In this document: positions 1 to 44,517 of the stretch, piece by piece
Numbering within the stretch: position 1 is the stretch's first letter
How the letters are laid out: each line of letters starts with the position of its first letter
Assembly (NCBI GenBank): GCA_020725335.1
Contig: DYFF01000008.1
Location: forward strand, 1-44,517
Reading direction: 5' to 3'
DNA from: Thermodesulfovibrio sp.
GTDB lineage: Bacteria > Nitrospirota > Thermodesulfovibrionia > Thermodesulfovibrionales > Thermodesulfovibrionaceae
Length of the DNA: 44,517 bases
Program-made: the position numbers and the translations under genes
Notes under the pieces: generated by a model
The model's input: the letters and a program-made list of their open reading frames with translations, nothing else
Database searches by the model: none
What the model was told of the DNA's origin: nothing

Positions 1-142
1 ATCCCTTTGTCATCTTAAGCAATTGATATACTGTTGTGGCTGTCCCTGAAATGGATAAATTGTCTGTTAGGTCTAAGGCAAAGGAGTTGATAGGGAAGAA
101 TAGAAGAGACAAAACTGCAAAAAAGTAATTGAGCCTTTTCAT
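1..142 (-). CDS. N-terminus of an exported protein, cut by window edge
   Basis: Only the first 47 codons are present. They read MKRLNYFFAVLSLLFFPINS then FALDLTDNLSISGT, a clear Sec signal peptide (KR, hydrophobic core, likely cleavage after SFA) followed by a short alternating stretch that would suit the start of an outer-membrane beta-barrel or periplasmic protein. The ATG overlaps the TGA of the upstream DUF2325 gene as ATGA, and AGGAGG lies just upstream, so the two genes are probably translationally coupled. The function cannot be named from this fragment; porin-like is only a guess. Confidence 0.65.
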   Translation of the reverse strand, partial: MKRLNYFFAVLSLLFFPINSFALDLTDNLSISGTATTVYQLLKMTKG

Positions 143-444
143 GCTAATCCTCCTTTTTGTTTTAAGTTTTGAAGGCATTCAAGACATTTTCTAAGGGTGC
201 ATAGACCGCAACTGTGATACATAAAAAGTGGAATACCCTTTGAACGGGCAAAATTAATAACTTCATGTTTTACAGAATGGGAAACCTTATCAGTAAATAT
301 TACAATAGCATCTACCATGCCAATTTTTTTTCCTATGTACTTTGTTGGTTTTGTAAAAACCTTTAAGTTAATTCCTCTCTGACTTGCCTCTTTTAAATAA
401 TGTCTTTCAAGCCTATCCATTCCTCCAAGCAATAAAATACTCAC
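139..444 (-). CDS. DUF2325 family small protein with Cys4 motif
   Basis: A 101-aa protein beginning MSILLLGGMDRLE, the GG-x-D/R start typical of DUF2325 proteins, with a Rossmann-like alternation of strands and helices. The C-terminal third carries four cysteines spaced CxxCx4CxxC (residues 79, 82, 87, 90) after a YHS, which suggests a bound metal or Fe-S cluster; this is inference. The start is supported by AGGAGG-like sequence just upstream and a good promoter about 50 bp further up. It overlaps the next exported-protein gene by 4 nt. It lies near the CRP/FNR-type regulator and nrfHA, but nothing in the sequence shows that it belongs to that regulon. The function is unknown. Confidence 0.75.
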   Translation of the reverse strand: MSILLLGGMDRLERHYLKEASQRGINLKVFTKPTKYIGKKIGMVDAIVIFTDKVSHSVKHEVINFARSKGIPLFMYHSCGLCTLRKCLECLQNLKQKGGLA

Positions 445-491
445 TTTAACCTCCTTGTTTAATTATGCTTAATAAATTAGATTACTTTAAT

Positions 492-519
492 TTTATAAAA
501 TTAAGTTATTAATTGTCAA
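492..519 (-). promoter_or_regulatory. Sigma70-type promoter of the DUF2325 gene
   Basis: On the minus strand TTGACA (519-514) and TATAAA (497-492) are separated by 16 bp, close to the housekeeping consensus. The -10 sits inside an 18-bp perfect palindrome TTAATTTTATAAAATTAA (487-504), which might be an operator but is AT-only and could be chance. The rest of 445-735 is AT-rich and shows no other signal I can support. Confidence 0.55.
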
Positions 520-735
520 TATATCTAATTTTATTAGTATCAAAAAATATTATCAAATTAGTTGTTTTTAAAATTAAAATGAAAAATAGTCAGAGAGCCT
601 TGAAACCATCATGGATGCTAAGAGTAAAGATATTTAGTGGCAATTTTTATTTAAAGTCTCAGTTGTTAAAATGAAAAATTTAAAACAGGCGCTTTTTAGA
701 AAAAATTTTATTTTAGTTAATAAACTAAAAGTTAG

Positions 736-1398
736 TTAGAATAGACGGGATAATGCTCTGATATCTCTTATTATAAACCTATGTTCCGTCTCTGAAAGGT
801 ATCCCAGTTTTTTAAGTTTGCTTATTATTCTTATGGCTGTCTCAGTTGTTGTTCCTGTCATTTCAGCCAACTGCTGTTTTGTTATTCTAAAGTCAATGAG
901 AACACCTTCTGGAGAGCTTTTGCCATATTTATTTGCCAGTTTAAGTAGCTGATAGGCTATCCTTGAGGATACTTCCTCAAGGGCAATATTTTTAAGACTC
1001 TCTATTCCTTCTTTTAGCCTTAATGTTACATGATGTAATATCTGGGCTTCCAGTTGAGGATATTTACCGATAATTTGAAGAAACAATTTAGCTGGGATTC
1101 GCCCTATCTCGCAGTTTTCCATTGCCTGTGCTGTGGCAGGATAGGGAAATCCTTTTAGCACAGCAAGAGCACCGAAAAAATCAGGTGCATCTATAATTTC
1201 AAGGACAATCTCTCTACCATCTGAGGCAAGTTTTGATATTTTAACTTTACCTTTAATAAGTAAATAAAACCACTCTGCCTGCTGTCCCTCTGAGAAAATG
1301 GTTTCTCTTTTTTTGAACTTGAGGATTTTAAGATTTTCTTCAAGAGTTTTCAGGTCTTCCTTAACAATTTCTTTGAATATTGGCAAAGTTTCTAACAT
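736..1398 (-). CDS. hcpR: CRP/FNR-family transcriptional regulator (HcpR-like)
   Basis: A 220-aa regulator with an N-terminal cyclic-nucleotide-binding-type beta-roll (about residues 5-120, containing FSEGQQAEWFYLLIKGKVKI) , a dimerisation helix (about 120-145) and a C-terminal winged helix-turn-helix (ITKQQLAEMTGTTTETAIRI, about 172-192). It lacks the N-terminal cysteine cluster of oxygen-sensing FNR, so a haem or other ligand is more likely. It lies directly downstream of nrfHA, and the nrfH-hcp divergent promoter holds a CRP/FNR-type inverted repeat; HcpR regulators of this family are known to control hcp in anaerobes under NO/nitrite stress. The HcpR assignment therefore rests on family plus context. 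No Shine-Dalgarno sequence precedes the ATG; a TGTTAAAAT element lies 5 nt upstream, so the mRNA is probably leaderless. Confidence 0.75.
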   Translation of the reverse strand: MLETLPIFKEIVKEDLKTLEENLKILKFKKRETIFSEGQQAEWFYLLIKGKVKISKLASDGREIVLEIIDAPDFFGALAVLKGFPYPATAQAMENCEIGRIPAKLFLQIIGKYPQLEAQILHHVTLRLKEGIESLKNIALEEVSSRIAYQLLKLANKYGKSSPEGVLIDFRITKQQLAEMTGTTTETAIRIISKLKKLGYLSETEHRFIIRDIRALSRLF

Positions 1399-1403
1399 AG
1401 ATA

Positions 1404-1447
1404 ATTTTAACAGATTTGAATAGTATATCTTGTTATCTTTAAGATAA
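1404..1447 (-). promoter_or_regulatory. Extended -10 promoter and inverted repeat upstream of the regulator gene
   Basis: The minus strand carries TGTTAAAAT (1412-1404), an extended -10, ending 5 nt before the ATG at 1398, so transcription would start at or within 1 nt of the start codon. An inverted repeat TTATCTT-N-AAGATAA (1433-1447) is centred about 42 bp upstream of that start, a normal position for a class II CRP-family activator. Autoregulation is possible, but the half-sites differ from those of the nrfH-hcp box. Confidence 0.4.
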
Positions 1448-1550
1448 GCTTTTCAATTCTTTAAGTCTATCAAGGCACATAGTTATCTCTTTAAGCTTTT
1501 AGGTAATGGCATAATCCATGAAGAAATCAAACTGCAGACTCAACAAAAAA

Positions 1551-1594
1551 TATAAAAAGGCTTCTGCACCCAAAAGCCTCAGGTACAGAAGCCT
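1551..1594 (-). terminator. Rho-independent terminator after nrfA
   Basis: AGGCTTCTG (1558-1566) pairs with CAGAAGCCT (1586-1594), a 9-bp stem. On the minus strand the hairpin is followed by TTTTTATATTTTTT. It lies just past the nrfA stop and separates nrfHA from the regulator gene. Confidence 0.75.
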
Positions 1595-1600
1595 CAACTA

Positions 1601-3067
1601 TTATTTAAGCAAAGCCTCTATATTTTGCTGAGTACCATAGGGATCTTTAAATTCCTGTTCAGGTTTAAAGTTAAGCTTCTTTGCACCTCTGTTGTTCAGA
1701 TATTTTGTAAGTTCAAGTTCCACCTTGACAGGCACCTGAATTCCTGCCTTAGAAAGAGCTGTTCTTAAAATCATCTCAGCGTTTGATGAATATGCATAGG
1801 CATCGCTCAGTATTCTTGCTGCCTCTGTTGGATTGTGAAATCCTGCAGAGTTTTCAGCCATAATGTAAATGAGTCTGTACATGGCTTCAATGTATGCATC
1901 CTTTGCTCTATTGTATAGGTTCTGATCAATCTGACTGCCCTGCTCCTGGGCTTTATGAGTGAATTCAAAGAGCTTGGCTGCCCGAGCAGTCTGATTCCCT
2001 GCTCTGATAAGTAAGCTTACTGTTCTGTCCTGAATGGTAAGCACCTGCTGTTTGAGCCACTCAGGAGTCTGTCCATGGCATTGTAGACAAGGTCTCATGT
2101 CATTCTTAAGTGGGCTCATTATGCGGTGATCAGAGACCTTAAATCCTCCTGCTTTCTTGAAAGGCATATGGCAGTCTGCACAAGATGCGCCAGCATTCCA
2201 GTGAATTGAATTATTGGAAAATAGCTCATACTCAGGATGTCTTATAAACCCGAGTTTAAATCCTGTCACTGCCTGTTTCCATTCTGCATAGGATGGATCA
2301 CTCTTTAAAACTTTAATGATATTCTCAATAGTAATTCCACCAACTTTGCTTCCTTGCCATGGGAAGAATATTCCCTTAGGTTTCATTTCCTGATCTCTTG
2401 GAATTATATATGTCACATGACACTGGGCACATACGAGACTACGCATGTGTTGATGTGGAATGTTATTTACATCAACTCCCATGGTCTGAAGAGCCTTCCC
2501 AAGAGTAAACTGTCTGCTGATTTTAAGGGAGCCATCCTTTGCACTGTGACAGTCAGCACAGGAGTCTCCGAGTTCTCTGTGCTTCTCAGGTATCCAGTTT
2601 ACTGCTTCTCTAAATGGAGTATTGTAATAGGCAAGTCCATATTTTGCTTCAAGCTGAGGTGCATAGGGAGATTTGCATGTAAGGCACACTCCACCTGGCT
2701 TGTATCTGGATGAGTCTATTTCAAGAACGTCTTTCAGTCTATAATAGTGAGCCCTCGGTTCATTATATTCAATTCCAAATCCAAAGCCATTGTAAAGCAC
2801 TCCAAGAAAGGGAAACTCAGAAAGTTTGTCCCAGATGATTTTGTCTGTATCCCAGCCTTTTCTGTATTTACTCTTTCCAGCAGGCGTGGGATTTTCCATC
2901 TGTTTGTACATCTCATAATGAACTGGATATGCCTTTCCCCAGACCTCTGGGTCAAGCTCGCCTTCAGGGATTGCGACTGCTCTGAATTCTTTTGGTTTCT
3001 CTGGAGCACAGGCAAGTATTAATGAAATAGAAATAGCTAAAAACAAAAGAACAAATAAAGCTTTCAT
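1601..3067 (-). CDS. nrfA: Pentahaem cytochrome c nitrite reductase, catalytic subunit
   Basis: A 488-aa NrfA, which reduces nitrite (and NO) by six electrons to ammonium outside the cytoplasmic membrane. Five haem motifs are visible: CLTCK, the lysine-ligated catalytic haem diagnostic of NrfA, and the CxxCH sites CADCH, CAQCH, CADCH and CLQCH. I chose the ATG at 3067 because GGGAGG precedes it and the protein then begins MKALFVLLFLAISISLILAC, a lipoprotein-type signal with lipobox LILAC; the frame is open further upstream but without a signal or ribosome site. It follows nrfH by 10 nt and ends at a strong terminator. Lipid anchoring fits a complex with the membrane quinol oxidase NrfH. Confidence 0.97.
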   Translation of the reverse strand: MKALFVLLFLAISISLILACAPEKPKEFRAVAIPEGELDPEVWGKAYPVHYEMYKQMENPTPAGKSKYRKGWDTDKIIWDKLSEFPFLGVLYNGFGFGIEYNEPRAHYYRLKDVLEIDSSRYKPGGVCLTCKSPYAPQLEAKYGLAYYNTPFREAVNWIPEKHRELGDSCADCHSAKDGSLKISRQFTLGKALQTMGVDVNNIPHQHMRSLVCAQCHVTYIIPRDQEMKPKGIFFPWQGSKVGGITIENIIKVLKSDPSYAEWKQAVTGFKLGFIRHPEYELFSNNSIHWNAGASCADCHMPFKKAGGFKVSDHRIMSPLKNDMRPCLQCHGQTPEWLKQQVLTIQDRTVSLLIRAGNQTARAAKLFEFTHKAQEQGSQIDQNLYNRAKDAYIEAMYRLIYIMAENSAGFHNPTEAARILSDAYAYSSNAEMILRTALSKAGIQVPVKVELELTKYLNNRGAKKLNFKPEQEFKDPYGTQQNIEALLK

Positions 3068-3077
3068 AACTACCTCC

Positions 3078-3515
3078 CTAAATTGTTTCTGTAAAAGCTC
3101 TTTGTTTATGGGTTGCTCTTCTGTGACAATCCCAGCAATGCCTGTCACCAGTTGCTATCATAGAGACCATTCCCTCATGACATCTGATACAGTTTGCCTG
3201 AACAGTCTTTTTCCCGTGAGCTGAAATGACAATTCTCTCAGGAACGCTTCCTGAATAAAAATGGACTAAATCTTTTGTTCCGTCTATGCCCTTCCAGAGG
3301 TAAAAATTAACTTTTGAATCATTTGGAAGATGGCAATCTACACACTTAAGAGAGTTATGAAGCCCACCCTTCATTAAGGTAAAATACTGTTCTTCCATAA
3401 CATGGCATTTGGCACAAAATTCTGGAGAATTAGTTTTGGCGAGAATCTTAGGGGAGACCAACGCCACTATTAACAAGAGTATAGCTGCTGTAATCACTAT
3501 CCAGCCCCTATTCAT
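3078..3515 (-). CDS. nrfH: Tetrahaem quinol dehydrogenase NrfH
   Basis: A 145-aa NapC/NirT-family protein with one N-terminal membrane anchor (about residues 5-25, ITAAILLLIVALVSP) and four haem motifs: CAKCH, CVDCH, CIRCH and CWDCH. NrfH takes electrons from menaquinol and hands them to NrfA, giving respiratory ammonification or nitrite detoxification. Length and motif order fit the family. It is the first gene of the nrfHA operon, with a consensus TATAAT 10 box and a CRP/FNR-type box at -41.5 upstream. Confidence 0.95.
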   Translation of the reverse strand: MNRGWIVITAAILLLIVALVSPKILAKTNSPEFCAKCHVMEEQYFTLMKGGLHNSLKCVDCHLPNDSKVNFYLWKGIDGTKDLVHFYSGSVPERIVISAHGKKTVQANCIRCHEGMVSMIATGDRHCWDCHRRATHKQRAFTETI

Positions 3516-3570
3516 AATTCACCCCCTTTTTTATTTATATTTTATCAGAGAATTTTTTACTTTTCAATGA

Positions 3571-3640
3571 ATTATATTAGTTTGGTAATCAGCTTACTAT
3601 GATCTACATCATATTTTTTTCTTATTTTTTTCTCTAAAAT
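3571..3640. promoter_or_regulatory. Divergent nrfHA/hcp promoter with shared CRP/FNR-type box
   Basis: The inverted repeat TATGATCTACATCATA (3598-3613) is centred at 3605.5. On the minus strand a perfect TATAAT (3576-3571) predicts a start at 3564; on the plus strand TAAAAT (3635-3640) predicts a start at 3647. The box is centred at exactly -41.5 from both, the class II activation position of CRP/FNR proteins, and neither side has a good -35. One regulator dimer could therefore activate both operons. Inference: the regulator is the CRP/FNR protein at 736-1398. Confidence 0.75.
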
Positions 3641-3674
3641 TAAATTATAGAAATAACCTTTAAGGAGGTAAGAA

Positions 3675-5300
3675 ATGTTCTGTAGACAGTGTGAACAAAC
3701 AGCCAATCAGGTAGCATGTACAAAGCTTGGTGTATGCAGTAAAACTCCAGATACCGCATATTTACAGGATTTACTCACATATGCACTTCAGGGACTTGCA
3801 ACCTATGCAAAGGAGGCATTAAAGGATTCGGCTTTATCTAACGAGGACATAAGGAGAGTAAACAAATTCACTGTGGAGGCACTCTTTAGCACACTAACAA
3901 ATGTGAATTTTAATCCAGAAGCAATCCAAAACTTTATTTATGAAGCAGTAAAACTGAGAGACGAGCTTAAGAAAAAAGAGATTGAAGTTCAGGAGACAGA
4001 GGCTTGTCAGTTCAGACCAGCAGATAACTTACAGGAACTAATAAAACAGGGAGAGGAAGCAAATAAAAAGATTTTCCACAGTTACCCAAATGAAGATATT
4101 CAGTCCCTGAAAGAGATAACACTTTATGCTTTAAGAGGCATTGCTGCCTATACAGACCATGCCCAGATTCTTGGTGAAGAAGACCTTTCTGTTTATTCAT
4201 TTATTTATGATGCCCTTGATGCAATGCAGAGGGATGGTGACCTCAATTTCTGGCTTAACATGGTGTTAAAAGCTGGTGAGACAAATTTAAAGGCTATGGA
4301 GTTGCTTGACAGGGCAAACACTGGCAGATACGGTCATCCTCTTCCAACAGCAGTTCCTCTTGGACATAAAAAGGGCAAGGCAATAGTTGTATCTGGGCAT
4401 GACTTAAGAGACCTTGAATTACTTCTTAAACAGACTGAAGGTAAAGGCATATATGTTTACACCCACGGAGAGATGCTTCCCTGCCATGGTTATCCTGAAT
4501 TGAAAAAATATAAACATTTTTATGGACATTATGGCACAGCCTGGCAGAATCAACAGAGAGAGTTTGCACAGTTTCCTGGTGCAATACTCATGACAACAAA
4601 CTGTCTTATGAAGCCTCAGGAAAGCTATAAAGACAGAATTTTTACAACAGGGGTAGTGGGGTTCCCAGGGATAAGACACTTAAAAGACAAAGACTTTACC
4701 CCAGTAATTGAAAAGGCTCTTGAACTGCCAGGATTTACAGAGGACAGGGAAGGTAAAACCGTAATGGTTGGCTTTGCAAGAAATACTGTGCTTGACGCTG
4801 CTGATAAGGTTATAGAGCTTGTAAAAGCTGGAAAAATCCGTCACTTTTTCCTCGTTGGCGGTTGTGACGGTGCAAAACCAGGAAGAAGCTACTATACAGA
4901 GTTTGTTGAGAAAGCACCAGCGGACACTGTCATACTTACCCTTGCCTGTGGAAAATTCAGGTTTTTTGACAAAGAACTTGGCTCAATTGAGGGAATCCCG
5001 AGACTTCTTGACGTAGGACAGTGCAATGACGCCTACTCGGCAATTCAGATTGCCATTGCCCTTTCAAAGGCATTCAATGTAAGTGTAAATGACCTTCCTC
5101 TTTCTCTAATACTTTCTTGGTACGAACAGAAAGCTGTGGCAATTCTTACAACGCTTCTTTATCTTGGAATTAAAAATATAAGACTCGGTCCCACATTGCC
5201 TGCCTTTGTAACTCCAAATGTGCTAAAGGTGCTTGTGGATAATTTCGGAATTAAACCAATAAAGACTGCAGAGGAAGATTTGAAAGATATTTTAGGATAA
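3675..5300 (+). CDS. hcp: Hybrid cluster protein (hydroxylamine/NO reductase)
   Basis: A 541-aa Hcp. The N-terminus MFCRQCEQTANQVACTKLGV carries the Fe-S ligands C3, C6, C15 and C21 with the Cx2Cx8Cx5C spacing of prokaryotic Hcp. Hybrid-cluster regions are also visible, such as GHDLRDL, THGEMLPCHGYP, TTNCLMKP, VGGCDGA, TLACGKFRF and DVGQCNDAYSA. Hcp reduces NO to N2O in the anaerobic cytoplasm, and hydroxylamine reductase activity is also reported. An AAGGAGG precedes the ATG. It is transcribed away from nrfHA from the shared control region, consistent with co-induction by nitrite or NO. Confidence 0.97.
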   Translation: MFCRQCEQTANQVACTKLGVCSKTPDTAYLQDLLTYALQGLATYAKEALKDSALSNEDIRRVNKFTVEALFSTLTNVNFNPEAIQNFIYEAVKLRDELKKKEIEVQETEACQFRPADNLQELIKQGEEANKKIFHSYPNEDIQSLKEITLYALRGIAAYTDHAQILGEEDLSVYSFIYDALDAMQRDGDLNFWLNMVLKAGETNLKAMELLDRANTGRYGHPLPTAVPLGHKKGKAIVVSGHDLRDLELLLKQTEGKGIYVYTHGEMLPCHGYPELKKYKHFYGHYGTAWQNQQREFAQFPGAILMTTNCLMKPQESYKDRIFTTGVVGFPGIRHLKDKDFTPVIEKALELPGFTEDREGKTVMVGFARNTVLDAADKVIELVKAGKIRHFFLVGGCDGAKPGRSYYTEFVEKAPADTVILTLACGKFRFFDKELGSIEGIPRLLDVGQCNDAYSAIQIAIALSKAFNVSVNDLPLSLILSWYEQKAVAILTTLLYLGIKNIRLGPTLPAFVTPNVLKVLVDNFGIKPIKTAEEDLKDILG

Positions 5301-5309
5301 GAGTTTCCA

Positions 5310-6464
<1,155 letters not shown>

Positions 6465-6479
<15 letters not shown>

Positions 6480-7106
6480 TTTATGTTTTATGGCATAGCT
6501 AATTATTTCAGCATTGTTTTTTAAGTCAAGCTTTTCAAGAATTCTTGTTCTGTAAGTGCTGACAGTTTTTATACTTATTGATAATTCTTTTGATATGTCT
6601 ATCAAACTTTTTCCTTTGGCAATCATTAAAAATACTTGAAATTCCCTTTCTGAAAGTCTTTCATGTGGCTGAATATCCTGAGTTTTCTGAAGATAAGAGA
6701 TAAGTTTATCAGAGAAACTATCGGGGATATATTTGCCTCCTCTTAATATTTTATCAACTGCTTTTGTTAATTCTTCAGGATCAGCAGATTTTGTCATGTA
6801 ACCATTAGCTCCCATTTTTAATGCTCTTGAGGCATATTGTTCTTCTGGATACATGCTGATGAGCAGGATTTTAACATCTGGTTTTATTGATTTAAGTCGC
6901 CTTAATGTTTCTAATCCATCAATTTGAGGCATGGCAATATCGAGCATAATCAAATCGAAATTTTCCTTTTCTACAAGTTTGATTGCTTCAAAACCGTCTT
7001 TAGCTTCTTTACACTCACCTATTGAAGGTAAATCAAGAAGAATTTCTTTTAATCCTTTTCTGAAAAGAGTATGATCATCTACTATTAAGACTTTTATTTT
7101 ATTCAT
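6465..7106 (-). CDS. NarL/FixJ-family response regulator
   Basis: A 213-aa response regulator. The receiver domain (about residues 1-120) has the acidic pocket VDDH near residue 10, the phospho-acceptor Asp in LIMLDIAMP (about residue 56) and the late Lys in MTKSADP. The C-terminal LuxR-type helix-turn-helix is LSEREFQVFLMIAKGKSLID followed by ISKELSISIKTVSTYRTRI. It overlaps the sensor kinase gene by 8 nt, so the two are a translationally coupled pair. The target genes cannot be seen from the sequence. Confidence 0.93.
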
Positions 7107-9258
7107 TTTTTTTGATAGGAACAGATAGAATCACTTCTGTTCCACCTTCTTCTCTTCTTCTTATATCAATGGTAGCATTTATAGAATAAGCTCTTTCTTT
7201 CATCGCCATAAGTCCGAAAGATTCAGGACTTTTTATTTTACTGTCATCTATACCAATTCCGTTATCTTTTACCATAAGCAGAAGGCTGCCATCAACTCTT
7301 AAAAGCTTTATATAAACTTCTGTAGCATTTGCATGTCTTGCTATATTAGTAAGTGCTTCCTGGAATATTCTAAAAATAGCTAAAGAAGTCTCTTTTTGGA
7401 GGTTAATGCCATCTTCTGTTATTTCAATTTTACAATTAATATTGCTATTTTTTTCAAATTCCTTTGCCTGCCATTTTATCGCATCCTGTAAAGTTAAGTG
7501 ATCTATTAAAGAAGGGCGAAGTTTATTTGATATGTTTTGTACTTGTCCTATGAGGGTATTTATTATGTTTATGGCTTCTTCAAATTTTTCTAAAATTAAA
7601 CTATCAGTTATTCTCTTTTTAATCCAAGACAAATTTAGTTTTAGTGCAGTAAGAGATTGTCCTAAATTATCATGAATTTCCCTTGATATCTCCTTTCTTT
7701 CATTTTCTCTTATATTCTGTAGATAAAAAGAAAGCTTTCTTAATGCTTCTTTTGATTTTTTAAGCTCTTCTTCTATCTTTTTTTTGTAAGTTATGTCTCT
7801 TCCAATCGTTTTAGTTTTAATAAAGTTTCCTTTTTCATCTACCTCAATAAATTCATTAAGAGATGCAGTAAATATAGAACCATCTTTTCTTATAAAATCT
7901 CTTTCTACTTGAATAAAGTTGTATTTTTCAATGTTTGAAAAGAATTCTAATTGTGCTTTTTTTGATTCTTCTGTCATAAACTGAGTTACGGGTTTGCCAA
8001 TTATTTCTTCTTTTCTATAACCAAGCATTTTTGCTTCTGTTTCATTACATTCAATTATAATTCCATTTTTATCAACAGAATGATACATGTCAGGAGCATT
8101 ATCATAGAGGTCTCTGTATTTTTCCTCTGATAATCTTAATTGTTTTTCAATTTTTTTTCTTTTTGAAATATTAATTGTAAGAGTTATGATTACCCCGAAG
8201 GATACAATAAAAATTAAAATTAAAGTAAAAATAGTTTTCTTATATTTTGAAAAAAAGCTTTCTGGCAAATTGATTATTTTACTCTCAGTAGGGATTTTAC
8301 TCAAGGATAGATTAAATCTTTTTAGTTCTTTATAATCGAACATATATTCATTGGGACTTTCCTTTATTATGGATATTTCAGAGGGTTGTTTGCCCTTTAA
8401 GATTTTAAGCCCTATCTCTCCAGCTTTTTTACCTTGCAAAAAAGCACTGGTTAATTTCCCTCCCACAATACCTCTTCCCAAATAAAAATCCCAAACACTA
8501 TAAATTGGCGATTTAATATGAGGGTATAGTAAATCAAGACTTTCTTCATAAGCAAAGAAATTACCTGTTTTATCTCTATTGACAAGTAGTAATAGAACAA
8601 TACTTTTGCTCGGAATATTTTCCACTTCCTTTATCAATTCTTTCATGTTTGGGTTTTCAATCATTATAAATTTTGCTCTTTTTTCAAAATAGGGTGCTAC
8701 TTTGAGGAATTCATTCTTCATTGCTAAGCCAGTAGTAGTCACATCATTTATTACATATATTTCATCTGTGTATGGATGAAGTTTCAGGGCTATTTCGATT
8801 GTTCCTTGAATGTCTGTTTCCTCAGCTACTCCCGTAAACCATTTTCGATATTTTAATAGGGATTCCTCGTTAAAATTATTTATACCGCAAAAAACAACGG
8901 GGATATTCTTGAACAATTCTTCATAATGTTTTAATGTGAAATTTAAGGCATCGTTGTCAGAGACAAAAATAATATGGAATTTAAAATTTCTGTATTTATT
9001 TCTCAATAAACTTAAAATTCTGTCTTCATATTGGGGAACAGAAAATCTTTTAGTATCCATATATTCGATATAGTATTCAATATCTTTCTCTAAGGGTTTT
9101 AGTGCTTCTTTTATACCATTAACAATTTTGTCAGTCCAGCTTAAGCCATGGTGGTAGGAATTAAGGATTAATATTTGTTTTTTTTCTGACTGAGCGTAAC
9201 ATAGGGAAGATAACGATAACGAAAATATTACTAACAGCAAAAGAATTTTTTTATACAT
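7099..9258 (-). CDS. Sensor histidine kinase with periplasmic ABC-type ligand-binding domain
   Basis: A 719-aa hybrid-looking sensor. Order: signal/TM segment (1-22); extracytoplasmic domain resembling the ABC_sub_bind family (about 25-330, starting KKQILILNSYHHGLSWTD); TM helix (about 341-364); PAS domain (about 378-490, with LSEEKYRDLYDNAPD); coiled linker; HisKA_3 H-box REISREIHDNLGQSLTALKL (about 520-540) with the conserved His; and a HATPase domain (FRIFQEALTNIARHANA, DNGIGI, GLMAMKERA). HisKA_3 kinases pair with NarL-type regulators, matching the overlapping downstream gene. The domain type suggests a small organic ligand, but the ligand is unknown. Confidence 0.9.
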   Translation of the reverse strand: MYKKILLLLVIFSLSLSSLCYAQSEKKQILILNSYHHGLSWTDKIVNGIKEALKPLEKDIEYYIEYMDTKRFSVPQYEDRILSLLRNKYRNFKFHIIFVSDNDALNFTLKHYEELFKNIPVVFCGINNFNEESLLKYRKWFTGVAEETDIQGTIEIALKLHPYTDEIYVINDVTTTGLAMKNEFLKVAPYFEKRAKFIMIENPNMKELIKEVENIPSKSIVLLLLVNRDKTGNFFAYEESLDLLYPHIKSPIYSVWDFYLGRGIVGGKLTSAFLQGKKAGEIGLKILKGKQPSEISIIKESPNEYMFDYKELKRFNLSLSKIPTESKIINLPESFFSKYKKTIFTLILIFIVSFGVIITLTINISKRKKIEKQLRLSEEKYRDLYDNAPDMYHSVDKNGIIIECNETEAKMLGYRKEEIIGKPVTQFMTEESKKAQLEFFSNIEKYNFIQVERDFIRKDGSIFTASLNEFIEVDEKGNFIKTKTIGRDITYKKKIEEELKKSKEALRKLSFYLQNIRENERKEISREIHDNLGQSLTALKLNLSWIKKRITDSLILEKFEEAINIINTLIGQVQNISNKLRPSLIDHLTLQDAIKWQAKEFEKNSNINCKIEITEDGINLQKETSLAIFRIFQEALTNIARHANATEVYIKLLRVDGSLLLMVKDNGIGIDDSKIKSPESFGLMAMKERAYSINATIDIRRREEGGTEVILSVPIKKNE

Positions 9259-10492
9259 GCTCTATTTCTTTGAACCAATCTTTATACCTTGCAGCTCTTG
9301 GGATAATTCTTATCCCTGATGAGTCAATATGACATTTAAATCTATCTTTCTCTTGATTAAATCCTATTTCCTCTCCTTCATATATAATATTTTGTTTGTC
9401 AACAACTACTCTGTAAAGTTTACTATTTTCCTTAATTATTACATTATCCATTATTAGAGAGTCTCTTATTTCAACCCCCTTTTCGATTATAACTCCATTT
9501 CTTATGATGGAATTTTCTATTTTCCCCCCATTTATTATTGTTCCGTCAGATATAATGCAATTCTTTATTTTTCCATCAAATATTTTTGCTGGAGGAGTAT
9601 CATTTTTAGATGGATATATAGGCCATATAGTATTAAATATCTCAAAGACGGGTTTTTCTCCGAGCATATCCATATGAGCTTCAAAATAAGCTCTTATAGT
9701 GCCTACATCTCTCCAATATCCCCTTTCCTCATACTCTCTTATCCCTGGCACTTTATTTTTAGCAAAGTCATAGGAATAAACCTTACAACCTCTTTCAACA
9801 AGCTCAGGTATTACGTGAGCTCCGAAATCGTGTTGTTTTTTCTTCTCAGCTCTTATTAAGGCATCTATTAGAACTTCTGAATTAAATATGTAATTACCCA
9901 TGGATACAAATGCCATTTCTGGGTTGTCTGGCATCGGTATCGGATCTTTTGGTTTTTCCTGAAATCCTGCTATTTTACAGTCAGCTTGTGTAATTATAAC
10001 TCCAAAGGAAGAGGCTTCCTTTATTGAGACTGGCCGCGCAGCTACGGTAACTTCAGCATTTTTTTCTATATGAAACTCTATCATCTGCCTTATGTCCATC
10101 CTGTATATGTGGTCTGCACCAAAAATTAGAACATAATCTGGTTTGTGTTCTTTTATTAATGCAGAATTTTGGAAAACAGCATCTGCTGTGCCCTGAAACC
10201 ACTCAGGTCCCATTCTCATTTGTGGAGGTACTACTGTTACAAAGTGGTCTCTTCCTACAGATGAGAACCCCCAATTCTGTCTGATGTGTTCAATAAGTGA
10301 TTGGGATTTATACTGTACAAGAAGATATATGGAGTAAATCTGTGAGTTAACTAAATTACTTAGAACAAAATCTACAATTCTATATTTACCACCAAAGGGA
10401 ACAGAGGGTTTTGACCTGAAAGATGTAAGCGGGAAAAGTCTTTCACCTTTACCTCCTGCAAGAACTATTGCTAAAACTTTAGGAAGTGCCAT
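9251..10492 (-). CDS. glgC: Glucose-1-phosphate adenylyltransferase
   Basis: A 413-aa ADP-glucose pyrophosphorylase that makes ADP-glucose for glycogen. The nucleotide-binding start LAIVLAGGKGERLFPLT is clear, followed by RSKPSVPFGGKYRIVDF, WFQGTADAV and FGADHIYRMD, then a left-handed beta-helix (about residues 300-385, hexapeptide-like IIRNGVIIEKGVEIRDS). The start overlaps the upstream C39-like gene by 14 nt and has GGGAGG before it. It overlaps the sensor kinase start by 8 nt. Only glgC is present; no glycogen synthase is in the window. Confidence 0.96.
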   Translation of the reverse strand: MALPKVLAIVLAGGKGERLFPLTSFRSKPSVPFGGKYRIVDFVLSNLVNSQIYSIYLLVQYKSQSLIEHIRQNWGFSSVGRDHFVTVVPPQMRMGPEWFQGTADAVFQNSALIKEHKPDYVLIFGADHIYRMDIRQMIEFHIEKNAEVTVAARPVSIKEASSFGVIITQADCKIAGFQEKPKDPIPMPDNPEMAFVSMGNYIFNSEVLIDALIRAEKKKQHDFGAHVIPELVERGCKVYSYDFAKNKVPGIREYEERGYWRDVGTIRAYFEAHMDMLGEKPVFEIFNTIWPIYPSKNDTPPAKIFDGKIKNCIISDGTIINGGKIENSIIRNGVIIEKGVEIRDSLIMDNVIIKENSKLYRVVVDKQNIIYEGEEIGFNQEKDRFKCHIDSSGIRIIPRAARYKDWFKEIEHV

Positions 10493-11009
10493 TTCTTACC
10501 TCCCTATATATAAAAAATGTCCAAAAATTAGTTTTTTCCCATTTTTTCAAAAAGGTTTCCAATTTAATATGTTCCTTTTCTTTCTTCCCTGAATTTACAA
10601 TAATTACATTTTCATTGAATCCTATTACCACCATGTAGTGATACTTTTTATAAAACCAAAAACCCTCATCTGTCATTACTATTAAAGGATTTCCTTTTGA
10701 GATTTTTGATTTAAGATCAGAAATCGAACCTCTATAATTGTCTACATTTAATCCTAATTTTTTTACATATCTGATCATATCAAAATCAGAGGTGCCACCA
10801 GCTCCTTTACTATATATTTCTTGTGAAATTTCAGAGGGTGTAACTTTTATTCCTAAGAAATTTAAAATCATAGCCAAAGAGGTTGGACCACATTGATTAT
10901 CCTCTGAAGGATAAAATGGAACATTAGGTATGATAAATTCTGAGGCATCAGCAAGGGAGAATAAAGATATAAACAAAAAAAGTGATATTTTTAAAATAGG
11001 TTTTTTCAT
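10479..11009 (-). CDS. Exported C39-like cysteine peptidase-fold protein
   Basis: A 176-aa protein with a signal peptide (MKKPILKISLFLFISLFSLA, cleavage near DASE) and a single Peptidase_C39_2-like domain. The candidate catalytic set is Gln-Cys in EDNQCGPTSLAM (about residues 38-41), His in YHYMVVIG (about 126) and Asn/Ser in VNSG. It stands alone, with no bacteriocin transporter nearby, so processing of a double-glycine leader is unlikely; a role at the cell envelope is a guess. It is tightly linked to prmC upstream (1 nt apart) and overlaps glgC. Confidence 0.75.
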   Translation of the reverse strand: MKKPILKISLFLFISLFSLADASEFIIPNVPFYPSEDNQCGPTSLAMILNFLGIKVTPSEISQEIYSKGAGGTSDFDMIRYVKKLGLNVDNYRGSISDLKSKISKGNPLIVMTDEGFWFYKKYHYMVVIGFNENVIIVNSGKKEKEHIKLETFLKKWEKTNFWTFFIYREVRNGTS

Positions 11010-11010
11010 A

Positions 11011-11856
11011 TTAACTTCTCTTTAATATCATAACTCTTTCAATTCCTGCAAGATCTTTGACTATTTTTATAATTTCAAAACCATTAACATTAGCCATTTC
11101 TCTTATAACGTTAGATTGATTTATCCCTATTTCAAGAAAAATAACTCCTTCCTTTAAAAGGTAATTAAAAGCTTTCTTAAGAATTTTTTCATAGTAATCT
11201 AAACCTGTTAGCCCACCGTCCAAGGCTTCTTTAGGTTCGTATTTCTTTATTTCAGCCTGAAGATTTTCAATTTCCTCAGTTTTAACGTAAGGGGGATTGG
11301 CAGTTATATATGAGAAAGAATTATCCCTAAAGGGAGAAAATAGGTCTCCAACAATAAAAAAGGCATTTGAAATATTATTTATTTTTTTATTTTCTCTCGC
11401 ATATTTTATAGCTTCTTCTGAGATATCTACCCCAAAAACTTTAAGATAGGTTAGGTTTTTAGCAATTGCAAGAGCAATACATCCTGAACCTGTGCAGAGA
11501 TCAAGGAGAAACTTTCCCTCTTTATCCTTCTTTTTTGCAATTTTTATAAATTCTTCAACTAAAATTTCTGTTTCAGGTCTTGGAATAAGAACACCTTTGC
11601 CAACTTTGATTTGGATATTAAAAAAATCACATTTGCCAAGAATATACTGGAGAGGTTCTCTTTTAAGTCTTCTCTGAACAAGTTTAGCAATTTTTTCTGA
11701 ATTTTTTTTATCTACTTCAGGGTTTAGAGAATAAAGTTTTATCTTGTCAATTTGTAAAACATGACAAACAATATCTTGTGCTTCCTTTTCTGGGAACTCA
11801 AAGTTATTTTCCTTTAATTTTTTTGAAATTTCCTGTATTTTTTTTAAGGCTCTCAC
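11011..11856 (-). CDS. prmC: Release factor glutamine methyltransferase
   Basis: A 281-aa SAM-dependent methyltransferase that methylates the GGQ glutamine of peptide chain release factors. The SAM-binding region [18 protein letters not shown] and the substrate motif NPPY (ITANPPYVK) are visible, and [10 protein letters not shown] is typical. It overlaps its substrate gene prfA by 4 nt, the usual order. Confidence 0.96.
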
Positions 11857-12914
11857 ATCTCTTTGAGTTTTTCTGTGTGATAATGAGAGATTAAGGCATC
11901 AATTATTTCATCAAGATTGCCATTTAAAATTTGATCTAATTTATATAATGTTAAACCTACTCTGTGGTCAGTAATTCTATTCTGAGGAAAATTATAAGTT
12001 CTAATCCTTTCACTTCTTTCACCTGTACCTACTTGTTGTTTTCTTTCCGATGCTCTTTCAGCCTCTTTCTTTTGTCTTTCAATTTCATGTAATCGAGCCC
12101 TTAAAACCTTCATTGCCTTTTCTCTGTTTTTAATCTGAGACCTTTCATCTTGGCATTGAACAATTATTCCAGTTGGTATGTGGACAATTCTTACTGCAGA
12201 GTAGGCAGTATTAACTGACTGCCCACCTGGTCCTGACGAACAGAAAGTATCAATTCGTAAATCTTTTTCATCAATCTTAATATCTACATCTTCTGCTTCA
12301 GGTAATACGGCAACTGTAGCTGTGGAAGTATGGATTCGTCCAGAAGTTTCTGTTAAAGGAATTCTTTGAACTCTATGAACACCGCTTTCATATTTTAATC
12401 TACTGAATGCACCTCTGCCTGCAATGTTTGCGATTATTTCTTTGAAACCTCCAAGTCCAGTAGGATGGCTGTCTATAATTTCTACTTTCCAACCTTTTGA
12501 TTCAGCATACTTAGAGTACATTCTGAAAAGGTCTGCAGCAAATAATGCTGCTTCATCCCCTCCTGTACCTGCTCTTATTTCAAGAATAACATTTTTTTCA
12601 TCCCTTGGGTCTTTTGGAAGTAAAAGAATCTTTAACTCTTGTTCGATTTGAGGTTTGATTTTTTTTAGATTTTGCAATTCCTCTTCAGCTAATTCTCTTA
12701 AATCTCCATCTCCACTTTGAGAAATTTCCTCAAGTTCCTCAATTTCCTTGACTATTTTTTTATACTCTCTAAATTTAGTAACAATAGGTTCAAGCTCGGA
12801 TTGTTCCTTAGAAAGCCTTAAAAATTCTTCTCTGTTAGAAAACACTTCTGGATTAGAAAGTGCTTTTGTTATCTTTTCATATTTATTTTCTACCTCCAGT
12901 AACTTATCTAACAT
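11853..12914 (-). CDS. prfA: Peptide chain release factor 1
   Basis: A 353-aa RF1 that terminates translation at UAA and UAG. The catalytic GGQ lies in [18 protein letters not shown], and the anticodon-like element is close to the RF1 PxT type ([19 protein letters not shown] nearby). GGGAGG precedes the ATG. RF1 does not read UGA, so it would not compete at the two UGA-selenocysteine codons in this window; RF2 would. Confidence 0.96.
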
Positions 12915-12925
12915 AGAAGCCTCCC

Positions 12926-13810
12926 TTAACTCTTTATCCTATCAGATGTTTCAAAATTTAGAACAGCTCTCAGGGCTTCAATCGCTACTTCGAGTTGATT
13001 TATATCAGGTTCTTTAGTTGTTATTTTTTGAAATAATATGCCTGGTGATATGATAATTTTACCGATTAAAGTGTTCTGAATACGAGAGGAAATCTTAAGA
13101 ATTTCATAAGAAATTCCTGCAATTAATGGCAATAGAACAATTCTGCTAAGAGCTTTCATTAAAAAACTCCAAGAGTGAGGGATAGCAGAGAAAGCAAGAA
13201 TGCTTATTATAAGAACAATGAATATGAAACTTGTGCCACATCTTACATGAAATCTTGTATGCTTTTGGGCTAAGGAGACATCTAAGGATTGTTCACTTTC
13301 AAAGGCATTTATAACCTTATGTTCAGCACCATGATAGGCAAATATCCTTCTCATCTGAGGCCAGAGAGATATAGCAAAAACATAAAGAATAAAGATAAGT
13401 ACTCTAAGAATTCCATCAATAAGATTAAATGCGAAAGGATTTATTTGAACTATATTTAATATATGACCTGTTAGCTTTGTCAGATAGAGAGGAAGAAGAA
13501 TAAAAAGAATTACTCCAATAAAAAAGGCAAGAGTTAAAGATAATATTAAACTCCAGGGACTTGATTTTTCTTCCTTGAAAACTATTTTGCTACTAAAATC
13601 TATTGCTTTCATCCCTAACCATAATGTTTGAATCAATATAAAAAAGCCTCTTAAGAAAGGAATTTTTGTGAAAATGCTTTGTTTATTAAATTTCTCTGAT
13701 TTAACAATAATTTCACCATCGGGATTTCTAACAGCTACAGCCCATCCCGTTGATGATTTCATCATCACACCTTCTATTACTGCTTGGCCACCTATTGTTT
13801 TAATATTCAT
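12926..13810 (-). CDS. DUF1385 membrane protein (YqhQ-like)
   Basis: A 294-aa protein with [20 protein letters not shown] at the N-terminus, the signature of DUF1385, and the conserved [13 protein letters not shown]. Four or five hydrophobic segments follow, at about residues 85-110, 130-150, 195-215 and 220-240. Its neighbours rpmE, prfA and prmC are its usual ones in many bacteria, but its function is not established. No Shine-Dalgarno sequence is seen; TATAAA (13825-13820) lies 9 nt before the ATG, so the mRNA may have only a 2-3 nt leader. Confidence 0.88.
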
Positions 13811-13828
13811 AGTCGTATTTTTATAAAT

Positions 13829-13862
13829 AAAAAAAGGGTTAGAAATTGAAGCACTCTAACCC
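13829..13862 (-). terminator. Terminator after rpmE
   Basis: GGGTTAGA (13836-13843) pairs with TCTAACCC (13855-13862); on the minus strand the stem is followed by a run of seven T. It would end the ispG-rpmE transcript before the DUF1385 gene. Confidence 0.75.
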
Positions 13863-13885
13863 CTTTATGTTTTTATCCAATTTAT

Positions 13886-14086
13886 TTATTTTTTTCCGTA
13901 TTTTCTCATGAATTTTTCTACTCTACCTTCTGTATCAACTATCTTCTGTTTTCCAGTATAAAAAGGATGGCATTTAGAACATATATCTACCTTAATTAAA
14001 GACTTAGTTGAGCGTGTTGTGAAGGTCTCTCCACATGCACACATTACTTTTGCTTCTTTGTATTCAGGATGAATTTTTTCTTTCAT
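13886..14086 (-). CDS. rpmE: Ribosomal protein bL31 (zinc-binding form)
   Basis: A 66-aa L31 starting [20 protein letters not shown] and containing [12 protein letters not shown]. The cysteine pairs CAC and CSKC mark the zinc-containing, zinc-replete type. A good GGGAGGAG ribosome site precedes the ATG. It is a component of the large ribosomal subunit. Confidence 0.97.
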
Positions 14087-14140
14087 CTTCTCCTCCCAGA
14101 AAATTTCTTAACTATTCATTTTATCTTGAAATATATTTTT

Positions 14141-15196
14141 TTAGCAAGTATAACCTTTTATTTCCTCTATTAGAGATGAGACAAGGTCTTTTTCTTCAAC
14201 TGTTTTAACGATTCTCCCTTTCGCAAAAACAATCCCTTTGCCTTTACCTCCAGCAATTCCAAAATCAGCTTCTTTGGCTTCCCCAGGTCCATTAACAGCA
14301 CATCCCATTACCGCTACTTTTAGGGGTTGTTTTATATTTTTCAAAGCAGATTTTACCTGTTTTACCATTTTTTTTATGTTAACTTCGCATCTGCCACATG
14401 TAGGACAACTTATTATTTCTACACCTATATCCCTTAATCCAATAGCCCTCAGTATTTCATAGGCAACTTCCACTTCAACTATTGGCGAATCAGTAAGAGA
14501 GACTCTTATTGTATCACCAATACCTTCAAGTAGAAGGATTCCTATACCTATTGAGCTTTTTACTACTCCTTCCGGTACAGCTCCGGTCTCAGTGATTCCT
14601 ACATGAAGAGGATAATCGTATTTTTGGCTGAAAAGCTTGTAAGCTTCAACTGTTTTCATAACATTTGAAGCTTTAAGTGATACCTTTATATCATGAAAAT
14701 CGTTTTCTTCAAGAATTTCTAATTGTCTTTCTGCTGCTTCAACCATTGCTTCTGAAGTAGAATGTCCATATTTTTCTATTAAATCCTTGGGGAGAGAACC
14801 TGCATTAACTCCGATTCTTATAGGAATTTTTTTTTCTTTTGCAGCCTTTATAACTTCTTTTACTTTCCATTTAGCTCCAATATTCCCAGGGTTTATTCTT
14901 AAACCATCAACTCCCTGAATAATGGCTTTAAGGGCAAGTTTATAATTGAAATGTATATCTGCAATGAGAGGTATTTTTATCCTTTTTTTAATTTCTCCCA
15001 GTGATTCGGCTGCTGACATGTCTGGTACGGCAACTCTTATGATTTCACAGCCAGCGGATTCTAATAGCTTTATTTGTCTAACAGTTTTTATAACATCTCG
15101 TGTATCTGTTTTAGTCATAGACTGAACAACTATGGGTGCATCTCCACCAATAGGAACATTTCCTACATATATTCTTCTTGTTTGTCTTCTATTCAA
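14141..15196 (-). CDS. ispG: 4-hydroxy-3-methylbut-2-enyl diphosphate synthase
   Basis: A 351-aa [4Fe-4S] enzyme of the MEP isoprenoid pathway that converts the cyclic MEcPP to HMBPP. The start RRQTRRIYVGNVPIGGDAPI and the Fe-S cysteines in SCPTCGRCEVN and MGCAVNGPGEA are diagnostic. It overlaps mltG by 8 nt. Confidence 0.97.
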   Translation of the reverse strand: MNRRQTRRIYVGNVPIGGDAPIVVQSMTKTDTRDVIKTVRQIKLLESAGCEIIRVAVPDMSAAESLGEIKKRIKIPLIADIHFNYKLALKAIIQGVDGLRINPGNIGAKWKVKEVIKAAKEKKIPIRIGVNAGSLPKDLIEKYGHSTSEAMVEAAERQLEILEENDFHDIKVSLKASNVMKTVEAYKLFSQKYDYPLHVGITETGAVPEGVVKSSIGIGILLLEGIGDTIRVSLTDSPIVEVEVAYEILRAIGLRDIGVEIISCPTCGRCEVNIKKMVKQVKSALKNIKQPLKVAVMGCAVNGPGEAKEADFGIAGGKGKGIVFAKGRIVKTVEEKDLVSSLIEEIKGYTC

Positions 15197-16184
15197 TCCT
15201 ATTGCTCCTTATTTCATTTATAGCAGATACGTGTTTATCATAGGTTGATGAGAATTCATGAGAACCATCACCTTTTGCTACAAAATAAAGATAAGGAACT
15301 TTTGCAGGATTCAAAGCAGCTTTAATCGAACTTAAACTTGGTGAAGCTATAGGTCCTGGAGGTAGCCCTTTTATTACATATGTATTGTAAGGAGTTTTAT
15401 TTAAAAGGTCTTTCTTTTTTACTCCTTCTTTAAACCTCTTTATTCCATAAATAGCAGTAGGATCTGCTTGCAGGGGCATACCAATTTTTAGTCTGTTATG
15501 ATATACAGCAGAAATAAGAGGTTTTTCCTCTTCGAGCTTTGCTTCCTTTTCAATAATTGAAGCGAGGGTAATAACCTTATTAACTGTCCACCCCATTTTT
15601 TTTGTTTTTTCAAAGAGAGTTTCATCATAAACATTCCAGAACTTTTTTACCATCATAGTAATTATATCTTTCAAATTCATTCCCTTTGGTATATTATATG
15701 TGGCAGGATAAAGATAGCCTTCTAAAGAAGGAGCATCTATGTTCAATGTTTTTAAAAAATCTTTGTCCTTACTAATTTCTAAAAGCTGATTTCCAAAATC
15801 TGGATTTATTTTAGAAAGTTTGTCACCTATTTCAAAAATGCTATCACCTTCAATTACTGTTAATGTGTATTCTATTATTTTACCTTCAAGAAGTTTTGCT
15901 AAAATTTCAAGTAGGTTCATATCTTTAGTTATGAGATAATAACCTGCTCTTGCTCTTTTTTCAATGCCAAGAGCTCTTCCTGTAATTTTAAAAATTAATT
16001 CATTCTTGATAATGCCTTTCTCTTTAAACACAGAGGCTATATAAGAGAAGCTTGACCCTTTTGGTATATATATCTCTATATCATCTTGTATTTTTAGGGG
16101 CTTTGTTAGCTCTATTGTTATATATAAAGTAATGAATATCAAATAAGCAATTAGTACAACTAAAAGGGATTTCCAAATTTTCAT
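15189..16184 (-). CDS. mltG: Endolytic murein transglycosylase
   Basis: A 331-aa MltG/YceG protein that cleaves nascent peptidoglycan strands. It has an N-terminal membrane anchor (about 5-27), LysM-like segments, and the catalytic domain with the Glu in ASIIEKEA followed by LPPGPIASPSLSSIKAALNP. There is no Shine-Dalgarno sequence; TGATATTAT lies 6 nt before the ATG, so the first base of the message is predicted to be the A of ATG. Confidence 0.93.
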   Translation of the reverse strand: MKIWKSLLVVLIAYLIFITLYITIELTKPLKIQDDIEIYIPKGSSFSYIASVFKEKGIIKNELIFKITGRALGIEKRARAGYYLITKDMNLLEILAKLLEGKIIEYTLTVIEGDSIFEIGDKLSKINPDFGNQLLEISKDKDFLKTLNIDAPSLEGYLYPATYNIPKGMNLKDIITMMVKKFWNVYDETLFEKTKKMGWTVNKVITLASIIEKEAKLEEEKPLISAVYHNRLKIGMPLQADPTAIYGIKRFKEGVKKKDLLNKTPYNTYVIKGLPPGPIASPSLSSIKAALNPAKVPYLYFVAKGDGSHEFSSTYDKHVSAINEIRSNRIE

Positions 16185-16190
16185 TTTTTA

Positions 16191-16220
16191 ATAATATCAA
16201 ATCATTAGTATTTAGAGCAA
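16191..16220 (-). promoter_or_regulatory. Promoter of mltG giving a leaderless message
   Basis: On the minus strand TTGCTC (16220-16215), an 18-bp spacer ending in TGA, and TATTAT (16196-16191) predict a start at 16184, which is the A of the mltG ATG. Confidence 0.5.
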
Positions 16221-16325
16221 TTTTACTAAGGCTAAATTAACCTTTAAGAAATAATTGTAAAAGAAGGGAGAAATTTTGTTATGCTTATTTTTAGAATTTT
16301 AGATAAAGAATTCCGTTAGTGTTTA

Positions 16326-16334
16326 TGTTAAAAT
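16326..16334 (+). promoter_or_regulatory. Extended -10 promoter of acsE
   Basis: TGTTAAAAT (16326-16334) is an extended -10 with a poor -35 (AAGAAT at 17 bp). It predicts a start near 16341 and a 22-nt leader that includes the GGAGG before acsE. The remainder of 16185-16325 is AT-rich spacer, apart from the mltG promoter. Confidence 0.45.
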
Positions 16335-16362
16335 TTTTAAGTAAAACTAATTGGAGGAAATA

Positions 16363-17145
16363 ATGCTTATTATTGGCGAACGTTTGAGCATAATTTCAAA
16401 ACAAGTTAGAGAAGCTATACAAAAAAGGGATAAAGAACCTATTAAAGATATTGCATTAGAGCAATATAAAGCAGGTGCGCATATGATAGAAGCTAATATA
16501 GGACCTGCAGAAGATGATGGAGAAGAATTAATGGAATGGATGGTTAGTACTATTCAGGAAGCAGTGCCTCTTCCTGTCTCTCTTGATACAACTAATCCTT
16601 CTGCAATGGAAGCAGGATTAAAAATTCATAATAATGAATGGGGTAAACCTCTTATAAACTCAACCTCTTTTGACCCTGAAAGATTCATAATGTTTGAGCT
16701 TGCTGCTAAATATAATGTTCCTATAATTGCTCTCACTGTTGGGAAAGGTGGCCTCCCAAGAGATGCAGAAGAAAGAGTAGAAATAGCAGTCCAACTTATT
16801 GAAAAAGCAGCTGAATACGGTCTATCACCTGAAGATTTATATCTTGATCCACTTGTGCTACAAATCTCCACATCTCAACAGCAAGCTAAGGAGGTTTTAA
16901 GAGCCATTAAACTGTTCCAAGAATTGAATGACCCACCCATGAAAACCATTGTAGGTCTTAGTAATATATCAAATGGCTGTCCTAAAGAACTTAGACCCTT
17001 ACTGAATAAACATTTTCTTTCTTTGCTTATGTATGAAGGACTGTCAGCTGCAATTGTAAATCCCTCAGAGGTTATTGAAACTGTCAAAACAGTAAGCGTA
17101 ATTATGGGGAAAACTCTTTATGCCCATTCATATCTTCAAATTTAG
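16363..17145 (+). CDS. acsE: Methyltetrahydrofolate:corrinoid/iron-sulfur protein methyltransferase
   Basis: A 260-aa pterin-binding TIM-barrel protein that moves the methyl group of methyl-H4folate to the corrinoid Fe-S protein in the Wood-Ljungdahl pathway. The start MLIIGERLSIISKQVREAI, AGAHMIEANIGPAEDDGEEL, LPVSLDTTNPSAMEAGL and VGLSNISNGCPKE match AcsE, and the length is near the 262 aa of characterised enzymes. The ATG at 16363 follows GGAGG at 7 nt. It lies 9 nt upstream of acsD. The CODH/ACS catalytic subunits are not in the window. Confidence 0.94.
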   Translation: MLIIGERLSIISKQVREAIQKRDKEPIKDIALEQYKAGAHMIEANIGPAEDDGEELMEWMVSTIQEAVPLPVSLDTTNPSAMEAGLKIHNNEWGKPLINSTSFDPERFIMFELAAKYNVPIIALTVGKGGLPRDAEERVEIAVQLIEKAAEYGLSPEDLYLDPLVLQISTSQQQAKEVLRAIKLFQELNDPPMKTIVGLSNISNGCPKELRPLLNKHFLSLLMYEGLSAAIVNPSEVIETVKTVSVIMGKTLYAHSYLQI

Positions 17146-17154
17146 AGGTGTAAG

Positions 17155-18090
17155 ATGAACTTCACAATACCAAAAGAATCATATACTAATAAAATTCCTG
17201 AAATAGTTTTTGGAAAAGTAAAAAGAGCATATTTTGGTGGAGAATCTGCTCTTCCATTTCTTACTTTTGAAGGAGATTTCCCTCACAAACCTTTGATTGC
17301 TCTTGAAATTCAAGATGCTCCACCAGAAGATTATCCAGAAGAACTTGCTAAAATATATTCCTCTGTCTGGAATGATCCAGTAAGTTGGGCAAAATTCTGT
17401 GAAGACCTTGGGGCAGAGGCTATATGTATTAGACTTATGAGCACACATCCAGACAGTAAAGATACATCAGCAGAAAATGCTGCTAACATCGTAAAAAAAA
17501 TTATCTCAGCAATAGATTTACCATTTATAATATTAGGAAGTAACCATACTGAAAAGGATGCAGAAATACTGCCAATTATTGCTGATGTAGCACGAGGTTA
17601 TAACTGTATCATAGGCAAAGCACAAGAGGGTAATTATAAAACAATAGCTGCTTCTGCTATAGCTGGAGGGCATAACCTAATAGCTATGTCTGAATTGGAT
17701 GTGAATTTAGCTAAACAGCTAAATATACTTATTACTCAAACAGGCTTTCCAAAAGAAAAATTAATAATTGATCCTATGTGTTCTGCTTTAGGCTATGGGT
17801 TTGAATATACTTACTCTGTAATGGAAAGGATTCGTATTGCAGGACTTATTCAGGGTGATGATATGTTATGCAGTCCCATGGTTGCTGATGTAGGTTTTTA
17901 CGTATGGAAAACAAAGGAAGCTCAAGCTAAAGTTGAAGATAATCCTTCTTGGGGAGACCTATATGAAAGAGCAGTAATGTGGGAAGCAATAACAGCCTGC
18001 TCTTTTTTATTAAGTGGTGCAGAGTTATTAATAATGAGACATCCTAAAGCTGTTGAGGTTGTAAAAAGTTTTATTAATGATTTAATCTAA
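17155..18090 (+). CDS. acsD: Corrinoid iron-sulfur protein small subunit (CODH/ACS delta)
   Basis: A 311-aa AcsD/CdhD-like subunit with a TIM-barrel fold, starting MNFTIPKESYTNKIPEIVFG. Typical stretches are GGESALPFLTFEGDFPHKP, MLCSPMVADVGFYVWKTKEA and WGDLYERAVMWEAITACSFL. With the large CFeSP subunit it carries the methyl-cobamide between AcsE and acetyl-CoA synthase. It is co-transcribed with acsE and followed after 27 nt by selA. It may serve autotrophic CO2 fixation or oxidative acetate metabolism; the sequence cannot tell which. Confidence 0.93.
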   Translation: MNFTIPKESYTNKIPEIVFGKVKRAYFGGESALPFLTFEGDFPHKPLIALEIQDAPPEDYPEELAKIYSSVWNDPVSWAKFCEDLGAEAICIRLMSTHPDSKDTSAENAANIVKKIISAIDLPFIILGSNHTEKDAEILPIIADVARGYNCIIGKAQEGNYKTIAASAIAGGHNLIAMSELDVNLAKQLNILITQTGFPKEKLIIDPMCSALGYGFEYTYSVMERIRIAGLIQGDDMLCSPMVADVGFYVWKTKEAQAKVEDNPSWGDLYERAVMWEAITACSFLLSGAELLIMRHPKAVEVVKSFINDLI

Positions 18091-18117
18091 ATCACCATAT
18101 TTTCAGGAGGGAGAAAG

Positions 18118-19518
18118 CTGGATAACAAATCAATTCTAAGAAACTTACCTTCTGTAGACAAAATTTTAAAAAATGAAGAAATAAAAAATTTATCCTCTAA
18201 ACATCCCCAAACTTTAATCCGAGATTCAGTAAGACAGTCAATTTCCAATCTGAGAGAAAAAATCAAAGAGGGTGAGGGAGTTGAAATTAAAGAGGAAGAA
18301 ATTATAGAAGAAGTAAAAAAGTTGTTAAAAATTAAGGAGAAATACTCTTTACAACCACTCATTAACGCTACAGGAGTTGTTATTCATACAAATCTTGGCA
18401 GGTCCCTGCTGCCGAAAGAAGCAATTGAGCATGTAGTTGAGATATCCTGTCATTATTCTAATCTTGAATATGACATAGGAGAAGGCAAAAGAGGCAAAAG
18501 ATATGTACATATTGTAGATGCCATAAAAAAACTTATTAATGTTGAATCTGCATTGGTTGTCAATAACAATGCAGCAGCAGTTTTCCTATGTTTGAATACT
18601 CTTGCAAAGGACAGAGAGGTTATTGTATCTCGCGGTGAATTGGTAGAAATCGGGGGGTCTTTCAGGATACCTGATGTAATGTCAAACTCAGGAGCTCTAT
18701 TAAGAGAAGTTGGAACAACAAATAAAACCCATCCACATGATTATGAAAATGCAATTAATGATAAAACTGCATTGATTCTTAAAGTTCATCAATCTAATTT
18801 TAGAATCATAGGGTTTACGAAAGAAACTTCTGTAGAGGAATTAGTATCTATAGGTAGAAAAAATGGAATACCTGTTATGGTGGACTTAGGAAGCGGATGT
18901 TTTATTGACCTAAAAAAATACGGGCTTACCAATGAACCTACTGTCCAAGAAGTTTTATCACAGGGAGCAGATATTGTTACCTTTAGTGGCGACAAGCTTC
19001 TGGGTAGTGCTCAGGCAGGCTTTATAGTTGGTAAAGCTGATTTGCTTGATAAGATAGCTAAAAATCCTCTAATGAGAGCTCTAAGGGTAGACAAAATGAC
19101 GTTGGCAGCATTAGAAGCTACATTACGTTTATATATGGATGAGAAAGAAGCAATAAAAAAAATTCCTACATTAAAAATGTTAATGGAAAATCCCGATAAT
19201 ATTAAAAAAAGAGCTTATAAAATATCTCGGTTGTTAAAAAAAGAAGGAATATTTACAAAGGTAAAAGAAGACCTTTCAATGCCTGGAGGAGGTTCGCTTC
19301 CTGAAATTGGAGTAAAAACATACGTAGTTGCCTTAAATTCTCCCATCATACCTCAAGAATTTGCAAAAAAATTAAGACTTGGAGAGCCACCTGTAATTGT
19401 AAGAATAAAGGATGATTTAATAATATTCGACGCAAGAACAATTCAAGAATCTGAAATTCCTAATTTAATAAAAGCTGTAAAGGAGGTTTTCTCTAATGAC
19501 AATAAGAGAGGAATATGA
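18118..19518 (+). CDS. selA: L-seryl-tRNA(Sec) selenium transferase, apparent CTG start
   Basis: A 466-aa PLP enzyme that turns Ser-tRNA(Sec) into Sec-tRNA(Sec) using selenophosphate. The PLP-lysine region [29 protein letters not shown] and [17 protein letters not shown] are diagnostic. Homology to SelA extends upstream of the first ATG (18322): the N-terminal [15 protein letters not shown] is a typical SelA start. No ATG, GTG or TTG lies in frame between the acsD stop and this region; CTG at 18118 follows AGGAGGG at 7 nt and gives the expected family length (E. coli 463). The 3' end overlaps dgt by 23 nt. Its presence supports selenocysteine use at the UGA codons of hdrA and mvhA. selB, selD and selC are not in the window. 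Confidence 0.95.
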
Positions 19519-20521
19519 AAATATAGAAAGTAAAATCCTTCATCCAAAAGCTTGCCTCAGTAGCAAATCTAAAGGTAGGCTCAAGGAAGAAAAGGAAGAT
19601 GATGTAAGAACAGCCTTCCAAAGAGATAGAGATAGAATAATACACAGTAAAGCTTTCAGGCGTCTTAAACATAAAACCCAAGTATTCTTCTCACCCCAAG
19701 GAGATCATTACAGGACAAGACTAACTCATGTCCTTGAGGTAGCTCAAATTGCAAGAACAATTGCAAGAGCTTTAAGGCTTAATGAGGACTTAACAGAAGC
19801 GATAGCACTTGGACACGATTTAGGACATACTCCTTTTGGCCATGCAGGAGAAGCGATACTAAGAGAAATTCACCCGGGAGGCTTTGATCACTATGAACAA
19901 AGTCTTAGAGTCGTTGATATCCTGGAAAAAAATGGTGAGGGTCTAAATCTTACCTTTGAAGTACGTGACGGTATTTTAAAACACTCAAAAGGTAAGGAGG
20001 GTCAAATTTTAAGTGATGCGCCTGCTACTTTAGAGGGACAAATAGTAAGAATTGCCGATATAATTGCCTATTTAAATCATGATTTGGATGATGCAATAAG
20101 AGCTGGAATAATTAGATTTAATGACATTCCCCCAAGTTTTATAAAAACTCTTGGGGATAGGCATTCAAAAAGAATAGATACAATGGTGAGAGATGTTATT
20201 TTTTCAACTATCAAAACAGATTATGAAAAAATCACTCTCTCTGAAGAGATTGAAATTACTATTTATAAACTTCGGGAGTTTCTTTTCGATAAAGTTTATC
20301 TTAATGAACTTGTAAAAAGAGAATCTAAAAAAGCCAAATATATACTCCAAGCACTATATAACTATTATTTGGAAAATCCATATTTAATATTTGGTGATTT
20401 AATTCCTTCAGAAGAAGAAATTCACAGGGCAGTATGCGATTTTATTGCAGGAATGACAGATAGATATGCTCTTTATACCTTTGAAAAAATATTTATGCCA
20501 AAAAGTTGGGTTATCTCCTAA
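19496..20521 (+). CDS. dgt: Deoxyguanosinetriphosphate triphosphohydrolase-like protein
   Basis: A 341-aa HD-domain protein. The metal-binding His-Asp pattern is visible in [17 protein letters not shown] and [15 protein letters not shown], with a later Asp in [16 protein letters not shown]. Family members hydrolyse dNTPs to nucleoside and triphosphate and control nucleotide pools. The start lies inside the selA 3' end, with AGGAGG at 8 nt. The shorter type is usually annotated as dGTPase-like, so the substrate is not certain. Confidence 0.9.
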
Positions 20522-20523
20522 AA

Positions 20524-20874
20524 ATGATAGAGGCAATAGGCATAGATATTGTATCGAATGAGAGAATTAAAAAACTCTATGAAAAATTTGGAGACAGATT
20601 TCTGAGAAAAATATTTACAGAAAGTGAAATAAAATATTGTTTTAGCTACTCTAACCCAATACCCCATCTTGCAGGAAGATTTGCCACCAAAGAGGCTATT
20701 ATAAAAGCGTTAGGGAAACCAAAAGGCTTACAATTAAAGAATATAGAAGTTATTAACACTCCCGAGGGCAAGCCAATGGCATTTTTATCAGATATAAAGG
20801 ATAGGAAAATTTTAATCTCCCTATCCCATGAAAAAACTCATACTGTAGCCCTTGCTATTGTCATGAATAGTTAG
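20524..20874 (+). CDS. acpS: Holo-[acyl-carrier-protein] synthase
   Basis: A 116-aa 4'-phosphopantetheinyl transferase that activates acyl carrier protein. The Mg-binding Asp is in IGIDIVSNERI and the conserved Glu in RFATKEAIIKALG. I chose the ATG at 20524, which begins MIEAIGIDIV at the usual family start; an upstream in-frame TTG overlaps dgt and adds six unconserved residues. No clear ribosome site is seen, so it may depend on coupling to dgt, which stops 2 nt upstream. It converges with tyrA and overlaps it by 4 nt. Confidence 0.92.
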   Translation: MIEAIGIDIVSNERIKKLYEKFGDRFLRKIFTESEIKYCFSYSNPIPHLAGRFATKEAIIKALGKPKGLQLKNIEVINTPEGKPMAFLSDIKDRKILISLSHEKTHTVALAIVMNS

Positions 20875-21728
20875 TCCAATTTTTCTCTTAGTTTTTTGGC
20901 TTTCAGAATGAATTCAACTATTTTATCTTCCGATTGTTCTTCAGAAAGATGATTTTTTATCTCTTTAACTTTATCAATAAAAATATCAAGCATATTCAAA
21001 ACATTTTCTTTGTTCATTAAAAATATATCCTTCCATATATCAGGAGAACTTTTGGCAATTCTTGTAGTATCCTTAAATCCAGAACCAGCATATTTAATAA
21101 GATTTTTATCTATGTTTTCTACAGTGTTAACAAGGCAAAAAGATATTAAATGAGGCAAATGGCTCATTAAAGCATATATCTTATCATGCTCCTCTGCGCT
21201 CATGTATTCAACAAATGCTCCTATTGACTGCCACATTTTTGTAACTTTATCAAGTGCCTCTTGATTAGTATTTTTTGTTGGAGTAATAATAACCCTTGCA
21301 TCTTTAAATAGATTGTTTCTTGCATTCTCAAAGCCAGTTTTATCAGAGCCTGCTATGGGATGAGTTCCTATGAATTTAACATTCTCAGGAATGATTCGTT
21401 CTATGCTATTTACCACATATACTTTTACACTTCCCACATCAATAAGTATCGTTCCCGATTCTAAAAAAGGCGATATTTCCTTAGTAATTCTCTCAAAAAT
21501 ACTAAGAGGTGTAGCTAAAACAATAAGTTGTGATTTTGCAGCTTCTTTTAATGAAAGAGTATACTTATCTATAATTCCTAAACTTAAGGCTTCTTTTAAT
21601 CTTTTCTCATCTCTTCCGTAACCGATAATAATTTTAGCTAAACCTTTCTCTTTTAGGGCTAAAGATAAAGAACCTCCTATTAACCCTACTCCTAAAATGG
21701 AAACAGAGTTAAAACCCTCTTGGCTCAT
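20871..21728 (-). CDS. tyrA: Prephenate dehydrogenase
   Basis: A 285-aa NAD(P)-dependent enzyme of tyrosine synthesis. The Rossmann motif SILGVGLIGGSLSLALKE is at the N-terminus, and GTHPIAGSDKTGFENARNNL and MSHLPHLISF are typical. There is no regulatory ACT domain. It follows aroF as TAATG (1-nt overlap) with GAGAGG upstream, and is the last gene of the aromatic operon. Confidence 0.95.
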   Translation of the reverse strand: MSQEGFNSVSILGVGLIGGSLSLALKEKGLAKIIIGYGRDEKRLKEALSLGIIDKYTLSLKEAAKSQLIVLATPLSIFERITKEISPFLESGTILIDVGSVKVYVVNSIERIIPENVKFIGTHPIAGSDKTGFENARNNLFKDARVIITPTKNTNQEALDKVTKMWQSIGAFVEYMSAEEHDKIYALMSHLPHLISFCLVNTVENIDKNLIKYAGSGFKDTTRIAKSSPDIWKDIFLMNKENVLNMLDIFIDKVKEIKNHLSEEQSEDKIVEFILKAKKLREKLD

Positions 21729-22753
21729 TAAGCCTCTCTACCCACGGCTTTGGCAACTGCCTTCACTTTTTTCATCATTTCGCCGAACATCTGTGGTGTA
21801 AGAGATTGCTCTCCATCAGAAAGTGCTTCTTCAGGATTTGTATGTACCTCTATGAGCAAAAGATCTGCACCTGCTGCAACTGCTGCTACTGCCATTGGCT
21901 CAACAAGGTCTCTCTTGCCTACACCGTGACTTGGATCTACGGCAACAGGAAGATGGCTGAGGGATTTAAGAAGTGGAACAGCGCTAAGGTCAAGGGTATT
22001 TCTTGTAGCTGTTTCAAAAGTTCTAATCCCTCTCTCGCAAAGAATAACCTTATCATTTCCCCTTGAAAGAACATATTCAGCTGCCATTAAAAGTTCCTTT
22101 ATTGTGGCAGACATACCTCTTTTAATAAGAACAGGTTTATCCACTGCTCCTACTTCCATAAGGAGTTTGAAATTCTGCATATTTCTTGTACCAATTTGAA
22201 GTATATCAACATAATCAATCATTACATCTATATCTCTCGGGTCCATTATTTCGCTTATTACAGGAAGACCTGTTCTTTCTTTTGCCTCTTTAAGATATTT
22301 AAGTCCCTCTACTCCAAGTCCTTGAAAAGAATAAGGAGATGTTCTCGGTTTAAAAGCTCCTCCTCTAAGGAAGGAAGCACCAGCAGATTTTATTTTCTCT
22401 GCTATATCAAGAAGGGTAACCCGATTTTCCACTGCGCAGGGACCCGCTGCTACATGGACCTTTTTCCCACCTATCGCAAAATCATCAACATGAATTACTG
22501 TATCAGCCTTTTTAAAATCTCTGCTTGCCAGTTTATAGGGTTTTAAAATTCTTACTACATCCTCAACACCAGGTATAGCTCTTATAGCATTTTCTTCATC
22601 CTCTGTTACCTTTGAAGTATCACCAATCACTCCAATGATTGTTCTTTCAGTACCTTTTGATACATGTGGTTTTAATCCCTTTGCTTCAAGTTTTTTTACG
22701 ATTTTTTCAATTTGTTCATCACTTACATCAGTTCTTAATACAATAATATCCAT
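21728..22753 (-). CDS. aroF: 3-deoxy-7-phosphoheptulonate synthase, type I-beta with N-terminal regulatory domain
   Basis: A 341-aa DAHP synthase that condenses phosphoenolpyruvate and erythrose-4-phosphate. Residues 1 to about 70 (MDIIVLRTDVSDEQIEKIVK) form the small ferredoxin-like regulatory domain found in Thermotoga-type enzymes; the barrel carries AGPCAVENRVTLLDIAEKI, FLRGGAFKPRTSPYSFQGLG and PVAVDPSHGVGKRDLV. The regulatory domain suggests feedback inhibition by tyrosine or phenylalanine, as known for the family. GGAGG precedes the ATG. Confidence 0.96.
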   Translation of the reverse strand: MDIIVLRTDVSDEQIEKIVKKLEAKGLKPHVSKGTERTIIGVIGDTSKVTEDEENAIRAIPGVEDVVRILKPYKLASRDFKKADTVIHVDDFAIGGKKVHVAAGPCAVENRVTLLDIAEKIKSAGASFLRGGAFKPRTSPYSFQGLGVEGLKYLKEAKERTGLPVISEIMDPRDIDVMIDYVDILQIGTRNMQNFKLLMEVGAVDKPVLIKRGMSATIKELLMAAEYVLSRGNDKVILCERGIRTFETATRNTLDLSAVPLLKSLSHLPVAVDPSHGVGKRDLVEPMAVAAVAAGADLLLIEVHTNPEEALSDGEQSLTPQMFGEMMKKVKAVAKAVGREA

Positions 22754-22756
22754 GCT

Positions 22757-23872
22757 TTAACCTCCTATATTAAAAAATTTTCTAAAACTCTTGATGAAAG
22801 CTTCATTTTCTTCTTCTAACCCAATTGTTACTCTTATTTCTCTCGGACCGGCTGGTCTTATGATAACTCCTTCTTTTAGGAGAGATTCAAAAACGTCCTT
22901 TGATGACGTGTTTTCAGGCAGAATTATATATATAAAATTTGTCTGTGAGGGAAGATATTTTATAACTTTAATTTTATCGAGCTCTTTGTAGAGATACTTT
23001 TTACCTTCTTCATTTATCTGAAGAACTTTCTTTAAATGTTCTTCATCCCGGAGAGCAGCTTCTGCCGCAACTTGAGCTATTGTATTTGTATTGAAGGGCT
23101 CTCTTATTCTATTCATCTCCCTTATAATTTCTTCTTTTGCAATTCCATATCCTATTCGGAGGCTTGCAAGTCCGTACGCCTTTGAAAAGGTTCGAAGAAT
23201 AAGGATATCTCTGCCTTGCTGAAAATACCTTAGAGTATCAGGATAATCAGGCGTGTTCACGTATTCGTAATAAGCTTCATCCATAATGACAAGTATATTT
23301 TCAGGCAATTCATTCATGAATTTTTCAAATTCCTCTTTGTAATTCATTGTTCCTGTTGGATTATTTGGATTAGCAATAAAAATAATCTTTGTCCTGTCGG
23401 TAATATCCTTAAGCATTCCCTCAAGATCATGTCTCCAATCTTTGAGAGGTATTTCTTTCGCAATTCCTCCCTGAGATATGACACTCATGGCATATACAAC
23501 AAAAGAGGGTTTAGCCATAATTGCTTCGTCTCCGGGCCCTATGTATGTTTTTACAGCTATATCTATAAGTTCATTGGAACCATTTCCAAGAATTATATCT
23601 TCATGGGAAAGCTTGACACCTTTTTTGGAAAACATTTCACAAAGAGCATTTTTAAGATAATAGCCACTGCCTTCAGGGTATCTTGCAAGCTCTTCAGGTA
23701 TAGAGAGAAATTCTTTTATAGCCTGAACAACTTTTGGAGAAGGACCTAAAGGATTCTCATTTGACGCAAGTTTAACGGCTTTTTTAATGCCCAACTCTCT
23801 TTCTACTTCTTTAATAGGTTTACCAGGAATATAGGGTTGAATTTTTCCCACATATGGAAGTGGTTTAATCAT
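22757..23872 (-). CDS. hisC: Histidinol-phosphate / aromatic aminotransferase
   Basis: A 371-aa class I/II PLP aminotransferase. LASNENPLGPSPKVVQAI, NPNNPTGT and the PLP lysine in RTFSKAYGLASLRIGYG are typical of HisC. In an operon with pheA, aroF and tyrA it may act as an aromatic or imidazole-acceptor-phosphate aminotransferase, or both, as HisC2-type enzymes do. The sequence alone does not decide the substrate. AAGGAGG precedes the ATG. Confidence 0.92.
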   Translation of the reverse strand: MIKPLPYVGKIQPYIPGKPIKEVERELGIKKAVKLASNENPLGPSPKVVQAIKEFLSIPEELARYPEGSGYYLKNALCEMFSKKGVKLSHEDIILGNGSNELIDIAVKTYIGPGDEAIMAKPSFVVYAMSVISQGGIAKEIPLKDWRHDLEGMLKDITDRTKIIFIANPNNPTGTMNYKEEFEKFMNELPENILVIMDEAYYEYVNTPDYPDTLRYFQQGRDILILRTFSKAYGLASLRIGYGIAKEEIIREMNRIREPFNTNTIAQVAAEAALRDEEHLKKVLQINEEGKKYLYKELDKIKVIKYLPSQTNFIYIILPENTSSKDVFESLLKEGVIIRPAGPREIRVTIGLEEENEAFIKSFRKFFNIGG

Positions 23873-23887
23873 TTAAACTTTCCTCCT

Positions 23888-24961
23888 TTATTCAAAAATT
23901 GGATATGAACCTAAATGAACGAGCTGTATACAGTATTTTTCAATTTCACTTAATGTTTGTTTCACCTTCTCGTCTTCTATGTGACCAATAAAATCAACAA
24001 AGAAGATATACTCCCATTTTCTCATTTTTGCAGGACGTGATTCTATTTTCGTTAAATTTATTCCCGTATCCTTAAAGGGCTTAAGTGCATTGTAAAGAGC
24101 ACCGGGCTTATCTTGAAGTGAAAACATAATAGAAGTTTTATCAGAGCCTGTTTTGCCGGGGAAATGTCTACTGAGAATGAAAAACCTTGTATAGTTATGT
24201 TTATAGTCTTCAATGTGTTTTGCCACGAATTTCAATCCATAGAGATTTGCAGCGAACTCACTTGCTATAGCAGCTACTTCTTCATCTAACGATGCTTGTT
24301 TTGCTGCTTCTGCTGTGGATGATATATCATAAAGGGGAATATTGGGCAAATTTTTATTTAACCATTCTCTGCATTGTGCCTTTGCATGGGGGTGAGAATA
24401 TATTTTCCTTATCTTTTCCTTTTCACCTGTAAGGGAAAGAAGATGATGAGAAATAGGTATTATTATCTCCCCTGAAATCTTTACTTCATATTGCATGAAC
24501 ATATCAAGGGTAAATGTGACCGTTCCTTCATTTGAATTTTCAATTGGAACAACACCAAATTTGCTTAATCCTTTTTCAACAGCCTCAAAAATACTCTTTA
24601 TATTATCAAGTGGTTCTAACTGTACAAAACTTCCAAAATATTTTATTGCAGCAAGATGAGTAAATGTGCCTTCAGGGCCTAAATAAATAACTTTTTGGGC
24701 TTCCTGTAAAGCTAAAGTAGCTGAAAGTATCTCTCTAAAAAGAACTTTTATTGTTTCATCGGGGAATGGACCAGTATTAATCTTAACAAGATTGTTTATT
24801 ATGTTTTTCTCTCTTACAGGGTCATAAAAAAGAAGCCCTTTTGCTCTTTTTATTTCGCCTATTTTTAAGGCAATTTCAGCTCTTTTATTAAGAAGTTCAA
24901 GAAGGGAGCGGTCAATCTCATCAATTTCCTCTCTTAACTTCTTTAAAGGCTCGTCTTCCAT
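23888..24961 (-). CDS. pheA: Bifunctional chorismate mutase / prephenate dehydratase
   Basis: A 357-aa P-protein. Order: AroQ chorismate mutase (about 1-90, LREEIDEIDRSLLELLNKRA), prephenate dehydratase (about 92-270, YLGPEGTFTHLAAIKYFG with the catalytic TRFFILSR), and a C-terminal ACT domain (about 280-357, DKPGALYNALKPFKDTGINL followed by ESRP) for phenylalanine feedback. It is the first gene of the aromatic operon. No Shine-Dalgarno sequence is present; TGATAGAAT lies about 5 nt before the ATG, pointing to a leaderless transcript. Confidence 0.96.
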   Translation of the reverse strand: MEDEPLKKLREEIDEIDRSLLELLNKRAEIALKIGEIKRAKGLLFYDPVREKNIINNLVKINTGPFPDETIKVLFREILSATLALQEAQKVIYLGPEGTFTHLAAIKYFGSFVQLEPLDNIKSIFEAVEKGLSKFGVVPIENSNEGTVTFTLDMFMQYEVKISGEIIIPISHHLLSLTGEKEKIRKIYSHPHAKAQCREWLNKNLPNIPLYDISSTAEAAKQASLDEEVAAIASEFAANLYGLKFVAKHIEDYKHNYTRFFILSRHFPGKTGSDKTSIMFSLQDKPGALYNALKPFKDTGINLTKIESRPAKMRKWEYIFFVDFIGHIEDEKVKQTLSEIEKYCIQLVHLGSYPIFE

Positions 24962-24966
24962 CTTCT

Positions 24967-25000
24967 ATTCTATCATAATAAGATTAAATTATGATAAAAT
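24967..25000. promoter_or_regulatory. Symmetric divergent promoter of pheA and the decarboxylase gene
   Basis: Only 46 bp separate the two start codons. An inverted repeat TATCATAAT-N8-ATTATGATA (24971-24996) carries extended -10 elements at both edges: TGATAAAAT (24992-25000, plus) and TGATAGAAT (24975-24967, minus). Both predict starts within about 1-2 nt of the ATGs, with no ribosome sites. The repeat would also suit a repressor dimer that covers both promoters. Confidence 0.5.
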
Positions 25001-25007
25001 TTAAGTC

Positions 25008-26126
25008 ATGAAAGAATTTAGAACACAAATGATGGACAGGGTTCTCAACTGGATTGCTTCACACGATGATGCACCACCTTATCTCCTAATCGACAGAGAG
25101 GTTCTTAAAGAAAAGGTTAATCTTATCGGAAAAGGTATAACAAATTCAAAGGTTTTTTATGCAGTTAAAGCCAATCCTGATATTGAAGTCCTTAGATTTA
25201 TTAATGAGTTTAACATAGGCTTTGAAATAGCTTCAGAGGGTGAACTTACAATACTTCAGGAGTTGAAAGTCGCCCCAGACAGAATAATAACAAGTAATCC
25301 TATTAAAACTTTTAAATTCTTAAAAGCAGCTGTCCAATACGGCGTTGATTATTATGCCTTTGACTCCTTTGCCGAGGTAGAAAAGCTTGCAAAATACGCA
25401 CCTGGCAAAAAGGTATATGTGAGACTAACAGTTCCTAATGAAGGAAGCGAATGGCCATTAAGCAAAAAATTCGGTGTAGAAATGGAAGAGGCAGTCCAAC
25501 TATTAATTTACGCACAGAAAAAAGGGCTCGAGCCTGTGGGAATAACTTTTCATGTTGGCTCTCAATGTAGCAATATTTATAACTGGCATACAGCCATTGA
25601 CAAAGCCCGACAAGTAAAAGAATTAGCACAAAAAGAGGGCATAGAGATAAAAATGCTTAACATAGGTGGTGGTTATCCAATAGAGTATCTTAAAAAAGTT
25701 CCGACTATTGAAACCATTGAAAGTAAAATTGATTCCTTGCTTCAGAAAAGCTTTCCTGAGACGGAGATATTTATTGAACCCGGAAGAGCGGTTGTAGGTG
25801 ATGCAGGAGTTTTTGTATCAAAAATCATAGGCAAGGCACAGAGAGGTGATGAAAACTGGCTTTATATAGATGTGGGTGTTTTTAATGGATTAATGGAAAG
25901 CATCGGAGGGATTAAATATCAATATATAGTTGGAAGTAGAGGAGATGAAAAAGAATGGACTATTGCAGGCCCCAGCTGTGACAGTTTTGACGTTATAGAC
26001 AAAGGTGTCCTTTTGCCTGAGCCTGATGTAGGTAGTCTTATACTTATCCTTTCTGCTGGTGCCTACACTATATCCTATGCTTCAGAATTTAATGGATTTT
26101 CCATACCAAAAACATTTTTAATATAG
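25008..26126 (+). CDS. Fold III PLP decarboxylase (ornithine/diaminopimelate decarboxylase family)
   Basis: A 372-aa alanine-racemase-fold decarboxylase. The PLP lysine is in VFYAVKANPD (about residue 48), with HVGSQCSN, LNIGGGYP, EPGRAVVGDAG and the C-terminal GPSCDSFDVI, whose Cys-Asp pair completes the active site as in eukaryote-type ornithine decarboxylases. The length (372) and the neighbouring spermidine synthase favour ornithine decarboxylase making putrescine; lysine or carboxynorspermidine substrates cannot be excluded. The message looks leaderless. Confidence 0.88.
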   Translation: MKEFRTQMMDRVLNWIASHDDAPPYLLIDREVLKEKVNLIGKGITNSKVFYAVKANPDIEVLRFINEFNIGFEIASEGELTILQELKVAPDRIITSNPIKTFKFLKAAVQYGVDYYAFDSFAEVEKLAKYAPGKKVYVRLTVPNEGSEWPLSKKFGVEMEEAVQLLIYAQKKGLEPVGITFHVGSQCSNIYNWHTAIDKARQVKELAQKEGIEIKMLNIGGGYPIEYLKKVPTIETIESKIDSLLQKSFPETEIFIEPGRAVVGDAGVFVSKIIGKAQRGDENWLYIDVGVFNGLMESIGGIKYQYIVGSRGDEKEWTIAGPSCDSFDVIDKGVLLPEPDVGSLILILSAGAYTISYASEFNGFSIPKTFLI

Positions 26127-26137
26127 GAGGATTTACC

Positions 26138-26974
26138 ATGATTAGATTTTTTGAAAAAGACCCTTATGCACCAATACAGTATACCTATGAAGTAGGGAAC
26201 ATTCTCTACAAAGGTAAAAGCCCATTTCAGGAGATAATGGTTTTTGAAAATCCCTATTTTGGAAGAATTCTTGTTCTTGACAATGTGGTTCAACTTACAG
26301 AAAGGGATGAATTCATATATCATGAAATGCTTACCCATGTGCTAATGCACTCCCATCCAGAAGCAAAGACAGTTGCAGTTATTGGTGGAGGTGATGGTGG
26401 TGCTGTAAGAGAGGTTTTAAAGCACGATTGTGTGAAGAAGTTATACTTTATTGAAATAGATGAAGAAGTTATAAAGGTCTCAAAGGAATTCTTTCCCTCT
26501 GTGTCCTCTGCCATTGACGACCCAAGGGTAGAGATAAAATGTATGGATGGAGCTGAATTTATAAAGGCAATGGAAAATGCCCTTGATGTAATAATAGTTG
26601 ACTCTACAGATATAATAGGCTTTGCTAAAAGCCTCTTTACTGTTGAATTTTTCAAATCAGTAAGAGATGCCCTTACTGAAAACGGCATGTTTGTAACTCT
26701 CTCTGAATCACTTATTTTCCATAAGGAACTTGTCTATGAAGTACAGAATTCAATGAAACTTATCTTCCCTATAGTAGACTTATACACAGCAAGCATCGCT
26801 ACCTATGCAGGAAACTGGTGGACATTCTCTGTAGGCTCTAAATCTCTTGACCCTCGCGAAATTAGAAAGCCTGTTAAAGTCTCAACAAAGCTATACACAG
26901 AAGATTTACATAAAACCTGCTTTTTACCAATGGATATTTATAATAAATTAATGAATAAAAAACTTATGTGGTAA
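26138..26974 (+). CDS. speE: Polyamine aminopropyltransferase (spermidine synthase)
   Basis: A 278-aa enzyme that transfers an aminopropyl group from decarboxylated SAM to putrescine. The nucleotide-binding VAVIGGGDGGAVREVLKHD, EIDEEVI and the catalytic Asp region VIIVDSTDIIG are visible, and LTERDEFIYHEMLTH is conserved. It follows the decarboxylase by 11 nt with AGGAGG before the ATG, so the pair forms a polyamine operon; speD is not in the window. Thermophiles often make longer or branched polyamines, so the product may not be limited to spermidine. Confidence 0.94.
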   Translation: MIRFFEKDPYAPIQYTYEVGNILYKGKSPFQEIMVFENPYFGRILVLDNVVQLTERDEFIYHEMLTHVLMHSHPEAKTVAVIGGGDGGAVREVLKHDCVKKLYFIEIDEEVIKVSKEFFPSVSSAIDDPRVEIKCMDGAEFIKAMENALDVIIVDSTDIIGFAKSLFTVEFFKSVRDALTENGMFVTLSESLIFHKELVYEVQNSMKLIFPIVDLYTASIATYAGNWWTFSVGSKSLDPREIRKPVKVSTKLYTEDLHKTCFLPMDIYNKLMNKKLMW

Positions 26975-27002
26975 ATTTTTATTTTATCAATTTTCAACAT
27001 AC

Positions 27003-27058
27003 TTGTGTTACCTAATCGTAACACAATATGCACGCCAATGTTACTTTTAATAAACATT
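27003..27058 (+). promoter_or_regulatory. Tandem inverted-repeat upstream activator sites
   Basis: TTGTGTTAC-N6-GTAACACAA (27003-27026) is a perfect 9-bp inverted repeat. A second, weaker site lies exactly 33 bp (three helical turns) downstream: TGTTAC (27039-27044) and TAAACA (27051-27056) at the same internal spacing. The sites sit about 80-120 bp upstream of the sigma-54 promoter at 27110, the usual position of enhancer-binding-protein sites. No T-run follows, so a terminator is unlikely. Confidence 0.6.
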
Positions 27059-27109
27059 ACATTAATTAAACCTCAATAATAATCCTAATTTATAGCTATT
27101 TAATACTAT

Positions 27110-27125
27110 TGGCACTCAATTTGCA
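27110..27125 (+). promoter_or_regulatory. Sigma-54 promoter of the stress-protein operon
   Basis: TGGCACTCAATTTGCA matches the -24/-12 consensus TGGCACG-N4-TTGCW at all but one listed base, and the GG and GC have the required 10-nt spacing. It lies 40 bp before the universal stress protein ATG, and paired upstream sites are present. It is the only sigma-54 promoter I saw in the window. Confidence 0.75.
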
Positions 27126-27165
27126 ATTTTATAAATTTTGAAATAATTCAAAGGAGGAGTAAAAT

Positions 27166-27585
27166 ATGCAGAAAATTTTAGTATGCATTGACGGTTCAGA
27201 AATTTCTGAAAGAATTATAAGTAAAGCTGTAGAAAAAGCAAAAAAAGATGATTCAAAGATTATCGTTTTGTATGTAGTTGAAGATTTTTGCCCGATAGGT
27301 TTGACAGAGGTGGATTGTAATACCATAAGAGAACTTCTTTTCAAAGAAGCAAAAGCTGTAATTGACTCTGCTGTTAATAGCTTTAAATCGCAAGGTATAG
27401 AGGCAACCAGTTTAATAAAAGAAGGAAGACCAGCAGATGTGATAATTGAATTAGCAAAGCAAGAAAAGGTAGATGAAATATTTATTGGTTCTCATGGTAA
27501 ACATGGTGCTAAAAAATTTCTGCAAGGAAGTGTTTCATCAAGAGTAGTAGAATCAGCTCCATGTCCTGTAACAGTTATTAAATAG
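27166..27585 (+). CDS. Universal stress protein A family protein
   Basis: A 139-aa UspA-fold protein: MQKILVCIDGSEISERIISK with the nucleotide-site Asp, and the C-terminal ATP motif IFIGSHGKHGAKKFLQGSVS followed by SRVVESAPCPVTVIK, which points to the ATP-binding subclass. AAGGAGG lies before the ATG. It heads the sigma-54-driven group with the small membrane protein and the YeiH-like transporter, so it is probably a cytoplasmic regulator or sensor of that transporter; this is inference from context. Confidence 0.92.
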   Translation: MQKILVCIDGSEISERIISKAVEKAKKDDSKIIVLYVVEDFCPIGLTEVDCNTIRELLFKEAKAVIDSAVNSFKSQGIEATSLIKEGRPADVIIELAKQEKVDEIFIGSHGKHGAKKFLQGSVSSRVVESAPCPVTVIK

Positions 27586-27627
27586 TTTTTTATAAATTCT
27601 AAACAATAAAAAGAGGAGGGATTAATT

Positions 27628-27801
27628 ATGCAAGAAGAAAAAAAATCAGCAGAATTTCAAGAAAAGGCGCGAGAAACCTTTTCAGCTGAAAGAAGAGAGG
27701 ATTACGCAGTTTTAGTAATAGCAACGATTGTAGTTTTATTGGTATTGTTAGGGGTTATTGATAAGAAACTTATTTCAGCCTTGTATCTTTTCAAATATTA
27801 A
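27628..27801 (+). CDS. Small single-pass membrane protein
   Basis: A 57-aa ORF with AGAGGAGGG before its ATG. Residues 1-28 are polar and charged (MQEEKKSAEFQEKARETFSA); residues about 29-46 form a hydrophobic helix (VLVIATIVVLLVLLGVI), followed by a short tail ending LYLFKY. It lies 42 nt after the Usp gene and 35 nt before the transporter gene, each with its own ribosome site. I do not recognise a family; an accessory subunit of the transporter is the likeliest role. Confidence 0.8.
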   Translation: MQEEKKSAEFQEKARETFSAERREDYAVLVIATIVVLLVLLGVIDKKLISALYLFKY

Positions 27802-27836
27802 AATAACATCAATAATTAAAGAAATGGAGGAAAGCT

Positions 27837-29156
27837 ATGGGTGTAGGTATAGATTTAACAGATGTAAAACAATGGCCAAGAATGTTTTGGGGATTTTTAG
27901 TCTGCCTATTTCTTGCTTGGTTGGTGCTTCAATACGATAACTATGTAATAGGAGATTTACACAGAGGATATAGAGAGGCATCAAAAGTGCTGCAGGGAGT
28001 CAAAGAAGGTAAACCTGCAAAAACCTACGAAGAATATGTAGCAGAAAAGAAAGAATCATATAAAAAAGCTATGGAAAAGTATGAGGCTGGTTTAGAGAAG
28101 AAAAAACCCTCTAAGCCTTTCATTTTAAAACAGAATGACTATGATTACATTATTCAGAATAAGGATATACCAGGGAAGTTCAGTTTTGGTGAAAGAATGA
28201 ATCAATTTCAGTTAACCTATGTGGCTGTATTACTATTGGGTGGAATGTTAATCAGAAACACCATAGGTATACCAAAATTTCTACAACCAGGTACTGTAGC
28301 AGCTCGGCCTTTCATAAAGCCAGGAATCATAATTTTGGGAGCTTACTATATGTGGTCTGATGTTTTAAGGGTTGGAATGATAGGACTTGTCTTGGTCCTG
28401 CTATTTGTTATGGGAGCTGCTATAGCCATTTCAATATGGGGCAAAAGAGCTAAAGCTGATGACGGACTGATGGGACTTATGAGTGCTGGAGTTGGAGTTT
28501 GCGGAGTTTCTGCAGCTGTTGCAGTTGCTCCTGTTGTAAATGCAAAACCAAGAGACTTTTTCTATGCTATTGGTACAATTTTGCTTTTTGGAACATTAGC
28601 GCTTTTCACCTTTCCCTACATAGGAAAACTATTAGGGATGTCTCAACCAGTTTATGGAGCCTGGGTTGGAACTGCTATACTTAATACTGCTCAGCTTGTA
28701 GCTGCTGCTACTTGGTATGGGCATGAAGCTCTTCTTACTGCTAATGTGGTAAACATTGTGAGAATTGGATTTATTCCTATTATTGTTTTGTGGTGTATTT
28801 ATTACTATGTTGTAAGACCAGCAAGGCAGGCAGGTGAAAGCGGTGCTTCTGTAAATACCATTCAGGTCATTAAGGAAAAATTCCCTATATTTATTTTAGG
28901 ATTTTTCATAATGGTTACCCTGAATGAGATGAAATTCTTTTCACCTGATGTAAAGGATTTATTAGGTAGAGATATTGTCAAAATTTTTATGGCAATTGGA
29001 TTTGCAGGCGTAGGACTAAATATAGCTTTTGATGATTTAAGAAAAGCTGGTGGAGTTGCCTTTGTAATAGGGATTGTGGCTGCAACGTTGAAGGCAGTTT
29101 TAGCAGCTTTATTTGTAATGGCACTTGGACCAGGACCATTTATAATTAAGCAGTAA
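27837..29156 (+). CDS. YeiH-family putative anion (sulfate) exporter with charged loop
   Basis: A 439-aa polytopic protein. From about residue 125 on it matches the YeiH/UPF0324 family: GVGVCGVSAAVAVAPVVNAK, LFGTLALFTFPYIGKLLG, YGAWVGTAILNTAQLVAAAT and the C-terminal GVGLNIAFDDLRKAG. Between the first membrane helix (about 15-33) and the second (about 125) lies an unusual stretch of about 85 residues rich in Lys, Glu and Tyr (EYVAEKKESYKKAMEKYEAG), probably helical. Family members are annotated as putative sulfate exporters, but the substrate is not proven. In a sulfur-metabolising anaerobe, sulfite, sulfate or thiosulfate would be plausible. Confidence 0.85.
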   Translation: MGVGIDLTDVKQWPRMFWGFLVCLFLAWLVLQYDNYVIGDLHRGYREASKVLQGVKEGKPAKTYEEYVAEKKESYKKAMEKYEAGLEKKKPSKPFILKQNDYDYIIQNKDIPGKFSFGERMNQFQLTYVAVLLLGGMLIRNTIGIPKFLQPGTVAARPFIKPGIIILGAYYMWSDVLRVGMIGLVLVLLFVMGAAIAISIWGKRAKADDGLMGLMSAGVGVCGVSAAVAVAPVVNAKPRDFFYAIGTILLFGTLALFTFPYIGKLLGMSQPVYGAWVGTAILNTAQLVAAATWYGHEALLTANVVNIVRIGFIPIIVLWCIYYYVVRPARQAGESGASVNTIQVIKEKFPIFILGFFIMVTLNEMKFFSPDVKDLLGRDIVKIFMAIGFAGVGLNIAFDDLRKAGGVAFVIGIVAATLKAVLAALFVMALGPGPFIIKQ

Positions 29157-29165
29157 AGAGTCTCG

Positions 29166-29195
29166 CAGGGGAGTGAATGCGATTTCTCTCCCCTG
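29166..29195 (+). terminator. Probable terminator after the transporter gene
   Basis: CAGGGGAG (29166-29173) pairs with CTCCCCTG (29188-29195) around a 14-nt loop, followed by TCTTATTA. The tail is weak in T, so termination may be partial and allow read-through into the next stress-protein gene. Confidence 0.5.
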
Positions 29196-29248
29196 TCTTA
29201 TTACAAGTTCTATGTTAAAATAAATAAAAATCTATAAAGGTAAATATT

Positions 29249-29701
29249 TTGAAAAAGATACTTGTCTGCACAGACGGAGAAAAACACAGTCAAAAAGCAG
29301 AAGACCTCAGCATAAAGTTCGCAAAAAATTTTAATGTAGAATTAGTATGCCTATATGTAGTTGATGCTTATCCTAAGAAATTTACTGATGAAATTTATGC
29401 TGTAAATAGAGAAGAATGCAGAAGATATCTTGATAATTCTCTTACACTGGAAGGGCTAAAAGCTTTTGAACATTTTATGGATAAAGCAAAAAAATTTAAT
29501 ATATTGGTTACAACAAAATTAAGGTATGGATTACCATACGACGAGATAATGAATGAAATAAGAGAGGGAGGCTACGATCTGCTAATAATGGGCATAAAAC
29601 GATATAGAAGTTTTCTTGACAGAATTCGCTCTTTTTGTTTACCAAAAAAAGTTTTTGAAAACTCACCAATTCCAGTACTTTTTGCTATTTCTGATGAATA
29701 A
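29249..29701 (+). CDS. Second universal stress protein family protein, TTG start
   Basis: A 150-aa protein with the Usp start KKILVCTDGEKHSQKAEDLS and the ending ENSPIPVLFAISDE. The ATP-binding G-x2-G-x9-G(S/T) motif is degenerate (MGIKRYRSFLDRIRSFCL), so it probably does not bind ATP like the first Usp. The TTG at 29249 follows AAAGG and begins at the conserved Lys-Lys-Ile-Leu-Val; no ATG fits. It overlaps the next gene by 8 nt. Confidence 0.8.
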   Translation: MKKILVCTDGEKHSQKAEDLSIKFAKNFNVELVCLYVVDAYPKKFTDEIYAVNREECRRYLDNSLTLEGLKAFEHFMDKAKKFNILVTTKLRYGLPYDEIMNEIREGGYDLLIMGIKRYRSFLDRIRSFCLPKKVFENSPIPVLFAISDE

Positions 29702-30263
29702 CAAAGTCTCTTTTACCGTCCCAGTTTCAGCTAAAGCTATTTATGAAGTTATAACCGATTTAGATTTACTTTTTAGATTAAATATTCAGTGGCATATAAA
29801 AAATCATAATTTTAGTAAACCTATAATCAAGGGATCTAATTATTCAGTTCGTGTGAATTATGACAGGACAGATAAAGAACTTGAGCATAATGTTGAAGTA
29901 TTAGATTTAATCGAAAATTCCCTTATGATAATAGATTTAAAAGGAGCAAAGGAAAGAAAAATTATATTTAAATTGGAAGGGATTGGAGACAGACATACTA
30001 CTTTTACATTAGAAGAACAGACAGATGAACCGCTTAGTAAAGAAGAAATTATGGAGCTTAATTTATGGGCTAAGAGTATAGTTAATTATGCTATGATAAA
30101 ACAAAGCAGAAAGATAACTTCTCGTATTTGGAAATTTATTCTTGATAAAATCTGGTTAAAGCTTAGCCCTACGGGGAGGAGAGTAGTCTTTTTTATTATC
30201 ATCTCAGAAATTTTTGCTCTGCTTTTCTTTATTATGTTAGTTATTTATTTTTTATTTACTTAA
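29694..30263 (+). CDS. START/SRPBCC-like domain protein with C-terminal membrane anchor
   Basis: A 189-aa protein starting MNNKVSFTVPVSAKAIYEVI, like polyketide-cyclase/SRPBCC hydrophobic-pocket proteins (about residues 1-140), followed by a strongly hydrophobic helix at about 165-188 (VVFFIIISEIFALLFFIMLV). I chose the ATG at 29694, which overlaps the Usp stop (ATGAATAA) and begins at the conserved strand. The ligand is unknown. Coupling to a Usp gene suggests a membrane-bound stress or lipid-sensing role, but that is a guess. Confidence 0.7.
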   Translation: MNNKVSFTVPVSAKAIYEVITDLDLLFRLNIQWHIKNHNFSKPIIKGSNYSVRVNYDRTDKELEHNVEVLDLIENSLMIIDLKGAKERKIIFKLEGIGDRHTTFTLEEQTDEPLSKEEIMELNLWAKSIVNYAMIKQSRKITSRIWKFILDKIWLKLSPTGRRVVFFIIISEIFALLFFIMLVIYFLFT

Positions 30264-30268
30264 GAAAA

Positions 30269-30300
30269 AAAGTGTTGGAGGGATATCCCTCCAACACTTT
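30269..30300. terminator. Bidirectional terminator between the SRPBCC gene and ndk
   Basis: A 32-bp perfect palindrome: AAAGTGTTGGAGGGAT and its complement meet with no unpaired loop. It is flanked on the left by A-rich sequence, which becomes a T-run for minus-strand transcripts from ndk, and ends in TTT on the plus strand. Confidence 0.9.
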
Positions 30301-30330
30301 CATAAATAATAAAAAGAATACTCTAAACTT

Positions 30331-30747
30331 TTATAGTATTTCTAAGGCAGAAAAGAAATAGGGAATCTCATAGGCTGCTGATTGAGGTGAGTCAGAACCA
30401 TGAACTGCATTTCTTTCAATATTTTCGGCGAAATCCTTTCTTATAGTTCCCTCCTCTGCTTGAGCAGGATTAGTTGCTCCCATAATTTTCCTAACCCTTG
30501 AAATTGCATCTTCACCTTCTAATACCATGACTACTATCGGTCCTTCAGACATAAAATCAGTAAGAGATTCATAGAACGGCCTATCCTTATGTACTATGTA
30601 AAATCCCTTTGCTTCCTCTTTGTCCATTTTGATCTTTTTTAGTGCGGCTACTCTTAAACCGTTTCTTTCAAATCGAGAGATTATTTCACCAATTATGTTT
30701 TTACTAACTGCATCTGGTTTAATAATAACGAGCGTTTTTTCAATCAT
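30331..30747 (-). CDS. ndk: Nucleoside diphosphate kinase
   Basis: A 138-aa kinase that balances nucleoside triphosphates. The start [20 protein letters not shown] and the catalytic His in [16 protein letters not shown] are diagnostic. It overlaps mdh by 4 nt and is the last gene of the etf operon, before the bidirectional terminator. Confidence 0.97.
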
Positions 30748-31682
30748 ATCTTTCCTTCCTCCTTGAGAATTTTTATCATGCCTTTCACCTCTTCAGTAGA
30801 GTTATTAAAGGCTTTCCTTTCATCCTCGGTAAGTTCAACTTCGATTATTCTTTCAAGACCCTGTTTCCCTAAAACTACAGGAACGCCATTAAAGACATCC
30901 CTTGCTCCGTATTCTCCATCAAGATAAACAGAACAAGGTAGCACTCTCTTTTCATCAAGAAGAATAGCTTTAATCATTTCAAAGGTTGATTGTGCTGGTG
31001 CATAATAGGCAGAGCCTGTCTTGAGCAAAGCTACTATTTCTGCACCACCCTCCCTTGTTCTGGTTACGAGAGCTTCTATTTTTTCCTTTGAAAGCCATTT
31101 TGAAAGTGGTATTCCCTTGACCGTAGTAAATCTTACAAGGGGAACCATATATAAACCGTGCCCTCCTAAGACAAGAGTTTCAATATCTTTTGGAGAAACG
31201 CCAAGTTCCATTGAAATAAATGTTTTAAATCTTGAAGAATCAAGAATACCACCCATACCAAGAACCCTTTGTCTTGTAACCTTAGATACAGCAAGTGTTA
31301 CATAAGACATTACATCCATGGGATTAGTAACTACAATATAGATGGCATCTGGGCATTGAGGAGCAATTTTCTTTACGATTCCTCCAACAATATCTGCATT
31401 AGCCATAAGTAAGTCTTTTCTTCTCATACCTGGCTTTCTCGCAAGTCCTGCAGTAATCACTATTATGTCAGAACCTGCAAGGTCATCAAGATTATTTGTA
31501 CCTACAACACTGCTTTTTACTCCAAGTACTGCTGTGTTTTGAAGAATATCAAGAGCCTTCCCCTGAGGCATGCCTTCAACAATATCAAAAAGTACCACAT
31601 CAGCAAGCCCGCTGTTTGTCACAAAGAGAGCAAGTGTTGCTCCTACATTTCCAGCACCTACAATAGCTACTTTTTTTCTCAT
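30744..31682 (-). CDS. mdh: Malate dehydrogenase (LDH-like type)
   Basis: A 312-aa NAD-dependent dehydrogenase: [20 protein letters not shown] (Rossmann), the substrate loop [17 protein letters not shown] with the Arg pair of malate enzymes, VTNPMDVM, and the catalytic His in VLGGHG. It is the LDH-like MDH found in thermophiles and many anaerobes. It overlaps fabD and ndk by 4 nt each. Confidence 0.95.
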
Positions 31683-32593
31683 TTTATCTCCTCCTTAAGT
31701 TTTTCCAAATCTTCTAATTTTTCTACATTGAAAACTTTTACACTTCCGTCTATTCTTTTGATAAGTCCAGAGAGAACCTTGCCAGGCCCTATTTCAATAA
31801 ACGTATCAACGCCTTTTGTAATCATGTATTTTACACAATCTTGCCATCTTACAGGCATGTATAGTTGACTTATTAAAGCATCAACTATTTCATGGGAAGT
31901 ATTCTTCTCTTTAGCATCGAAGTTACTTATTATAGGTATCTTTGGTTCTTTGAAAGTATAGCTCTTTAAAAACTTACTAAATTTGTCTGAAGCCTCTTTC
32001 ATAAGTTTGCAATGAGAAGGGATGCTTACTTGAAGCTGAACAACTTTCTTTGCACCTCTTTCTTTTGCAATCTCTGCTGCTTTAAGCACACCTTGAGCTT
32101 CTCCAGCAATAACTATCTGTCCAGGACAATTTAGATTAGCCAGATCTACATAAAAGTTTGTAATACTCTCGCAAATCCCTTTTACTGTTTCTTCATCAAG
32201 ACCTAAAACCGCAGCCATACTCCCTTTTCCTTCAGGTTGAGCTGTCTGCATCAATTCTCCGCGTTTTCTTACTATACTTATTGCATCACTAAAAGAAATA
32301 ACCTCTGCTGCCAAGCATGCTGTATACTCACCAAGAGAATGACCAGCTACATAGGTAGGCGAAATTCCTAATTTCTGTACCTCTATAAGGAGAGAATAAG
32401 AAACAGTTAATATAGCTGGCTGAGTATTTTCTGTTTTATTTAATTCACTTTCAGGCCCTTCAAAACATAAATCGGCAATATTAAAACCTAAAACCTCGCT
32501 TGCCTCCTTAAATATTTTCTCTTCTCTATCATAAACGCTCTTACCCATTCCCACATATTGTGAACCCTGTCCTGGAAAAATAAAAGCTATCAT
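31679..32593 (-). CDS. fabD: Malonyl-CoA:ACP transacylase
   Basis: A 304-aa enzyme that loads malonyl groups onto acyl carrier protein for fatty acid synthesis. FIFPGQGSQYVGMGKSV, the catalytic Ser in GHSLGEYTACLAA and the His in IPSHCKLM are visible. It is set between etfA and mdh by 4-nt overlaps, away from any fab cluster. Confidence 0.95.
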   Translation of the reverse strand: MIAFIFPGQGSQYVGMGKSVYDREEKIFKEASEVLGFNIADLCFEGPESELNKTENTQPAILTVSYSLLIEVQKLGISPTYVAGHSLGEYTACLAAEVISFSDAISIVRKRGELMQTAQPEGKGSMAAVLGLDEETVKGICESITNFYVDLANLNCPGQIVIAGEAQGVLKAAEIAKERGAKKVVQLQVSIPSHCKLMKEASDKFSKFLKSYTFKEPKIPIISNFDAKEKNTSHEIVDALISQLYMPVRWQDCVKYMITKGVDTFIEIGPGKVLSGLIKRIDGSVKVFNVEKLEDLEKLKEEIK

Positions 32594-33771
32594 TCAGAGA
32601 CTCCTTCCTGTAACTTCTTTATCATTAGAGGAAGTATTATCTTCAGGTCACCTACTATGCCATAGGTTGCTACATTAAAAATTGGAGCGTTTGGATCTTT
32701 ATTTATAGCAACAATTATGTCACTTGACTGCATTCCCACAAGATGTTGCACAGCACCAGAAATCCCACAGGCAATATAAAGTTTTGGGCAAACTGTTTTG
32801 CCTGTTTGACCAACCTGATGGGCATAGGGTATCCATCCTTCATCAACAGCTGCACGGGATGCTCCCACTGTGCCACCTAAAAGTGAAGCAAGCTCCCAAA
32901 GTATACTAAAGGCTTCAGGAGAGCCAAGTCCTCTACCACCTGATACAATTACTTTTGCATCCTGAAGATTAACTTTACAGAAAGAAGTATCCTCAACTCT
33001 CTCAAGCACCTTTATCCTTCCTTTTAGTTTTAAAGGTGAAATGTTTATAATCTCTCCTGTTCTATCAGATTTATATTCACCTCTTTTCATAACACGCGGC
33101 CTTACTGTTGCTATCTGAGGACGACTGGTTGGGGATACTATTGTTGCCATAATGTTACCACCAAAGGCTGGACGAATCTGAAGCAAATTACCCGTCTCCC
33201 TGTCTATCTCAAGTCCTGTACAGTCCGCAGTTAACCCAACCTTCAATCTTGCTGCAACTCTTGGGATAAAAGAACGCCCGATTGCTGTGGCTCCTGCAAG
33301 AAGTATTTCAGGTTTATACTGTTCAATCAGATTAATAAGTGTCTTTGAATAAAGTTCATCATCAAGATAGGTATAATCTTGAGAATTTACATAATAAACC
33401 TTGTCAGCACCCCATTTTATCAACTCTTCAACCTCATCAGAAGGACCAAAAAGTACAGCACAAAGTTCACTTTTAAGCTCATCGGCAAGTTTTCTACCTA
33501 TTCCAAGAAGTTCATAGGCAACAGAAGCAATCTTACCCCTGGACTGCTCTGCAAAAATCCATACTCCCTTGAATTCTTCTGCCTTTGTCCCTTCTTTTCC
33601 TCTCTCATCAATAATAGCATTCTCAGGACAAGACTCAACACAGGCACCACAAAGAGTACATGCTTCAGTTATAAATGCCTTATCCTCTTTTATAATTATT
33701 GCTGCGAAAGGACAAACACTTACACAAGTTCCACAACCTGTGCATTTTTCTATGTCAATTCTTATAAGCAT
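32590..33771 (-). CDS. etfA: Electron transfer flavoprotein alpha subunit with N-terminal 2[4Fe-4S] domain
   Basis: A 393-aa EtfA with a fused ferredoxin-like domain (residues 1-60; C10/C13/C16/C20 in KCTGCGTCVSVCP and a second set in ACTLCGACVESCP). The FAD domain contains VSGGRGLGSPEAF, GASRAAVDEGWIP and the QVGQTGKTVCPKLYIACGIS stretch. Ferredoxin-fused EtfA occurs in electron-bifurcating complexes such as CarDE and Ldh-Etf, which couple NADH oxidation to ferredoxin reduction or the reverse. No partner dehydrogenase is adjacent. It overlaps etfB by 10 nt. Confidence 0.93.
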   Translation of the reverse strand: MLIRIDIEKCTGCGTCVSVCPFAAIIIKEDKAFITEACTLCGACVESCPENAIIDERGKEGTKAEEFKGVWIFAEQSRGKIASVAYELLGIGRKLADELKSELCAVLFGPSDEVEELIKWGADKVYYVNSQDYTYLDDELYSKTLINLIEQYKPEILLAGATAIGRSFIPRVAARLKVGLTADCTGLEIDRETGNLLQIRPAFGGNIMATIVSPTSRPQIATVRPRVMKRGEYKSDRTGEIINISPLKLKGRIKVLERVEDTSFCKVNLQDAKVIVSGGRGLGSPEAFSILWELASLLGGTVGASRAAVDEGWIPYAHQVGQTGKTVCPKLYIACGISGAVQHLVGMQSSDIIVAINKDPNAPIFNVATYGIVGDLKIILPLMIKKLQEGVSE

Positions 33772-34544
33772 CTCAACCTCCTTAACTCACGAATAAGAGT
33801 TTCAACCTGCTCTTCAGGTGTTCCGTCAAGAATCCTTCTTTCTCCACGCGGTGGAGGAGCAAATATATTTTTCACCATCGTAGGTGAACCTTTAAGCCCG
33901 ATGTTTTCTTCCTCTGCCTCTATATCATCGGCATTCCATCTTGGAATATTTGCCTTTTTAGCTGCCATTTTTCCCCTAATTGATGGAGGTCTTGGTGTAT
34001 TAAGTTCCTTAACAACCGTTATCAATGCAGGCAAAGTTAAAGCAATTTTCTCATAGCAGTCATCCATTAGTCTTTCAATGACCATTTCAGAATCACTGAC
34101 ACTATCAATGCTTCTTACATAAGAAACGTGGGGAATATCTAAAAATTCTGCCATTTCAGGTCCTACCTGTGCAGTATCTCCGTCAATTGCCTGTTTACCA
34201 CATATTATTAGGTCAAACCCCAGCTTTTTAGCTGCCTTTGAAAGTGTATATGCTGTTGCCCAGGTATCAGCACCTGCAAAGCGTTTATCTGTAAGTAAAA
34301 TAGCATCATCTACTCCCATTGAAATTGCTTCTCTTAGCACTTCTTCAGCCTGAGGGGGTCCCATTGTTATAACTGTAACCTTACCTCCCACCTTATCTTT
34401 TAACTGAAGCCCTGCTTCGACTGCGTGAAGGTCATAGGGGTTCATGATGCTCGGAACTCCTTCTCTTATAAGTGTATTTGTTTTCGGATCAATTCTAACT
34501 TCTGTTACATCTGGAACTTGTTTAACGCAAACGATAATATTCAT
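33762..34544 (-). CDS. etfB: Electron transfer flavoprotein beta subunit
   Basis: A 260-aa EtfB, starting NIIVCVKQVPDVTEVRIDP. The flavin/nucleotide motif CGKQAIDGDTAQVGPEMAEF and the MNPYDLHAVEAGLQLKD stretch match bifurcating-type EtfB, in which this subunit binds FAD in place of AMP. It is the first gene of the etfB-etfA-fabD-mdh-ndk operon, behind a good promoter. Confidence 0.94.
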   Translation of the reverse strand: MNIIVCVKQVPDVTEVRIDPKTNTLIREGVPSIMNPYDLHAVEAGLQLKDKVGGKVTVITMGPPQAEEVLREAISMGVDDAILLTDKRFAGADTWATAYTLSKAAKKLGFDLIICGKQAIDGDTAQVGPEMAEFLDIPHVSYVRSIDSVSDSEMVIERLMDDCYEKIALTLPALITVVKELNTPRPPSIRGKMAAKKANIPRWNADDIEAEEENIGLKGSPTMVKNIFAPPPRGERRILDGTPEEQVETLIRELRRLRCL

Positions 34545-34579
34545 TTTATCCTCCCAACAAGGTTAAAACTCAAAAGTTA

Positions 34580-34609
34580 ATTATACCTCAATTTTTAAAA
34601 TGCTATCAA
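34580..34609 (-). promoter_or_regulatory. Promoter of the etfB operon
   Basis: On the minus strand TTGATA (34609-34604), an 18-bp spacer and TATAAT (34585-34580) give a strong housekeeping promoter about 36 nt before the etfB ATG. Confidence 0.65.
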
Positions 34610-34646
34610 ATTAACTTATTTATACGGAAAGGCTATTTTTTTGAGA

Positions 34647-35222
34647 TTATTCTGACATTCTTTGATTGAAATAAGCATCAGGTCGAGTCACATTTGTGGT
34701 AAAGGTATTAAACCACAAGGGAAAATTAGCAAAAGTATAAATATATTTAAAGAATTCATCTCTAAAGTTGTCACTAAAATAATCTGAAGTTAGATTATTT
34801 CGAATATCCTCTAATCTCCAGAAAGCTAATTCTTCTATTTCCTTTTTATTAAAATTAAAGGGGCCATCATGAATTGTCCAGTATGTATATACAAGTTCGC
34901 TTTCATATTGGTTTGAATGAATATATGTATAGAGAAAGTTTAATTTTTCCAAAGTTATACCTAATTCTTCAATCGCTTCTCTTTTAACGGCAGTAATTAT
35001 ATCTTCTCCAGGCATAACATGTCCACCTACAGATGTATCCCATTTCCCTGGTGCAACATCTTTATTTAAAGCTCTTTTTTGAAGTAAGATTTCACCTTTT
35101 GAATTAAATACTAAAACATGTACGACTTTATGTAGCATTGAAGGATTTCCATGAATGATACTTCTTGGTGCTATTGATATAACCTTGCCTTCCCTGTCCA
35201 CAATCTCAAGAAATTCTTCCAT
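34647..35222 (-). CDS. Nudix hydrolase
   Basis: A 191-aa Nudix protein. The box GGHVMPGEDIITAVKREAIE followed by ELGI fits GX5EX7REUXEEXGU with the usual spacing. The start MEEFLEIVDREGKVI and HVLVFNSKGEILLQKR resemble the YfcD/isopentenyl-diphosphate-isomerase-like group, whose substrates are uncertain. I chose the ATG at 35222, which has AGAGG upstream, over an ATG at 35237 without a ribosome site. It begins 29 nt after the tRNA-Leu gene on the same strand, so both may share a transcript. Confidence 0.85.
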   Translation of the reverse strand: MEEFLEIVDREGKVISIAPRSIIHGNPSMLHKVVHVLVFNSKGEILLQKRALNKDVAPGKWDTSVGGHVMPGEDIITAVKREAIEELGITLEKLNFLYTYIHSNQYESELVYTYWTIHDGPFNFNKKEIEELAFWRLEDIRNNLTSDYFSDNFRDEFFKYIYTFANFPLWFNTFTTNVTRPDAYFNQRMSE

Positions 35223-35251
35223 TCTACCTCTGTCCATCAAGAGATTCTAAA

Positions 35252-35335
35252 TGCCGGTGGTGGGATTTGAACCCACACGGGATTGCTCCCAGCGGATTTT
35301 GAGTCCGCCGCGTCTGCCGTTCCACCACACCGGCA
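35252..35335 (-). tRNA. tRNA-Leu(CAA)
   Basis: An 84-nt class II tRNA on the minus strand: acceptor TGCCGGT pairs with ACCGGCA, the anticodon loop is CTCAAAA with anticodon CAA, a long variable arm is present, and the T-loop is TTCAAAT. The 3' CCA is not encoded. Confidence 0.95.
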
Positions 35336-35400
35336 ACAAGAAAACAATATCATAAAAAATTATAAAAAATCAATGGGTTATAAGTGGCTAAAAATAACTC

Positions 35401-35429
35401 TTGACAAATTTTGAAAAAAATGGTAAAAA
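35401..35429 (+). promoter_or_regulatory. Promoter of the hdr-mvh operon
   Basis: A perfect TTGACA (35401-35406), a 17-bp spacer and TAAAAA (35424-35429) with TGG as an extended -10. The predicted start is near 35436, giving a 37-nt leader with AAAGGAGGG before hdrA. Confidence 0.7.
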
Positions 35430-35472
35430 GGTTAAACCACTAATTTAAAATCCATTCAAAGGAGGGTCTAAA

Positions 35473-37473
35473 ATGGCAAAAGTAGGGGTTTATCTGTGTC
35501 ACTGTGGAGAGAACATCAAAGGCGCTATCGATGTCGAAGAACTGAAAAAGTATGTGGAAACACTACCTGATGTTGCATTGGTCAGAAATTATGTTTTTAT
35601 GTGTTCTGACCCAGGACAAGACTTAATTAAACAAGATATTAAAAGTGGTGCTGTGGATCGTGTAGTAGTAGCAGCATGTACACCAAGGACTCATGGCCCT
35701 ATATTCAAACAAGCAGTAGAGGATGCAGGGCTTAATGGATATCTTCTTGAGATGGCTAACATAAGAGACCAGGATAGCTGGCCACACTGGCATAACAAAG
35801 AAGGTGCCCTTGAAAAAGCAAAGAGACTTATTAGAAGTGCTGTCGCCAAAGTAAAACTTAACGAGCCTCTTGAGGATCGTTATGGAGACATGGAAAAGTC
35901 AGTTATGGTTATTGGTGGCGGAATCGCAGGAATGTTTGCGGCGCTTGACCTTGCAAATATGGGTTTAAAGGTCTATCTTGTAGAAAGACAGCCATCAATT
36001 GGCGGTAATATGTCTAAGATTGATAAGACGTTCCCGACAATGGACTGTTCTGCTTGAATACTCACACCTAAAACGGGCGAGGTCGCCCAACATCCAAATA
36101 TAGAGCTTATTACCTACGCAGAAGTTGATGATGTTAAAGGTTATGTAGGTAATTTTGACATTCGCATTAAGAAGAAAGCCAGATATATTGACTGGGATAA
36201 ATGCATAGGTTGTGGTATCTGTACAGAAATCTGCCCATCAAGAGTTCCAAATGAATATAATTATGGCTTAAATCAGAGAAGAGCTGCCTATATAGAATAT
36301 CCTCAGGCAGTACCAAAGAAAGCAGTTATAGATGAAGCAAACTGTTTATATTTCAAATCAATGAAAAAGACAGGCAAGCCCGCTTGTGAAATATGTAAAA
36401 AAGGTATTCCACCCAAAGGAATACAGGGATGTCCTGCAGATGCAATAAAGTTTGAAGATAAAGACGAATATGTAAACCTCAAAGTAGGTGCTGTAATTAT
36501 TGCTACAGGATTTAAACCTATGGCAAAAACTCATTTCAAGGAGTACTCACCTCATAGCCCGGATGTTATAACCTCAATGGAATTTGAAAGAATCCTTTCT
36601 GCAACAGGACCAACAGGTGGTGAATTAAAGAGACCATCAGATGGGACAAAACCAAAAACAATTGCAATGATATCCTGTGTGGGTAGCAGAGATGAAAGAT
36701 ATCACTCATACTGTTCAAAGGTATGCTGTATGTATATGCTTAAACATGCAAGAATTCTGAAAGAAAAATATCCTGACATAAAGCTTTATCTATTCTTCAT
36801 AGATGTAAGAACAGCAGGTAAAGACTTTGAAGAATTTTATGTTTATACAAGAGAGTTAGGTGTTAAAGTTATTAAAGGCGGTAGAGTGTCAGCTGTTGAT
36901 GTAAAACCAAATGGAAAGCTCAGAGTAAGAGCCTTTGATTCTGACCTCTGCTCTCCTGTAGAGCTTGAGGCAGATTTAGTTGTTCTTGCAACAGCCATTG
37001 AACCTCCAGATGGAGTAGATGAAATGGGAAGAATGTTCAGTGCAACCTGCGGTAGAGAAGGATTTTTAAGAGAAGTTCATACAAAACTATATCCTGTTGA
37101 AACTTCAGCAAGAGGTGTATTTATCGCAGGATGTGTTCAGGGGCCAAAGGATATCCCTGAGTCAATAGCTCAGTCTCGTGCCGCAGCATCAGCCGCTGCA
37201 GCTTTAATTATTCCTGGTAAGATTAAATTTGAGGCCATTGTATCTGAAGTGGATAGAGATAAATGTAGCAGTTGTGGTGTTTGTGTACCCCTCTGCCCTT
37301 ACACTGCTATCAGAATTGAAGAGTATAAAGGTAAAGAGAAAGCTTATATTGAACCCGCACTTTGTGCTGGTTGCGGAGTCTGTGCCAGTGCATGTCCATC
37401 AAAAGCTATTACATTCCATGGTTTCACAACAGAACAGATATTAGCTCAGATTGATGCATTAACAGAGGCATAA
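35473..37473 (+). CDS. hdrA: Heterodisulfide reductase subunit A, selenocysteine-containing
   Basis: A 666-aa flavin/iron-sulfur protein if the TGA at 36055-36057 (codon 195) is read as selenocysteine. Reading through in the same frame gives TMDCSA-Sec-ILTPK, where the family has Cys in DCSxCILTPK. Order: N-terminal Cys region (GVYLCHCG), FAD-binding VMVIGGGIAGMFAALDLAN (about 143-165), Sec195, a [4Fe-4S] site C244/C247/C250/C254, a second flavin-associated part, and a C-terminal 2[4Fe-4S] domain (about C598-C641). HdrA carries the bifurcating FAD in HdrABC-MvhADG, sending electrons to ferredoxin and to the HdrB disulfide site. Selenocysteine HdrA is known in some methanogens and bacteria. 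It is the first gene of the operon. Confidence 0.93.
36055..36088 (+). promoter_or_regulatory. Sec UGA and SECIS-like hairpin in hdrA
   Basis: After TGA (36055-36057) a stem GGGCG (36075-36079) and CGCCC (36084-36088) encloses AGGT. The loop begins 23 nt after the last base of TGA, within the bacterial SECIS range, and the AGGUC sequence resembles the E. coli fdhF loop AGGUCU that binds SelB. Confidence 0.7.
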
Positions 37474-37493
37474 AAAATATAAAGGAGGGAAAA

Positions 37494-38030
37494 ATGGAAG
37501 AGGGTGGCGTAAATGTAATTGACCTTACCCAAGCAGATGAGAGTTTTGTAAAAGAATTGGAAGCCTTGGGTGCTGATGAATTAAGAGAGTGCATTCAGTG
37601 TGGGAAATGTGGAGCAACCTGTCCAATGGCTTTAGCTGGACTGGAGTTTTTTATTAAAAGATTGGTTCATGCAGCCAATCTTGGTTTGAGAGAGGTTCTT
37701 CTGGACGACTCTTCTGTATGGGGATGTCAGTCTTGTAACCGCTGTGTTGAAATCTGCCCTATGGATATAAAACCCTATGAAGTTATTCAAGCAATAAGAA
37801 GAGCTGCTGTAAAGGTTGAATCCTGCCCTGCAAATACCTATGAAGGATTAAGAAATCTTTACAGATTCGGACATGCAGTATTCCCAAAAGGTTTTGAGGA
37901 GAGGAGAAAGAAAGCAGGTTTGCCAGAGAAGCCTCCAACAGCATTGAGTTTTGAAGATTTACGAAAGAAATACCAGGAGATACTTAGAAATACAATCCTG
38001 GAAGAAATAGCACCATTCCCGCTTGATTAA
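37494..38030 (+). CDS. hdrC: Heterodisulfide reductase subunit C
   Basis: A 178-aa protein with two [4Fe-4S] motifs: ECIQCGKCGATCPMA (about residues 38-52) and GCQSCNRCVEICPMD (about 80-95). HdrC carries electrons between HdrA and HdrB. AAAGGAGGG precedes the ATG, 20 nt after hdrA. Confidence 0.95.
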   Translation: MEEGGVNVIDLTQADESFVKELEALGADELRECIQCGKCGATCPMALAGLEFFIKRLVHAANLGLREVLLDDSSVWGCQSCNRCVEICPMDIKPYEVIQAIRRAAVKVESCPANTYEGLRNLYRFGHAVFPKGFEERRKKAGLPEKPPTALSFEDLRKKYQEILRNTILEEIAPFPLD

Positions 38031-38040
38031 GGAGGATAAA

Positions 38041-38937
38041 ATGGAAAAAATTGGATTATTTTTAGGATGTAATATACCATTTAATAGACCAGATATTGAA
38101 TATTCTATTAGATTTTTCTTAAATGAGTTAGGGGTTGAGATTGTAGAAATGGAAGGAGCAGCCTGCTGTCCTGCTTATGGAACCATGCCTTCATTGGGAC
38201 TTTTAGAGTGGGCAACTGCTTCAGCATGGAATTTAAGTATTGCTGAGGAAAAGGGTGTTGATATGTTAACTGGTTGTGGCTCCTGCTATGGAGTTCAAAA
38301 TGAGGCTAATTATTATATCCATAAACATCCTGAAATAAAGGAAAAAGTTAATGAAATACTTGGCAAAGTCGGCAGAAAATATGATGGTACAGTTAAAGTA
38401 TGGAATGTTATTAATTTTTTGTATGAGAAAATAGGAATAGATAAATTAAAACAGAAAATTAAATATAATCTTAACGGTTTAAAATGTGGTGTTCAGACAG
38501 GATGTCACAATCTCTGGCCAAGTAAAGCATTTCCATCAAGTGAGGAAAATACTTTTTTCCCCACAAGAATGAGACAGTTAATTGAGGCAATGGGAGGAGT
38601 TGCGCCACATTATTCAACAATTACTGATTGCTGTGGAATGGGTGCTTTAAGGTCTAACGCTCCTGAGAAATCTCTTGCCCTTTTCAAAAAGAAGCTTGAT
38701 ATTATTAAGGAAGAACTTAATCCAGATTTAAATGTTATTGGATGTAGTTCATGCTTGTTACAATTTGATGCTGGTCAATCGCTTCTGATAGAGCAAAAAA
38801 AGATTGATTACAAGATTCCAGCCCTTCATCTTGCACAGCTTACTGCCATAGCATTAGGTGCAGAGGTAGACAAAGCCACAGCACTGGCATCAATTCCATT
38901 GAATGGAGTTATAACTAAGATAAAAGGAGGGAATTAA
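38041..38937 (+). CDS. hdrB: Heterodisulfide reductase subunit B
   Basis: A 298-aa subunit with two CCG-type cysteine domains: GCN, ACCPAYG and TGCGSC, then TGCHN, TDCCGMG and IGCSSCLLQF. In the methanogen complex these bind the two noncubane [4Fe-4S] clusters that cleave the CoM-S-S-CoB disulfide. Here the disulfide is unknown; DsrC-type trisulfide or a protein disulfide are candidates. I chose the ATG at 38041, with GGAGG at 5 nt; an in-frame TTG lies just upstream without a ribosome site. Confidence 0.94.
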   Translation: MEKIGLFLGCNIPFNRPDIEYSIRFFLNELGVEIVEMEGAACCPAYGTMPSLGLLEWATASAWNLSIAEEKGVDMLTGCGSCYGVQNEANYYIHKHPEIKEKVNEILGKVGRKYDGTVKVWNVINFLYEKIGIDKLKQKIKYNLNGLKCGVQTGCHNLWPSKAFPSSEENTFFPTRMRQLIEAMGGVAPHYSTITDCCGMGALRSNAPEKSLALFKKKLDIIKEELNPDLNVIGCSSCLLQFDAGQSLLIEQKKIDYKIPALHLAQLTAIALGAEVDKATALASIPLNGVITKIKGGN

Positions 38938-38938
38938 G

Positions 38939-39352
38939 ATGGCATGGGAGCCAAGACTGATTGTTATTGCCTGCCATTGGTGTACATACGCAGGGGCTGA
39001 CCTGGCAGGAAGTTTGCGTTATTCATATCCGCCAACAGTACACATAGTTAGAGTGCCCTGTAGTGGAAGAGTTGAACCTGAATTTATAGCAGAAGCCCTC
39101 AGAAGAGGTGCAGATGGTGTATTTATAGGCGGATGCCACTTTGGTGACTGTCATTATAAAGAGGGTAATTACAAGGCAATAAGAAGATTCAAACTTCTAA
39201 AGAGAAGTCTCACAGATCTTGGAATTCAACCAGAAAGAGTTCAGCTTGAATGGATTTCAGGAAGTGAGGGCAAAAGATTTGCTGAAGCCATGACAGAGTT
39301 TGATGCTAAAATAAGGGAACTTGGACCAAATCCTATGAAAGGAGGGGCATAA
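38939..39352 (+). CDS. mvhD: Methyl-viologen-reducing hydrogenase delta subunit
   Basis: A 137-aa [2Fe-2S] protein that links the hydrogenase to HdrA. It has VIACHWCTYAGADLAGSLR with both cysteines kept (methanococcal VhuD homologues can have selenocysteine here) and IGGCHFGDCHYKEGN. It lies 1 nt after hdrB and overlaps mvhG as TAATG. Confidence 0.95.
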   Translation: MAWEPRLIVIACHWCTYAGADLAGSLRYSYPPTVHIVRVPCSGRVEPEFIAEALRRGADGVFIGGCHFGDCHYKEGNYKAIRRFKLLKRSLTDLGIQPERVQLEWISGSEGKRFAEAMTEFDAKIRELGPNPMKGGA

Positions 39353-40308
39353 TGAGCAAACCTAAACTTGCATATTATTTAGCTGGCGGCTGTGGGGGCT
39401 GTGATATAGCAGTAGTAGATTTATCCGAAGCACTTATTGACGTTGCCCTTGCTGTGGACATAGTATTCTGGGCACCAACAGTGGCAGATGTTAAATATAA
39501 AGACTTAGAGGCTATGCCAGATGGTTCCATAGATGTGGGACTTATTTCTGGAAATGTTAGAAACTCAGAACATGAACACATTGCAAAGGTCCTAAGAAAT
39601 AAATGTAAAGTTTTAATAGCCTTTGGAATTTGCGCTGCCTGTGGTGGAATAAAAGGACTTGTTAATTTGCACACTACAGAGGAACTTCTTGATAAAGCAT
39701 ATGTGAATACATTCAGTACTGACAATCCTAATAAGGAATTACCACAAACAACCTGCGTAGTAGATGGAAAATATGAGTTAACCCTTCCTACATTAATGTA
39801 TGCTAAACCTCTTGATGAAGTAGTAAAGGTTGACTACTATATTGGTGGCTGTCCACCGCATTATGAACATGTGAAAGCAGCATTCACTGCTTTGCTTTCT
39901 GGACAACTTCCTCCGCCGGGTTCATGGATTACTATGGGTAAGGCAGTATGCGAAGTTTGTGGAAGAAACCCTGTACTGAAAGGTAAACCAAAGAGATTCG
40001 CAACAGAAGTAAAGAGAACAATTGATGGAGCACCAAGTGAAGACGGTTGCCTTCTTGAGGAAGGATATCTCTGTTTAGGTCCTGTAACTCAGGGAGACTG
40101 TGGGTCAAAATGTCCAGCAGCAAACATACCTTGCAGAGGTTGTGGTGGACCCATTCCAGGAGTTAAGGATTACAGTTTACGTGCAATTAGTTCTATAGCA
40201 AGCATGTTTGACAACGAAGATCTTATTGACCAGATTCCTGATCCTGTTCATCTTTTTTACAGATATACATTGCCAAGTTCTTTTCCATATAAGAGATTAA
40301 AGAGCTAA
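39352..40308 (+). CDS. mvhG: Hydrogenase small subunit (MvhG, F420-non-reducing)
   Basis: A 318-aa NiFe-hydrogenase small subunit carrying the Fe-S relay. The proximal cluster region is AGGCGGCDIAVVDLSEALID, then FGICAACGGIKG and IGGCPPHYEH. The C-terminal part has further cysteines: CEVCGRNP, GYLCLGPVTQGDCGSKCPAAN and PCRGCGG. There is no Tat signal, so it is cytoplasmic as in Mvh-type hydrogenases. Confidence 0.95.
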   Translation: MSKPKLAYYLAGGCGGCDIAVVDLSEALIDVALAVDIVFWAPTVADVKYKDLEAMPDGSIDVGLISGNVRNSEHEHIAKVLRNKCKVLIAFGICAACGGIKGLVNLHTTEELLDKAYVNTFSTDNPNKELPQTTCVVDGKYELTLPTLMYAKPLDEVVKVDYYIGGCPPHYEHVKAAFTALLSGQLPPPGSWITMGKAVCEVCGRNPVLKGKPKRFATEVKRTIDGAPSEDGCLLEEGYLCLGPVTQGDCGSKCPAANIPCRGCGGPIPGVKDYSLRAISSIASMFDNEDLIDQIPDPVHLFYRYTLPSSFPYKRLKS

Positions 40309-40361
40309 CAGATGAACATAAAGATATAACAAGAAAAATAACCCAAAGGGGGGAAAAGGGA

Positions 40362-41831
40362 ATGAAGAAAATTGAAATTAATCCGATGACAAGGCTTGAA
40401 GGCCATGGAAAAATTACAATATTCCTTGATGAACAAGGGAATGTAGATAATGCATTTATGCAGGTAGTTGAATTCATGGGATATGAAAAATTTCTTGTCG
40501 GAATGCCCATTGAGGAGGTTCCAAGAACTGTAAGCACTATCTGTGGAGTCTGAAGAGGCGTACATTATACAGCCTCAGTGAAGGCTGCAGATGGAGTATA
40601 TGGAGTAGAACCTACTCCAACAGCAAAAAAAATTAGAGAACTCTTTTACCATGCACACTATGTTGAAGACCATACAGGAATTCTCTATGCCCTTGGTTTC
40701 CCAGATTTTGTATGTGGTCCGACAGCTTCACCTGCTGAGAGAAACCTTGTAGGGCTTGTGCTTAAGGTTGGTGCAGATGTTGGAAAGCTCGTTTTAAAGA
40801 AAAGATACTCAGCAGTTAAAATTTTTGAGTTAACTTCTGGAAGACCAAGCCATCCAGTTGCTGCATTACCAGGTGGATGGTCAAAGAGAATTACAGAAGA
40901 TGAGAGAAAAGAAATCCTTGCCTGTGCTGATGACTGCATAGAGCTTGCAAAATTAACCTTAGATGTTTTTGATAAGGTTGTGCTTCAGAACAAAGAGTAT
41001 ATGGAACTCGTAACAGGAGATGTTTATAAGGTAGTTACTAATTATATTGGTACAGTTGATGAAAATGATAAAACCACATACTATGATGGAACACAAAAGA
41101 TTGTTGATACTAAAGGAAATGAATTAGGTAGATTTAAGGGAATACAGTATCTTGACTACATAGCTGAAAGAACATTGCCTTGGACATATCAGAAAGCTCC
41201 ATATTTAAAGAAACTCGGATGGACTGGACTTGTTGAGGGTGATGGTACAAGTATTTACAGTGTTGGACCACTTGCAAGATTCAATGTATCAAGTGGTTTT
41301 GACACACCAATGGCACAGGAAGCCTATGAAAAAATGCTCGCAGCCTTTGGTGGTAAACCAGTTCACCACACATTAGCATATCATTGGACAAGAGCAATAG
41401 AGCTAATGCATGCAGCTGAAAAAGTAAAACAAATTGCTTCCGATGAAAGTATCACAGATCCTAATGTTCGTCAGGAACTTGGTACTCCTGTTGGTGAAGG
41501 TGTAGGAATTGTTGAGGCTGCTCGTGGTGTATTAATTCACCATTATAAAACAGATGACAAAGGAATTGTTACTGATGCTAATCTCATTGTTGCAACCACT
41601 CATAATAAGGGACCTATGAATATAGCTGTTCAAAAAGCTGCTAAGCACTTTATTAAAAATGGAAACGTTGATGAAGGAATTATTAATCTTGTTGAGATTG
41701 CCTATCGTCCATACGACCTCTGCTTTGCATGTTCAACTCATACACTTCCCGGAAGAATTCCTGTTAGAATAGATATAATAGACCATCACGGTGAACTTGT
41801 AAAAAGTCTAAGAAACTATGAATTAGCCTAA
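40362..41831 (+). CDS. mvhA: NiFe-hydrogenase large subunit with selenocysteine in the N-terminal CxxC
   Basis: A 489-aa MvhA (group 3c) if the TGA at 40551-40553 (codon 64) is read as selenocysteine. Both sides are in one frame and conserved: MTRLEGHGKITIFLDEQGN upstream, and RGVHYTASVKAADGVYGVEP downstream. The junction reads STICGV-Sec-RGVH, where the family has RxCGxCxxxH; the TGA is thus at the second cysteine, the bridging Ni-Fe ligand. The C-terminal motif DLCFACSTH (C454, C457) keeps both cysteines but has Leu in place of the usual Pro. A 29-residue tail after His460 should be removed by the downstream protease. AGGGGGG lies upstream of the ATG. A sequencing error or pseudogene is the alternative; the intact operon, the hairpin and selA argue against it. 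Confidence 0.88.
40551..40587 (+). promoter_or_regulatory. Sec UGA and SECIS-like hairpin in mvhA
   Basis: After TGA (40551-40553) the stem CAGCCT (40570-40575) and AGGCTG (40582-40587) pairs perfectly over 6 bp around the loop CAGTGA. The loop begins 23 nt after the last base of TGA, exactly as in hdrA, and contains a GU, as bacterial SECIS loops do. Confidence 0.65.
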
Positions 41832-41843
41832 AAACTTCTACTT

Positions 41844-41870
41844 AAGCGGGGGTTTTTCCCCCGCTTTCTA
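41844..41870 (+). terminator. Terminator after mvhA
   Basis: AAGCGGGGG (41844-41852) pairs with CCCCCGCTT (41858-41866) around TTTTT, followed by TCTATATT. The stem is strong but the T-run is short, so partial read-through into the protease gene is likely. Confidence 0.75.
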
Positions 41871-41895
41871 TATTCAAAAATTTCAGTGAGGTCAA

Positions 41896-42336
41896 ATGAA
41901 AAGTGTAATTATTGGTATTGGTAATCCTAATTTTAAAGATGATGGTGTTGGTTTAAAAATAGTGGAAAATTTTCAAGGAGATGTTGATAAGGTTACACTT
42001 TTAAATATAGGTTTTAATTTGATTGATTCATTATTAGGTTATGATAAAGCAGTGATTGTGGATGGAGTAAAGACAGGAAAAGAACCTGGAAGTATTATTG
42101 AATTTGATGTTGACTTCTGGGGTGATGTTTATGCAAGTGGTACTCATAATTTTTCAATCTTTGAGATTATAAGGATAGGTTATTCTGTTTTCCCTGATGA
42201 GATGCCAAAGGAAATAAAAATAATTGGCGTCGAAGTAGAAGATGTAGAGACATTAAGTAGAGAGTGTAGCCCTGCTGTTGAATCTGCAATACCTAAGGCT
42301 ATGTTAATTATTAAAGAGTATTTAGGAATAAATTAA
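41896..42336 (+). CDS. Hydrogenase maturation endopeptidase
   Basis: A 146-aa HyaD/HycI/FrhD-type protease: IIGIGNPNFKDDGVGLKIVE at the N-terminus with the Ni-binding Glu/Asp, and the Asp in VIVDGVKTGKEPGSI. These enzymes cleave the tail of the large subunit after the C-terminal DPCxxCxxH/R motif once Ni is in place. Its position after mvhA makes MvhA the substrate. It converges with the PiT transporter gene, overlapping by 4 nt. Confidence 0.93.
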   Translation: MKSVIIGIGNPNFKDDGVGLKIVENFQGDVDKVTLLNIGFNLIDSLLGYDKAVIVDGVKTGKEPGSIIEFDVDFWGDVYASGTHNFSIFEIIRIGYSVFPDEMPKEIKIIGVEVEDVETLSRECSPAVESAIPKAMLIIKEYLGIN

Positions 42337-43274
42337 TAAATTAATTTAATTATCTTAAGAGCAAAGTAACCTAATAAAAAAGCCAAAGAAGGTGTTATTA
42401 CGAAGTTAATGGCAATTTTTTTCAAAAGCCCTAATTTCACTGTGTTGATACCTTTTGTTAATCCTACTCCACTAATGCCTCCTATAATGCAATAGGTTGT
42501 TGATATAGGCATTCCCAAGAATGTAAAGAACAGAACGCATGCACCTGCTCCAAATTGAGCAGCAAATCCAGAATAAGGGTCTAATGTAGTAATTCCTTTT
42601 CCTACTGTTTCAATTACTCTATGACTTAGAAGCATTGCTCCAGAGAAAACCATAATTGAAGCGATTGAAAATAAAAGAACTTGGTTTATTTCAATTCCAG
42701 AATGCATTAAAGGCCCGAGCACTGTGGCGAGCTCATTAGCACCGGTATTATAAGAGATTAACATACCACTAAAAATTAGAAAGCCCCTTAAAAGTTTTTC
42801 AATCTGGAAAAAGGAGAAATTTGAAAGAGTTTTTTCAAGAGTTTTATAAAGAATAAATGCAAAGCTCATTGCTACAAAAGGTGAAATTATCCAGGAAATT
42901 ACAATCTTAATGATGGATGTAATATTAACTGTGCTATCAGAGGCTACAGCAGAACCTATTAGGCTCCCTATAATAACCTGATGAGTAGAAAGGGGAAGTT
43001 TTCGCCAGTTAGAGATTATTATTAATATAGCTGATATAGCAAGGGCTACTATTGCGATTAATAAATTTACATCTACAATATTTTTACCAACTGTATTCAT
43101 GACCTTTTGTCCCTGTAAAAGAATACCGAGGAAGACAAGAATTCCAAAAAGACATATGGCTCTTTTTAATTTTATTATTCCAGAGCCTATACAAATACTG
43201 AGGGCATTTGATGCATCATTAGAGCCTATCCCGAAAGCAATAAGAAGACTTGCAACTGCTGCAACTTCTATCAT
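42333..43274 (-). CDS. pit: Low-affinity phosphate transporter (PiT family)
   Basis: A 313-aa membrane protein with the repeated PiT signatures GIGSNDASNALS (residues 15-26) and SYNTGANELATVLGP (about 176-190), and about ten hydrophobic segments. PiT carriers move metal-phosphate by proton or sodium symport. It is followed upstream by a PhoU-like gene, a known pairing. Confidence 0.93.
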   Translation of the reverse strand: MIEVAAVASLLIAFGIGSNDASNALSICIGSGIIKLKRAICLFGILVFLGILLQGQKVMNTVGKNIVDVNLLIAIVALAISAILIIISNWRKLPLSTHQVIIGSLIGSAVASDSTVNITSIIKIVISWIISPFVAMSFAFILYKTLEKTLSNFSFFQIEKLLRGFLIFSGMLISYNTGANELATVLGPLMHSGIEINQVLLFSIASIMVFSGAMLLSHRVIETVGKGITTLDPYSGFAAQFGAGACVLFFTFLGMPISTTYCIIGGISGVGLTKGINTVKLGLLKKIAINFVITPSLAFLLGYFALKIIKLIY

Positions 43275-43309
43275 TTTTCCCCTTATTTAAGTAATATTGA
43301 AGTGAAAAT

Positions 43310-43942
43310 TTATCTAAGGCTTATTTCAATAATATATAAATAGTCGCTTGCATCTTCTATTAAATCACTAACTTTTGTAATGCATTCTACAAAATTAGAT
43401 ATTATTTCCCCATCCCAAAAATTTTGTAATTCTCTTTTCCTTAATTTGTCAATAATTTCAAATTTTAGGTCATCTATTTGTTTTTCATATATTCGTATGG
43501 CAAGATTTTTTTCCTTAAGATCTCCTTTTTCTGTTAACGTATCAAAGGCGATTGATAGTAGTTCGCACATCGCTGAATTAATTTTAGCTATCTTTTCACA
43601 TTCAGGTTTTATTATTTCATAAAGGTCTTCTCTTACATATCTAAACTCAAAAGCTGCATCCTCAAGCTTATCAAAAGCTTCATCGACCATTTCTATAAAT
43701 CTACAGATGTTAGGTCTTATAAAGGGAAGAAAAGCTCCTTGATGAATCGTTGAAGTAATATCTCTTCTTACTGAATCAGCTTCTCTTTCAAGGTCCGCCA
43801 CACAATACGTGCCTTCTTTATCGTTAGTAGCTATGGAATTACGAAAGCATTCTGCAGCAGAACAAAGTATTTTTATGTGAGTCTTGATATCTTCTATTAC
43901 TTTTTTTTCTAATTTGCCTCCAGATATTATTTTACCTAGCAT
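43310..43942 (-). CDS. PhoU-like DUF47 protein
   Basis: A 210-aa all-helical protein of the DUF47/TIGR00153 group, starting MLGKIISGGKLEKKVIEDIK, with EREADSVRRDITSTIHQGAF (the acidic metal-binding ExxxD-type motif) and a second such helix near FDKLEDAAFEF. These proteins commonly sit next to Pit carriers and are thought to regulate them. It lies 35 nt before pit. Confidence 0.9.
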   Translation of the reverse strand: MLGKIISGGKLEKKVIEDIKTHIKILCSAAECFRNSIATNDKEGTYCVADLEREADSVRRDITSTIHQGAFLPFIRPNICRFIEMVDEAFDKLEDAAFEFRYVREDLYEIIKPECEKIAKINSAMCELLSIAFDTLTEKGDLKEKNLAIRIYEKQIDDLKFEIIDKLRKRELQNFWDGEIISNFVECITKVSDLIEDASDYLYIIEISLR

Positions 43943-43945
43943 TTT

Positions 43946-44347
43946 TTAATATCTCCTCGCTCTTTCTATTAAGGTTGCAGATAATACATCGAGTAAGGAG
44001 ACTACTCCGATAAGTTCTCTTCCTTCATGCACAAAAACCCTGGCAATATTGAATTTTTCCATTAGTTTTATTAAATGTCCCAATTCTGTCTCTTTGTCAA
44101 TACTTATCACTGGTTTTGATGCTATTTCTTCAATTTTGATTTTGTGAGGGTCTAAATTTTTAGATAGGATTTTAAAAACAATATCTCTTACTGTTATTAC
44201 TCCATATACATCTTTATCATCCTTAGGTAGAACAATTATAGAGCGCATACGTTTGTCTACAAGTTTTTCTATAGCATCGTAAACAGTAGCATCTGGTTTT
44301 ATGGTTTCTAATTTAGAATTCATTATTTCTTTTACTTTTGTATTCAT
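43946..44347 (-). CDS. CBS-domain protein
   Basis: A 133-aa protein made of two CBS repeats: VKEIMNSKLETIKPDATVYD (about 4-60) and IEEIASKPVISIDKETELGH (about 75-130). CBS pairs bind adenine nucleotides and report energy state. It is first in the CBS-DUF47-pit operon, 3 nt before the DUF47 gene, and probably senses nucleotides for phosphate uptake; this is inference. AGGAGG precedes the ATG. Confidence 0.9.
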   Translation of the reverse strand: MNTKVKEIMNSKLETIKPDATVYDAIEKLVDKRMRSIIVLPKDDKDVYGVITVRDIVFKILSKNLDPHKIKIEEIASKPVISIDKETELGHLIKLMEKFNIARVFVHEGRELIGVVSLLDVLSATLIERARRY

Positions 44348-44382
44348 TTTTTACCTCCTAAAGAAATTTTTAACTTAGATTT

Positions 44383-44436
44383 ATTATACTTTCTTTTATC
44401 GACGAGTTGACAATATTTTTTAAAAATTCTTATATT
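44383..44436. promoter_or_regulatory. Overlapping divergent promoters of the CBS operon and tRNA-Thr
   Basis: Plus strand: TTGACA (44407-44412), 18-bp spacer, TATATT (44431-44436), 14 nt before tRNA-Thr. Minus strand: TTGTCA (44413-44408), 19-bp spacer, TATAAT (44388-44383). The two -35 elements overlap, so the promoters probably compete. Confidence 0.6.
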
Positions 44437-44450
44437 ATTAAATTGAGATT

Positions 44451-44517
44451 GCCACCGTAGCTCAGCGGGTAGAGCAGCTGATTTGTAATCAGCGGGTCGG
44501 GGGTTCGAATCCCTTCG
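44451..44517 (+). tRNA. tRNA-Thr(TGT), cut by window edge
   Basis: The first 67 nt of a tRNA: acceptor GCCACCG, D-arm GCTCAGCGGGTAGAGC, anticodon stem GCTGA/TCAGC with loop TTTGTAA and anticodon TGT, and T-arm with TTCGAAT. The last acceptor bases lie beyond the window. Confidence 0.95.

Follow-up and report, generated by a model that had tools for sequence, protein, structure and literature searches.

The stretch analysed here (the window; 44,517 nucleotides of Thermodesulfovibrio sp., contig DYFF01000008.1) encodes a NiFe hydrogenase large subunit with an in-frame UGA at codon 64, and it is very likely, close to certain on the sequence evidence, that this codon specifies selenocysteine (Sec). 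We consider it highly probable that the gene, mvhA, encodes the large subunit of a group 3c-type HdrABC-MvhAGD complex in which the selenium of residue 64 serves as a metal bridge; the bridge itself is inferred, and there are no protein, selenium or structural data. Related genes suggest, again with good probability, a second natural Ni-Fe-Se site, one with a bridging selenolate, that is spread across many phyla and several hydrogenase groups, evolved repeatedly, and has so far gone unnoticed. The relevant features of the gene are as follows.

40362 to 41831, forward strand: mvhA-like NiFe hydrogenase large subunit, 489 aa including U64 (from translation with TGA read as U, profiles and alignment)
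40542 to 40544, forward strand: Cys61 codon TGT; by homology a terminal Ni ligand, and the first Cys of the N-terminal CxxC/U motif
40551 to 40553, forward strand: codon 64, TGA, predicted Sec at the Ni-Fe bridging position (from translation and orthologue conservation)
40570 to 40587, forward strand: SECIS-like hairpin CAGCCU-CAGUGA-AGGCUG, stem from +17 and loop at +23 after the UGA
41721 to 41732, forward strand: Cys454 and Cys457 of the C-terminal DLCFAC motif, the remaining two ligands, with ordinary Cys codons

When TGA is read as U, positions 40362 to 41831 give a single 489-aa protein in which only codon 64 is recoded (U64, in STICGVURGVH). An earlier note on this DNA had placed the TGA at codon 64 of an intact mvhA, in place of the second Cys of the N-terminal motif, and had seen both Cys of DLCFAC retained; the translation bears out the former, and the codons of C454 (41721 to 41723) and C457 (41730 to 41732) the latter. 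The top NCBIfam model for the product is VhuA, with a score under its cut-off; in Pfam the product matches NiFeSe_Hases. The frame beyond the TGA had also been described as conserved. Compared with L015, one of the orthologues, codons 65 to 480 differ at codon positions 1, 2 and 3 in 49, 20 and 215 cases, respectively, and, given that the differences fall mostly at third positions, the frame after the TGA is by this measure under purifying selection.

The alternative of a dead gene, its TGA due to nonsense mutation or sequencing error, draws some support from a standard gene caller, which opens the downstream frame at an internal GTG (40578). We regard it as hardly credible in the face of the strong purifying selection after the TGA and of the codon's conservation. 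Among 149 relatives screened with mvhA, 52 had a match at 1e-60. The alignment of orthologues that had been proposed as a check found TGA at codon 64 in 12 of them (85-100% identity, the window counted), all from separate genomes: ten from the genus, including the window, and two (in genomes G109 and G378) from another family of the same order. The three nearest Cys relatives (77-79% identity) have TGT, and two more distant copies at about 48% identity (L047 and L048) have TGA too. Single-contig assemblies (G002, G009 and G012) are among the genomes with the same TGA. Twelve orthologues from separate genomes with an identical codon rule out sequencing error, and conservation across genomes together with downstream purifying selection led us to reject a pseudogene and an internal restart as well. 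The two genomes of the other family carry a Thermodesulfovibrio-like Sec mvhA and Sec hdrA (L015/L049 on G109:C69; L192 on G378:C62), which could reflect either gene transfer or misbinned contigs.

The genome appears equipped to insert Sec. It encodes a tRNA-Sec with a UCA anticodon, a SelB that scores over its cut-off, and a SelD (L184, G000:C9) that is itself a predicted selenoprotein with an in-frame TGA (G-U-A-S-K). A selA candidate adjoining selB was rejected, as it proved to be a DegP-type protease. With an in-frame UGA where homologues have Cys, and with tRNA-Sec, SelB and SelD present, the criteria for a bacterial selenoprotein are met (SelA was outside this test). A genome with a TGT mvhA (G011) also has tRNA-Sec, and tRNA-Sec was found in 43 of the 51 genomes with such hydrogenases, in a search with stricter filters over genomes of which many are drafts.

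The hairpin just downstream of the UGA meets the criterion for a SECIS element in its location. The bacterial SECIS consensus has a loop G at position 1 or 2; in the loop CAGUGA a G stands at position 3, so that the loop agrees with the consensus only in part. The six codons that underlie the hairpin (70-75) have the lowest synonymous variation of any six-codon window of the gene within the 12-member Sec clade (0.051 versus a mean of 0.415; rank 1 of 483). The best hairpin in 52 group 3c-like Sec genes has a median of -8.5 kcal/mol, versus -3.25 kcal/mol in 26 Cys genes (p 3e-10); these rows are related and thus not independent, and hairpins, in a few cases strong ones, occur in part of the Cys genes as well. 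In 18 distinct sequences aligned in one register, 99.1% of cells are paired, three of the six pairs show compensatory changes, covariation is 0.336 versus 0.181 when shuffled, and slid registers perform far worse than the hairpin's own. Given that the 18 sequences were picked for fitting that register, that the rows are related, and that the conserved protein sequence A-S-x-K-A favours part of the pairs, we take the covariation as support rather than proof.

For some bacteria, Cys tRNAs that suppress opal codons have been proposed, and relatives have Cys at position 64, so the UGA might instead be decoded as Cys, by a suppressor tRNA-Cys(UCA) or a misloaded Sec system, to give an ordinary NiFe hydrogenase. 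This seems very unlikely to us. Among the eight best matches to the tRNA-Sec model in the genome, the only UCA anticodon is that of tRNA-Sec itself (the rest being Ser, Leu and a His/Arg pair), the SECIS-like hairpin lies at the usual distance from the UGA, and both hdrA and selD have in-frame TGAs at known Sec sites. Reading codon 64 as Sec, we infer that SelB would deliver Sec-tRNA to the UGA, aided by the hairpin.

The genes around mvhA are those expected of a group 3c complex.

35473 to 37473, forward strand: hdrA, 666 aa, with an in-frame TGA (36055 to 36057) read as U195 (CSAU)
36075 to 36088, forward strand: SECIS-like hairpin of hdrA, GGGCG-AGGU-CGCCC, loop at +23 after the UGA
37494 to 38030, forward strand: hdrC-like 4Fe-4S protein
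38023 to 38937, forward strand: hdrB-like CCG-domain protein
38939 to 39352, forward strand: mvhD (FlpD domain)
39352 to 40308, forward strand: mvhG-like hydrogenase small subunit (Oxidored_q6)
41896 to 42336, forward strand: HycI-type hydrogenase maturation protease

With hdrA, hdrC, hdrB, mvhD and mvhG in that order upstream of an MvhA homologue, and the protease downstream, the gene-set criterion for a group 3c HdrABC-MvhAGD complex is met. The second selenoprotein gene of the operon is hdrA, which the standard list of open reading frames cuts in two (U195 lies in DCSAU). Sec-containing HdrA is already a known selenoprotein family (PMC13188914); the copy in this operon has the CxxU Sec already described for that family and is not the novelty. 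In the three genomes with a TGT mvhA, hdrA has Cys at the Sec position. Given that a Sec-type mvhA adjoins a Cys-type hdrA (L189) in genome G012, the two Sec sites are not locked together and vary independently.

In each CxxC pair of a [NiFe] hydrogenase, it is the second Cys that bridges Ni and Fe; the first is a terminal ligand. The nearest solved structure by sequence is the MvhA of 5ODC, with which residues 1-484 align and in which Cys64 stands opposite U64. The earlier note's proposal of Sec at the bridging position is thus supported by this alignment and the textbook ligands, together with the conservation, the hairpin, and tRNA-Sec, SelB and SelD; a Ni-Se-Fe bridge would follow from homology. 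The protein departs from the canonical RxCGxC and DPCxxC motifs: it reads STICGVU and DLCFAC, with the ligand positions retained and the R, the second N-terminal Cys and the P changed. For this reason we use the label group 3c-type or -like. In the window's subfamily, T replaces R before ICG and DL replaces DP in the C-terminal motif, and the Cys members (L016-L018) have the same replacements. Since these motifs deviate from the usual ones, hydrogenase activity of the window protein is only presumed.

The same deviations (from RICGxC and DPCxxC) leave room for the possibility that Sec is inserted but forms no Ni-Fe bridge, as in a divergent subfamily without the usual metal site or with another role. 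We consider this unlikely, given that none of the four ligand positions is missing, that the small subunit, MvhD, HdrABC and the HycI-type protease are present as well, and that members with canonical motifs around the Sec exist, including enzymes like Escherichia coli Hyd-2. In the bridging arrangement that we favour, the Hyp system and the neighbouring protease would mature the large subunit, and the selenium of residue 64 would replace the Cys sulfur between Ni and Fe, with Cys61, Cys454 and Cys457 as the other ligands. MvhG and MvhD would then carry electrons from H2 to the flavoprotein HdrA. As a guess, the enzyme is likely to gain an easier recovery from oxidation or changed Ni-Fe electronics; effects of a bridging selenium on oxygen tolerance or catalytic bias remain unproven.

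None of the closest known natural systems has this arrangement. The MvhAGD-HdrABC complex of methanogens (5ODC) has the same kind of large subunit and the same set of operon subunits, but has Cys64 where the window protein has Sec64. HysA of Desulfovibrio and Desulfomicrobium is likewise a NiFe large subunit with one Sec among four ligands and a SECIS-dependent UGA; however, its Sec replaces the first Cys of the C-terminal motif and is a terminal Ni ligand, whereas that of the window MvhA replaces the second Cys of the N-terminal motif. The classical [NiFeSe] criterion, a C-terminal UxxC, is not met, as the window protein has CxxC there. VhuU and FruA of Methanococcales also belong to group 3, and the Vhu type is also Hdr-coupled, but these are archaeal selenoproteins with Sec in a C-terminal UxxC (PMC9312934, PMC13188914), and archaeal SECIS elements lie in the 3' untranslated region (PMC13188914), unlike the window hairpin just after the UGA.

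The position has been occupied by Sec artificially. In E. coli Hyd-2, Sec was swapped into each of the four ligand Cys, and all variants were active at a reduced level; the C64U variant was processed and active, and C546U, at the classical position, was electrochemically distinct (PMC11212049). Hyd-2 C64U and its Hyd-1 counterpart have Sec at the position equivalent to that in the window MvhA, but through artificial UAG-directed insertion rather than a natural UGA. Thus a bridging Sec can be matured, and its natural benefit is open.

That known hydrogenase Sec sits in the C-terminal motif, as the earlier note has it, agrees with reviews of selenoproteins in prokaryotes (up to May 2026), which list large-subunit Sec only as UxxC (PMC9312934, PMC13188914). 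We found no literature on an N-terminal or bridging hydrogenase Sec, with most subscription papers outside the coverage of the search. A 2006 survey counts bacterial Sec-containing FrhA and, in the parts available to us, gives no position (PMC1794560), and a 2009 genome paper names a Sec-containing MvhA2DG yet lists the Sec in mvhD (PMC2702500). Either may hide an earlier sighting. Such hydrogenases have perhaps been missed because gene callers cut the genes at the UGA, and the genes are likely mis-annotated as truncated.

Hydrogenases with an N-terminal CGxU motif are not confined to this genus. The DNA pattern RICG[VI]UP..H, scanned over the genomes of 84,980 species, returned 44 stretches. 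In every one of them the sequence flanking the TGA encodes a NiFe large subunit; L120 reaches the end of its locus after a further 31 codons, and L103 stops early. As named in their records, the taxa include Chloroflexota, Bacillota (among them Desulfotruncus alcoholivorax DSM 16058 and Desulfoscipio geothermicus DSM 3669), Krumholzibacteriota, Zixibacteriota, Coatesbacteria, KSB1, Nitrospirota and others. The less strict pattern ICG[VI]UxxxH gave 32 matches in 31 of 396 Nitrospirota genomes versus 3 for the reversed pattern, and so lies well above chance; nine of the 32 had short frames and were rejected as chance. When the same 396 genomes were scanned for Sec in place of the first Cys of the N-terminal or of the C-terminal motif, neither pattern yielded a hydrogenase among the loci examined; the other C-terminal matches were judged by eye on the matched letters alone. 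A plasmid search gave no match.

The verified loci number 65, some being one gene met twice; with the mvhA orthologues, distinct genes also come to about 65. The C-terminal motif is CxxC in all 61 verified loci in which it is visible. These large subunits, from many phyla, include group 3c-like, Hyd-2-like and HysA-like enzymes. L147 is homologous to E. coli Hyd-2 over its full length (810 bits), with U64 opposite Cys64 of HybC.

Placing Sec or Cys as a label on a tree of 77 group 3c-like proteins requires a minimum of seven changes, and well-supported branches force at least three of these. By this phylogenetic reconstruction the Sec trait is one that has been gained or lost repeatedly; the seven changes are not a rate, because sampling was enriched for Sec. 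If our reading is true, a natural bridging-selenolate Ni-Fe site joins the terminal Ni-Se ligand, the sole natural position known, as a widespread trait of several hydrogenase groups and not a single oddity, and the artificial Hyd-2 C64U enzyme has natural counterparts. Repeated exchange of Sec and Cys at one ligand would provide natural pairs for a direct test of how the bridge atom affects activity, bias and recovery from oxygen.

The wider NiFeSe_hydrog model gives the best score for three loci (L108, L132 and L133). The nearest solved relatives of L097 are the HysA NiFeSe enzymes of Desulfovibrio, and it has an N-terminal Sec and a C-terminal CxxC. Together with L099 and L117, it forms a HysA-like set from Syntrophomonadaceae and Syntrophomonas in which an N-terminal Sec is combined with a C-terminal Cys, the reverse of classical HysA.
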